Shown here one piece after another: positions 1 through 64,000 of a stretch of 64,000 nt of DNA. The number at the start of each line of letters is the position of its first letter. The first letter of the stretch is position 1. The notes beneath the pieces are model-generated. The model made no database searches. It worked only from the letters and a program-made list of their open reading frames with translations, and was not told the origin of the DNA. This stretch comes from Toxonevra muliebris (taxonomy: Eukaryota > Arthropoda > Insecta > Diptera > Pallopteridae): NCBI GenBank assembly GCA_963691655.1, contig OY829327.1, forward strand, positions 54,076,079 to 54,140,078, written 5' to 3'. The translations under genes were made by a program, and so were the position numbers.

Positions 1-2069
1 ACGAAAGACAAAAAAAAAACGACAATGTTGGCCGGATGTGAAGTTTTTTTTTATGATTTTTTTCTCTTTGCCCATTCATAATTATCAAAAACTAATATGC
101 TCATATGTGAGCTTTAATACCTACAAAGGTACACAAGTATACAGAAATGTTCATATGTATGTAAATAAAGTTTAAGACTACATACTTATACCGTAAAGCT
201 GGAATTGTGTATACAATTTATTTTTAGGTCTTTGTACGAAAATTTCATAATGGATACGCAAAAATCGAAAAGACATAAATTAATTATAGCCAACAGAAAA
301 ATATTTGTTTAAAGCTTATAAGCCACATGCAAAGATCATAGATGAAAAAATCATTGATGACGTCGGAAATTAGTGAGTGGGACAAAAAGTCAATAGTTCT
401 CCAAATCTGACTTTAAATATTTCCACTACATTTTCGAAAAAGTGGCTTTATGTACTCAGGCCTCCATGGTTCATTCCTCCTCGGTTCGTTACAATTGCAA
501 ACGGGGACGGCTATGCTAATTAATATTCGCCAATATGTCAATGGCTACTCGTTTTGGTTTTGTTTGGTGGTCACCGAGACGAGGTGGCTATATGTTGATC
601 GGTTACGCAGGGCACTCGGGTCTGGTACTCGGCATGATCACAAATTTTTACTCTGGCTATATTCTTTAAACTAGGAAACTAATTTGTAGATATCTACTAA
701 CATTTTTTTAAAGTGCATTCATTATATTTATACTTATACCTGGTACATTAAAACATAACGGCGATTGGCATGCGAATGTTTTCAACCTTTTTTATTTAAC
801 AAAGTTTAAAAACAAAATTATATTTTAATTTATTTAATTAACTCATTATAATTTTCAAATGTCTTTTCCATGTGTTTCTGTCTGATGTAATTTTCTCATA
901 GATATGCAGATAATTTTCATTATTATTTTTTCTATAAGGGAATTTAATTTTTTCATCATTCTCATGTAAATGTAAATGTTTTTTTTTTTTTCGTTCAATA
1001 AAATTGCCTTAGGTCGCTAGAGTAAACTTTTTTTCAAAATGTTGACAGCAAAAAATTTCATTGTTTCTCCTTGTTTTTTTGTTTTTGTCTTTTTGTCCTG
1101 CGAATATGTCTACCTCGTCTACATTTCATTTTTTTTCCTTTTCTAATGGTCAATTACAGAATCAATACACGCTAATTGGGTTTTAATAATTTGACAATGC
1201 AGTAGCAATATTTATGGCAAAGCTTTGAGATATTTTCTTTTCGTTTTTTTTTTTATAAATTTTTATATTATTTTACCACATGCATCAGCTCTCTCTCATA
1301 CTTACGGAGATATCAGCATTTTACCTTTTATCCAAAGTAATTGCATTGGCTGACTTCATTAGATTTTGTATCTATTGGAATTGAAAAATTGATGCCACGG
1401 ATTCAACAACAAAAATTATTAGCTGCAATATTGCCAAGCTCCATGTAAACAGAGCGAATGCCTCACCCTCATCGTCCTTCTATATGTATACCAACCAACC
1501 AACCAACCAACCAACAGTCAATTCCACCAACTTCACAGCAACAGCGTCAGCATCTTTATTAGGTTATGTTTGTGTAATCATAAGTTTTTTTTTTTTACTT
1601 TTCTTTCGAATGGCAAATATTTTGCATTTTGTTGTTGCGGAAAAGGCAAGACAAGTCAGCAGGAAAGGAAAAAGAGGAGTAGTGTGAGAGTTTGTTTCTA
1701 TTTGGCTGTCAGTGTTTTTAATTTCCGTCTATATTTCCGATTTCTATATGTTGCTTTGCTATTTCTTCTATTTTGCTGAAAATTATTGGTAAATGTAATT
1801 TGCGCAACGTAAATTGCACTTTTATCTTTTGGGGTTAACCAAAAAGAATTTTATTTTTTAGAATTTAATTTCATATTCAATGCAGCCAGGAATTTCTGTG
1901 ATGGCGCCCACAATTTTAATTGCAGTTTTGTGAGGAGTTAATTGAATTGTGTGAAATATGATTTTAGTTGTGCGCTAAAATAATGGAGATTTTTGAAATG
2001 CGATGCAATTAAAATATGCACAAACTTTTCGGAATTAGTTGAAAGGAATTTTTATAAATTTATTGTTAC
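1..2069. other. AT-rich non-coding DNA
   Basis: No credible coding exon is seen. The stretch contains many T and A runs and a short CCAA tandem repeat at about 1489-1516. It lies far upstream of the pointed P1 exon and is probably intron or upstream control DNA of pointed. That placement is inferred from the known layout of the fly gene, not shown here. Confidence 0.6.
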
Positions 2070-2300
2070 ATTGGCGTCTCGGTGGTCTTAGGATCTAAGG
2101 GATCCTGGGTTCAATTGCTGGCAAGGACATTTTCCACTTTAAATAAAAATAATTTATCATATTATTTATAATTTTTAACTATGTACCATTAACAGCGACA
2201 AATAGTTAGGTCTATCTTATTAACAAAAACTCCTGACATTAGATAGCGCCGACTGCCACAAAATAGCAGTAACGACATGGACAAGTGAAAGTTGTCAAGA
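2070..2300 (+). repeat. tRNA-derived SINE-like sequence, degenerate
   Basis: A GGTTCAATTGC block near 2109-2119 resembles a pol III B box (GGTTCGANTCC). It is preceded by TGGCGTCTCGG near 2072, a poor match to an A box. The following 170 bases are AT-rich. The spacing is tRNA-like but no full cloverleaf can be drawn, so a decayed SINE is more likely than a tRNA gene. Confidence 0.4.
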
Positions 2301-3399
2301 GTAGTTTGCGATGGGCTAATCATCTACTCTAGCGGTAATTGATAGATTAATTAATACCTGGTTTCAGTCCTATACTCTCTAGATGAGTTAAAGGCAAAAA
2401 AAACAGATCCTCAACTTAATGTCACTTTGCCATTTTATAAGTTTATCAATAACAATGAATAGCCATCTTCGAGAGATGACGTTTGGATCTACTGACTATC
2501 TACAATCTCAGTACCTTGGAGCAGTGAAACAGTTTTCGGAGAATGAAGCTCCCCTTAATAATACAGTCCTACGAGATTTATGTTCTTAAAAATTTATATG
2601 GGTCTTATGTAATTTTATGCCCTTTTATTATGGCACTGTATTTGTTATATTGGGTTAAGATTTTTCGAAATCCTGTCCTGACGTGATAAACTCGGATTCA
2701 GCTCAAAAAATTACATAGGAAATAAATCCTTGTTCTAAAATCTTGTAGGCATGTGTTATGAATGAGCACTAGAAAATATTTTTTTAAGGTCAAAATTTGG
2801 TTTTTGCGTAATAGCATGAGGAAAGTAATCATAAATAAGAAAACTAAACTTTTGTTGTGTCAAATGTCTTGAAGGGTAATGGGGGAAAAGGAGTTGGGTG
2901 ATTGCCACCCAGCTCTCACTAGACATTTACAATGATATTTGCCGATAGTTTGGGCTTTGAAATCGGACCATTATTTACTTAAAATCTACCCACAAAAACT
3001 GTCGCACTTTGTTTTTCAATCATTTAAACAATTTTAAAAGTTTTGTTTTTTACAATTGGATCACAAGTTTCTAAGATTTTTTTTGTATTCCAGACGATAT
3101 TTAAAGCATATTTTATTAATTTCCCAAATATTATACTGAGCTGTTTTTACGCCAAAGTGGGCCAAGAATAGTAGTAGTAGAACTCGCTTCACATTCATAC
3201 CGCATCTTCGATCCTGTTTTCTTTCATAAAAATATATATACGAGTAAGTTTATCGTTCAAAATATAAAAGCTGCGATTGTATTGTATTGTTAGAGTGGTT
3301 ATTATTAATTGTACCAAGACTTGTAAAAATCTATTGTACGCCCGTTTTCTCTATCTAGTATATTCTACTTAGAGTACCTCATCCTGTCCAGTCTTCCTC
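2301..3399. other. non-coding, nothing recognised
   Basis: All frames are short and low in complexity. No transposon termini or coding similarity were recognised. Confidence 0.5.
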
Positions 3400-3900
3400 A
3401 GGAACTTGTTTACAGCGCCGGATCAATGGATGCCAGTTCAGAGCAGTGCACTTGGTACATGCTCAGACATTTCATTCTTTAGTGAGGCAGTGCTCCACAA
3501 TGAGCTCAAATATGTTCTGATGATTCCTTTTCCTCATTACAGAACCTACATATTGACCTTCTCTCTATACCTATTTTACAGAGGTATTCTTTCAGCCCAC
3601 CAGTGCCCAGTCAGAATGCCAGTTAATGTGAGCAACCTATTTTTGTTAAAACTAATACAGAATGCATATCTGCTTTTATTACATTTACCTACATGGGATT
3701 TTCTTAGTTCCGAAAGATTGGTGAATAGTTCTTGCTCCTTGTTCAGCTCTTCCTGTCTGAGTTTTTCCCCTGTTACGCTGTCCACTTATCTATAAAAAGG
3801 TTTAGGTTCCATGAATGGTTGCTGCTTCCTTTTTGGCAAGCTCGTCTGCGTGTTCATTCCCCTCTATTCCTACATGTGTAAGGACTCAATATAATGCGAG
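3400..3900 (-). mobile_element. non-LTR retrotransposon fragment (RNase H and C-terminal zinc motif)
   Basis: Read on the minus strand from about 3890, the sequence encodes HVGIEGNEHADELAKKEA, the last conserved block of a retroelement RNase H (G-I-x-G-N-E-x-A-D-x-L-A). Further on come LTLTGILTGHW and then CRFCNEEKESSEHI, the Cys/His motif that closes many I/R1/LOA-type LINE ORFs. Frame breaks and stops interrupt it, so it is a dead 3' fragment. Related fragments lie at 38920-39320 and 63490-63790 on the plus strand. The clade cannot be fixed by eye. Confidence 0.75.
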
Positions 3901-4050
3901 TTTATTATCTTTACCCAGTTAATTGAGCTTGCTCAATTGTTGTGATGGGGTTTAATATTATATTATTATATTTTTTATATAATTATTTGGACCTAAATCG
4001 ATAATTTAGTAAATAAATATGTATATTCAAGTTCTTTAAAAACTAAAAAC

Positions 4051-4433
4051 ATGGGGATTTGATTCAAAGGAACCCACTTGTAAAATTGATCAGGCTCAAA
4101 CTTGCGCAAGGTTTAGTCCTATTGTATAGTAGTTACCACATGTTTCATGACGTTCATTTTGAAAAACTCTTAGTTTTCTTTTGACCAAAAGGAACTTTTT
4201 GAAAAAAGTCAAAACTATTTTTGATTTTGAAAAAAAAAGTTTAAAGTTTTGATTTTTTTAATTTTTTTTCTATCAAAAACTTTTTGAACAAAATTTTTTA
4301 AATGCAACAAGTGATTACTTACATGGATCAAAAGCAGGAGCTGTTTGACCAAAAATAACCGAAATTTTACATCCTGCAACTCGAGTTTTTGATCGACTTT
4401 ACAAGTGGGCTCTCTTGACATGAAATCCGCCAT
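4051..4433. mobile_element. 383-bp MITE with imperfect terminal inverted repeats
   Basis: The left end starts ATGGGGATTTGATTCAAAGG and continues AACCCACTTGTAAAATTGATC. The reverse complement of the right end starts ATGGCGGATTTCATGTCAAG and continues AGAGCCCACTTGTAAAGTCGATC. The termini therefore pair over about 43 bases with scattered mismatches. A related end recurs at about 57440-57594, so this is a dispersed family. No ORF is present. The superfamily is not identified, because no clear target duplication was seen. Confidence 0.65.
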
Positions 4434-6035
4434 ATATTTAATTCATAGCATAGCGACGAATCAGATTTTTAGAAAATCATCATGATTTAAAAATTCGTTA
4501 GGGTGTGAACAAATTTTGGGCATACTGTGTATATATCTTATTTCTCTTTCAAACCCACCTTTGTTTAAAACCCACCATGTGTTGTAAATCTAGCCATTGA
4601 CGGCTAAAATAAGCCGTTCTTTTTGAATTTTTTCCCGAGCAAAAACTAAAATATTTATTTTCGACCGATTCCGGAAAGGGGGAGGAGGATTTTGAAGTGC
4701 TACTCTAAACGGAAAAATGCTGTTCCTAATGAAATTTTTGGATTCAAGGAATTTCATCATATTTTGATTTTGTTTTCATGCCACAGACGAATTTTGTCAC
4801 TGTAATTGGAATTTCATCATAATTTTTGGTTGTTACAATGTAAACCACATCACCAAATAAGCGAATCCAAAATTTTTTTCTGTGAACAAAACTTGATTTT
4901 TTTCAAATTCGTAAATAAAAAATGAAAAAAATATATAAATTGAAATCCCCGTTTTCTTCAATTAAGATATACGATTTTTTATATTAATTAATTCTTCGGA
5001 TCTCTAAATCGATTTTACCGGTTTTTCGGAGCTTCTTAAAATTCGAAGTATCAGTCCTTGGAATAAATATTACCAGAGTTGTACGCATGATGCTAATTGG
5101 AGGAAAAATACAAAATTTACATTTCCCACTGAAATTAAAATAATCTTGAAATTCAAAATTATAAATCTGTTTAAGAAAAATCAAAAATTAATTTAAATAC
5201 AAATATGCTTATTTATTTCTTTTCAAACTAAATGTGAATGAATGTTGTTACTTGCGCAACACAAAAAAATATCGCAAACCAGAGCCTGAGAAAAAAATTT
5301 ACCCGCACTTGGCAGGCAAATAATAAAATTACAAGGAATTCAGGATATAAACAGTAAGGAAACACGAAACACTTGTACAACAAATATAAATAAGGAAAAT
5401 ATAAATGTCGCTGGTTGCATTCATTCATTTCCCCTCCAAATATTTGATACGATGATGTAAATGCACCAACAACAACTACAACAGAAATACCAGCAGATAC
5501 GCAGGAGTAAATAAAAATTCCTGTAGTACAAATGGAAAGTATGTAAGGTGCATTTTGTGATTAGAATCATAAAAACAAAAAAACAAAACGAAGAAATGAG
5601 AAAAATCCTGAAAAGGGTGTCCTGTTTTGTTCGGTTTGCTGCTTGCGTGCCTAGGATAAATTTGGTAACAACAACATCAACCACCACCATCATCATCAGT
5701 ATTAACGCTGTTGCTACCACTAGAACTTGCACTACTGTCACTTGCACTATCGGCATCATTACCACTGCTACCACCATTTTAGACTATTTTCAGAAACAAA
5801 TGCCTACATGTGTATGTATGTATGTATCTATCTACAAGTAGTAATCAAATAAGTGACAACAACTACGCCAACAGCAACAACAATGACATAAACAATAAAA
5901 CCAATTTATTAAAATGATATAATTTTATCTGTTTTTCACCTTCATTTTTACACAACTACATACATACATACATACATGCACACATATTCCTATACAGAAA
6001 TTTCTCCATATAATAGCAAATATATACATACATAC

Positions 6036-6092
<57 letters not shown>

Positions 6093-7129
6093 TAAAAGTA
6101 CATATGTATGTAGTTACCTGATGCATTTTGAGCTTTTTTCATGATCGTGGGAATTTTCTCATTTTATTTACATAGAACAAATAGGTTTTTTTTTTTTTTG
6201 TTAAAAAATTTGTGAAAATTTTAGTTAATGCAAACACAATGGATTGAAAAGAAATAAACAGCGAATTTAATTCCAAAAAGGAACAACAAAAAAGAGTCAA
6301 ATGCGGTGACTGTCATTTTGTGATTATTGCTGTCACTGATGTTGCCGCTGTTTCAAGTAAAATGCAATTTTGAATTTGACCAAGTACAAGAAAGACGAGA
6401 TACTTATCAAAATTATTGCGAGTTAGTTTTTTCTCATATATCTGGGTAACATTTCTACAGCTTACAATAGAAGATCATTCACAAAATTAAAGTTATATTT
6501 TTGAGAAAAAAATATTGTTAAACGAAAGAAAATCAGTTTTAGAAAATCCAGAAATCACTGTGTCGAACTGATGACAACAATAAATACAAAAAAAAAACAA
6601 ACACAGTCCAACCAACAGAATAGCCACCCTATAATCCTGAAAGGCCATGTTGTATAGACAATTTTTGTAAAATAAACTTATAGTCCAGCACGTCTCAGTT
6701 TTTTTTTTACAGTGGGTCAAAGTTTTCACTTTTTGGTCGAAGGGATCTAAATACTAAGTGCAAAAAGTGTAATAAATTGATGTCTGGAAAAATCGTATCG
6801 GCGAAGTTTTATAGTAGAATTTTACGAGGATTATTTCTGTAGAACATTTTAACACTTTAGTCCTCTTTTTATGGGAGTTAGAAAAACAAAAAGTCGGAAT
6901 AAAGGAAAAATTCATTTAAAATTACAAATTTAAAATTATTAAAGCACAGAAAATCACATACAGCAGAAAAGTTTCGGCCTTGATTTTAAGAAGTTATAGA
7001 ACTCTATGTACGCCTTAGCCATATTACACACTAAAACATAAATCCAGGAACATAAGAGTTATAACTAAATAATATCACTAAATAATTATTGAATTATAAT
7101 TTCTTTTAAATTTGTTGAAAATAATTGTT
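4434..7129. other. non-coding with microsatellites
   Basis: No coding exon is recognised. The block contains ACA/CAA-rich and CATA-type repeats around 5660-5960 and the long TA tract annotated separately. The valine-rich and threonine-rich frames around 5420-5840 come from simple trinucleotide repeats. Confidence 0.5.
6039..6090. repeat. (TA)26 microsatellite
   Basis: Uninterrupted TA dinucleotides, preceded by CATA repeats. Confidence 0.95.
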
Positions 7130-7580
7130 TTAAATGACCCATACCTTTTTAGACTTTCATAACCATTATAAAGAAAAACGTATTTTTTTGGTTATTCATA
7201 ATTTTTATAAAAAAGAAAACATTTTTTTGGTCTTTCCTAACCATTATAAATAAGAGATTTTTATTTTGGATTATTCATAGCAAATATTAATAAGAATTTC
7301 TGTTTTTGGTTATTCGTAGCCAATGCAATTTCAAAAAAAGTTTCTAAGTGCTTATTCACAAATCATTCATAAAAAACATTCAATATGTGAAATGCAAGCA
7401 AAACAAAAATTGTATTTATAATGGTTATGAAAGACCAAAAACAATATTGGTCTTTTTTAATTGGTTATGAATAAAAAAAAACAAAATTTTCTTGTTTTAA
7501 TTGGTTATGAATAACCAAAAAAATCTCTTATTTATAATGGTTATGGAAGACCAAAAAATAAATTGGGGGCATTATAATGA
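7130..7580. repeat. foldback-like inverted repeat with internal tandem units
   Basis: The left arm repeats a unit resembling TTTTGGTCTTTCCTAACCATTATAAA (about 7150-7320). The right arm repeats its reverse complement, for example TATAATGGTTATGAAAGACC near 7411 and ATCTCTTATTTATAATGG near 7524. Each arm holds several units, so many pairings are possible. No coding sequence is present. It may be a foldback element or MITE cluster. Confidence 0.6.
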
Positions 7581-7718
7581 TATAGAAGTAATTTTTTTAA
7601 AAGTAATTATTTTTGTCACAAAAAATTGCTACACATGCGAAATTAGAGGTCAAATGTATATTTTTCCTGAAATATTACAACAGGAGAAAAAAATTTTAAA
7701 TTTATTTTTACACTTAAC

Positions 7719-8333
7719 CAGGGCCGTCGAGAGAAGATTCGCCCCCGCCCATATCTCTTCCCACCACAAATGATACAATATATATCTTTGTACTGCTCAC
7801 TAAGGAATGTGTTTCAGAATTTGGAATATATAAAAATACAAAGACAAATATTAAAAAACAAAATTTATTCTGTACTTTAAGTATGAATATCTGTATAATA
7901 AGTTTCCATTTTACTTTAATTACATTAAACGTTTTTCTTATCAACTCTCATAATGCGCATAATTCATAAGTACGCCTTTCTTGCTTTGGCTGATGCGAAG
8001 AAATTGATGATCTCTTCAAAATTTAATTTTCTTGCTAATTTCGCTTCCAGGCGTAGAGTGGGTAAACTTGACACTCTAGTTTGAGTTGAGCAGGATCGAT
8101 GGAAGTTTTTATTCTTTTTTAATATGGGACCCGGGCCCGTCTGAAAATGTCTTCACGATTGATAGATGATTAACCTGATAAATTATTTTCATGGTTTGTA
8201 ATTCAATTTTCAGACGCATAGACGTTTGTTAAAGTTTTTCTGGATTTTAGGATTTGGATTGAAATCCGGGCCCCCTCAAAAACTCCGGGCACGGTGGGAA
8301 TCCCACCCGACCCACCCCCTCTCGTCGGGCCTG
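7719..8333. mobile_element. hAT-type non-autonomous element (615 bp)
   Basis: It begins CAGGGCCGTCGAGAG and the reverse complement of its end is CAGGCCCGACGAGAG, giving a 15-bp terminal inverted repeat with two mismatches. It is flanked by a perfect 8-bp direct duplication, CACTTAAC, at 7711-7718 and 8334-8341. An 8-bp duplication and CAGGG-type ends are the known hallmarks of hAT transposons. The interior has no transposase ORF and is locally GC-rich compared with its surroundings. Confidence 0.85.
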
Positions 8334-8341
8334 CACTTAAC

Positions 8342-9920
8342 CAATAAAGTAAAATAAAAGTATGTGTTACTGCCTTATATTTTTTTTCAAAAGAATTCAT
8401 TAGAAATCATGACGTACTTTAACGAATAAAATTAACAAAAAAAATTTTGGTTGAAAAAAATATATATATATTTTAGATTGAAAAGGTTGTCCTCTCCCAA
8501 TTTGTTCCATATTAGCACAGCAAGTCAAGCCTAGGTATTTAAATATTTTTTTTATTTTTTTTTTTTTTTGAATGAATGAAACCTGAGTAATCTTGAAGTA
8601 AAAAAAAAAAAATTACCTTCTAGGGGAAAACTAAGTAGTTTCATGTAGTACATGTTGCTTTTGCGCAAATCGGAACCGTCCCTTAGCCAGAAATTACTTA
8701 AATTTGTAATTTGTTTTATTATGTAGTTTGTTTAACTTAAAATCGGAATAAAAATCGGAACACAATACAAAAACCGGAGTATTTCTGTTAGAAATAATGG
8801 TTGGAATAACAGCGGTGCAACCTTCCCGGCCTTCCAGCACTAATGATCGTTTAATCTCGGGCAAGATCGTTAGAGGAATTATATGGCGGTTCTGCTATAA
8901 TCTGCTCGTTTCGACCTATAAAACATTGGTTTTATAATTAGACACCGTTGGAGACTTCTTATATTGTTATCGTCGTCTTCTAGATTCCAGATTTTATACA
9001 TTAAATGCAAATTCATTGTCTAAAGAATTTAGATATTCTCTAATTCTAATGCTTTTGATAATTCCATCTTATTCTCATTAGAATTAGTCTAATACTAATA
9101 TGCTTTAATCATATTATATTTTTCAATGCTAACGCTCTCGGTATGCCATTAGGATGGTTTGGTTTATCTAATGATTGTTCCATCGGTTTATCTTTATCGG
9201 TAGTCTAATGTTAATAAAATGACCAACGAATTATCCGATTAATGCATTATTCTCTTCGTTTTTCTTTTCTTTTTTTACCTGCAATTGCAACTTTGCACTT
9301 GTTTTACACTTTTTCTAAAGTCTTAAGTTTCTATATCATATTTGAAAAAAATCAAGAGTACCCTTTTTTGTTTGTGAGATCTGGGATATGTATGTAAATT
9401 TAATTACTGAATCCAAATCCGGTCAGATAATATCCATTCCGTATTTGGGTTTACCAGATAAACGAATAGTGCAAACATGTAACGCTCGTTCAAACTCAAA
9501 ATAGACTTTTTGAGATTTTCAAGTCAAAACATAAGCCGATATAGATTTCAGTTAGCAAAGATATTTGAGAAGTTTGTGGAAAATCTTTAAACTTTCTTTC
9601 ATCATGACGAAATTAATAACAGAACATTTTACGGTGCGAATATTTAACTAATTTAACGAATTGAATGGGGTCTGATTCAGAAAAATCATCTAGACATCTA
9701 GAATCATTTTTCTAAAACACACTCACTTTCTCATGTACTAGACTTTAGTAATGAGAAAAACGCAACAACAATTAAGTATTTAGAACGGTAGTGGTAGTTT
9801 TCTTTCAATATCTCTATTCAGTGAAGATATTTGGAATCAAATCTGCAATTCTGGGATACGATCTCAAATATTAGTAGCTTATATAGGATATTGAAAGATT
9901 GAAAGAATAAGAATTATGAC
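8342..9920. other. non-coding, nothing recognised
   Basis: AT-rich sequence without a supported gene, RNA or element boundary. Confidence 0.5.
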
Positions 9921-9924
9921 TAAG

Positions 9925-9969
9925 ATCACTGATAAGGAATCGTGGCGGATTTCGAAACGGCCGTCTGAT
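9925..9969 (+). ncRNA. hammerhead-ribozyme-like motif, copy 1 (core mutated)
   Basis: The order of parts matches a type I hammerhead. Stem I ATCA (9925-9928) pairs with TGAT (9966-9969). The core is CTGATAA at 9929-9935. Stem II is GGAATC/GATTTC, six pairs closing a GTGGCG loop. GAAA follows at 9954-9957, then a minimal self-complementary stem III, ACGGCCGT, and cleavage triplet GTC ending at 9965. The consensus core is CTGATGA, so the conserved G8 is A here and activity is probably lost. Flanking sequence resembles copy 2 at 54233. Minimal hammerheads of this kind are known in Penelope-like elements and other retroelements; the host element here is inferred. Confidence 0.65.
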
Positions 9970-10090
9970 ATGCCCGTCTTTATACACTGTTGTTGTGATG
10001 ACTACATATATACGTTTTTTAAGCCTGTTATACATTATTTAAACGAACTGTGCTTTTAGCTATGATCAGGGTTGCTCGGTTAAGTATTAA

Positions 10091-11758
10091 CCCTTATATT
10101 GGCACCACGGTCTGGCCAGACCTTTTTCAACTTTTGTTAACATTTTTTTATTATTTCTAATATCACTATGATCTCCAAAATCCATGATATCCTTAAATGA
10201 CTATTTGTAAATAGATTTATAAGAAAGTCGAAGTCCTGAGGTATGAGGGGGCGAGATTTCGGTGATTTCAAAATTTCAGTCATATTGGTACCACCACGGT
10301 CTGGTCAGACCGTACGCATTTTCTCATAGTTTTTCCGATATTGCTTTACTTCGTCATTAGTACGTGTTGTTTCTATGTATATAAACATTATCATCCTTTT
10401 CTTTTGAAATAAAAACTTATTTTACTATGGAAACAAAAGTTTTGAATCAACACACACCATCACACAAACGACCATTGGAGTTGTAATTGAAAATTTGAAA
10501 CCACAAATTACACTAGGTTACAAATAATTATTTTTTTTCTGGGCAATGAACACCACTATCCAATTCCTATGTAAAATTGATCGCTGAGTCCGAAAATCTA
10601 TTCTATCTATTTTTATTTCTATTATGTGGTTTTGGAGATTTCACCTCTTCAACTTTTTTTATCGGAGAAAAAAAGGTTTGTCCACATAATTACAAATATC
10701 TTGGAAACTAGGAACTTGATTTGAACAAAAAGTATATGAAATTAAAGATATTTCTCATCTTACGTTTATACATTTTGATTCGATTGGGTAAATAGTTTTG
10801 GCACTATTAAGTAAATTATCAAGAAATTTTTCATTGAAATTGGATAATGGTGTTCATTAGTAATTGGCTTTGGCTGTGTTATTATAGAAAAGAAAACCTT
10901 TATCATCTTTTACTTTGGTTCCTCAAATACACCGTTTAAAATATATTCTTTGTATGAGAGCTGCCGTGCCCAGTTGCCCAAAAAATATCACAAAAAACTT
11001 TGCGCCACTTCGTCGTTTTCAATTTCATACACATGTTTCATGGAGCATGGCGTTGTCACCCAACTCCTTTGCACAAAATCTCAGTACAATAACATGTATG
11101 GTTTCGGAGATATACTCAAAATAGCATTAAGATTGCATGGGAGGTGCAACGCCCATTTGAACACAAATTCAGATCTGAAACTCCATAAGCTCGGTATCGG
11201 CAGATAATATTTCCATACAACAAATGTTGCTTGAAATATTCCATAATAAATATTCAGGTTATATGTTTGGTGCCACACCCCTTTTTCTAGCTCCATCCCC
11301 ATTTTTACTGTGGTATTGTCAGGCAGCGTCTTTGCACGCAGGACCCAGTAAATTGCAGTACTGTACTATAAATGGTATACTTAAAAAACTATAAGGTTTG
11401 TATGGGAGGTACCCCGCCCACTTGTAATTACAAACTTTTACCAAGTTAATAGTAAGGTCAGAGACATAATGCATTGTCATTTATAAAGTATAATCGGACA
11501 TACATATAAACAGATTTTCACTTTTATAATCATTGTTAGATTATTTTCTTCATTGCTGTTTCGAAACGTGAAATTTTTTAAAAATTAAACTTTTTTTTTT
11601 CAATAAATGCACATATAAATACATTATTCTTACATAAAATGTAGTGTTTTCGTACAGTTTACATTGAAAATTCAAATAAACGCAGTATAAATGTATGACG
11701 GTCTGGCTGGACCGTGGTGGCAGCAATGTGACAAACAAAAGTGGTGCCAACAGAGGAG
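10091..11758. mobile_element. piggyBac-like element with TTAA target sites (1.67 kb)
   Basis: It is bounded by TTAA at 10087-10090 and 11759-11762. The left end reads CCCTTATATTGGCACCAC and the reverse complement of the right end reads CTCCTCTGTTGGCACCAC, so the inner ten bases pair exactly. Each end has a subterminal copy of a palindromic block (GGTCTGGCCAGACC on the left, GGTCTGGCTGGACC on the right), plus another at about 10298. TTAA duplication is the known signature of piggyBac elements. No intact transposase was recognised inside, so it is probably non-autonomous or decayed. Confidence 0.7.
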
Positions 11759-11762
11759 TTAA

Positions 11763-13490
11763 TTGCTTCCATTCCATTGACCATTTCAAGACCTTTTGTT
11801 TATGTAATGTAAAGATTCAAAAGAATAAACAAGTAAGCATTTTTTTAATTTAACTAATTTAAAACATTACTTGACTCCATTTTACTCCACGTTCATATCC
11901 GTATCAATTATTCGCCAGTAACTGAGCTTGAAGCGTTTGTACTATGGTTTCAATCTACTTGGGCTTATCTAGGGTCTCGTAAAAATTATTTTAAACAAGT
12001 TACTTTGCTCTTTTTTTTTATTTGATTTAATTTTCGCTCAAATACTTTGTTAATCTGTTCATTTTTTCATTGTTTTAATTTTGTCGTTGCGGTTTTTATT
12101 TTATTTTCTTGTTCTCCCAGATAAATATGCCAAAGTGTAAATAAATTTAAATATATACAGCTTGTTTTTCTTTTATTTTGCGGTATGGTTTTGATCTCGG
12201 ACTATAGTATGAAACTTCATTAAGGGTGTTTCGCATGCGCACATGCAAGTAGACAAATACCAACACACATACATATATATATCGTTTTGTGTTTCGTTTT
12301 TAAACTTATACATACATATTTGTACACATATTTGTATATGTATGTAAGTTTTGTGAACCTTAAATATATTTTGTTGTTATTGTTTATGCAATTACAATAA
12401 AAGTGTATGGGTGCGGCTGAATATAGAAATATGCATTTGTTTTTAGTTTTGGTTTAGTTTTAGCTTTTTTTGTGCTCAAATATTTAATTTCAATAGATAA
12501 CGAGTAGGTACATAAAAAAATACTTCATCTGAAAAACAGTCAGCTGTTTTTTAAGACGACTACATGCTACGCAACCAAATCCAATTATTATTTTTTTTTA
12601 TAATTTCAATTTAGTTTTTTGTAGATTTAAACTTAAACTAAAATTTGCAATAATAAAAAACTTAAAAATTTTTTAAAAAATGCTCTTAATTCGCTAGCCA
12701 TTCGTTCCTAGTCTGTAAATGTTTTCAAACTCATATTTCTGACAAGTAATTTTAAATATTACTTATAAAACTACCCTTTAAATAATAATTTTATCTCCCA
12801 CGTAATTGTCAGTTAATATTTAACTTCCTGACACAAATGAGCACAAAGGACCAAAAGGATCTGGGACCTTGTGGAGTTCAGCAAATTTCACAAAACATTA
12901 CATTAGTGTGCAATGAGGCATAAACATTTTATGTACAAACGTTTTTTATGTATGCACGCTTGTAATATTTACATACATTCATGTATGTGTCTTTGTGTGA
13001 TAAATGAGTAAGCAACGTTTTTTCTGCGTGGGAAGAATAATTCTTTGTTTTTTTGAGTAGGGGCGCGACAACAAATTTCAAAACATGCGCGCACATTATT
13101 ACAAAAATTTAATAATAATTCATAAAAACAGAAACTGAAACTATAAAGCAATTAAAAAGTAATTGAACACAAAATTAATGAACTGTGAACTTAATTAATA
13201 ATAAAATTAAGTTTTTATAAATAATGACTAAACATTAATATGTTTAAAAGATCTGAATGAATTAGAATTGGAATTCGAATTGAATTTATTTTCTGAGAAG
13301 TTTGTTTATTTTAACATCAATTAGTAGATTTAATCCATAAGATTACAACAAAAGTCGGACACAAACATTTCAAACCGAACCGAATCATTCATTCATTCTT
13401 CCTCATGTCGAGATTTATTCATTCATGAAAATACCAAAATATTTCTATAAAAATTTTTTGCTAAAAGAAAAAAATAAAAGAATTTTATTA
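11763..13490. other. non-coding, nothing recognised
   Basis: AT-rich with CATA-type repeats around 12240-12340. No gene is supported. Confidence 0.5.
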
Positions 13491-13499
13491 GCACATCTT

Positions 13500-14880
13500 C
13501 TTGATGTCCTTCTACTCATACTCGACAACATTCATTCATATGAAATGCATAACAGTGAAAAATTCAAAGGATCTTGCGAATAGTGAGCACAAAGGCTCCA
13601 AAGAGAACAATACAAAATCAAAAGAACAACAAGCAAATGAGAAAATCACATCCGGTAATTTATTTCCTTTAGTTCCGTGCGTGTGTGTGTGTGTGTGTTT
13701 GCTTGTATGCACCTTGTATCTTGTACCTTATGTATTTCATTCTTAAAAAAATAACAACAATAAAATGTAGAAAATAAAAAAAAGTATCCTATGATAGTGA
13801 AACTCAAAACGAACGCCCGCACAAGGAAATTAGGCAAACAACATCAGGATCAAACAACCAAAAGAAAGTGAGCAGGTATCGGAATGATATCAAGCATATC
13901 TTGGATCTCCAAACAAAAACGACCTCAAAATAATGCAACAACAAAAATATTACAGCAACGCTGCAGTAGCAGCAGCAACAGCAAATACCTTATGTCATTC
14001 TCACACACACACACACACACACTTAAAGCTATTTATAATAAAAAAGGCAATAGCAACAACTTATACAATATTCTCACAGGATACGCGGCAAGGCAAAAGT
14101 CGGAACCAAGAAAAAGCAAAAGTGGAAGAAAACAAATTTCGGAACTACTCTACTCGAAGAATCGAAAAACATGTGAGAAATGCATAAATAAAAAATAAAC
14201 CGAAAACCGAAGAACGATAAATGAATTGAAAATAAAGTGAACAATCTCTCGACGCTCAACGCACCATTTAGGAATATTAATACCCTACTAACCGTACGAG
14301 GTATCAAACCAAACCAAAAAAAATAAAAAAAAATTTTAAAAAAATTACATACTCATATAAAAATAAAGCGCAACCTCTTTTTTGGGTTCTCTGGTTGCTG
14401 CTGCCTGACAAAATGTAGTCGAGCACAACAACTGTTGTTGTTTGTTGTTGCTGCTATTATTTGCTGCTCTTTGTGTGACTCGGTGTCTCTGTGCACAGCA
14501 CATGTGTTTCTTCTGTGTCCGCTCGAAATGAATGCCGTTGTCGTGGTTGTCGTTGCCATGGTGATCAATTGGACAGGTGCACCAGCCACAGCCCTGCTAG
14601 TCAACCAGCCAGACAGCAAGCAACAGCCGTAGGGATGTCTTTTCATTTTCTCCTTGCACTTTTCTCCCACCATACATACTTACTTACGCTTTTGTTTGTT
14701 GTTGTTGTTGTTGTTTTTTGTTTTGTTTTTGACTTGCTTGCTGTAATGATATACTTTGCGCTCGCTGCATGCGACATTTAAACGCACTTTTCGCAGTGGG
14801 AACAAATGAGCCATTTACAAGTGCAAGTAGTGCGAGTATCTTGGTTCCTTGGTTACGTGGCCGATTGACTGTTTATTTAG
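13500..14880 (+). other. leader-like CAA/AAC-rich region, possible alternative first exon
   Basis: Unlike the surroundings, 13600-14320 is rich in A and C with CAA/CAG and GAA tracts, few long T runs and short open frames. This resembles fly 5' leader sequence and the known P1 leader at about 29970-31136. A CA repeat lies at about 14002-14020 and GTTGTT repeats follow to 14730. No start codon, donor site or homologous peptide can be assigned. Simple repeat-rich intron DNA is the alternative. Confidence 0.25.
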
Positions 14881-15239
14881 TTGGTTTGCTGTAAGTTGGT
14901 TATTTGTAAGCAGCCCCCTCTATAGAGTTCACTTGATGCTGTGCTATTGCTTTAATTTCACTATTTTATTGTTATGTTTCTCATTGCATATTTACATTTT
15001 TTTATGCAGAATATTATTATGTGTGACCAACTGTTCAAATATTTCAGGGATATAACAAATTCAGAAACTAAAAACGTAAAATTGGAATTTGAAAGATAGG
15101 AGCATATTGTTTTAATGCGAAATTGAAGTCTTCATTAAATAAATAAGCTAGTTTCATAAGTACTACATAAAGAAATTTCCATAATTCACTCAAGTTTCGG
15201 GCTCGATTTTGTAATCCTTATCATGATAGTATTCTTTGA

Positions 15240-16210
15240 AAAGAGGGGGTAAGTACAAGGAATTTGGCATCATTTTTTTTTAAATTTTTTTTATCTTTTG
15301 GAGCCCCCATTTTTTGGATCAAAATAGAGGCCAAAAATAGGCTTCTAGGTCCAAAAATGTTTGGTTTGCAAATTAAAAAAAAAAAACACGTTTTCACATT
15401 TCTAACTAGAGGCCCTCAAGTTTGATCTAAAATATATTCCACAGCAAATCCTATTGCGTGTAAAATTCCAACACAATCGGCCGGTTCATAAATGGAACTC
15501 TAGTACATGACAAAATTCAAATTTTCCCTCATTTTTCTAACCTTTTCTTCAGAGCCCCCTTTGAAATATTTTTTTAAATAAAAAAAAAATTTTGTTTTTC
15601 TGTCCACAAAACTCACAAAATTTCAACAGAATCAGGTGGTAATAACTATGCATTTATATCACTGTTGTAGTATTTTTATTTGAATGTATTTACAACATGC
15701 TCACATACCAATGTGCAAAATCAGGGAAAGTTGAATTTTCCCTCGTATTGGAGTGACATTTATAGACAGACCTACCGATTTTATTGAAATTTTGTGTAAC
15801 AGGATTTTCTGTGCCAGAAATCCATTTTGGCGTCTATTTTTATTTAATAATATTCCAAAGGTGGCCTTGGAGCAAAGGTTAGAAAAATCGAGGAAAATTC
15901 ATTGTACTGGAGTGACACCTATAGACAGACCGGTTGTGTTAAAATTTTCTATACCAGGTTTTTTTGAGCCAGAAAACTAATTTGAGGCCTCTATTTCGAT
16001 CTAAAACATATTCCAAAGGGGGCTCTGCAACCAAAATCAGGGAAATTGTTTTTTTCCTTGTACTGGAGCGCCATGTATAGAATGGCCTATTTTGTTGAAA
16101 TTTTATGCACCAGAGTTTTTTTTTCAAAAAACCTATTTTTGGTCTCTATTTTGATCTAAAAAATATTGCAAAGGGAGCTGCGGAGCAAAAGTGAATACAA
16201 ATTTTATAAA
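15240..16210. repeat. ~157-bp tandem repeats with inverted copies
   Basis: The phrase GTAYTGGAGYGMC recurs at about 15745, 15904 and 16060, a period of 156-159 bases, each followed by a similar TATAGA...GGCC...TTGAAATTTT block. From about 15250 to 15600 related units appear in reverse orientation, for example TTTTTCTAACCTTTTCTTCAGAGCCCCCTTTGAAATATT, the inverse of a unit near 15840-15890. No protein is encoded. It may be a decayed satellite-bearing element. Confidence 0.65.
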
Positions 16211-16617
16211 ACTGTGGAGGATCCCTCCAACCCTCTAGTTTGTTTAAAGAAACGAAGAAATTCATTAGTACCATCAGTTCCTGTATCTCCAATTGCAGCA
16301 TAGAGCCTCACCTAAGAGACTGAAGTAGGGGAAACGAATGAGCAGAACTCATCCTCAAGACATAACTACTCAGCAGATGTTTCCTCTTCTAGCAAAATTT
16401 GAAGAATAGAGTCTAATTTTTTTGAAAATCAGTTAAACAAAAAGGACCTTTGAAAGCTCTGTATGGAAAATGTTGCTGATGTGATTTTAAAGGTATAAGG
16501 TTTTCCGGTAAAATATTTTTTTATGAGATGCTTGTGCATTGCACCATCATTTAAAAATTAACCCGATCGATTCAAGATCGTCTAGACCTTTTAGCCTTAA
16601 TTTATATCGTGTGAATG

Positions 16618-16860
16618 TATATTTGCCGTAGCGTAATGGTTAGTGTGTAGGTTATCCAGGTTCAATGCTCAGGGCGGTAAAAAATAAAAAATTTCATGGC
16701 AGGCAGTGGCAAACCTGCAAGAGTAAAATGGATGCGAAAAGCTCAGTCTAGGATCTCTAAGGGTTGTTGTGCCAAAAAAAAAGAGCTCACACAGTCTAAG
16801 CAGCAAATCTGAACGGCGAAAACAAGAAAAGTGCTTTCAGAGTTGTACAATTGCCAAGGG
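16618..16860 (+). repeat. tRNA-derived SINE
   Basis: TAGCGTAATGG near 16628 fits the pol III A box (TRGCNNARNGG), and GGTTCAATGCT about 34 bases downstream resembles the B box. The head reads like a tRNA without a proper acceptor stem or T stem. The tail to about 16785 is unrelated to tRNA and ends near an A run at about 16776-16783. A SINE fits better than a functional tRNA. Confidence 0.6.
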
Positions 16861-19800
16861 GTAGTAGGAGCTTGAAAATTGTTTATTTTAATCGATCATT
16901 TTGGTTTAATAGATTAGAACGTTGGGGTTCTCGTTGAGTTTTGAATGGCGGGTTATTATCTTCTGGTCTTAAGGTTAGCGTTATAACGATCAATGCCTTT
17001 TTTTTAATATGAAACTTTGAAACTAACATTTTATCATAAAATTCTGTCTTTCCCGATAATTACACGCACAAATATGATTTTCGATAAAAACTTTTGAAAT
17101 GCGAATTGTATTTTCTCAGAATCAACAGTATTGCTCCAATTTACCTTTCTCACAATTAAAAATTTAAAATTCGAGAATATGTATTAATGTAATTTATGTA
17201 CATATGCTTATGTTTTCACCTATATATATATATGTGTATATATATTTACTTGTCTAGTATGTATTTATGGATATGTGTAGATAGAGAAGGCTCCATTGCT
17301 TTCATTATTATTTCTTGCGATATCTGGTTTCATTTCCGCTCTGAATTACTATGATCAAAAACAAATAAAAATGTAGTAGGTATTGTAAATCTACAAGTAT
17401 ATAGAGGATATACAATGGCAGCAGCAGCGATCAACTTTGCTAGTATTTAGTTAACCAGTATCACTGATGGCTGTCAATGGAAGTGGTAGTGAGTAGTGAT
17501 ATTTACTAAAGAAGTCAAGTCAAGCAGAAGTTTTTGTTTACAAGTAGGTACATGTGTAGATATGTAGACGTATATATATTTATTTGTACGTCACTCAATT
17601 TAGATTCAAATGCTATGGGTTGTGAAAATCCGAGGCTTTATTTATCTAAAGGAATTTTCATTTTAAATAATATTAATGAAAATAATGAGCAAGTATATAA
17701 GGAAGAAATCATATGTATTGGTTAAAGTATAACAAATGCTTAGGTGTGGTTAATCGGTATTCTTTATAAAAATTATTTGTTCTTCTGCAAATAAAATATC
17801 TGAGATATCAAAGAATGCTCATAGATGCATCATTATTGCAATGAAAAGTTGCCATGATTGATGCGTGATAACAAATAAAACTATGGAGTACTTCTGTACA
17901 ATAATAACACTTTATGATTTCCTTCCGTTTTTTTTTTTCTCTTTTTTTTTTTTGTTTTAGTTTTTTTGTCATTCGTTTTTGTATGTATGTAACTTTTTTT
18001 CCATTGACTATTTTCTAACAGGTTCTTTTGTTTTTCATGTTTTAAATCGATCTTGAGTCACAATCAAATTTATATGCGTCACGCGCATAGCAGCGTTGCA
18101 CCGTTGACATCCGATTTACATTAACATTGGGAAAAGTGCATGGCGTGTATTGTGTTTGGTGTAGTTGTATTTCAGCAAAGCAACACGTATTTCTACTAAA
18201 GTGGTACTACCATATGCAGTACCTAATAGTTGATACTATATGCACACACACACAAACGCGGACGCACATGTATACATACGCATGCTCACATATGCATTCA
18301 TAATAGTTGTATACAACTCGCCATTGAAAAGCACCGGAAGTTCATATTAAATTATTGATGAACAAAACTAAAAAAAACAAAAAAAAAAAATAATCTATAA
18401 AAGAACCTCTGCATTTATACTAGTAAAGCATTAAAAAGAACGAGAGGGAGAGAGAGCTACGCATGCGCGTATTGCCATAGTAGCAACAAAAGATAGTGAA
18501 GTAGAGTAGAACCTTCTTTTTTCTTGAAGGGATCATCTGTTCGAATACACATGCCCACGTGTTGCTTATATTTCTAGGCTTTTTTTGTAAAATTCATACT
18601 ATTCATAGAACTTGAATGCAATTTAGTGCAATACTGTCATATACAACAACAATTGAGCTCTTTGTGTAATATTTTATTCATATAATTGGAATCTGAGCTA
18701 ACAAGTTTTTTGTGAGGAAGAATACCCCTTTTTTAAGAAAAGAACGTACAGCTGTTAAATCCTTTTAATGAGCCCCTGTAGGCGCTTCCTTTCCTAAGTT
18801 ACACCTACTTTTTGTCTCGTTCCATAAACTTACACTTACACACATATATCAGCAAATAAACATACATCTGTGTATGTATGTACTTATATAATACCTGGAA
18901 GAAACCTTCATCTTCTTGCATTTTTTTTATTCTTGTCATTTTGTGGCATGTCAATGCGCGCGTTATTGCATTAAATTGTAATCCTTTTCTTTTATCACTT
19001 TTCTTTTGTCTTGCTGTTTTTTTTATCTATTGCTTGCATGAAGAGGATATATATGTATGTATGTACACGTGTGCAGTTGAATGTATGTGTTGAACAAGTT
19101 TTAATTGAAATATTCTTTTTCTTCTTTTTTATAAAAACCCAAAAATTTTGTATGCACGCAGCCATTAGCCTTTGGCACACACCATTAATTTCATATTCAA
19201 ATCTTGCATGAAGCAATTTTCGGCTACTTTACCTTTTGCCACACTGTCATAGGCTTCGTCGTTTTCGGCTTTTATTAACACTGCACTACATAGACGCCAC
19301 TCTTTGTGGTAAGCAAATCAGAGACCCTCAGGTAGTTTTAGCGCTTTAGCGCGATTATTTCGGAATCGATGATTTGGTACAAGTCGTTAATCGACACTCC
19401 ACCATAGGTTTTCTCTCGAGCAACATTTAATCATTGGACGCCATCATCCATGTCTCAGTGTTTGCAAGGCCTATGTAGAGATACCCAAATTAGACATTGC
19501 TCTATATACTAGTGATCTCCAATCAAGAAATGGCTGTGATTCCCCAAGATTTGACGTAGAGTTTTTAGTCAATGGTAAACTTTTCAATGATAATATACAA
19601 TCCCAATAAAATATTCTTTATTGGCATGAAAAATGCATGGACTTCGGGTATATTTTTTAAGGGGCACACCTAGTGTGCTCGCCTAAAAAAGGTGATTTTT
19701 TTGGTATTTTTTTTTTAAAGAAAAGTAATACATCGAATGTTTTAAAATTTTGAGAATATATTTTTGCATAAATAAAGTATACAAAGTATTTTTTTTTTTA

Positions 19801-22231
19801 TGAAAAAAATAAATTTTTTCCAAGTTATTCGCCATCTCAAAAAAATCTCCCACTGCTGTAATGATTGCAGCCTGTTTATACAATGATACAGGATTGTGAA
19901 AAAAGTTGAGATTTAACAAAATGACAGAGTTTTGAAAAAAACAAGTTTCAAATTTCACTCAAAAATCTAATGGTTTTTTGCATGGCAAAATTACGTTTTT
20001 TATTTAATCGAAAAACTGGAAGGCCATTGTATGGCGGAAAAATCAAATTGATCGGATGATTTGTAATCGAGTTAGAGCTGCAGCAAATTTAAAAAATTTA
20101 GTTTAGCGCAAAACCGAATCCGGATTTGTATTGTCTAACTCCAATTTCTTGTTTCAATTTTGTGCTCCTGAACTTTCATTGGTCACCGCCGTTGACCCTC
20201 TGACCTTCAATGGGATTTCTTAATAAACTTTTCCTGTACATTTCCTTTTAATTGCACAGAGATTCGTGTGAATCGATTTATCCATTGAAGCTGTAGAGAG
20301 CTTCGTCGCGTTTTCTTATTATATACTTTGATCCATTGACATAACCAACCTTGATTCATTGAAGATCCATTCAGTTGATATTTTTCTTATTCTTTTCTTG
20401 AGAAAAATTCCACACAATATTTTGATCAATTATTCACAATTGAAAACTAAATTTTCATAACTTCACAGGCTCTAATATCAGCCTTTTGTTTTTAAATACG
20501 AAAATTTCGGTTTCGCCTGAAATTTTAAATATACAGTATATCCGGTTCAGTTTGAAGGTTTTGAAAAAACAAAACGATAGAATCTTGTTGCAAAGTGTAA
20601 TTATTACTTATATTATATTTTATTCTGCATTTCTTTTCTCCCCTTCCTCACTATCGAATTGTCTTAAAACTTATTGGAACGTGAACCTTTTCGGCAAGTA
20701 GTAAGAAGTAGTAGAATTCAATTGAATTGAAGTTTTCATTTAATATGTTTTAGGATTATTCAAAGGGTATGTAGGTAGGTAGGTAGGTACACGCATATGT
20801 AAATAATACTTCACTATTTTAGGCACTTTTTTGGTTTGGTTTTTGATTGGTTGATCGGTGATTGAAGTAGAAGTATTCTGCCATTTGGAAGAGGAGATTT
20901 TTGTGTAAAATGCGCACGTGCTTCAACCGGAAACGCAACGAAGATTTTTGTTTTTTTTCGGGACTCATCGGCAATAGGTACGAGTCTTTAGTATACCAAG
21001 TATATGATAACAATAATAATGATGATGATTTCTTATTTTTTTTTTTACAATTTGCTTGTACTATACGCACTTTAATTATATTGTTTTGTATTTCCGTTTT
21101 TGTAATTTGATGACACTTTGTCCAAAAATTATGATTTAAAGAGCGCGAGTGTTTCGTTGTTTTTGTTTTTTGTTTTTGGCATTTTGTTTGTTTGTATTAT
21201 GAATTTTAAAATGTTTTATTTGTGAATTGATTTTTATTGATAGGTTCATATACGAGTATGTATGAATGTGTATTTAAAATATAAGAGGTAGCTTCTTTAC
21301 CGATGAAGATACTTTACTTTGTTAGTAAGGATGCACCCTATTTGGTTTTGGCAGCTAAAGTTCATTAAACGTTGCTTTATATTTGTGGTGCAGCATATTA
21401 ATATTAAATCGTTTTTGTATTTTGTTTCATTTTTATTCTTCACTTTTAACGGTTTTTGTAATTATATATTTGAAATTTGTATAAAATATAAAAAAAAAAA
21501 AATGGAATTTTATTATTTTTATATATTTACATATTTATTTAATTTTTTTTTGTGTTATCAGTAGCAAAAATTCCCTCCGTTTTTAACTATAAAAAAATTA
21601 TTCACAAAAAGCCCTTTCGTCGTTTCATTTACAGCGAATGATTATAGTTTATGAAGAATTAAATAATACTGATAAAACGGAAGGGAAAAACGTTACATTC
21701 AACAAGAGCAACGCTATTTTCTTGATAAAAAAAAACACACACACTACATTTGGTATAAAAAACATCTCCAATAGGTATGAGGTTTGAGGTTGTTTTGTGG
21801 TTTGTGGTTAAAAGATTGGCACAAGTTAAAATTAACCACAACCAAAAATGTCAGAAAACACGATTTTCTAAAACTTATGTTTCTTCATAAAAATCGGCAA
21901 ATTTTATTTTGAAATTATAGAAAGTACTAAAAATCCGAAGAATGGGGGCAAGTGCAGGAAAGTGGAATTCGTTTAAAGCAAAAATGTTTTAAATTTTTAG
22001 GAAAATCAACTTTATCTCTTGAAGTTTCCATTGATTGTGATGGTATAACTCGTCAAATCTCAAAAAACATAGGAAACCGTGTGTTTTTTACGTTTTTTCA
22101 TTTATTGTCGATTAATATATAAAAATACAACACTTTTTACCAATAAAAAAAAAAGTTCCAGTAAATTTCAAAAAGAAAACTTTTTCAGAGTGTAATGGAT
22201 TGACAATGGGCATTTTTGCACATTTGCGACA
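16861..22231. other. non-coding with microsatellites
   Basis: No supported gene in 5.4 kb. It contains TA/CATA repeats near 17220 and 18240, T-rich tracts near 17930, and a (GTAG)n-type run near 20770-20787. An imperfect palindrome GCACACCTAGTGTGC lies near 19662. All frames are short and low in complexity. Confidence 0.5.
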
Positions 22232-22239
22232 ACGCAAAA

Positions 22240-23823
22240 CAGTGGCGGTTCTAGGAGGCTAATTTTACTAAATTAAAGGATAAATATCAGACTCAATATC
22301 GACTGAAATTCAAACACTTTTTTTCAGATCGAAGTTGAAACCAAGAAAAAAATCAAATTCAAATCGAAAATCTAGATCAAAATGAGACTAAATTCAGACC
22401 TAAATCTTGATTAACTCATTATTGCCCAGCCGGCATGTTCACTTACCAGCTTTTTGTTCAAGCATATAACTTCATATATGTGACCTATGACGGATTTATA
22501 TTGTTAAATGTTCTATTTTGAGAAAACAATTTGAAGGAAATTTTGATTTCCTTTAAGAAAAAATTTTGATAAAACAAATTGATACATCTCTATATTTTCA
22601 GTCATTTTTGATCGAAACGAAAACCAGAAAAAAAATTAAATCAAGATAACAGTTGATTTGGATAGTACTTGAAACGAATTTTCAAAATATATACCATATT
22701 CATATCACTCTTAGCATCGATATCACTATTGATATCGGCGTGGAGGTATGTGAGTTTACCATCTCACAACTCCAGAACCAAATAAATATATCTTAGTTTG
22801 ACCAAAAAAGCAATACATTTTAAATTTCAACGAGATCTGTACACGCTTCCGGGTACAACCGATTGAAAAACAATGTTCAGAGCACGAATCGGACCAAAAT
22901 TCCAACAAAAATCGACCAAAATGAGGCCAAATTCAGATTAAAACTCAGACTAAAAACCCAAAATTCTGACCGAATCCAAACCAATCCAAAATCAGTTTAA
23001 AATTCATTCCAAAAAAAAAAAAAAAAAAAAAAAAAAGGCCACAATTTAGACTTATAGTTAGACAAAATTTTAGGCCAAAAGGACGCCAAATACCGAACGA
23101 AAGCAATCCAAATTTAGACCATAATATTTTAACTCAAATTAAGCAAAATCGACCAAATTTAGCCGAATTCAGACCAAAATTTCGACAATAACTGAAACTA
23201 AGAGTTAGAGTGAGACGCCAAATAAAAGTTAAAAGCAAACCAAAATTTAGACCAGAAACCAGATCAAACGCTGGTCTGAGCAAAATTTTGGCTACAATTT
23301 AGACTAAGAGTTACACTAAAACTCAGACTAGAAAGATCTTAAATACAGACCAAAAGCAAATCAACACTCAAACACTGATTAAAACTCAAAACAAATTCAG
23401 ATTAAAATTCAGACCTAAAGTAAAACAAAATTCGGACATACAATCAAACCAGAATTCAGACCGAAAATGGAAAAGTTAAACCAATATCAGACTAAAATTC
23501 AGTACAAAATTTAACCCAAAAACTAGACCATTGCCAAGCTTTCTAAAAGTAAGTCATCTATAAACTGGCTCTGAAATTGAAGAGTGTATTTAATAACCAG
23601 TTGCACTATAACGTGCATTGGCATACGACATGCCCAGCATGGCGGCTAATCAGAATTGAATCAAATAAACGACCCCATTTTAATATTTATATTAAATTGT
23701 TATTATTAAAATAATATATAATATAAAATAATATTTCAAATTCTGAAATTTTTCATTGCTGATGGCTTTTTTGGAAAAATCGAAAAAATTTTGATCTCCC
23801 AAAAATCGCTGGACCCGCCACTA
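22240..23823. mobile_element. hAT-like element carrying a degenerate short-motif array
   Basis: The left end is CAGTGGCGG and the reverse complement of the right end is TAGTGGCGG. Flanks are ACGCAAAA (22232-22239) and ACGCCAAA (23824-23831), an 8-bp duplication with one mismatch. CAGTGGCGG is a common hAT-type terminus. The interior from about 22300 to 23530 is a degenerate array of units like GACCAAAATTCAGACTAAAA, strongly A-rich on this strand, with a 26-base A run at 23011-23036. No transposase is seen. Confidence 0.6.
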
Positions 23824-23831
23824 ACGCCAAA

Positions 23832-24279
23832 TCGGTTAAAAAAAATTGCAAATACTTTTTTGGCAACGGTACTGTAGCGGATCAAAGTAAATTGTATTTT
23901 TTTGTTGTTAATTTTCAATCGCTTACAATTTTTACAAAATTTTTCCAAATACACCAAATTTTTCATATATTGTGAGAAAAACTATTTACTCAAACATGAT
24001 TTCCCATATTTTTAAATTTTTGTTTACTTTTTTGGGAATACAAGTTTTCCTAGGGGATCCCAGGATCTTCAATAGAAACTTTTTAAGAACTTTTTTACAA
24101 CGAAATAGGGGTCGAAGAATGTGAATCTGGACTCGGTTTTGGTCTATCAGTTCTAGTTTCCTTAGGTCAAGAAAGGGTTAAGTGAAAAATTAATACTAAG
24201 TTACTTGTCTTCTTTGAAATAATATCTACAAAAAAAAAGTTCGTAAAACAATCCCATTGGAGGCACAGGGTCACTGGCT
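23832..24279. other. non-coding, nothing recognised
   Basis: AT-rich sequence between two element remnants. Confidence 0.5.
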
Positions 24280-24870
24280 GTTTTGATCAAAAATTGTAAC
24301 AAGCAATACGAATCCGGATTTGGATTTGCGCTATCTCCCTTGGTTTCCTTACTGCTCTTCCTCTTCGGCTCCATACCATGGAATGCTGCTCTGTTTGTTT
24401 CGCTAATATATTTGGAAAGCCAAGCTTCATCACCTGTTATTAAAGGTGTTACATGCTACGTTTTCAACGTTACTCTTTTTGAGAATCATTTAGAGTTCAT
24501 GAAACCCATCGAACAGCTTTTTTTTAAACTCAGTTCATCAGCTAACATTTATTGGGTTAATTAAAAATCATTATCAATATTAACTTTTATCAGTACCATA
24601 TTTGTATCGTCATTGTCAGTCGAAGATTTTGAGCGGCCTTCGCGACGATCGTCCACCATAAAAAAACTAGCAAGTTTGTTTGGAATCTTTGAAACCACTT
24701 GAAAACTGTCACAAGCAATATTTATCAATTAATGCATTCGTGGAAAATTTGCAGTGGCTTAAGTTGTCATCGAAAACGTAGAGAATGACAAATCGAATTT
24801 CTTGGTGCATTCCCGTTGGGATTTCCGTCAACTTTACATCTGGAATTTAACTTTTTTCCGTCTCCATTCT
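24280..24870 (-). pseudogene. mariner/Tc1-type transposase remnant
   Basis: On the minus strand a broken frame reads VDDRREGRSKSSTD, then MLADELSLKK, then ITGDEAWLSKYISETNRAAF. This is the order expected for mariner transposases: the VEDDPRSGRPS linker, the second helix-turn-helix, and the TGDExW block carrying the first catalytic Asp. Stops and frameshifts interrupt it and the C-terminal half is missing, so it is a dead fragment. The subfamily cannot be assigned by eye. Confidence 0.65.
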
Positions 24871-27870
24871 TATCAATCTTCCTGGAACTTTAAATAATAC
24901 TATTGAAAATCGTCAATGAACCTTGGATTTTTCCAAAATTATTAAAATCCCACCAAATTAGTGAACATTTGTTAGTACATATAATTAGTTTTGAAGTAAA
25001 ATGTAAAAGAAAATATTACTATTAAATCTCTAGGATTTCAAGGTCTATTTCCAAGTGCATCGCTTATAATTTTTAGTTAATACATAATTTTGTACTTGCA
25101 CTTGTTTTTTAACTCTAACGTATATATATTAAAGAAATTATAAATTGTGGATATTGTGAGATCATTGAGAGGATCGAATTTGGATACACTTTCTCTTATG
25201 TCTCCGCCCCTTGCCTCCCGATGCTGATCATTTACTTAATATTAAAGCTGAATGAGAAAAAAAAAAAACTTTGCAACTAAAAATTCACATTTATGATTGG
25301 TTAAAGCAAACAGTGGCATACTATTTTGTTGAACGCCATTTTATTGGAAATCGAATACATGCACACGCATGGACGTAGACAGGGTCTCTGCCTGGAGGGA
25401 ACAAATATTGAAACAATTTACATTAAATAATTATTCTGAAGATTGTCTTGCTAATACTAGGCTACTATAGTCCATTGAGGACCTAGATCGAGCTTCTCGC
25501 AATTATGCAATCGTTATGCTAAATCCAAACGGTGATGTGTAAAGCTTTCTTATAAGTAATTTTTACTCTAGGAGGCTTGCCATTGCCAGCCATGAGTTGG
25601 TGCCATGCAGAAGTCTAGCTTGTTACATAAAAATATAATTGAGCCGATCATCTGTTATTGACGTTCGCAACTGAACTTTTATCAAGTAGAATAATTTTCA
25701 AAACTAAAATAATAATACAAATTGTTTATAAAAATGAATGAAAAATTAACTTTACACTAGCTAAAGAAAATCTGTAAACATTTCAAATAGCCTCAGGGGC
25801 CTTTTGGCCTCCCCTTCGTATACCCATGTGCATTGATTTCCTTTTGATTTCTTCTGCAAATTTTTTTTGTCCCACGCAAAAAACAACTTTTTGTATGCTG
25901 AACAATCGCACCCAAGATCGTAGTTGAAAAACATGAAATATCGATGTGATCATGTGATCTGTCGTGATACTGTATTTCTAATAACTAATCGAGGTTGTAC
26001 TGCTGCGGGTAGTGTGAGTGTAGTGTATAAAGTAGGTAAACTTTAGCTTTAACCAATCCCGCTGCATTCATGGATGTGTGTATCTTATAAGTGTATATAA
26101 GTAAAAAAAAAAAAACATTTATAGATAGAAAATTATTTCGTTCGTTCGTTTGTTCATTCGTTTTTTATATACTTATTTCTTTATTTCTTCACAAAAAAAA
26201 TTCATGCGACTTTTTATTGCTCATGATGATCGCCGTGGCCGTCGATGCCGCCACTGATGATCTGCCCACATTTTGTTGTTTGAAATTGTTGTTGATTTCG
26301 TTTTTGTTGTTCGTTCTCTGCTCGGTGCTCAGTGGCCCATTGGTGCGCTAAATGGAAAGAAATCTTGTAGACAATGTCTACTATAAATTGTTGTTTTTTT
26401 TTTTTTTTTTGTGGCACAATAATTTGCCTGCCTTACATCTACATACCCGCTAAAGTTCAAATCGTTTGCCATTTTAGCTAAAAGTTGAAACGACCGTACG
26501 TTGGCGTTTTGTGTGTGTGTTGAATTGACATTAATTAAAGAATATGTTAAAGTTTTGTGGGTATAGTTTCTTCTACCATTTTAATTGTATGTCGGAACAA
26601 TAGTGAATTTATTTCAAATGCCTTGATTCTACTATTTTCATTTAAATACTAAAAAAAATTCTTTTTTTATATGTGCGAGTATATGTAATACCGTAGTATG
26701 TATATATTGAGATTTAATTATTAAGATTTTACTGAAATATTAATCAAGATTTAGTTATTAACCTTATCAAACGTTTTCTCTAGTAATTGGACAGTTTAAC
26801 ATGTGAAATATACAGTACTCCACCATAGAAGATTAGAAAAACTATATATTTTCTCTAATGGACAGTAAATTTAAACGGTTTTGAAAATTTAAACGGTTCA
26901 GAATCCCTGCTTCAGGATCATCATAAAGAATAGACTCGAAAAACGTAATTTCCTCCATTTTCTCCTACCATAGACCATGTCTTCCACAATATGTTATTGT
27001 ATCAAAACTTTATTGGTTTTAATGATATAAAAAATTAGAACTAGTGACACGAGTTCGCTCTTTAATTATCAATATTATCGATAAATAGCGACTGAACGAT
27101 AATTTTCAATAATTCCAAAAACCATTACATGGAGTGTGAAAATTACCATATTGGCAAGATCGTTTCTATCACTTTCTTTCTTTCTCCTTTCATTATTTCT
27201 TTCTTAGCGCTTTAAAGGGTTGGATCTTCTGCATATTAAAAGCTTTTACCAATTTGGATATTTGAGAATATGTAAATGTAAAGCTAAATTTATAGCTCGT
27301 AAGGTTATAAGTTTAAGTTTTTTCTAGGTACTAGGTTTAGTTAGGTGAAAATTTCTACTACTCCTCGGACGACTAGATAAATTATCGACAACTTTTCTCA
27401 ATGATATTCCCATCTCTAATTAAAACGACAAACTTTGTTGTGACAATGTCACAGTGGAAATTTAGGTTTTTCAGGCTCCCCTTTGCGACCACCTAGGGTT
27501 GATGCTGAAGGTAGCGGAAAGAGGAAAAATTGTGTGATTACAATGCGGACGCACGAGAGTGTATTTTGTTGAAATCCTGAATTTCAAATTTAGTTGGAAA
27601 CACGCCAAAAAAAAAAAAAAATTCATTGAAAATCGAATTTCGTTTTTAACAGATTATAAATTTGGGGAGAAAAAAGAATTTTTGTGCGTGTTTTGTGAAA
27701 ATAAAATTAAAATATGCCTTTCAATTGGATTTGGAAAGCAAAAATTTATATAGCAATTATGAATGACACTGTGCAATAAATTCAAAGTTATGGAATTTGT
27801 CTACATAAGTTGAAAGTATGCATATACAGTAACAAAATTCCTGCATGATTTTGTAAAGTAAGCTCGAATT
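24871..27870. other. non-coding, nothing recognised
   Basis: AT-rich. A short less AT-rich patch at 26220-26345 has open frames on both strands but no recognisable protein, splice context or conserved motif. Confidence 0.45.
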
Positions 27871-27874
27871 TTGG

Positions 27875-28255
27875 TTTCATGCGGGCCTAAAGTTTACCCA
27901 TTTCTAACATTTTAAGTATAATAAACCATAACAGAACTTGTTAAGTTTGCATCTGAGATTGTTTGTGTGTTCAGCAAACTATAGTATAATTTTCCGTAAA
28001 ACATTTTTTTTAGAATATGTTAACTCATTAGGTCCCTTACTTATGGGCCGTTTCCGCTCTTTTTGGAAGAAGGCACTTTTTGACCAATTAAGAAGGTTGA
28101 TAGAGGATTAATACATTTTAGAAATATATTGCGCATAAAATTTTACTATGGGTCACTGAACAACAAAAATCTGTAAACTTGGTTTAGAATAAATAATCAC
28201 TAAACTAAAAATGTTTAAAATTTTCACTTCTGATACTCAGTGAGCAAACTAAAAA
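27875..28255. repeat. detached arm of the 33.8-35.0 kb TIR-like element
   Basis: It starts GGGCCTAAAGTTTACCCATT and runs to a block containing TTCACTTCTGATACTCAGTG. This is the reverse complement of about 34590-34980 (for example CACTGAGTATCAGAGGTGAA near 34617), with indels. The first 60 bases also match the left end of that element near 33852 in the same orientation. It therefore looks like a solo or internally deleted copy. Confidence 0.65.
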
Positions 28256-29600
28256 TATGTTTTACATTCATTATAAGCTTAATTATGCTAAGAATTAATT
28301 TTTTTCCCAGGTCATTCGGTTTAACTTGTAACACATTTGGTTTCAATTTGTTGCTTGCAACGAAAAAATTTTTTATCTTAATACAATATTCAACTTCAAT
28401 TGCTTATGCCGAGTTTGTAAATTATATCATGGATTGAACAGAATATTTAAACAAATATATGAAAAATGAAATGAAAGTAATGCGACATTACTATGTTTAC
28501 CTTAATTCAAAATTAATAAGGATTTTTAGCAAAACGAAAAATATAAATTTTTTTGGTAAAATACTTTGAAAATCGTTTTTTCCTCGGTTTTCGTTGAATA
28601 TCGCAAAAGTGGATCAATTTAAGGCTTTGTCGTGTTGTGAGACCCTAGTTTATATTCAAAAACAAACATTTTTTCTCACATATCTACATCCGATTTCTAC
28701 TCCAAATGTCAGTTTTTCAATAAACTTACAAATTTGGCCAAAGAAGACCCAGAAGACAAAGAAGATCCAGAGGAAGAGATATGATTTTGCAGCGTTAGGC
28801 AAAAGTTTTCCTTACACCTTTTCCTATAATAGATTCTCAGACTTAAACGTCGAGAAATGCTCGGTTATATCTTAAAAACGCAGAAAACGCCCGACCGAGG
28901 CTTTTGGCAAAATCTTATATAAGATTTTTATTGTTAGGCTAAGTACTTTTCAGCTACCATAGTAGTTACGCTGGATCCGAAATGGTGTTGCACAGTGTTA
29001 TTATTTATTTGCTAGTGAAACATTATTATGAGCAATTTATAGAAAATTGTAACATTTCTACCTTAATTCTATAGCAGTCATTAATCAATAAGATTTGATT
29101 TGGTTGGTAATAACAAGACATTTCGAAGGAAAATCTAGCACTAAATCCTTCGATTTTCTTGAATAGTATATTTATCGATTTAGGCAATAAAAAAGTAAAC
29201 GATTTTTTTGGACGTTCTAATTCAGGACACCCCCATAAAGTTTTAAATTCTAGCATTAATAAATATATTGATCGAAAGTTTTACAGCAAATCTTAGAAAT
29301 TCACTAGATTTGTAGACCAATTCTATTCATATTGTAACGTTCCGTTAATTGGTTCATTATGTGACCATCTAAATATACGAACAGCCATTGTTGCTACTGA
29401 GTCTGCCTGCCAAGAGCTGATAACATTTTAGTAATTAAGATTACAATTTAAACAAAGAATAAAGCACTAAATTCACTAATTTGTATTTGATATTTTTCCG
29501 TGATTAATTTTCCTAAATATGTTCATTATTTCATATGTAGGAGCACAATAATCTTATATATTCTTTCATTCAAAAATTCGTGCGGATATAAATAAATTTC
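28256..29600. other. non-coding, nothing recognised
   Basis: AT-rich with no supported gene or element end. Confidence 0.45.
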
Positions 29601-31136
29601 CCGAATGGGGATCAAATTTGCCCCACAAATCAATGAAATATTCATTCGTATCCAATGAATCGGTGGTAGTACATGAATTCCACTCGCAGATCTACACAAA
29701 AACACACAGATATGCACACACACAGCTAAATCTGTGTATGTGTGTGTATGTCTGTCTGTTCACATTTCGATACACATGCATATCTAAAACGTTAAAGTTG
29801 TATACGAAAGATGAAATTCATTTTCAAGTTCATTCATTACTCAAATACCAATAAGCCTCATACGAAAAATTCACCACCACCACTACCATCGCCTATACAT
29901 ACGTACATACATATATACTCTATACATTCATATACAGTTGTACACATATATATAGCAGTAACATAAACATCAACATCCACCAACAGCAATTGCTGCAATA
30001 GCAACAACAACAACAATCAACGTCGACATCGACAAACAACTTCCACACAAAACACAAACTTCAGTTGTAAAACGGATGTCGAAGGTAAAAGAGGTGCGGA
30101 TAATCAAACGGACGAATAAAACACAAGAAACAAAAAAACAAGCAAAAGAGAATATTATTACCAACTACGACAAAGCGTAGAACGCATACAACAAAATAAG
30201 AATAAGAAAACGAGTGAGAAACGATCGTGTTGTGAAAGGAAGAAAATCCATAACGTTGCAGCAATTTGCTTGTGATATAAAGGAGCAATTTGCTAATGGA
30301 AAAGTTCCTTTGGAAGATCGATCGATCGATCACTCGCTGACGTGCACGCGATCAAGTGAAAATAATTGAAGTGATCTGTTTTTACGTAAAACGAAGGATA
30401 AATTAAGTGATCTTCGCCATATTTTCATATGAATATTAAGTGACGCATTTAAATAAAAAAATATTAATTAAAAAAAAAATAATTATTTTTTTTTTATAAA
30501 TATCTAATGTAGTATATATATACTAGTTGCACAACAAATATGAATACTCTGAAATACTACTATAAAAACCTGCAAGTTTGTTTAAAAACGCATTGGGGTA
30601 TTGCAACTGCCAAGTCGCAATTATCACCACTTCAAATTGAATAAATTGTAGAATAGTTCGCTCGCAATAATTTATTTTAATGAGAAAACAAAAAGCCGTC
30701 GGTCGAAACTGCAAACATTGCTGCATATGAATTACTTAATTTTTTTCAAAAAAAAAGATTTTAATAAAAAAAATCATTAAGTTAAACCCGCATTGAATAT
30801 TCTCGAGTATTATGCATTCGGGTGTCGTGTGCAAAAATTAAAATCATTAAATATCAATGAAGTTAAATTTTAATACAACTGCAAGCACTACCAGCATTTT
30901 TTCGTTGCTGACAATTGATAGAAAATATTCTTTCGAGTGCGGTCCAGCAGCAACAGCATCAAGAAAGAAAGAGCCTCAACTCATATCTCCCTTGCTCTCT
31001 TATACCACAAACTCTAATCTATATACAACTAATTTAATTAAACATTTCTAAACATTAGCAAAAAGTCAATGACGACGAGGATTTTTATAAATTTGACAAT
31101 TTCAATTATTTTGGAAGATCCAAAAAAGAAGAAGAC
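29601..31136 (+). promoter_or_regulatory. pnt: probable promoter and 5' leader of pointed P1
   Basis: Composition changes from AT-rich DNA to CAA/ACA-rich, leader-like sequence from about 29860, continuing to the P1 start codon. TCAGTT at 30061-30066 fits a fly initiator. AGAGG 27-31 bases downstream of its A is a four-of-five match to the DPE, so a TATA-less start at about 30063 is possible but unproven. The leader would be about 1.1 kb, consistent with the long leaders of fly developmental regulators. Two upstream ORFs are annotated separately. A further intron in the leader cannot be excluded. Confidence 0.4.
30857..31051 (+). other. upstream ORF 1 in pointed P1 leader (64 codons)
   Basis: ATG in the context ATCAATGA, then 64 codons ending TAA, 85 bases before the main start. 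The peptide (start MKLNFNTTAST) resembles no family I know. If the leader is continuous here it would reduce initiation at the pointed ATG. Confidence 0.35.
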
Positions 31137-31158
31137 ATGCCGCCCTCTTCGTTTTTAG
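31069..31158 (+). other. upstream ORF 2 overlapping the pointed P1 start
   Basis: ATG at 31069 in the context AGTCAATGA opens 30 codons ending TAG at 31156-31158, 22 bases inside the pointed coding region and in another frame. Ribosomes using it would pass the pointed start, so leaky scanning would be needed for P1 synthesis. Whether it is translated is unknown. Confidence 0.4.
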
Positions 31159-31944
31159 TACGTTCCACCAACATAAGCACAACACCAGCAACTATAGCAA
31201 AACCGAAAACGGCATCATCGTCAGCGACAGCGTCAGCGTTAGCCTCATCGAAATCGATATTAAAAAATATAGCAACACAACAAAAATATACTAATCAAAA
31301 TAATAATTGTCAAACTGTGCAAAATTATAATCACATAAGTACAACGATACCAACAACAGCAACAACAAAAACAATACAAACAGATCAATCACAATTGCAC
31401 AATATGGTCTTGCAAAGTTATGAAAATTATGCAACATATCATTTGCCACATCAGCATCAATACCATCAGATGCAATCACAGCAATCAGAACAATCAAGTG
31501 CTGCACATGCGCAACTCAGTAATCAACAATTACTGCATCATAACACTGTCCAACATTCGCAGCACAGTCATCATAGCCACCACCACCAGCACCAACAGCA
31601 TCAGCAACAGCAACAACATCAGCTGCACCAGCAACACCAACCACAACAACAATCACAGCAACGTTTATCTGGTGGCAGCACTGGTAGTGCATCATCATCT
31701 TCATCCGCCTCCTCCATTTCAATATCAACGACGGCCGGGTCCGTTGCTGCTATATCCGCTGTTGCTGCTGCTTCTGCTATTGGAATTGGCAGCACTAACA
31801 CGAGTAGCAACAATTCTACAGCATCATCTCTTGGTTTAGGATATTTTAATGATATTGCCGCTTTCGTTGGCGATTTTGCGCCATCACATCATCCTACAGC
31901 AAACTCATATTACACCGATATCGATGCAAATTTCTTTAGTCAAG
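31137..31944 (+). CDS. pnt: pointed P1-specific first coding exon
   Basis: Encodes residues 1-269 plus the first base of codon 270. It ends CAAG at the donor GTAATT. The start ATG (GACATGCCG) is chosen because the peptide opens MPPSSFLV, like the Drosophila P1 N-terminus, and a stop lies upstream in frame. It is rich in Ser, Ala, Thr, His and Gln; CAG/CAA tracts near 31580-31660 encode the His/Gln run. Confidence 0.85.
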
Positions 31945-34900
31945 GTAATTAACTATACGATGAAGGATCGATCATTCAAAAAATAGCCACGAAATGATTT
32001 CATCATCACTATAAAAATGTTGCAGAAGAGAAAACGCTTTCGCGTGTCTTGTGACTTCTTTTATATGAAGTTAAAATTTAACCCATAATTTTGATAGGCG
32101 AAACTTATAAAGCTTACGTTCAAATTTTCGATTTAACCTAAGCTAACATAAATTTTTATTTTTTTCTATTTCCAAATGTATCTAATATGTAAATAGTTCA
32201 GGACTCAAGAATTATACAAAAAATATTAAATATTTTAAATGGTTGTATGCAAAGTAACCGTGCAACAAAATATACATATATACTCGTGCAAAAAAATCAT
32301 GATCAAATATTACAAAAACATTATTTTATTAGTTGTTATAAATTAAGAACAGAGAGACTTGAAAAAAAACTTTTGCACAAATTTGCTTATTTTTCCATAC
32401 GTTTTTCTTTGAAAGTTTATTCAGCTGTGCTCTGTGAAAATTGTATGGAGACCTGCTAAGTTACAAATTCCACGAGAAGTTTGCTGTTTTATCTAGATAA
32501 ATTTACTATTTCAAATGCAAAATAAATATCTTTACTATTTTTGTTAATTTTTATTAACTCTTCCATAAAAAGGAATGTCCGTTTCCATCCGAGCCCTTTT
32601 AGTCAGGTAAATCATAACAATTTAAATTATGAAAAGCAGTTTTAAGCCAGCATATGGTACGCTTAAATTTCATTAGGAAGCACAGATGAAGAATAATATT
32701 TTATATGGAACTATTTATTCTACAAAATTATAATTAAGAAGCAAATATTATCTGTAAGTTCTTAGTATTAATTAAAAACGTAAAAATACAGTATAAAGTT
32801 TTTATTAATTAATATTTTAATTTTCTCCATATTACTTCGTGCGTACATCAATGCCAGCATATATAACAATATTAAATAGTTATTATTTGTCAATAAATTT
32901 TAAAAATATATTTTTGATGAATTTGCGAATGGTTTACAAATGGGTTAATCTGCCACATAATTTGTAAATCAAAAATCTATTAATGTCTTTTGATTCTCTA
33001 ATGACAAGCAATACATCCCTCCCAATCAAATATGATCCTTACATAAGGCTTGAATTTAGATTACAATTTATGTGTAAGATCTGAAGCACCTAGTTTCAAA
33101 TGAGTTCAATTAAAGGACAACCTCTTAAACGTTTTAAATTTCAATATATATTTACAAGAAAAGAGAGAAACCTCATTCTCAGACAATTAATTTATTCGTG
33201 ACTATAAATAAATTAAGGACCTAATGTCAAAACGTGATATCCAACATTTTCAAAATTTTACTGTAGAGCAAAAAAAAACGTTCGCATTTCCCTATTCCGC
33301 ACTTACCGAAGAGCGATTTTCGCATAATTATTTTAAAAAAAAGTAATCAAAATTTTTAAAATCTGATAGCTCCAAACTGACGGTGTGATTTTAGAGAACC
33401 AAAAACAAAAACGCATTGGGGAAAAGTGTTAGATATCACTTTTTGACCGCAAGCCCTTCAAATGTAAAAGGATTTCTTATATTTTTACCCTATCAATTTG
33501 CTTGAAATGTAAACAAGTAGCTTGCGGAAAAGTCTGTCACCAATTTTGTTTGCATAATAACTTTGAAAATTTCGGGGAAACCATTTTTTTTATGGGAAAT
33601 TTCGAATCAAAAATTTTTTATGTCTGAATTCTAAAAGGAAAACTAATAAAGATTACTCAAATTTCTTTATTAATTCGATAGTAAAATTGATTTGTATCCA
33701 TTCGATTTGGGTTTCAAAAACCTTTCCACCAAAAATTGGCCAATTTTGCCCTGGTCTCTATTAATATTAATCACTATTAATATTTTTTTTCGAATTGGTT
33801 TAAATTTGTTCTAATCCGATTTCTATTAATCTATAACGCAGTGTAATTCACGTGGGCCTAAGGTTTGCGCATTTCGAACAGATTAAGTATAATAAACCAT
33901 AAGATAACTTGTTCATAAGACAACTTGCTCCCTATGACTCATTGTGATGAACTTCCGGTACCATATTTACCACAACAAAGACTACCAACCTCCAATAATA
34001 TTGAGTGTTCAGAAATTGGTGAAACATTATATCCATCTTTTTGACCAAAATTAATGTCACTAGAACATCTGAATGCTGTTGTCCGAAAACTGGAACTATC
34101 TAAATCCAAAGCGGAAATTTTGATGCATTTAAAGATTTAGTCTTTTAATTTATTAGAACCTGGAGTAAACGTTACTAGTTCCTGAAGACGCCAGTTTGCA
34201 TTTATCTATATTTTACTGCTAATGCAGGTAACTCATTTGTTTATTGTAATGATATTGAAGGTTTAATGACTGAAATGAATATACAATATTCCGCTGATGA
34301 ATGGCGTCTATTTATTGACTCATCCAACAGAAGATTGAAAACCGTACTTCTTTACTTTGATAACACCAAGGCATTGATTCCGATAGCATATTGAAACGGC
34401 ATGAAAGAAAACTATTAACCATGAAATTAAATATGAAGTACATAAATGGCGCATTTGTTGTAATGTGAAAGTGATTGTTTTTCTCACAGGTATTTGTATT
34501 TATTGGAAAATGTCAAATAAATTCTACAAATTGCATTAATTTAATTAATTAGTGTTTATTTTGCAATGTATAATAAGTTTTCAGTTTAGAAAATACTTTT
34601 AAAGACACATTTGCTCACTGAGTATCAGAGGTGAAAATTTTACTCATTTTTAATTTAGTGGTTATTTATTTTAAAACCAAGTTTAGAGATTTTTGTCATT
34701 CAGTGACCTACAGTAAAATTTGATGGGCAACATATTTATTCAACATATTAACCCTCTATCAACCCTTGTTAAGGGTTAAAAAAGTAACTTTTTCGTTAAC
34801 GGCAAAAATTACCCATTTTGGTGGGCGCCAAAGGGTTAATATGTTGGAGGAAAATATTCCACGGAAAATTCTACTATAACTTTCCGCGCATATAAACAAT

Positions 34901-37900
34901 ATTTGATGCAAAACTAACAAGTTTTCTTATGGTTTAATATTCTTAATCTGTTAGAAATGGGGAAATTTGATATAAACTTTTAAACGCAGAGACCTGTATA
35001 ATATTTTTCCCCAAGCTTTATCAGAATCCATTTTCAGAACCTTGTTATGGGTCAAAAATTGATTTTTGACGGTTAGTGTAATTTTCGTATTGATCTACTT
35101 ATTTAGTAACGTTTGATCGCTGATGATGACAACTGGATGCTTTTTTTTAGCCAATTGTTCTGAAACTTTCAGAAACTATGTTTTTAAAGATAACAATGAT
35201 GTGTGCAAAAATTTAAGCTATTTCGAAGTAAAATAAGGGTACCTCCCATAGAAGTTTACCACTTTTTGGGGATATACATTGTTGTTGTTTTAACTGCAAA
35301 CGTTCATTAAGCATGTTAAATTTTACATAAAAATTAGACATGAACTAAAGTTATGACTTTGAAAAATGAACCATTATATTTAATTTTCATTCTCTCTTAA
35401 AAAATAGAAATTTAATTGGACCAAGCCAAAATTGTTTCAAAAGACCAAATAATAATACTTTACTGAAGTCAGAGTAATTATTGGCTAAAGAACTATACAG
35501 ATTTTATAAATATCTACTTGAATAGGCTGAAAACGTATTTTCTCATTTTTCGGTTGGGTTTAAAATAACTTAACCTATCACTTGAATTGGTTTTTCTGGG
35601 GTCAGTATATTCGGAAACAAAATAATAAGCGAAACTATTAAAAAAGACACAAACTTATTGCATTAGGTGATTGAAAGTTGGGAAGGGTTTTCAAGCTTTT
35701 TGTTGCCAAAATTATATGAAAGTTATGACATCACTTACCACCCACATCTTTATTATGCTTCATCGAGCGACATCAGTTTCAATTTGATCAGTTTTCCAAA
35801 ATCGAAATCTGCACACTATTATTAGTTAGTAAGTCCTAGGTGGTGATATAGTCCTAAAGATGGTAAACCACTTTTCTACTCTCTGAAACATAGTCAGACT
35901 TTATAGAAGTTCATTTGAAAATAAATAGTTAAATCAAACTGAAATTTAATGCTTATTTTAGCCAATTTGATCTGGTGGTTTGACCAAAAAATTTCATAAT
36001 CTACTAATAACATAATGTATGGATATGGATTTATCAAGTCAAGTCAAAAATCCAAAAATTGAAGAAAAAGCGTCAACGGATTTTTGTCTTGTGTTGCTAT
36101 AACAGAAGTACAATTGTTCAACCTTTAATAAAGGACAAACATTCGGGCAAAAGCAGTATAAAGGTCTAAATATCGAAGATTTTTTGTTTTAATTTGAATA
36201 ACATTCTTCTAAATCATGTTTTCTCAAATTTAATATTACCCAATTTTCAATAATAATTCTTCCCCTGGGTATAGCATAACCACAAGGCAGTGATACTTCC
36301 GACTTTAAAAAACTATGATCTAAATGGTACTTATAATTATTATTATAAGTATTAAACAACATCATTCTACAGTTAGAAGGGGTTTTTATAGTTTTGTGAA
36401 AACAAGGCAAAACAACACAACAGACGTTGTGCTGGACTATAAAATTGTGCCACATATCTTTTAAAAAATTTCAAACTTATCAAAACCAACAAGTTTCTGA
36501 AAATAGATTTTGGTACAGTTCCAGCTTTTTAAAAGTATGTACATAAATATATATGACTTATTTTTACAGGGGTGTGGTTTATTATTTTGACTATTTTGGT
36601 AAAGTAAAATTTAAATTATGGGGTTAGTTTTGCGTCTTAGAAATTCTAAGAGTTCAGTTGCTTGTTCTTTATACATATTTTCTGGAACATAACACTTTAC
36701 TCCCCTCCATACTTTTTTGTTTTTTTTTTGAGCAGACAAAAGAAATATTCAAGAATATAGCACTTCGACAAGTTTTACGTCCATTGTACTATATCTTGTG
36801 TTCCCTTTTGCAATTCATTAAATCTACCAGATTTATTAATAAATCTTAGCAGATCCTGCGTTGTTTGAGAGCTCAGGTGTTCGTCTCCCTACACTCCAGT
36901 ACCAAATATGCTTACTCTGATCTGGCAGAAAGCGGGGCAGACACTTGATCTTGTCTTGGTTTTTTTTGAAGAAATTGTCTTTTTAATCCAATAGTAGGAC
37001 TCAAAAGGGACGAAAAATGTTCCCCGAAATGTTCCTAGAAACCTCTAGATTAGGCTTTTGTAGAATAAATTAAGAAAACAAACTTTTAAACTATTAAATT
37101 CTCTATTTTACGATGAAAATGTACATTAATGTTTGAAAGTTTCAGTTTTTGTATACTAAAACTGAAATTTTATGCGAAAATAATCTTACTAAATGAATAA
37201 ACTTTTAAAATGCCAGAAAACTTATAATTTTTTTTTTTTTAACTCTATCAAAATCCACTTACAGCCTTGTAATTTTTTTGGATGTTGCATTGTGTTCATG
37301 TAAAAATCAAACTGTTACTAATTTTTTTAATAATTTTTAAAACTACATACAATATATATGATTTCAAGAACGATGTTAGATCTAAATTAATTTGGTCATC
37401 TAATACATATATTACCATATTCAAAGCTATAAAACTCGTTCTACAAAAAAATATAATTAACTTTGGTGAATTCGGTATAAAACTGTAAGCTCCTTTATTC
37501 ATCTACAAATATAACAATAGAGTTTTATATCAGAATAATAATAGTAATACATCACTGAGTTCATAAACTAAGCACAAAATGTCCAAGCAATACCGAGTAC
37601 AACAGTTTCCGCTTAATGAGGCTCACCAGTGCAAAAACAAACGGGTTTTTCACGACTTTTTCTTAGATAAATTGGGCAATGAAAGCAAATGACAAATGAT
37701 ATCAGTTCTTTTATTCACTATTCAAGATTATAAAATCTTTTGTTTTTTTAACATGTGTTGATCAATATAGCTAAATATCTATAAAAAAAAAAATAAGATG
37801 CTTCCATGAGTATGGTCATTGCCGGAACCAGAATTAGCAATTTTACATGTATAGAAACCAAACGGCGGCAGTTAAAAAAAGGTCTAAAATTTTACTATTT

Positions 37901-40900
37901 TTTTTTTTTTTGGATTAAAATGGTCATAAAAAGGCCATATTTTATCCAAAATCTGGTTGTGATTTAGCCAATAGAGAATTGTGTTGTAAATATTCTGTTA
38001 AAATTTGAGCTAATTTGGAGAAAAATCGGTTTTAAAGTTATGAATTCATAAAGAGACACTACAGCTCTGCGATAAACTGCGCGCTATAAATATGACAAAG
38101 AAATGAGATATAAAAAAATCCTTTGCACAGCGATTCCTGATAAATGTAGCTATAAGAAAATAAAAAAAAAATAAATTTTGAAATTTCTGGACTGGTGAGC
38201 CCCCTTAATTTCATCCCGCGTTATTGATTTGCTCGCCTAAATGACCTGAATTTTGTGTTATAAAAAATACTTACACAAATTATTATTTTCCCTCTGTTTG
38301 ATTAGGTCCCGCTTAATTGCATTCTCCGTTTAAATGTGCTTTATATTTTTTATATAGTAATTAATGTAAAAGCACAGAAATAATTTCTGATAAATTACTT
38401 GCCCCGGAAATTAAATTAATAGGGAGAAAGCCCCAAGATAGACACCATAGGCAGAATTCTTTTCATTTATTGGCAACACTGAATGTTTTATGGCGTTGTT
38501 TCAAATCGTGGAGACGAAGTTTAGTAGTACACATTTATTTACAGCACGCACTCTTCGAAATTTCTTCTCTCAAAGTAAGGACTAACTTTTTTTTATGAAA
38601 TGTTTTCATACGTAATACTATATTTATCAACATTCATGATTCAAATATAAATTTTTGTCAATTTTGAAAATTGTATGAAGCACTTTAGAATAGCCCCCAG
38701 TGCTGATAACATGATTCAAACTGAATTCTAATTTTCTGGTAAATTTTTTTAGCCAACTTTTTTATTGATTTTAATGTAAAAGATTTTTTGCCTTACATTG
38801 TTTTTCAATTGCTTTTGCAACTTGTTTAGTCCATTTTTGGGAGGTGTCGACTTTGAGCCACTTTTTTGAAAGCCGCAATTTCGACTTTTTCAAATCAGCT
38901 TAAAGTTTTTGAGCAGAATAGGTAAAGGAACACTCTCTATACTAAAAAAAAGGAAATTATACTGGGAACACAGACCAGGACTAAAGCATTCGAAGGCACT
39001 ATTAGAAATCTATAACCTAAAACGCTTCAAGGAATGTATGAATTTGTCAAAGAATAATCTTTGAATCAATACAGGAATTCTAACAGGTCATTTAAGGTTG
39101 AAATATCACCCAATAAAACTGGGAATTACATCTAATGAATCATATAGGTTTTGCAGAGAAGATAAGGAATCTGCGAAGCACATCTTAGGACAGTTCCCCG
39201 CATTTATGCATAGGATCAATATGGTAGGATCCATACTAAAATTGCTATTGGAGGCTCGACTTATGGAAATAATATAAGTCCATGAAGGGGCACAATAGAT
39301 ATTAAAGGTCACAGTGCGCTACCCCAACAATAATAATATTAATGAAGTTTTTGATAAAAACTTAGCAAATGAGATAAAGTTTCATGGGAGGTATATAATA
39401 CCTTTTGGATTCCTCTCCCCTACATATTGGAAAACAAAATAATAATGTGACCATTATAAATTGTTTGTTTGCTTTGTTTTTTCCCCTTAAATACTTAAAA
39501 TATTTATATTTTTAAAATAATCTACAATCCAAAATAACTGTTTTTTTGTAATTGAAACTTGAAAAATGATCCGTTTTCGTTTATGTATATTTTTAAGGGG
39601 ACATTGCACATATATTAGGGGTGATCGAATTGTTCAGCCAAGACATCGGCTACCCCCTAGATAAATAGTATATTTGATGCTGATCAACTTAGACGAAGAT
39701 GACAAGGAAATCAACTTGAGTCCAGAAAAATATATTTTTTCAGTTATATTTATGGCATTGAAATCAATATTACGGGTTAGTCGAGAAATCCGAATATGAC
39801 ATTAGTTTGCTTTTATAATTGATTCTCGAGAGCGCCACCATATAAAAATTTTTTAAAATTCATTGTTTACAAAAGGTTTTCTTTTATAAAATATTAGAAA
39901 TTCTTATTGAAAAATCAGGGAACTCAAGTTGATTTTTGATGTACTCTTCGGCTAAGTTAATCAGCTATACCATATACTATATATCTAGAGCAGTGGCATT
40001 TTACATATTAAACAGATTTCCTCGGATCCCCAGGAAAATTTCGTGGAGCTCTTAGGTTCCATGGAGCACAGTTTGAAGACCAATGATCCTAGGAGGTAGC
40101 CGATGTCTTGAAAAAATTCGATCACAAAAAGTTTATAAAATCTATGTCATTGTTAATTGAAACTCCTCTTTTTTATCCATCTTTTTAAGTGAAGTAACTT
40201 CAGTTTCTTTTTCCTTGTTTATGTCCTGTTTTATGAGTGAAATTCAATTCGAATATATATAAATATAAGTATATTTAAAATACTCTGTATACGATTTAGC
40301 TTTATTTTATTAATTGCGTTAGTTGTGTAGTTAACCGAGTATTGGTTAAATGTTTTCCTTGATTAATTTAACCAAATCAAATTTCTCAACTTAAATATTC
40401 TAATCATAAAACTAAGTCAGACAATTTCAATATGCTTCGTTATCAAAGATTTAATTAATTTCCAACTTGAATTTTTCAGAAAAGTGCAATTCCAATTTAA
40501 ACTTATTAAATCATTGAAGCCAATATTTAGAAAACTTTAATTTATTTATTTACTTTTTTTCGGTCTATCTGTCTTTCCTTTTTGTCACACCATAAATATC
40601 TCAACATTAACAATAATGATGGCATCAAAAAGAGATTTCTTGAACCACAATATCACAAAATTTAATTATGTTCTCAACGCCTGCACACTTAATTACATGC
40701 ATACACATTCACAATCTCACACATACATACAAACAATTACGATTACACGAATATGACAAAATTAACAAGGGTGTGAATTTGTAATAAATGTACGCGATAG
40801 TAATAAGTACGAGGACTTATGTACATACATATAAGCAATGTTTGTATGTATTTAAATGAGTGAGAGTGAGTGAGCGAGCGAGTGAACGAGCGGTGAAGTA

Positions 40901-43900
40901 ACAATTTAAATAATTAAATTGCAATTTATTTAAATTCTCAAACGAGAATAAAATTTGTGTTGTATGTTGTTGCTGCTGTGATAATTCACCCGCTGCCGCA
41001 AGCGTAGTAAAAGTCAATAAAACATCTCAAAGATATAATTCAAAGGCTGTTGAACAAGCAACAAGTAGATACATACAAACATGCATACTATGAAAACCCG
41101 CAGCTTTTCTCGTATGAATGTGCATATGTATGTACGAATATGCTGTATTGTGGGGGTGTTTTAACTGCGGCGGATGTGATTTGGACATTATAAAATGTGC
41201 AGTCGCAGTAGCAAAAGCAGCAGCAGCAGCAACAGCGGCATCGTCAGCACTATTCAAACTAGATTAAAACAATCTCTCCCTTACTGCACACCACTGACCA
41301 GCCAGCAACAGCTAACAAGACGATTTAATTGTTCAACGCTTGATTAACTAACAAACAATTATATCTAATAAATAGTTGAGAGTGTATTGTATGTATGTGT
41401 GCATGATGTACATATGTAGAAGGTATGAAGGGGGGAGTAAATGAACAACAATCTATGAGATACATACATATGCACATACATACATACATACATACGTATG
41501 TACATGAGCTTAGGTGCGCTCATAGCTCACAGTTCACATCTAAACGAATCACATCCACCACATACATAGCAGCATCACTGTCGCTCCGCATGGATACTCT
41601 TTGTTTTCTTCGGAATTTTTTGGTCCATAACAAAGTAGGAGGAGTGTGTGTGCCTCTCGTCGTTGTGCTTCGGAATCTCATCTAAACTTCATTTATGTAT
41701 TGAGCTTATTTGTTTGTATTGAGCTGTGTGTTTGTGTGTATTGGTGTGCGTGTGTGTGTGTATACCTCAAGTAGTATCTGCGCAATATCGGATTTGAGTG
41801 AAGCAATTCAGCGGCGAATAGCGTAAGCTTTTTCAAATGGTGAATACCTCTCACAATTTTCATATTGCTGTATGAATGAATGAATGCATGAATGCATAAA
41901 TGAAATGAGTGAGTGAACAATCGGATGAGACTGAGAATGAGACTGGCCATTGAATGCGGTATGTGGGGATTTTTTACGTCTCTTAATGTTGCCGCTGTCG
42001 TTGAGGTTTCGTGTGCTTACAACAGGTTTTACCTTTACGTTCGTTCGTTTGTTCGTTCATTTATGTGTTTCTTGAATGAAGCAATGAATGGGCGATGGAA
42101 TGAATGGATATTCGTGTTTTGTTGGTGTTGTTGTTTTTGTTTTGTGGGCTTTTAAGTGCTTTCATATACGGCAACAGCAACAACAGCAGCAACAGCAACA
42201 ACAATTTGGCGCGCATTTTACGCTCTCACACATAATTAAGCACTTTATTTCGAGATACAAAAAGATATTCGGTTCAGACAGACAAGCAGGTTTTGTGTAT
42301 TTGTATCTGTATCTCTATTGGAATGTCTGTCTTTTCTTAATGCCGTATTTGGGAGAGTGTTTATGTGTGAGTGTGTGTATTAGTCTACTTTTCAGTTTTG
42401 CTGGTGTTCGTGCAGCATTTGATTTTGATTGGTTTTCGAATCTTACCAAATCAGCAGTGGGAATGTCATATAAATATGACACACCTTCTCTTATAAGATT
42501 ATTGCATCCCTCCGGTGAAACATACTTAAGATTGGATTAAGTGTTTGAGTAAAAACAAAAATATATGAATTTTGTTACAAAACTTTCGGCATGCAAAGCT
42601 TAAGGATAATTCCAGCAAAGTTCCGATTAAAATTTGGTTTAGACACAGCTTTAATTTAGAAAATGTTAATTTTATTTTGACAGGAACAATTTTTAAATTA
42701 AAGAATATGGAAATGGTTATGATTTCTGTTATCTGAATCTTGTTTTTTATTAAATTTTATTAAAGATATCTTAAAAGCCATGAGTGACAGTGAAAAACGA
42801 ATAGCTACATTGAAATTAGGTTCCTCCAATTATATAGACATTATGCATTATATTGAATATTTTCATTAAACTTCAAGAAGAAAAATTTAAAAAAAAAACC
42901 GATCCATGACAAACCTAGTCTGAAAGTTTCACGGTTTTATTCTTATACTTAACGCTGCAAAATTTTTAAGATATATGCATCTTGGAAGAAAATTCATGAG
43001 ATTTTTTTTTTTTTTTTTTTCTAAGTTCTTTAAATTTCTAAATTTTGGTTTTTGAGTCATAAAAAATATTTTCCATCAAAACTTACGCTCAGTCGCGAGT
43101 CAACGGGATAACAAAAAACTTTAAAAAATCGTTTGGCAAAGTAGTTTTCGAGATATCAGAATCACAGCGAGGGCATTTTTCAAAAAACATGATATCGAAA
43201 AGTTTTGAGCATGGAGAAAGCTCACTTGAGGTGACACAAATCCAACTTGCTTATCTTCCTAAATAATACTCCTGAGATTATAAACTTTGGAAATACAATA
43301 AAAAAATTTTTTTTTTGTCGACCCAATTATAAGGCATAACCCCCTAAAGTTCAATCCTTTTTCAAAAAACTAATTTCACACAAAAAACCCACAAATACAG
43401 AAAAGATGCCTAAAATATTCGATACCAAGTTCTATCCAAAACTTCCAGTCAGGTTTTATCAAAACCTTCTTGGAACTCTGACTAATATATAGATAATATT
43501 TTAATATTATTTTTGTTATTATTTGGATTATTTAAAAAGTATCTTTATAGTTTTGATATTATTGATTTCTCGGATATCTTTAGAACTGTTCATATACGAA
43601 TTATTGATTACAAAAATTTAAAAACCTAATAAAAATTCAATTCACAATAAACCGAGAGCTGAATTCACTCTTGTACTGCTAACACAATGTTATGAAATCA
43701 ACAAAATTTTGAATACTCTTCTTGAGTTTTGCTGAAACTCACACAAAAAATGGTGACACACAAAAAATTCCTAATTGAAACAGGGAAGACTGCAGTCAAA
43801 AACATCAAGAATTATCCAACTTTTTCTGATTTTCGGTGCAGTGAATAAAATCCTAAGTGCAATAAGTCAAAAAAAAATTTTAATATCTTTCACAAATTTT

Positions 43901-46900
43901 TATGCAATTTCGGTATTTATTTCCAATAAAATTCAATTCAGAAAATTTTGGAAGTTATTTCATCCATTTTAAATATATTGCAAAATTTTGCTTCTGAAAT
44001 TGTTGCTGGATAAAGAACAATGTGGTTTGAATTACGTTACATGTTATCTAAAACAACAAAGTAAAGTTGTTTCTCTTAAATATACAATAGAAGTTATACT
44101 AGTAAAAAGAAAATGTCTTAAAAAGTTTCGGCTTTGAGGGGCCGGAACAGACCCCATTTGTTAAGGCATGTTATGAAGAGAGGCAGTGAGTTCCAAAAAC
44201 ATTTTTGGGGGGGGGGGGGGGGGCGAAATAAAAAATAAAAATTCTCCATATGAACCAAAACGCGGGCTGGAGCGTTACATCGTTTTTTTTGCTTATTCAT
44301 AAACTATATTTCGATGACTAACAATTTCAAAGGTATGGTCGTGTGAAAAGAAAACTTACTGGTACGTTACGCATTTTGGGGAAACCCTGTTCTATGATCT
44401 ATTTCCAAGGTAAAGGATTGTGGAAAATATAAGAGTAGGAAACATTTATTCAGTTTCCGGTTTTGGATTGGTTTATAATGGGTCGAGAATTAGTAGAGTT
44501 TTAAGAATAATTCAAGGTTGCTGATTCCTACCCTGTAAAATTTTGACTTTCCCATCTGGGAAACTTATAATTTTGTTTTTTTGTTTTTTTTTTTTTTTTG
44601 GTGAATTCAATTCTCTACTTGAGAATAGAACCCGTTGAACTGGTACTCAAGTCAAGTATTTAAGAACTAAATCACCGAAATGATCCATTTTATTAGAACA
44701 ATCCATTTGGACATTTTTTAAGAATTTAACCCCATCTGGGAATCGAACCTGAGGCAGCTGGAACTCCAGTCTAGCTCTCATCCACCATATAAAATTTAAA
44801 TTGCTTTAACTCACAACAAGCAAATACAATTTAAGTTCTATCACACAAAAATCTCTATTATTATGGAATATGAAAATTGTAAATAAATTTGCCAAAAGTT
44901 TGGGAGCAGTGGTTAGTGCGTTTTTAAGTCAACAGATGAAATCTGACAGCATTAAACCTATGGTAAAGAGACAAAGAAAATGGTGTCAGCTATGACCTGA
45001 AAATTATTTATCCTTGGCCGAGGCTCCCTTACAAAAGCTCTTCATTTCCAAAATTTATAATTATGTAAAAAGAGCGTTTCATAAACCTCGTATTACATTA
45101 GTACCAGAAACAGGCGAGCTGTAATGGTTCGATGTAACATAGCTAATATATCTATTCGTAAAATAAAGAAAAATCTAATGTAATAATACTATTAAAACTT
45201 CAAAAGGTAAGCAAATTGAAACGGGGGGAAAAAATAAAAAAACCAGTGAATACAAAAGCTTTAACCTTTAGAATATTTAGGTCTATGTGCAATGCGTTGT
45301 TAGTTACAAAGAAAAGTGCGCTGGCTAAGAATCTCAATGTGTTTTGGATTGATAGCATTGTAGTATTTCTAAGTTTGAGTTACAATTAGTACCCCACAAT
45401 TGAACTCCGTATGTCCAAACTGGTTTCAATATCGTTTAATAAAGAAGTAGTTTGTTCTTATGTTAACGTGTAGCCTCTTCGCTTTTATATGCTCTTTTCA
45501 ATTTAGTCCTAAATATTTTACACTGTAACGTTTGGGGAAAGTAATTCCATTTAGATTTAACGAAGGATATTCTCCTCTTCTCAATGAAAACATTATATTT
45601 GCTGACTTGTCTATATTCATCTATTTTTCTACGAAGTAACCATTGTTAAACGTCGTCGAGCTGTTTCTGAACTAGATTAGCAGCTTCTCTAGGAGATTAA
45701 TTTGACGCTAAAATGGCAGTATCGTCTGGATAAGTAGCAATAGTAACACCATCAGTTTCAGGAAAGTCGCAGGTAAAAATCAAATAAAGAGCAGGACCCA
45801 GAACACTGCCCTGTGGTACTCCGGCTTTCACTTGACATTTGGCTGATGTTTCATCATTTACCTTGACATAGAATTATCTTTCATGTAGATAGGACTTTAA
45901 GACCAAATAAAATGGAGCTGGAAGTAAATTTTTTAATTTGTATAACAGCCCTTGATGCCAAACTTTGTCGAACGTCAGAGCAATATTTCTTGCGTTCCAG
46001 AAAGTACTCAGGAGTACTGTGCTTATGACGAAACCCAAATTGGTGATCCTGAACTATATTCTTATTTTCTTGTATTATTAGCAATCTACTACTTCGAATA
46101 TTTTCGAGAATATTACCAGCAAACTTATAGGTCTATATGAGGGCTCTGAGTATTCAAGGTTATTTGGTTTAGGTTTTATTATTATTTCAGCATATTTCCA
46201 TTGAGTAGGAAAGTGTTTTAATGAGCAAGATTATTCCTTATTCTTACAATTGAAAGTAAATCGTAATAACTGAAAACAACAATAACTAATTATGTTCATC
46301 TTTTTGCCTGTTTAAGTTATTAAATTTTTAAGTGTTTGAAATTTCCCCCCGTTTTTCATTTTTTTCTTGAGATCTATTTTATAATGAAATAAATGCGTCC
46401 TTATTTTAGTTCTGATTTGGGACTTATTTTACTTCTCTTGGAACTTATCTAATTTTTCTCTATGGGAATCTTCCTTTTTTTTGGGAATTATTTTATTAGG
46501 AGTTTTTTCATTGGATCTTATTGTACTTGGGACTTTATTCACTATGACGATTTACCCAACTTCAATAGCAATTTTTTAATTTTATATCATTAAAAACATT
46601 TTTTAAATTTTTTAACTATTTTTCATAAGTCCTCAATTCGATAGCTGTTCTGTTGTTAGACCAATGAGGCTAGTGCTGGTATTGAAACTTACAAGTAGCA
46701 TGGATTCCTCTAACATGGTAGTATTAAGATGCTTGCCTGTATTTAAAACATATTTTTTCTTTGCTATTATAAGTAAAACATTTTTGTTTTTACTTAAAAA
46801 AAGGTGTCACAATCAAATATTTTTACCGAACGGAAAAAAGTCGTAGATGGAATCGAGCAAGGGGAATCTAACAATTCTATCGTTGAAAAATTATGTATAA

Positions 46901-49900
46901 ATATTACACATCATTTCATTACTAAAGTAATGATATTAGCTGTGTTTCTTTTGTCGCGAATACAGGGTACTCATCGCAGTGACAAAAGAAACGCACATCC
47001 AGTTAATTATACAAATTCGTTTTTTTTTTTATTTGCTTACTTCCACATTCACAATAAATTATGTAGGACCATTTAGTGCAAATAAATACACCGCTGATTG
47101 TTAAAATTAAAAGCTGCCACTCGCTACATTTTTTTTTATTCTGATTTTGTTTCTTCGTAGGGATAGATGTCTCTGCGATCTAAGCGTATATAGGATTAAT
47201 TCCCCATAAATCATTTTTTAAAGCGAGTTTACGTGACAAAAGAAAAATATAATCTCAATGAAATGGTATAAGTTCCAAGCTTGCTATGTTTGCTATTGTA
47301 ATAGCTTTGTTGAAAATACGAACAGGTGGCATTAAAGCGCTCACCTCTACAAATCTTCCACTATGCAAATATCGATGGAATAAAGACACGTGAGCAACGC
47401 CTTTACCGATGAGACCTGAAATCCCTACTGTCTCCTCGAATTCCATTCGTGAAGCTCTTTTTTATAGTTGTAGATGGTGTAGAATATACGGAGACCAATC
47501 GAAATGAAGAATTTCTTATATCGATTTAGTAAGCCGATACACTTGACTCCTTTTTCGATACTCCGAAAATATGATTATTCCAGCGGAAGTCACAATGAAT
47601 TGAAGAATGGTTTTTGGTTTGAACATACATAGAGTCTTTTTAAACAGTGATATAGTTGCAACAATATTTCTATTCTTGGCTGACAAAAAAAAATCAGCTT
47701 AAGCTGTTATTTCCTCTTACCACAGATTTATCCTTCGCCTCATACGCTCATGAATTTTACATCTTTTAAGTTAGTTTATTTACGAACACGTTTTTATAAT
47801 TATATTATTTTCTGCGTATTTCCCTTTACTTACATGGACATGATTCAAAGGGTATGCTGCTATGTCGTTTTGGCGATTAATGTTTAATTATAATTATTAT
47901 TATGGCATTAAGTAATTATGAATATATTGTAAAAATCAATTCTCAATTTAATGTTCGTCTCTTTCTTTTGCCAATAGGTTACAGCAATAATCCGCATGAT
48001 CGCAACAACAGCCCGCCTCCTCCACAACAACAACAGCAACAGCAAAATGCCAACAACAACTCTACAATGCTGCCACCTGCTAGTATCACCTCTCAGCAGC
48101 AGCAGCAGCAACAATCACAATCGAATTCTTCATCCGCCTCTTCCGTCGTTGCCAGCAACACTAACACCAGTGCTGGCAGCAGCAATACCAGCAGCGGGAA
48201 TAATAATGTTGGCAACAGCGCCAACAACAACAATAACAGTAATTCACTCGCCACGAATAACAACAACAGTGCCAATCTTAACTACATGCAAATGGCAATG
48301 CGAAATTCCGCAGCCACTGCTGCTCTCTACTCGCAGCATCAAATGAAAGAGGAGCCTGGAACACAGAGCAACACCTCGTCTGGCTACTCTAGCCTCGGTG
48401 GCGGCGGCGGCGGTGGTAGTGGCAGTAATGGCGGACAAACAGATCCTACCGATCTATCCAATTTCGGGCTGCCAGCACATTTGGCCAACGTTACACCCGC
48501 TGGACATTATGATGACACAGACTATCACAGCACCATCTCGTCACAAGATCATCAAAGTCAATCAAGTTATCTCGACGGTAGTCCAGATTTTTATACCGAA
48601 CAGAAATATAATCCTTATGGACGTTCACGTTTTCATGATGCATATCCATCGGAATTTACACCTTATGATGCGCCTCAATTTCAATCGATGGCTGGCCAGC
48701 CCCCGCTCGATCAATGGAGTGCACATCATCCGGGACAGTTACCTGCAGCGTATACAATGGGCTTGGATAAAGCGCTGCTCGGTGGCTATCCGAGTCATGG
48801 TGGTGTGCCTTGTTTTACCGGTTCGGGACCTATACAATTGTGGCAATTTCTGTTGGAATTGTTAATGGATAAGACGTGTCAGGGTTTCATCTCATGGACT
48901 GGAGACGGTTGGGAATTTAAACTTACCGATCCAGATGAGGTAAGATCGTGCACTTAAAATTATATGGTAATATGCACTTAAATATGCTAATCTTTATTAT
49001 ATATTTTTCGTATATACAGGTAGCACGTCGCTGGGGCATACGCAAAAATAAACCAAAAATGAATTATGAAAAATTAAGTAGAGGCCTACGTTATTACTAT
49101 GACAAGAATATCATTCACAAAACAGCTGGAAAGCGTTACGTTTACAGATTTGTGTGCGATCTACAAAATCTAATTGGGTATGTACTATAAATATATTTAT
49201 CATTAGTTATTATTATTCGAAACTACATTCATACTTCAAAACATAAAAAAAGGTAAAAAGTTATTCTTCCATCCATCTCCATTTATTGCTAAGCTTAAAA
49301 ATATCACTTCAAGAATCTGCTCCGGTTTATCATTTCAGTAAGAGAGCAAACTATATTTCCTGTTACTGATCACGAATTTAAAAGTGGCCCAAGATATCTA
49401 AGTTTTTATCAATTGATGAACCGAAGGAGCATTTTCATATGGTACGGTACTCTGTTTAAGTTCACGTGAAATTTCACGACAAACTCCATATAAAAAAGAC
49501 AGCAATATATTAGTCGAAGTAGTACTCTGTTCTCTCTTGTGAAATACTAGCAACATGAGTCTGAAAATAAATGTGCAACATTTTTTCACGCAGATTTGAA
49601 TGAACGTGGTGGAAAGTGACAGAAAACATATATTCTGCCCAAATTTTCCTGCACGTATTAATATTTTGGCAAACTTCAAGGTGTTTTTAAGTAACTTTGT
49701 CTTCCAGCATTTGCTCTTGAAACGCCAACGGAATTTTGATGTCAAATCCATTTATTTTAATTTCTTCAACTATTCAATCACGCATTGAGTCTAAAACTGC
49801 AGCTCATAGTAGTTTTTGAAAATGGAAATACGGTTTAAGTCTTTGTTTTAGATTTTCCCACAGTTTATTTAAAAATTTATTAAAGCAGTAGTGTACTACA

Positions 49901-51905
49901 TCACAATTTGCATGGATTTTTACATATGTAACTGCTATCCCACCCTCACCCTCTGTACGCAGCATTATCTAAGCCTTGGAGAACCGTTCCTGCAGACCCG
50001 TATACATTTGAAAAAAAAAACACATGTACGCGCGTGCAAATACCTTTTTCTTCGAAAATTCAATTGTATATTAAAAGCCATCTTTTATAGATTCCAGATC
50101 TATATACTACCCACCCTTTGAATTATGTTTTGAGATGAGCATTTTTTATACATATTTATAGGAACCGAAACAAGAAATTACCACGGATTTGATAGATATG
50201 GTTGTTGGCACACTATTCTACCTTGGCAGGTTCATATTTAGATATCAGAAAAAATGTTTTTTAATATTTAGTTTCTATGAATAGTATTGGCAAGTATGTA
50301 AGGACGGGTATTTTACACGATAGAGGTTCTGTTATAACAATGAAATCTTGGTCCACGATTTATCTCCATCTCGTGAGAATTCTGCATATGTACCACATTT
50401 CTCTACTCTAATTAACATGATTTCAATATATCCCTTTCTAGATCCAAAGTTGATTCTGTCAATGGTTAAACTCACAGATAGGAAGGGGAGATTACCGTCG
50501 AGACAAGGCCGTATTTAGGGGGGAGGTTTTGGGGGTTCTGACCTCCCCCCTTCCCCCTCCCTCCCCCCCCCCCCCCCCCCGAAATGTGAAAACTTTTTCT
50601 AATTTTTAATATTGATTGATTGAATATTTTTCAATCGGTTTCTTTCTAAAAAGTCAAATAAAAAAAAAATTTCAAATAAATTTGAATTGAAATCGTGCGA
50701 AGTTGTACTACATGGCCAAAAATGGTATTTTCAGGGGTTTCAACCCCATTTTTCTAAAACGTGACGTAATGGGAAGTTTTTGACCTCAGATTCGTGTTCA
50801 GCATGAAAAATTCATTAGCAAACACTAGGAACAATATTGTTTACCAAACCCATGCAGGACAGTGTTATTGAATAAGCTTCAAAGTTCTTAATCTTAAAAT
50901 ATAATTAATCCTTTAACCCATTATTGCTCAGAGCACCCGACTTGGAAGATTTCAATGCTGTGACTGCACGAGTTTAGGGAATATATGCCAACTTCATTCG
51001 AGCCCCTCATCATTGATAATGGCCCAAATTCCCACTAATAATCATTTGAAAAAATTAGTCTCTGACTATTTTTGGAATTTTTGATCATTTTTTTGAGGTT
51101 GGGTTCATTATCAGTAATGGCAAGTCAATGAGTTATCGAAATTATGTCTCTCACGATAAAAAATGTACTGGAATCCACATTGAATAATATTTATTTGAAA
51201 AAATTTAAATTGATTATTCTGTGAATTTTTGTCATTTTCGGCCATTTTTTTAGGTTAAGATTAAGAAAATTCGGAAACAAAAATTTTTCCTAAAGCTTTA
51301 AGACAATTATCCACTTTTCTCTCTAGTCTGATAGGGTCCATCAAATGCATCATCGTATTTAATTTATTGAATTTAAACATCAGTTTCATAAAAATTTTAT
51401 ATGAATATTTTCTTCGAATGAAAATCTGCCTACGGCCCTGCGTCGAGAGGCATAAAAACGCATAGACTTTTTTTGAAATATAAAATAAATATTTTTGGAA
51501 ATGAGTTTTAAAGTATTTTATTATTCAATGGAGAGTAAATTCCAGTTTTATTAATATGAAAAAAATCCAAAATGGCGGCTCCAGCTCCTATCAAATAAAG
51601 CCATGTGCACAACGTGTTCTGATTTGCTTCTGGGGTGCTCCACAGCTATCCGAAACAAAAATCGGAAACAAAAATGGGTTAAAATTATTAAACTAACCTA
51701 AAATTGGGGGTCTTTTATTTTTTCGTTTTCTGAAAAAAAAACTTTTTTTCAGTTTTTTTTTTCTTCAATGGGCGAGAAAAACATTTCTGAAACAATTTTT
51801 TACTTTTTATTGTACTAAAGACTTTGTTTCTCTCTTTACAGTTACTCGCCGGAAGAATTGTGTGCTAAATATGACCTCAAAACTGAAAAGAAAGATGATG
51901 ATTAA
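31137..51905 (+). CDS. pnt: pointed, P1-type ETS transcription factor (4 coding exons, 663 aa)
   Basis: join(31137-31944, 47978-48939, 49020-49177, 51842-51905). Pointed is the nuclear ETS activator acting downstream of receptor tyrosine kinase/Ras/MAPK signalling in flies; P1 is the constitutively active isoform that lacks the SAM/PNT domain. The four exons sum to 1992 nt, all introns are GT-AG, and the split glycine codons at residues 270 and 643 join correctly. Residues 1-269 are isoform-specific, starting MPPSSFLV, with His/Gln runs at about 135-180. Residues 270-552 are Asn/Ser/Gln/Gly-rich. The ETS domain spans about 553-638, with [11 protein letters not shown] at its start and a recognition helix carrying RGLRYYY (Arg611 and Arg614). 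The tail after it is short and acidic. The ETS domain is almost identical to Drosophila pointed as I know it; the low-complexity parts are longer. Confidence 0.93.
33848..34985 (+). mobile_element. TIR-like element with remnant of an unfamiliar arthropod repeat protein
   Basis: The left end (GGGCCTAAGGTTTGCGCATT onward, to ACCATAAGATAACTTGTT near 33913) is inversely repeated at the right end near 34918-34980. Between them, plus-strand frames read [58 protein letters not shown] and then [16 protein letters not shown], broken by stops and shifts. From memory these resemble a multi-copy family of uncharacterised arthropod proteins ([13 protein letters not shown] motif), but I cannot name a superfamily. 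A solo arm lies at 27875-28255. Confidence 0.5.
37617..38204. mobile_element. TTAA-flanked short element (588 bp)
   Basis: TTAA at 37613-37616 is followed by TGAGGCTCACCAGT. ACTGGTGAGCCCCC ends at 38204 and is followed by TTAA. The reverse complement of the right end is GGGGGCTCACCAGT, so the two 14-base ends match at 12 positions. TTAA sites suggest a piggyBac-like MITE. The ends differ from those of the 10.1 kb element. Confidence 0.55.
38920..39320 (+). mobile_element. non-LTR retrotransposon 3' fragment
   Basis: Plus-strand frames read [19 protein letters not shown], then [20 protein letters not shown], the region after RNase H with its closing Cys/His motif. Conceptual stops are present and no reverse transcriptase is attached. 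Compare the minus-strand fragment at 3400-3900 and the one at 63490-63790. Confidence 0.7.
40680..42400. repeat. pnt: microsatellite-rich block in pointed intron 1
   Basis: CATA/TACA repeats (about 40680-40830 and 41462-41505), GAGT/GAGC repeats (about 40856-40890), CAG/CAA runs (about 41205-41245 and 42170-42205), GTGT runs (about 41725-41765) and GAAT repeats (about 41870-41910). Composition is less AT-rich than the flanks, so conserved control DNA may be included; that is inference. Confidence 0.6.
44207..44223 (+). repeat. G17 homopolymer
   Basis: Seventeen consecutive G in AT-rich DNA, within a longer unexplained block (44110-44300). Confidence 0.95.
44700..44800 (-). repeat. possible tRNA-derived SINE fragment
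   Basis: On the minus strand 44739-44749 reads GGTTCGATTCC, a perfect pol III B box. The upstream sequence lacks a proper A box and D arm, and the T stem pairs poorly. A second B-box-like block, GGGTTCTATTCTC, lies on the same strand near 44622-44634. Confidence 0.35.
45290..46240 (-). pseudogene. Jockey-clade LINE reverse transcriptase remnant
   Basis: On the minus strand, in order: [13 protein letters not shown] and [16 protein letters not shown] (46200-46090), [15 protein letters not shown] (about 46040), [16 protein letters not shown] (about 45825), [12 protein letters not shown] (about 45740), and [20 protein letters not shown] (about 45420-45360). These are the conserved reverse transcriptase blocks of Jockey-type elements. 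The catalytic box is YPDD where YADD is usual. Frame breaks show a dead, 5'-truncated copy inside pointed intron 1, antisense to pointed. Confidence 0.85.
46800..46992 (+). mobile_element. possible Tc1/pogo-type fragment with short inverted repeat
   Basis: A short frame reads [20 protein letters not shown], resembling the first helix-turn-helix of pogo/CENP-B-type transposases. GTTTCTTTTGTC (46944-46955) is followed by its exact reverse complement, GACAAAAGAAAC (46981-46992). A CAGTGACAAAAG block looks like a Tc1/pogo end. A related GTGACAAAAGAAA recurs near 47232. Boundaries are unclear. Confidence 0.3.
47978..48939 (+). CDS. pnt: pointed common exon: linker and start of ETS domain
   Basis: Acceptor CAATAG precedes GTTACAGC. 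The exon supplies two bases of Gly270, residues 271-590, and ends GATGAG at the donor GTAAGA (phase 0). It encodes Gln/Asn/Ser/Gly-rich linker, a serine-rich segment, and the first 38 residues of the ETS region (GPIQLWQF to TDPDE). The open frame continues upstream to 47902, but that part is intron. Confidence 0.92.
49020..49177 (+). CDS. pnt: pointed exon: ETS recognition helix
   Basis: An 80-nt GT-AG intron (48940-49019) precedes it. It encodes residues 591-642, [20 protein letters not shown] onward through [10 protein letters not shown] and the C-terminal strands, ending with two bases of Gly643 at the donor GTATGT. Confidence 0.93.
49178..51841 (+). other. pnt: pointed last intron (2.66 kb)
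   Basis: GTATGT donor and TTTACAG acceptor. It contains the hAT-type element at 50504-51440; the remainder shows nothing recognised. Confidence 0.85.
50504..51440. mobile_element. hAT-type non-autonomous element, copy A (937 bp)
   Basis: Starts CAAGGCCGTATTTAGGGG and ends TACGGCCCTG (reverse complement CAGGGCCGTA), with a perfect 8-bp duplication, CGTCGAGA, at 50496-50503 and 51441-51448. Copy B is at 55307-56253 and shares ends and interior. It holds a C18 run (50563-50580). No transposase is seen. It is inserted within the last pointed intron. Confidence 0.88.
51842..51905 (+). CDS. pnt: pointed last coding exon
   Basis: Acceptor TTTACAG, then one base of Gly643 and residues 644-663 ([20 protein letters not shown]), stop TAA at 51903-51905. 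The PEEL-AKYDL tail matches the Drosophila pointed C-terminus apart from a few residues. Confidence 0.92.
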
Positions 51906-53770
51906 GTATATGCCACCCCTATATACACCCCCACACCTATAGCCAGACACCAACGGTATACGCCATTGTTGTTGTTAACAGAGAATTGCGCAAAAAGATT
52001 TTAACTAACCGGGTACAAGTAAATTGTGAGTGAATTCTTGTGGATTCTTCCTGAAAGTGCTTAAATATTTTTTGCTATATTGGTCACACACACACATACA
52101 TGTATACATACATACACAGAGATAAGTAGATAAACAGTAACAAACATTTTAGATTTTTACTCATTTTGTTAAGTAAAAGGAGATTAATATAAACAATCAG
52201 TAATGGAAAAAAAAAGCAACAAAATCTAATAAAAATTAAAATGTAAATCATTTTTTTAATAAACGTGATGTTATTCTTTAAGTTTTTCTTCTTGTTTTCT
52301 TCTTATTTTATTACTATTTTTAGTGAAAAAGAAAATGGTTTTTCTTCCAAACATTGTAAAATTTCAAATCAATTTTAATAATATTTAGAACTATTGAAAG
52401 AAAAAGAGTAAAAATTTTAATTAAGAGTTTAATTTTATTTTACAAAAATAAAATTCAGATAAATAAATAAATGATGAATAACAATCATACAAAATATGTA
52501 GTGCCTAATTTTAAGTTGCTTGTAATTATTGTTAAACAAAGTTTTAAATATAAATTTGAAATTTTAATTTATAAGCAAATACGTTTAATTTAAAATTTAT
52601 CTCTTTCGTTTCGTTAAAAATAAAAGTATTTAAATTGAAATTATTTAATATAGATAAAAATACACAAAATAATGTTTCATTATTTTTAAGGCTATAACAA
52701 AAAAAAAAAATAAAACAAAAAGAAAAAAAATAAATAAAACAAAACCCAAAAACGGAAAGTATGTAAAACAATGTTCTCGTTAGTTCATTAAGTTTTTTTC
52801 TATTAATAAAAAATAAACAAATATTGAAGAAAATGCAAAATTGCGATAATCTTCTGTGTCAAATTTGCAGTGCAGGTTGATGGTGGCAGAAGTCGCCCTT
52901 TTCAGTGAACACCGTTAAATTGTGTAAAAGTAGAGCTCATTTTTGTGGCGGGTAACAGAGTAAAGCCTTAAGAAATTACAGCGGGCATTAGTGATATTCA
53001 TTTTGATTCGTAAACTGTAAGCGGAAAGCCGCCGATAACAGTTTTCGAAGTGAACTGCAATAAGATAACTGAAATATTGAAAATATTGAAAATATTTCAC
53101 TTCGTGAAGTTTGTATTTAAAGTAATTGCAAAATGTTTCGTTAACTTCAAAATAAATTCAATAATGCAGTGTACATTTACAATATCGTGGTAGTGAATCT
53201 GTCAAACAAACTTTGTTTAATAGATCTTATTATCTAACAAAATTGCTACATGAGCTCTCATGTTTTGTGTAGTTTTAATCAAAAAAATAATTGCCATAAA
53301 ATTTGCGTATTCGAAATGAAGTGATATTAGTCTTGTCTTCAGTTATTTAACAAATCAAAATCATACTTTTGCTTATTTGAAATACCCTGTAAATTATGCA
53401 TATGTGCACAAACACATTCTTCATATTCTTCTTTTCACTATAGTGGAATTTAAGCACTTCGTGAAGAAAACTGAGTAGGACTTTTACTGCTATATTCTTC
53501 CAGTATCCGTTTTCTTAGAAACACACTTATTCAATCCATTCTACTATTTTATGAATTTTTCTCAACATGAGTGCTTCCTTGAGACTCGAGAGTTTTATTA
53601 TTAAAAATCAAAAGCTTATAAATAAATAAATAATGAAATTAAAAAAAAAAATGTATCTAAATTTATGTAATTTAAATTTTATGTTAGTTCTAGAAATTGT
53701 GTAAAATTGTAGTTGTAACAAGTTTTTACTTATGTATGTATAAAAGTTTAATATTTTAGTATTTAAAAAA
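51906..53770 (+). other. pnt: probable 3' UTR of pointed
   Basis: AT-rich sequence without element ends follows the stop. AATAAA occurs at 52258-52263 and again many times to about 53800, so the poly(A) site is not fixed. A 12-base word, CACTTCGTGAAG, that can form a short hairpin occurs twice (53098-53109 and 53455-53466). Confidence 0.4.
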
Positions 53771-54232
53771 GAAAATTAATTAAACACAAAAAAAAAATAA
53801 ATAAATGCTCAAATTGCATAAATTATGTATAATTGTTAAAAAGAAAAAAACATTTTTGAGTTTTATTCTGAGATTTAATAAATTTCGATTTATGTGGTGA
53901 ATCGTTTCAAAAATTGCCAACTCAAATCCAAACGGCAAAGCAGCTAGCAAAAATACATAATTTTCATCAAAAAACAAAGTAAATCGAAATATGGCAGACA
54001 ATTTAACTACGCAAATCGAATATGCATTTTTTGCGACATAACCCTCGGCCAGACACATATTTCGACTTGTATGAAAATATTGCGATTTTGGCCCAGCAAT
54101 GTGACGACATTAAATCATTATATTAATACATATCGATATCTTCCCGACAAAAAATTTCAAAAAAATTCTTTGTGAATTGCGTATACCACTTTCCAAGGCT
54201 TCATGAAAACAATTTTTGAAAACATCACAAAG

Positions 54233-54277
54233 ATCACTGATGAGGAACCGTGGTGGGTTCCGAAACGGCCGTTTGAT
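54233..54277 (+). ncRNA. hammerhead-ribozyme-like motif, copy 2 (core intact)
   Basis: Stem I ATCA (54233-54236) pairs with TGAT (54274-54277). The core CTGATGA (54237-54243) is exact. Stem II is GGAACC/GGTTCC, six Watson-Crick pairs with a GTGGTG loop. GAAA follows at 54262-54265, then the minimal stem III ACGGCCGT and triplet GTT ending at 54273. GTT is an allowed NUH site, weaker than GTC. Compared with copy 1, stem II differs by a U-A to C-G change and a G-U to G-C change, so pairing is conserved while sequence is not. Confidence 0.75.
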
Positions 54278-54417
54278 TTGCCTGCTCTTTATAAACTATT
54301 GCGACTTAGTCACTTTCACAAAAAGGTTGTTTCATTAATTAAGCCTGATAAACAACATTTTAACTAATTTTTTTAAAACTTTATGACTTTAGCAAAAAAA
54401 GTAAAAACGTAACTGTG

Positions 54418-55115
54418 GGCCTTATTATGAACTGGGTTCGTTCTTCGACTGTAGTCGAATGCCCTGATCGATCGAATTTAAGTTTGGTATTATGACGTGC
54501 TTTCGACAGAGAATAGCGTTATTGTGAATTTCGCCCATTTTGGCTTGTTCACGATAGTATATTTCTATCAGCTGATTGTCATTTTGAAAAATAAATACGA
54601 TTTGTTTAAAAATTAAGTAGAAAAAATAAGTATGAAATAGAATTAATGGTTCAACGATTCATCGGAAGAGGATGAGAGCTTCATGGAACTGACCAGAAGT
54701 AGAAAACGAGTGCAGCCTTTCGAAAAAGCTTTGGATGTCCCGGAAAATTGTATTTGGCAAAGATGAATAAAATTCAATTATACAAGCAAAAGTATATTTT
54801 GCTCATAAGAGAGGAATGCCGGGAATTATTGGTTGGTCCTAAACCATTTTGGTTCTTTCTTCGTCGTATAGAACTTTTGAGGAAATACCCTTTGTAATCA
54901 GAGGATTTGCTTTCCAACAATGATACAAGTTTCTTTAAACCTGCAAAAACCGTTTAAAATTAGTTTTTAATGCCCAAAAAGCAAAAAGAAATAGCAAAAT
55001 ACCTAAATTTTTAACAATTATTACTCAGTATGCACCGTATCGAAAGTAAAATTGCGTTCGGCAGAAAATTCGATGCGCAACGAAAATTTCAACAGGGTTG
55101 CACTGCTCGTAATAC
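54418..55115 (+). mobile_element. internally deleted PIF/Harbinger-like element
   Basis: The left end GGGCCTTATTATGAACTGGG resembles the inverse of a block ending near 55115 (TATTACGAGCAG). Plus-strand frames include NDSSEEDESFMELTRSRK, then FEKALDVPEN, and further on YFAHKRGMPGIIGWS, like the F-P-G-V-I-G segment just before the catalytic region of Harbinger transposases. Stops and missing sequence show a defective copy. Target duplication not confirmed. Confidence 0.45.
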
Positions 55116-55306
55116 GAATTTTACATTCGATCTTCGATAACCAGCTACACGTTACTTATTTCATTTTTTGCGATATATTTTCGTTTATTACAGGTAACAC
55201 GGTATCGGAAAAAAGAGTTGTTTTACTGGTTATGTTATATATACATATAGAGGGCACACAAAAAAGTCAAATTTTTTTAGTCCGTTGTATATGTTATGGA
55301 TTGAAG

Positions 55307-56253
55307 CAAGGCCGTATTTAGGGGGAGGTTTTGGGGTTCTGACTAACGATATTTTTTACTTCTATCGGTTTTTTTTCTAAAAAGTCATATATAAAAAAAA
55401 TAAATTTGAAATCTTAGTTACACTATGCGATCAAATCCGATTTGTTTTCTTCGACATGAGGTTTGACTACGGATTCAAAAAGAGAAGGTGATACTGAGCA
55501 CTCCTGCATTCATAGTTTTTCTAGGTCAGTAACTGTTTTTGATTTAAAGTTTCGTCCTGAATCAGTTTGAAAAGTTGAAAAATTAATAAAAATAGAAAAA
55601 ATTATCGGATCCTTGTAAAATTAGACTTGCTTGAACCCCATTTTTTCCTAAAACGTGACGTGATGGGAAGTTTTTGACCTCAGATTCGTGTTCAACGCGA
55701 AAAATTTTTTCGCAAAAACTCCACCTTATTAGCAAAACCCATGTAGTTTAGGAGGCAATCTCAAAATATAATTAATTTTTTAACGCATTATTGGTCAGAG
55801 CACCACGAAAGATCTCAACCTCATTCGGGTTCCTTATCATTGATAATGGCTCAAATTCCCAATGATGATCATTTGAAAAAAATGAGCCTCTACTATTTTT
55901 GGTAATTTTTTTGAGGTTGAGTACATCATCAGTAGTGGGAAGTCAGTGAGTTAATGAAATTATGTACTTCACGATAAAAAAAAAGCATTAGAATGCACAT
56001 TGAATATTTACTTGAAAAAATTTAATTTGATTATTCAGTGAATTTTTTGTTACTTTTGGCCATTTTTTTGAGGTTAAGATTAAAAAAATCGGAAAATTTT
56101 TCCTAAAATTTTAATTTTATAGGGTCCATCAAATGTATCATCGATTTAATTTATTGTATTTAAAAATCAGTTTGATAAAAATTATTTATGAATATTTTCT
56201 TCGAATAAAAAACCACCCACCCCCCCCGAAAAAAATTTCTGGCTACGGCCCTG
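55307..56253. mobile_element. hAT-type non-autonomous element, copy B (947 bp)
   Basis: Begins CAAGGCCGTATTTAGGGGG and ends CTACGGCCCTG, with a perfect 8-bp duplication, GATTGAAG, at 55299-55306 and 56254-56261. It is the sister of copy A, with the same interior blocks in the same orientation and several indels. No transposase ORF. Confidence 0.88.
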
Positions 56254-56261
56254 GATTGAAG

Positions 56262-57439
56262 AATATGCTGGCGACATAAAATAACCCTGAAATAGACGTG
56301 TTGCAAGAGAAAAATCCCAAATTTTAGAGGATCCATCGGCCATAACTTCCTTCCTTTAATCTGAAATGATCTCCGGTAAGTAAGTGATCGATCGCAGTCA
56401 ATCTCAGAAAGTTATTGTGATTCAAAAACTGTTCGCATAAAAGAACGTTTATGGGGCAAGATAAATAACCAAGATGCGTTTTTCTTCAAGTAATGTGTGG
56501 TTAATCCGTTTAATAAGATTCATTATAACGCCCCGCTTGATATGAAGATCCGGCAGCAATATTTCTCAAGCGGAATCAATGTTCGATGAACGACATTAAA
56601 TGGGTCAACCACTTGTATATCGCGTTTTGGCCAAGTCCCATTTACAGAAAACATACATGTACTTTGTGTAGCCTGTTTGCATTCGGGGTAACAGTGAAAG
56701 AACCTTAAAATTACAATAGTAGCTACCTGAAAATAGATTGCCATCATTGTTGAGTTGAGTTTTGATAACTAAATAATAAATAAAGTCATTTCAAAAAAAT
56801 TTCGAGATATATTTCCTTACAACATAATAAAAAAATCACTTGAGAGACAATACAAACTTAAAATGAAATCTCTCTTGATTTTGAACCAATCTTTTAAAAC
56901 GGATTCCGGATTAAACCACTGGATTCTACGACCCAAAATTAAGTAAATGTGTTCTGGCGTTTTGGTGAGTCATTTTAATTTTACTTACAGTGTAACTTGA
57001 AGAGAATGAATCATACAGATTTCAAAGGCTGGAAAGTGTTTTTAAAAAATATTCCTATCACAAAAATAAAGTTAAATATAATAGATTTACGTCAGTTTTA
57101 TATAGATAAAATATAAAATTGTATTCAGTTTATTAACCTAGCCTAGAGTCCTATTTTGAGGATATTTTAAAAAACAAAAGTTGTAGGCCGATTTTTTACA
57201 GCAAATAAAAATATGAGGATTGATTGATATCAATGTATAAAACTCGGGAATGAAGTCGAAAATCGAATTGGAGTCTTTATTTTTGCTCGAAGTGAGAAAA
57301 TAGGTGGTCCATTGAAAAGCTTGTAGTCCCGATTAATGAAAAAGGAAAAATTGTTATGAATTCAAATTGCATAAATGTTTCTCTTGATAAAAAAAGACGC
57401 GAATCCCTTTCCTTTTTGATAAAAAAAAGCACCTGCCTG
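56262..57439. other. non-coding, nothing recognised
   Basis: AT-rich intergenic DNA. No gene, RNA or element end is supported. Confidence 0.45.
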
Positions 57440-57594
57440 ACCAAAATGTCAAAATTTTACTCCCTCCAACTCGGCGAGTTTTTGACCGATCTCGTTCAAA
57501 CTTGGTGTGGTAACTACTACCCAATAGGACTTAACTGTGCAAGTTTGGGTCCAATCGATTTTAAAGTGGGTTTCTTTGAGATGAAATCGTCCAT
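57440..57594. repeat. partial copy of the 4.05 kb MITE family
   Basis: TGTGGTAACTACTACCCAAT and the following bases to GATGAAATCGTCCAT match the reverse complement of the left part of the element at 4051-4433 (ATTGTATAGTAGTTACCACA near 4121). Only one end is present. Confidence 0.55.
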
Positions 57595-58174
57595 ATTCTG
57601 AACTACTTGAGCAGGTAAAAATTTCGAAAAAAAATTAATACAAAAAAAAAGGATTTTAAATTAAAAAAGTATTTTTAATTAAAATTCGTGAATGCATGAT
57701 AAAAATCGCAATATTTCCATAGAAATGCACTGAATGTGATGTGTAGATTGAAACACCTTTACAGTTATCCTTGCACTGGTTTTTACAGTTATTAGCATGG
57801 ATCGATAGCTAATAAAAAGTTAAGAAGCAACCTGGAATTTTAAGTCTAACTAGCTCAGAAATATGTTTAAATTGCAATTAAGATCGGAAAAGTTCTGGTC
57901 AGACTCATGTGTTGGATCGATGTTAAATTGAGACGACGTTAACGGAGACGATGTAAATCGTGCGATTACTGTGCATATGTAATGTCTGGGGGTAATGCAC
58001 AATGTAATATTAAATAAACTTTATCACATTTTTCATTGCAATGAACAATTCACCAAAAGTCCTAGCGGAACATTCATACAAAATTGCTCCTCAATTTTCA
58101 AAATTATTATAAGGGCATTCATATGAAGTGAAAATCTACCAAACGACATTCAAGGGTTAAAGAAAAACCAAGAA

Positions 58175-59570
58175 TGTGCAAAGCTCCATTTTTTCCTGCT
58201 CACAGTGGATTTTCTGAAAGATTATATGAGAAAAATAAGATTTAGAAAAAAATATTGAGGTCTCTAGTGGGAAATAGCCAGTCGGTTTTGAACCAAAGGC
58301 TTAAAAACAGGCTTTGAAAAGGTAAAAAGCTTTAGTCATTGATAACTTCTAAAATATTGAATTTTAAGTAATTGTTGCGAACCCAATTTTTTTAGGACTA
58401 CTAGGGCAATATTTTGTTCTTAGAAAGTTTTGATCTTCGAGTGAAATTGAACCTTGTTTTGATCGAAAAGCTGTCAATTTTGTACAAAATTTCCATGGGA
58501 AAAATTCTTTAAACGAATTTTTTTTAATTTGTTAGAGGTGGTATTTTCTGTTTAAAATTTTTATGTTATAAAGGATTAAATATGATTGGTTCTAAAAAAA
58601 AAGTTCTTTAAAAATGTTTATTTTTAAGAAAAATAGGCCGTCTCAAATTAAAAAAAAATCGATTTTTTTATTTTTTTTTTTTTGAATTATAAGTTTATTT
58701 ATAGGTAGACAAATCTTTGTACAGTAGAATCGCAACAATTCTTACCCAGTTAATTCAAAATCTTAATAATTTGCAACAAATTTGCAAAAATCGCTACAAG
58801 GTCTGTTTAACATCTTATAAATCTTAATTGATTACACAGTGCAACAAAAATTTTATGCGGAAGATTTTCGAACGGTTTTATAGTAATTAAGGGTTGCTGA
58901 TCACGACTGGTTCTCCCACAATATGGGCCTGAAGTCGGAAAAATGGGGTCTTCAGAGTCTATTAAGAAATTCCTTTATTTCAAGAGATACGAATTTTATG
59001 TCCGAAACAAAGTTGCTATGCATAAAGAGATAAACAATTTTTGCGTACACACTTTTTCTCCATCTTTTACCCTTCCTCTTGAAAATGGGGTTTTAAACCC
59101 CCTTTTTTGATAAATGATCGAAACAAAAACATTTTTAAAAACCTTTTTTTTTCAATCCATTCACATTTAATCCTCTATAATATAAAAGTTTTTAACAGAA
59201 ACACCACCTTTAAAAAATTGAAAAAAATTCGTTTAAAGAATTTTCCCATGGAAATTTTGTACAAAATTGTCAGATTTTCGATCAAAACAAGGTTAAATTT
59301 CACTCGTAGATCAAAACTTTCTAAGAACAAAATATTGCCCTAGTTATCCTAAAAAAAATTGTGTCCGCAACAACTACTTAAAATTCAATATTTTTGAAGT
59401 TATTAATGACTTAAGCTATTTACCTTTTCAAAGCCTATTTTTAAGCCTTTGGTTCAAAACCGACTGGCTATTTCCCACTAGAGACCTCAATATTTTTTTC
59501 TAAATCTTATTTTTTTCATATAATCTTTCAGAAAATCTACTGTGAGCAGGAGAAAAACGAACTTTGCACA
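58175..59570. mobile_element. 1.4 kb element with ~450-base inverted repeats
   Basis: The left arm from TGTGCAAAG (58175) to about 58640 is repeated in reverse from about 59120 to CTTTGCACA (59570). Examples are GAGGTCTCTAGTGGGAAATA against TATTTCCCACTAGAGACCTC, and TTTTGTACAAAATTTCCATG against CATGGAAATTTTGTACAAAA. The arms look highly similar, suggesting a fairly young element or gene conversion. The spacer is about 480 bases without a recognised protein. No target duplication was identified. Confidence 0.75.
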
Positions 59571-60376
59571 GATGGGCAATCTAATATACATAGTATACTA
59601 TAATATATATTTATGATTCTGAAGAGAATGCATCATATTTGGAATTCATCATTAAGACTAATTGTAAAAAAGAAGTGAAACTTATTTTGTAGTTTAGCAA
59701 TTTCAAATATGAAAGAAGAATGATTCGTTCCAAAATTACATTGGGAAAATATAGATGGAACCCTCGCATCACTTATTTTAAGTTTGAGCACTGTATACAC
59801 TGGAATTCTACAGATACCATAATCGTTTAATTTCATAATCGATATCAGGCGCTAAGAGTTAAATCTCCCTCCGTCCAAACACAGCGACAGTTCGTCTAGG
59901 GTTCCCAAGTACCTTGAGACGATTCTGACCAGACCTGTACACAACTTATAAAAAAATTTTTACTCGTACATGGAATAATTTTCGCAAATAAATAAATAAA
60001 ATAAAAAGCTGACACACTCACTCATATGACTCTCGACATTACAGAATCATATTTCTAAAGTTTTCTCATACAATATTCTGAAATATAATTTCTTGAATTC
60101 TTTGTCATAAATCAGTAACTCAAAACACAAGAATTACATATATTTGTAGTAATTTTTTTATCGATTGAAGTAAAAGAAAAAGTGCTTGAGAAGAGACATC
60201 AAAGAGTATTATCGAGAGTAAGGTTCTAAAACAGTGATGGCCACGCCATAATACGCGTTCGAAAGAACTTAAAAAATTCCTGTAATATTCCTATAGAAAA
60301 AGATCGCAGTCAATCACTGTACATCTGTGGGTGGTTATCACTGCTCTAAAGACATAAACGATAAAGTAATTGCTTA

Positions 60377-60526
60377 TAGGGGCGGTTTACATGAGCGAGA
60401 ATGTTGTCGCGGCGCTGCCGTTAACCAATATTAAAAATATTTGATGGTTCAACGGTTGGTCTTTGCGTTTACACGATCGTTGGCGAGTCAGGTTGTGAGA
60501 TAAGACCGACCGTGTAAGCCCCCCTA
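60377..60526. mobile_element. 150-bp MITE
   Basis: Left end TAGGGGCGGTTTACATG. The reverse complement of the right end is TAGGGGGGCTTACACGG, a 17-base inverted repeat with about four mismatches. The interior is GC-richer than the flanks. It lies about 740 bases upstream of the glutamate dehydrogenase start. No clear target duplication, unless TA. Confidence 0.5.
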
Positions 60527-61268
60527 ATAACAAGTAAGTAAACGTCAAACGTACACGTAAAATTTGATCGTTTATGGACTTCTTGCAAATGGTTTTTAAA
60601 TTTTGTAATTATTATATGAAGAAAACCTACAAAAAGTTTTTTTTAAACCTTCAAGTACTTGCTGAATGCTCGAATGAATATCGTTACCTAATTATGTAAT
60701 TTGCCAAAGCCCTAACACGCATTTTTCAAATTTTACAGGAAAAGCTAAAAAATATTCTGACATTTGGAGTATTGTTTCGAGAATTTGTAATTTAAAGTAA
60801 CAGAACAGATCGTAAGTTTTCGATGTATGTTTTCAAAAGTTAGGGGTGCAGATGAAAGTGGACACGCTTTATCATATCCATCAAAAACACGTTATTGAAA
60901 AATTTGATGTTAGGGTTTTAACAAATTAAGGTAGCGATATATACTTAAAAGAATTTGCGCTTTTAATTCCTTAAAAGTCTAAGTTTTTTCACTCACAAAC
61001 TCCTATCAAAATTCTCAACATTATTTCATTGAAAATTTATTCGGTATCGCTTTTCAAAAAACAAATTTTTCATTTCCATTTTTTCGAAAAATTTGAAATT
61101 TATTAAATTTAAATAACATGGAATTAATCGCGTTATAAAAAAATAAGAAATACCGAAAAAAATCGTAAACAAATTCAAGTAATTCACAAAATAACAAAAA
61201 AAAAAAAATTGCAATTGTTTCGTAGTAGTAAAATTATTAAAATCGTAATTCGAAGACTCGCAAATAAA
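60527..61268 (+). promoter_or_regulatory. upstream region of the glutamate dehydrogenase gene
   Basis: AT-rich and without an obvious TATA box or initiator that can be trusted. The leader just before the ATG is A-rich (AATAAAATG), a good fly translation context. Confidence 0.3.
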
Positions 61269-61671
61269 ATGTATGGAAAATGTTTGGGTAGTAGCCGCCA
61301 TTGCTGCTTTTCCAAGCTGCGGCTAGCTAAGAACATCCTAGTGCAAGTTTGTATCAGAGAGAAACATGAAATCCCCAAAGAGTTGGCGAAAATTCCTAAG
61401 GAAAAAGATCCGAAATTTTCTGCTATGGTTGCATATTATTATCACAATGCAGCTCAACTTATGGAAGCAGATTTGGTCAAGCAATTGGAAAAATATACGC
61501 ATTTGTCGAAAGAGCAGCGAGAGCAACGTGTTAGCGCAATATTAAAACTGATAGGAACGACTGCCTGCACTTTAGAGTTTAATTTCCCAATTATTAGGGC
61601 CAATGGTTGTTATGAAATTATAACCGGTTATCGAGCGCATCATATTAGACACAGGCTGCCCGTAAAGGGGG
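61269..61671 (+). CDS. glutamate dehydrogenase exon 1
   Basis: ATG at 61269 (AATAAAATGT) is chosen because the only longer reading needs a TTG start at 61209. It encodes residues 1-134 plus one base of Gly135. The donor G|GTTCGT is required by the K-G-G-I-R-Y join; the nearby better-looking GTAATT at 61676 would break the frame. Confidence 0.85.
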
Positions 61672-63081
61672 GTTCGTAATTACTAACGGTTTGAATGACT
61701 TGAGATTGATAACTCTTTTCTTTAAGGTATACGTTATGCATTGGATGTGGAACCCGATGAGGTGAAGGGCTTAAGTTACCTTATGACCTTCAAAAATGCT
61801 TGTGTTAATGTCCCTTTCGGTGGGTCCAAAGGTGGCGTATCCATTGATCCCAAAAAATATACAGTACCCGAATTGCAAACTATCACAAGGCGTTACACAA
61901 TGGAATTATTAAAACGTAATATGATTGGGCCGGGCATAGATGTACCCGCACCCGATGTAAATACGGGCGAACGTGAAATGAGTTGGATATGCGATCAATA
62001 TATGAAAACATTTGGTAATTAGTGCCTATAATTTATTCATGTAATTTATTATATGTAAATTGTGTGTATTCATGTATGTATTTATAAATGTAGGATACAA
62101 TGACATCAACGCACTGGCCATTGTTACCGGTAAGCCAGTACAGAACGGTGGCATAAATGGACGAACTGCTGCTACTGGTCGTGGTCTGTGGAAAGCAGCC
62201 GATACTTTCATTCAGGATAAAGACTGGATGGATTTGATTAAATTTAAACCTGGATGGAAAGATAAAACCGTCATTGTTCAAGGATTTGGCAATGTCGGGT
62301 CCTATGCATCGATAAATGTTGTCAAGGCCGGGGCTAAATTAATAGGTGTCCAAGAGTTTGATTGTTCATTATCTAATCCTGAGGGAATCGATCCAACGGT
62401 AATATATTTTAACTGTTGCTATAACTTTTAATGCTTTCAATATTAATATGCAATGTTTGTCAATAGGATTTAATGAATTATTACCATAAGAACAAGAGGT
62501 CCATCAAAGGATATACGAAAGCGAAAGAGTTCAAAGGAGAGTTATTAGCCGAGAAATGTGATATACTTATGCCGTGTGCCACGCAAAAAGTCATAACATC
62601 TGAAAATGCTGACAAGATTCAGGCTAAATTTATACTGGAGGGGGCCAATGGACCCACAACACCAGCCGCCGATGAAATAATGCGAAAAAAGGGGATACTA
62701 GTTGTCCCGGATCTATACATTAATGCCGGTGGTGTGACTGTCTCATACTTTGAGTATCTCAAGAATATTAATCACGTATCATATGGCAAATTGCATGTAA
62801 AACGCGACAATCTTATGATACACGAAATTTTCAATTCACTCAACGAGGGCGGCAAAGGAAAGTTCAAAGCTAACGAAAAACTTGAGCTCATACGTGATTG
62901 TACATCGGAGATTGAAATTGTCGATGCTGGATTGCAAACGGTAATGGAGAGAGCAGGTCGTGGCATTAAAGAAACAGCAAATCGATTTGCACTTTGTAAT
63001 GATCTACGCACGGCCGCTTACATTTGGTCAATCAATAAGATATTTAATGCTGTGGAGAGTTCAGGAATTTCACAACAATAA
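61269..63081 (+). CDS. mitochondrial glutamate dehydrogenase, divergent paralogue (4 exons, 536 aa)
   Basis: join(61269-61671, 61727-62014, 62094-62398, 62467-63081), 1611 nt. Catalyses NAD(P)-dependent oxidative deamination of glutamate to 2-oxoglutarate in the mitochondrial matrix. The Lys/Arg-rich, acid-free first 30 residues suit a targeting presequence. Substrate site [17 protein letters not shown] lies at 119-135 (Lys133). Catalytic Lys157 sits in [14 protein letters not shown], Asp211 in [11 protein letters not shown], and the nucleotide-binding GFGNVG at 294-299. The C-terminal part has [10 protein letters not shown] and [16 protein letters not shown]. The antenna, about residues 440-482, is roughly 20 residues shorter than in typical animal enzymes. 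Divergence from housekeeping Gdh suggests a paralogue such as the testis-specific Drosophila bb8; orthology is unproven. Confidence 0.9.
61727..62014 (+). CDS. glutamate dehydrogenase exon 2
   Basis: Follows a 55-nt intron (acceptor TTTAAG). It encodes residues 136-230, including the catalytic Lys157 and Asp211, and ends TTTG at the donor GTAATT. Confidence 0.9.
62094..62398 (+). CDS. glutamate dehydrogenase exon 3
   Basis: Follows a 79-nt intron (acceptor TGTAG). It encodes residues 232-332 with the Rossmann GFGNVG motif and ends CCAACG at the donor GTAATA, phase 0. Confidence 0.9.
62467..63081 (+). CDS. glutamate dehydrogenase exon 4
   Basis: Follows a 68-nt intron (acceptor CAATAG). It encodes residues 333-536, [10 protein letters not shown] to SGISQQ, with the short antenna and the C-terminal helix [15 protein letters not shown]. 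The stop is TAA at 63079-63081. Confidence 0.92.
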   Translation, partial: DLMNYYHKNKRSIKGYTKAKEFKGELLAEKCDILMPCATQKVITSENADKIQAKFILEGANGPTTPAADEIMRKKGILVVPDLYINAGGVTVSYFEYLKNINHVSYGKLHVKRDNLMIHEIFNSLNEGGKGKFKANEKLELIRDCTSEIEIVDAGLQTVMERAGRGIKETANRFALCNDLRTAAYIWSINKIFNAVESSGISQQ

Positions 63082-63132
63082 ATTTTTGATCATTTTATAT
63101 ATTTATTTTGGATAACACTTTCATCTAATAAA
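63077..63132 (+). terminator. candidate poly(A) signals of the glutamate dehydrogenase gene
   Basis: AATAAA overlaps the stop codon (63077-63082) and a second AATAAA lies at 63127-63132. The second is better placed for a short 3' UTR. Confidence 0.5.
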
Positions 63133-63489
63133 AAATGAACTTGACGAAAATGTTGCAATTTTACTTTTTATGGTAGCAAACAAGACTTCAGCTCAGCCAT
63201 CACCTTATTTTCTTCCAAATGAAGCATTCGCCCTTAATTGAAGCGGAATGTGGACTGTAATCGAGTTCATTTTAACGCTCTTATCAGATTCAATGCAGTG
63301 TATTTGTTGGTGTGGGATTATGGCAATTCGTAGCTTTTAAGCCATGATTATAAATTCTGAAACTTCCATATTGTCTATGTAAAAACCGGTAAAAGAAATC
63401 GGAAGTCGGAGGAAAAACGGTCAAAGTTAATTTGATTTCATAAACAAATTATTTCGTTCAATTCCAATGCTATTTGCACTATTGGCGCA
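63133..63489. other. non-coding, nothing recognised
   Basis: Downstream flank of the glutamate dehydrogenase gene. Confidence 0.45.
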
Positions 63490-63790
63490 ATGGCCTTGAG
63501 AATTGGAGTCGCAGCAAGAAGTTGTTATAGAAGTTGCTATAGAAGTTGTGAAGAAAATGAGACCATCCACCACCTTCTCTGTGAATGCCACAATCTCCAA
63601 ATCCGTCGATTCCGTTTTCTATGAAGTAAAGTTCGGAGATTCCGCCAACAGACCTTGTAAGGTTTATTAGGAGTACTAAGTGGTTACATGATGGGCAGAG
63701 GCTTTTTGAGGTCTGTTTCATAGGTGGATATTCCAAATTTATATATTGGACCCCTAGACGCTCAGTTTTTCTGAGTACTTCCCTTTAAAT
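63490..63790 (+). mobile_element. non-LTR retrotransposon 3' fragment
   Basis: Plus-strand frames read ENETIHHLLCECHNLQIRRF, the Cys/His block closing LINE ORFs, then RSTKWLHDGQRLFEV and FLSTSL with a stop near 63789. Frameshifts interrupt it. It is similar in plan to the fragments at 3400-3900 and 38920-39320. Confidence 0.6.
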
Positions 63791-64000
63791 CTAACCGGGA
63801 AAACGACTTGATAGCGATTTAAATGTAATTTTAAGTTTATATTTCTTTACCAAGATATATGAAACGCTATTTATAAACGACACTAGTCGGGAACGTTCTG
63901 CGAAAAATGTGTACCAGAATAGCAAATTACCAGATTTTAAATCGCAATAACTGGCGCTAAGCTAATAACAGCGAGCTATCTAAAACATTACAATCGGAAA
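63791..64000. other. non-coding window edge
   Basis: No feature recognised. Confidence 0.4.

Follow-up and report, generated by a model that had tools for sequence, protein, structure and literature searches.

Genomic setting of the element

The window analysed here, meaning the whole 64-kb stretch of Toxonevra muliebris DNA, carries pointed, with coding exons up to 51902, and, at 61-63 kb, glutamate dehydrogenase (Gdh). Approximately 2.3 kb beyond the last pointed coding exon lies a short element, referred to as copy 2, that contains a hammerhead ribozyme motif, and a related sequence, copy 1, is present on the same strand some 44 kb away. Twelve open reading frames of at least 120 aa occur in the window, and the five that were put to Pfam returned Ets, three pieces of glutamate dehydrogenase and one frame without a match. 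Among the named matches to pointed, taken from the best 120 of 1205, the nearest are those of Glossina, Teleopsis, Anastrepha and Musca, at 62-67%. The two copies of the element are placed as follows.

54224-54367, + strand: copy 2 of the element, minimum extent (strong block 54224-54301, weaker block 54339-54367)
9916-10047, + strand: copy 1 of the element (strong block 9916-9992, weaker block 10019-10047)

A BLAST comparison within the window, using a 500-base query, aligned the strong block to 9916-9992 with 83% identity over 78 columns (E 5.7e-17). The identity begins abruptly at 54224/9916, 7 nt upstream of stem I, and is centred on the ribozyme block. The 100 bases 5' of this boundary are unrelated in the two copies, 1939 of 1992 random pairs being as good, whereas the 3' tails (TTAAGCCTG...AA at 54339-54367 and 10019-10047) are alike at a level reached by only 10 of the 1992. 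The flanking similarity proposed in an initial sequence-only reading of this DNA thus holds on the 3' side and fails on the 5' side. Given the unrelated 5' flanks and the related 3' tails, both sequences look like copies of one element that carries the ribozyme at the 5' end and extends over at least 144 bp in copy 2 and at least 132 bp in copy 1. The GC content of these extents is 0.375 and 0.371, respectively. Membership in a dispersed element, which that reading had also proposed, is supported. A covariance model built from the two copies returned no convincing third copy in the window (two other matches, E 1.9 and 4.5), and a candidate on the minus strand near 55830 was rejected as it has no GAAA in place and is part of another repeat. 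Tandem hammerheads were not found, the 64 kb containing only two hammerhead-like matches, and an exact-pattern search of the viral_contigs and genome_contigs collections, neither of which is a fly collection, gave 0 matches.

Several other repeats were observed in the window. Two direct copies of an interspersed repeat flank copy 2, at 50739-51424 and 55631-56211 (72% over 693 columns); these repeats of approximately 0.7 kb were considered as possible pseudo-LTRs and rejected, having no hammerhead inside. An inverted repeat, 58175-58625 / 59121-59570, with 91% identity over 452 columns and a spacer of about 0.5 kb, lies between pointed and Gdh and is foldback or MITE-like. Downstream of copy 1 are three occurrences of the palindromic motif ACGGTCTGGYCAGACC, allowing at most 2 mismatches (10107-10122, 10296-10311 and 11698-11713), a result that 0 of 100 shuffles reproduced.

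Anatomy of the copy 2 hammerhead

On the + strand, positions 54231-54279 read AGATCA CTGATGA GGAACC GTGGTG GGTTCC GAAA C GGCC G TT TGATTT, which divides into the following parts.

54231-54279, + strand: type I hammerhead motif of copy 2, from sequence reading, descriptor scan and Rfam Hammerhead_1 (19.9 bits, below the cut-off)
54231-54236, + strand: stem I 5' strand AGATCA, 6 bp with TGATTT at 54274-54279, including one G-U
54237-54243, + strand: core CTGATGA (C3-A9), exact match
54244-54261, + strand: stem II GGAACC / GGTTCC, 6 bp, with the 6-nt loop GTGGTG (54250-54255)
54262-54265, + strand: core GAAA, exact match
54265-54272, + strand: stem III ACGGCCGT, 2 bp (A-U, C-G), with the self-complementary loop GGCC
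54271-54273, + strand: cleavage triplet GTT
54274-54279, + strand: stem I 3' strand TGATTT, partner of 54231-54236, stem I being open outward

The exact CTGATGA and GAAA core claimed by the initial reading is confirmed, and the span of 54233..54277 that it gave was right in substance, the true motif being slightly longer at both ends. GTT is a less favoured cleavage triplet, and scission is predicted between 54273 and 54274, following the hammerhead rule. All invariant core positions (C3 U4 G5 A6 N7 G8 A9, G12 A13 A14 A15 and U16 H17) are present when compared with the consensus given in PMC3088659. The three-helix layout is likewise satisfied, with stems of 6, 6 and 2 bp, of which II and III are closed by loops and I is open, stem III being weak. 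Taken together, this is a complete and real type I hammerhead motif, carried by a dispersed element of the fly; the core of copy 2 is intact, and its cleavage is probably weak at best. Its stem III is a perfect palindrome that could allow pairing between two molecules. Loop II (GTGGTG) is also fully complementary, with G-U allowed, to CATCAC at 54223-54228, just 5' of stem I. This potential pseudoknot was set aside, since 11.6% of random 15-mers equal it and the corresponding pairing in copy 1 involves only 4 bases.

Comparison of the two hammerheads

Copy 1 contains a second, damaged version of the same motif.

9923-9971, + strand: copy 1 hammerhead, with core CTGATAA (G8 to A), triplet GTC and one stem I mismatch

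Stems II and III of copy 1 are intact and one of the six stem I pairs is lost, such that 13 of 14 pairs stand. G8 is the general acid of the hammerhead, and because it is gone from the core, the copy 1 hammerhead is predicted to be inactive. Across the two copies, 11 of the 14 stem pairs are invariant, one shows a double change (C-G/U-A), one alternates between G-C and G-U, and one is broken. The stem II changes pointed out in the initial reading, U-A in copy 1 against C-G in copy 2 and G-U against G-C with a loop of six bases in both, are therefore borne out. The accompanying argument that chance similarity would not preserve pairing is overstated, as it draws on two sequences with one double change, one of which lacks G8 and one stem I pair. 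With a single covarying pair in two sequences the covariation is barely evidence, and as proof it was rejected (239 of 500 shuffles equal it).

Chance expectation and matches to Rfam

The frequency at which such a motif arises by chance was estimated with a descriptor that required exact CTGANGA and GAAA, 4 bp or more in stems I and II and 2 bp or more in stem III, and for which copy 2 is the sole site in the 64-kb window. Applied with these cut-offs of 4, 4 and 2 to both strands of 2.03 Gb of first-order random sequence, the descriptor gave 178 sites, or 0.0056 per 64 kb, and raising the stems to at least 6, 6 and 2 bp left 1 site, or approximately 3e-5 per 64 kb; the 6/6 threshold is post hoc, having been chosen once the motif was known. 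A looser scan of 5561 random windows gave an expectation of 0.0074 exact-core matches per window and, allowing at most one core mismatch, 0.22 per window, where the 2 observed are copy 1 and copy 2. The palindromic loop GGCC lies outside the descriptor and has an 8% chance at this composition. Chance alone is an unlikely source of the motif, though less so in view of the many windows that were read.

When stretches of 77-79 bases were scanned against all of Rfam, Hammerhead_1 (RF00163) was the top-scoring family for either copy. The match to copy 2 covers 54231-54279 and model positions 1-45, the full length, at 19.9 bits (E 0.0062, 79 bases scanned), and that to copy 1 covers 9923-9971, again model 1-45, at 22.2 bits (E 0.001, 77 bases scanned). 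Neither score reaches the Rfam gathering score of 34 for this family, and scaled to the whole window neither would be significant by itself. The copy 1 match was also returned in a 181-base scan, while no hammerhead was listed for copy 2 in longer scans (48-64 kb, 54180-54340 and 54188-54368); these misses appear to depend on the length of sequence scanned. That the core-damaged copy scores above the intact one perhaps reflects its GTC triplet.

Folding of monomers and dimers

In copy 2 the most favourable fold of the monomer is an alternative to the hammerhead (-14.0 versus -9.4 kcal/mol, a gap of 4.6), and in copy 1 the difference is larger (-10.6 versus -0.7 kcal/mol, a gap of 9.9). The favoured alternative monomer fold pairs CUG with CGG. 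Folding energies of the three stretches considered are ordinary, with z-scores of -1.0, 0.2 and 0.3 and with 26, 108 and 112 of 200 shuffles reaching the same level. In the two-strand cofold the minimum, at -41.1, has the palindrome paired across molecules and both stems II formed, and since stem I is open in this minimum the cofold in itself is no demonstration of a dimeric hammerhead.

Silent changes in one reading frame

Six of the seven differences between the copies within the motif (54231-54280 versus 9923-9972) are silent in the frame RSLMRNRGGFRNGRLI. Approximately 2% of random placements match this bias in any of the six frames, whether or not pairing is kept. The bias fades when the ungapped comparison is extended to 54224-54284, with 6 silent changes versus 4 that are not; in copy 1 the same frame meets a stop shortly upstream, and a 1-base gap follows downstream. 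Neither of the two plus-strand frames of copy 2 that were searched has a Pfam match or a homologue of similar length, and the 43-aa frame through the motif has no match in Pfam and no relative of comparable length, although a long protein holding the piece would escape such a search. A non-coding element does not predict the silent bias within the motif.

Origin of the element

We favour a reading in which copy 2 is an insertion of a short, non-coding and non-autonomous retroelement with a type I hammerhead, of the non-LTR retrozyme sort, and give this a probability of roughly 0.64. Animal non-LTR retrozymes are repeats of approximately 150-450 bp with GC below 50% and no LTR, present in many genomic copies and yielding circular and linear RNAs with hammerhead ends; the GC of 37-38%, the size as far as it is delimited, and the two-base-pair helix III with its tetraloop appear to fit the descriptions in PMC7229834. 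The presence of all core positions, a stem quality found once in 2.03 Gb of random sequence, the 13 of 14 pairs that stand in copy 1, the related 3' tails, the identity centred on the ribozyme block, the palindromic tetraloop outside the descriptor and the fact that the two relaxed matches in the window are the two homologous copies point in the same direction, and the end-to-end Rfam matches strengthen this reading slightly. Against it are the restriction to two copies in the window, neither of them tandem, the Rfam scores below the gathering cut-off, the longer scans that list no hammerhead for copy 2, the favoured alternative folds, the ordinary folding energies, the open stem I in the two-strand minimum, the loss of G8 in copy 1 and the mostly silent changes; retrozymes are described as tandem repeats with one hammerhead per unit. 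Copy 2 lies alone, carries the GTT triplet and is probably a relic and not a working source. By analogy with the retrozymes of PMC7229834, transcripts of the repeat would be processed by hammerhead cleavage, the processed RNA would be circularised by a host ligase, and the circles could then be copied by the reverse transcriptase of another element. Two copies of the RNA may pair through ACGGCCGU, the palindromic stem III, which would help cleavage.

A different origin is possible but rather unlikely, namely that copy 2 is the remnant of a Penelope-like element (PLE), its hammerhead being that of the pseudo-LTR of an autonomous element whose RT/GIY-YIG has been lost here. PLEs are present in flies, as exemplified by Penelope of Drosophila virilis (PMC12910113), their terminal repeats contain hammerheads of type I, and reports on animal genomes count dispersed, minimal type I hammerheads in the thousands (PMC7761336, PMC6431247). 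In one PLE the ORF begins at stem II, inside the hammerhead (PMC11167929), and an arrangement of this kind could account for the mostly silent changes; yet the 43-aa frame here has neither a Pfam match nor a relative of similar length. PLE hammerheads are moreover described in PMC7761336 as minimal forms without helix III or the loop-loop contacts, whereas copy 2 has a helix III. There is no second hammerhead near copy 2, the next hammerhead-like match being 44 kb off. A link to a Penelope-type RT/GIY-YIG element, for which the initial reading proposed to look, finds no support at this locus, as helix III is present and no stop-to-stop ORF of at least 120 aa lies between 48957 and 61128.

It is distinctly unlikely that the repeat is no ribozyme at all, and that a piece of protein-coding or other mobile sequence happens to resemble a hammerhead. 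The silent bias is in accordance with such an origin, as are the greater stability of the non-hammerhead folds and the Rfam scores below the cut-off. This account is weakened by the Hammerhead_1 matches that span both copies end to end, and a complete motif is improbable by chance. The bias also fades over 54224-54284, copy 1 is interrupted by a stop and a 1-base gap in the relevant frame, and neither plus-strand frame of copy 2 has a Pfam match or a homologue of similar length.

A more specific proposal, which we regard as very doubtful, is that the copies represent a retroelement family of higher flies, short, dispersed and non-tandem, in which a lone weak hammerhead becomes active once two transcripts pair through the palindromic stem III, which would make processing dependent on RNA concentration. 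Such a family might also have a reading frame through the ribozyme, a possibility raised by the fact that most changes between the copies are silent in one frame. Comparable designs are described in the literature: the Aedes hammerhead loop III is expected to form a 10-bp stem in the dimer (PMC3088659) and amphibian hammerheads are described with a one-base-pair helix III and a palindromic tetraloop (PMC7229834). A second hammerhead type with a two-base-pair helix III is likened to invertebrate hammerheads in PMC7229834. Most invertebrate type I hammerheads are nevertheless reported to have a stable helix III and to cleave as monomers (PMC7761336), which lowers the standing of the proposal and counts against the dimer step in the favoured reading too, and an Aedes repeat hammerhead RNA showed no cleavage when assayed (PMC3088659).

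Finally, a hammerhead-like string arising purely by chance in AT-rich DNA and duplicated once is highly improbable, for although many windows were scanned and generous cut-offs give 0.0056-0.0074 exact-core matches per window, stems of 6, 6 and 2 bp are expected at about 3e-5 per window, the palindromic stem III lies outside the descriptor, and the similarity between the copies is centred on the motif.

Significance and comparison with known systems

If the non-LTR retrozyme-like element is confirmed genome-wide, the list of animals whose repeats carry type I hammerheads would gain a higher fly, and with it a tractable insect group for asking what role the ribozyme plays in retroelements. Copy 2 also illustrates how a core-intact hammerhead that scores below the Rfam cut-off is overlooked in longer scans.

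In comparison with the Rfam family Hammerhead_1 (RF00163), copy 2 has the same core and the model consensus includes a self-complementary stem III of the ACGnnCGU type, while the sequence of stem I differs and the stem II stretch is longer here (16 versus 12 hidden positions in the consensus). The resemblance to the hammerheads of PLEs and Terminons is that of a type I core in a mobile element (PMC7761336, PMC11167929, PMC6431247); those hammerheads are described as minimal, and here neither an RT/GIY-YIG ORF nor a pair of pseudo-LTRs is seen at the locus. The newt satellite hammerhead similarly has a palindromic tetraloop closing a very short helix III and cuts better as a dimer (PMC7229834, PMC6155905), though it has a one-base-pair helix III in a tandem amphibian satellite, as opposed to two base pairs in a dispersed element. 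Type I hammerheads of satellites and retrozymes are also described as having a short helix III capped by a palindromic tetraloop (PMC7229834).

Two further parallels are with animal non-LTR retrozymes and with the interspersed-repeat hammerheads of Aedes aegypti. The former are, as the element described here appears to be, short, low in GC and non-coding, with a type I hammerhead whose short helix III is closed by a tetraloop (PMC7229834); in contrast, the fly element is represented by single, non-tandem copies, and the core of copy 1 is damaged. The latter are likewise dipteran, with a self-complementary stem/loop III for a long intermolecular helix (PMC3088659), whereas the host here is a higher fly. 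Repeat-borne hammerheads with a palindromic loop III are thus a documented kind, published for Aedes aegypti (PMC3088659), and as matters stand the fly element is a plausible though unremarkable new member of it.
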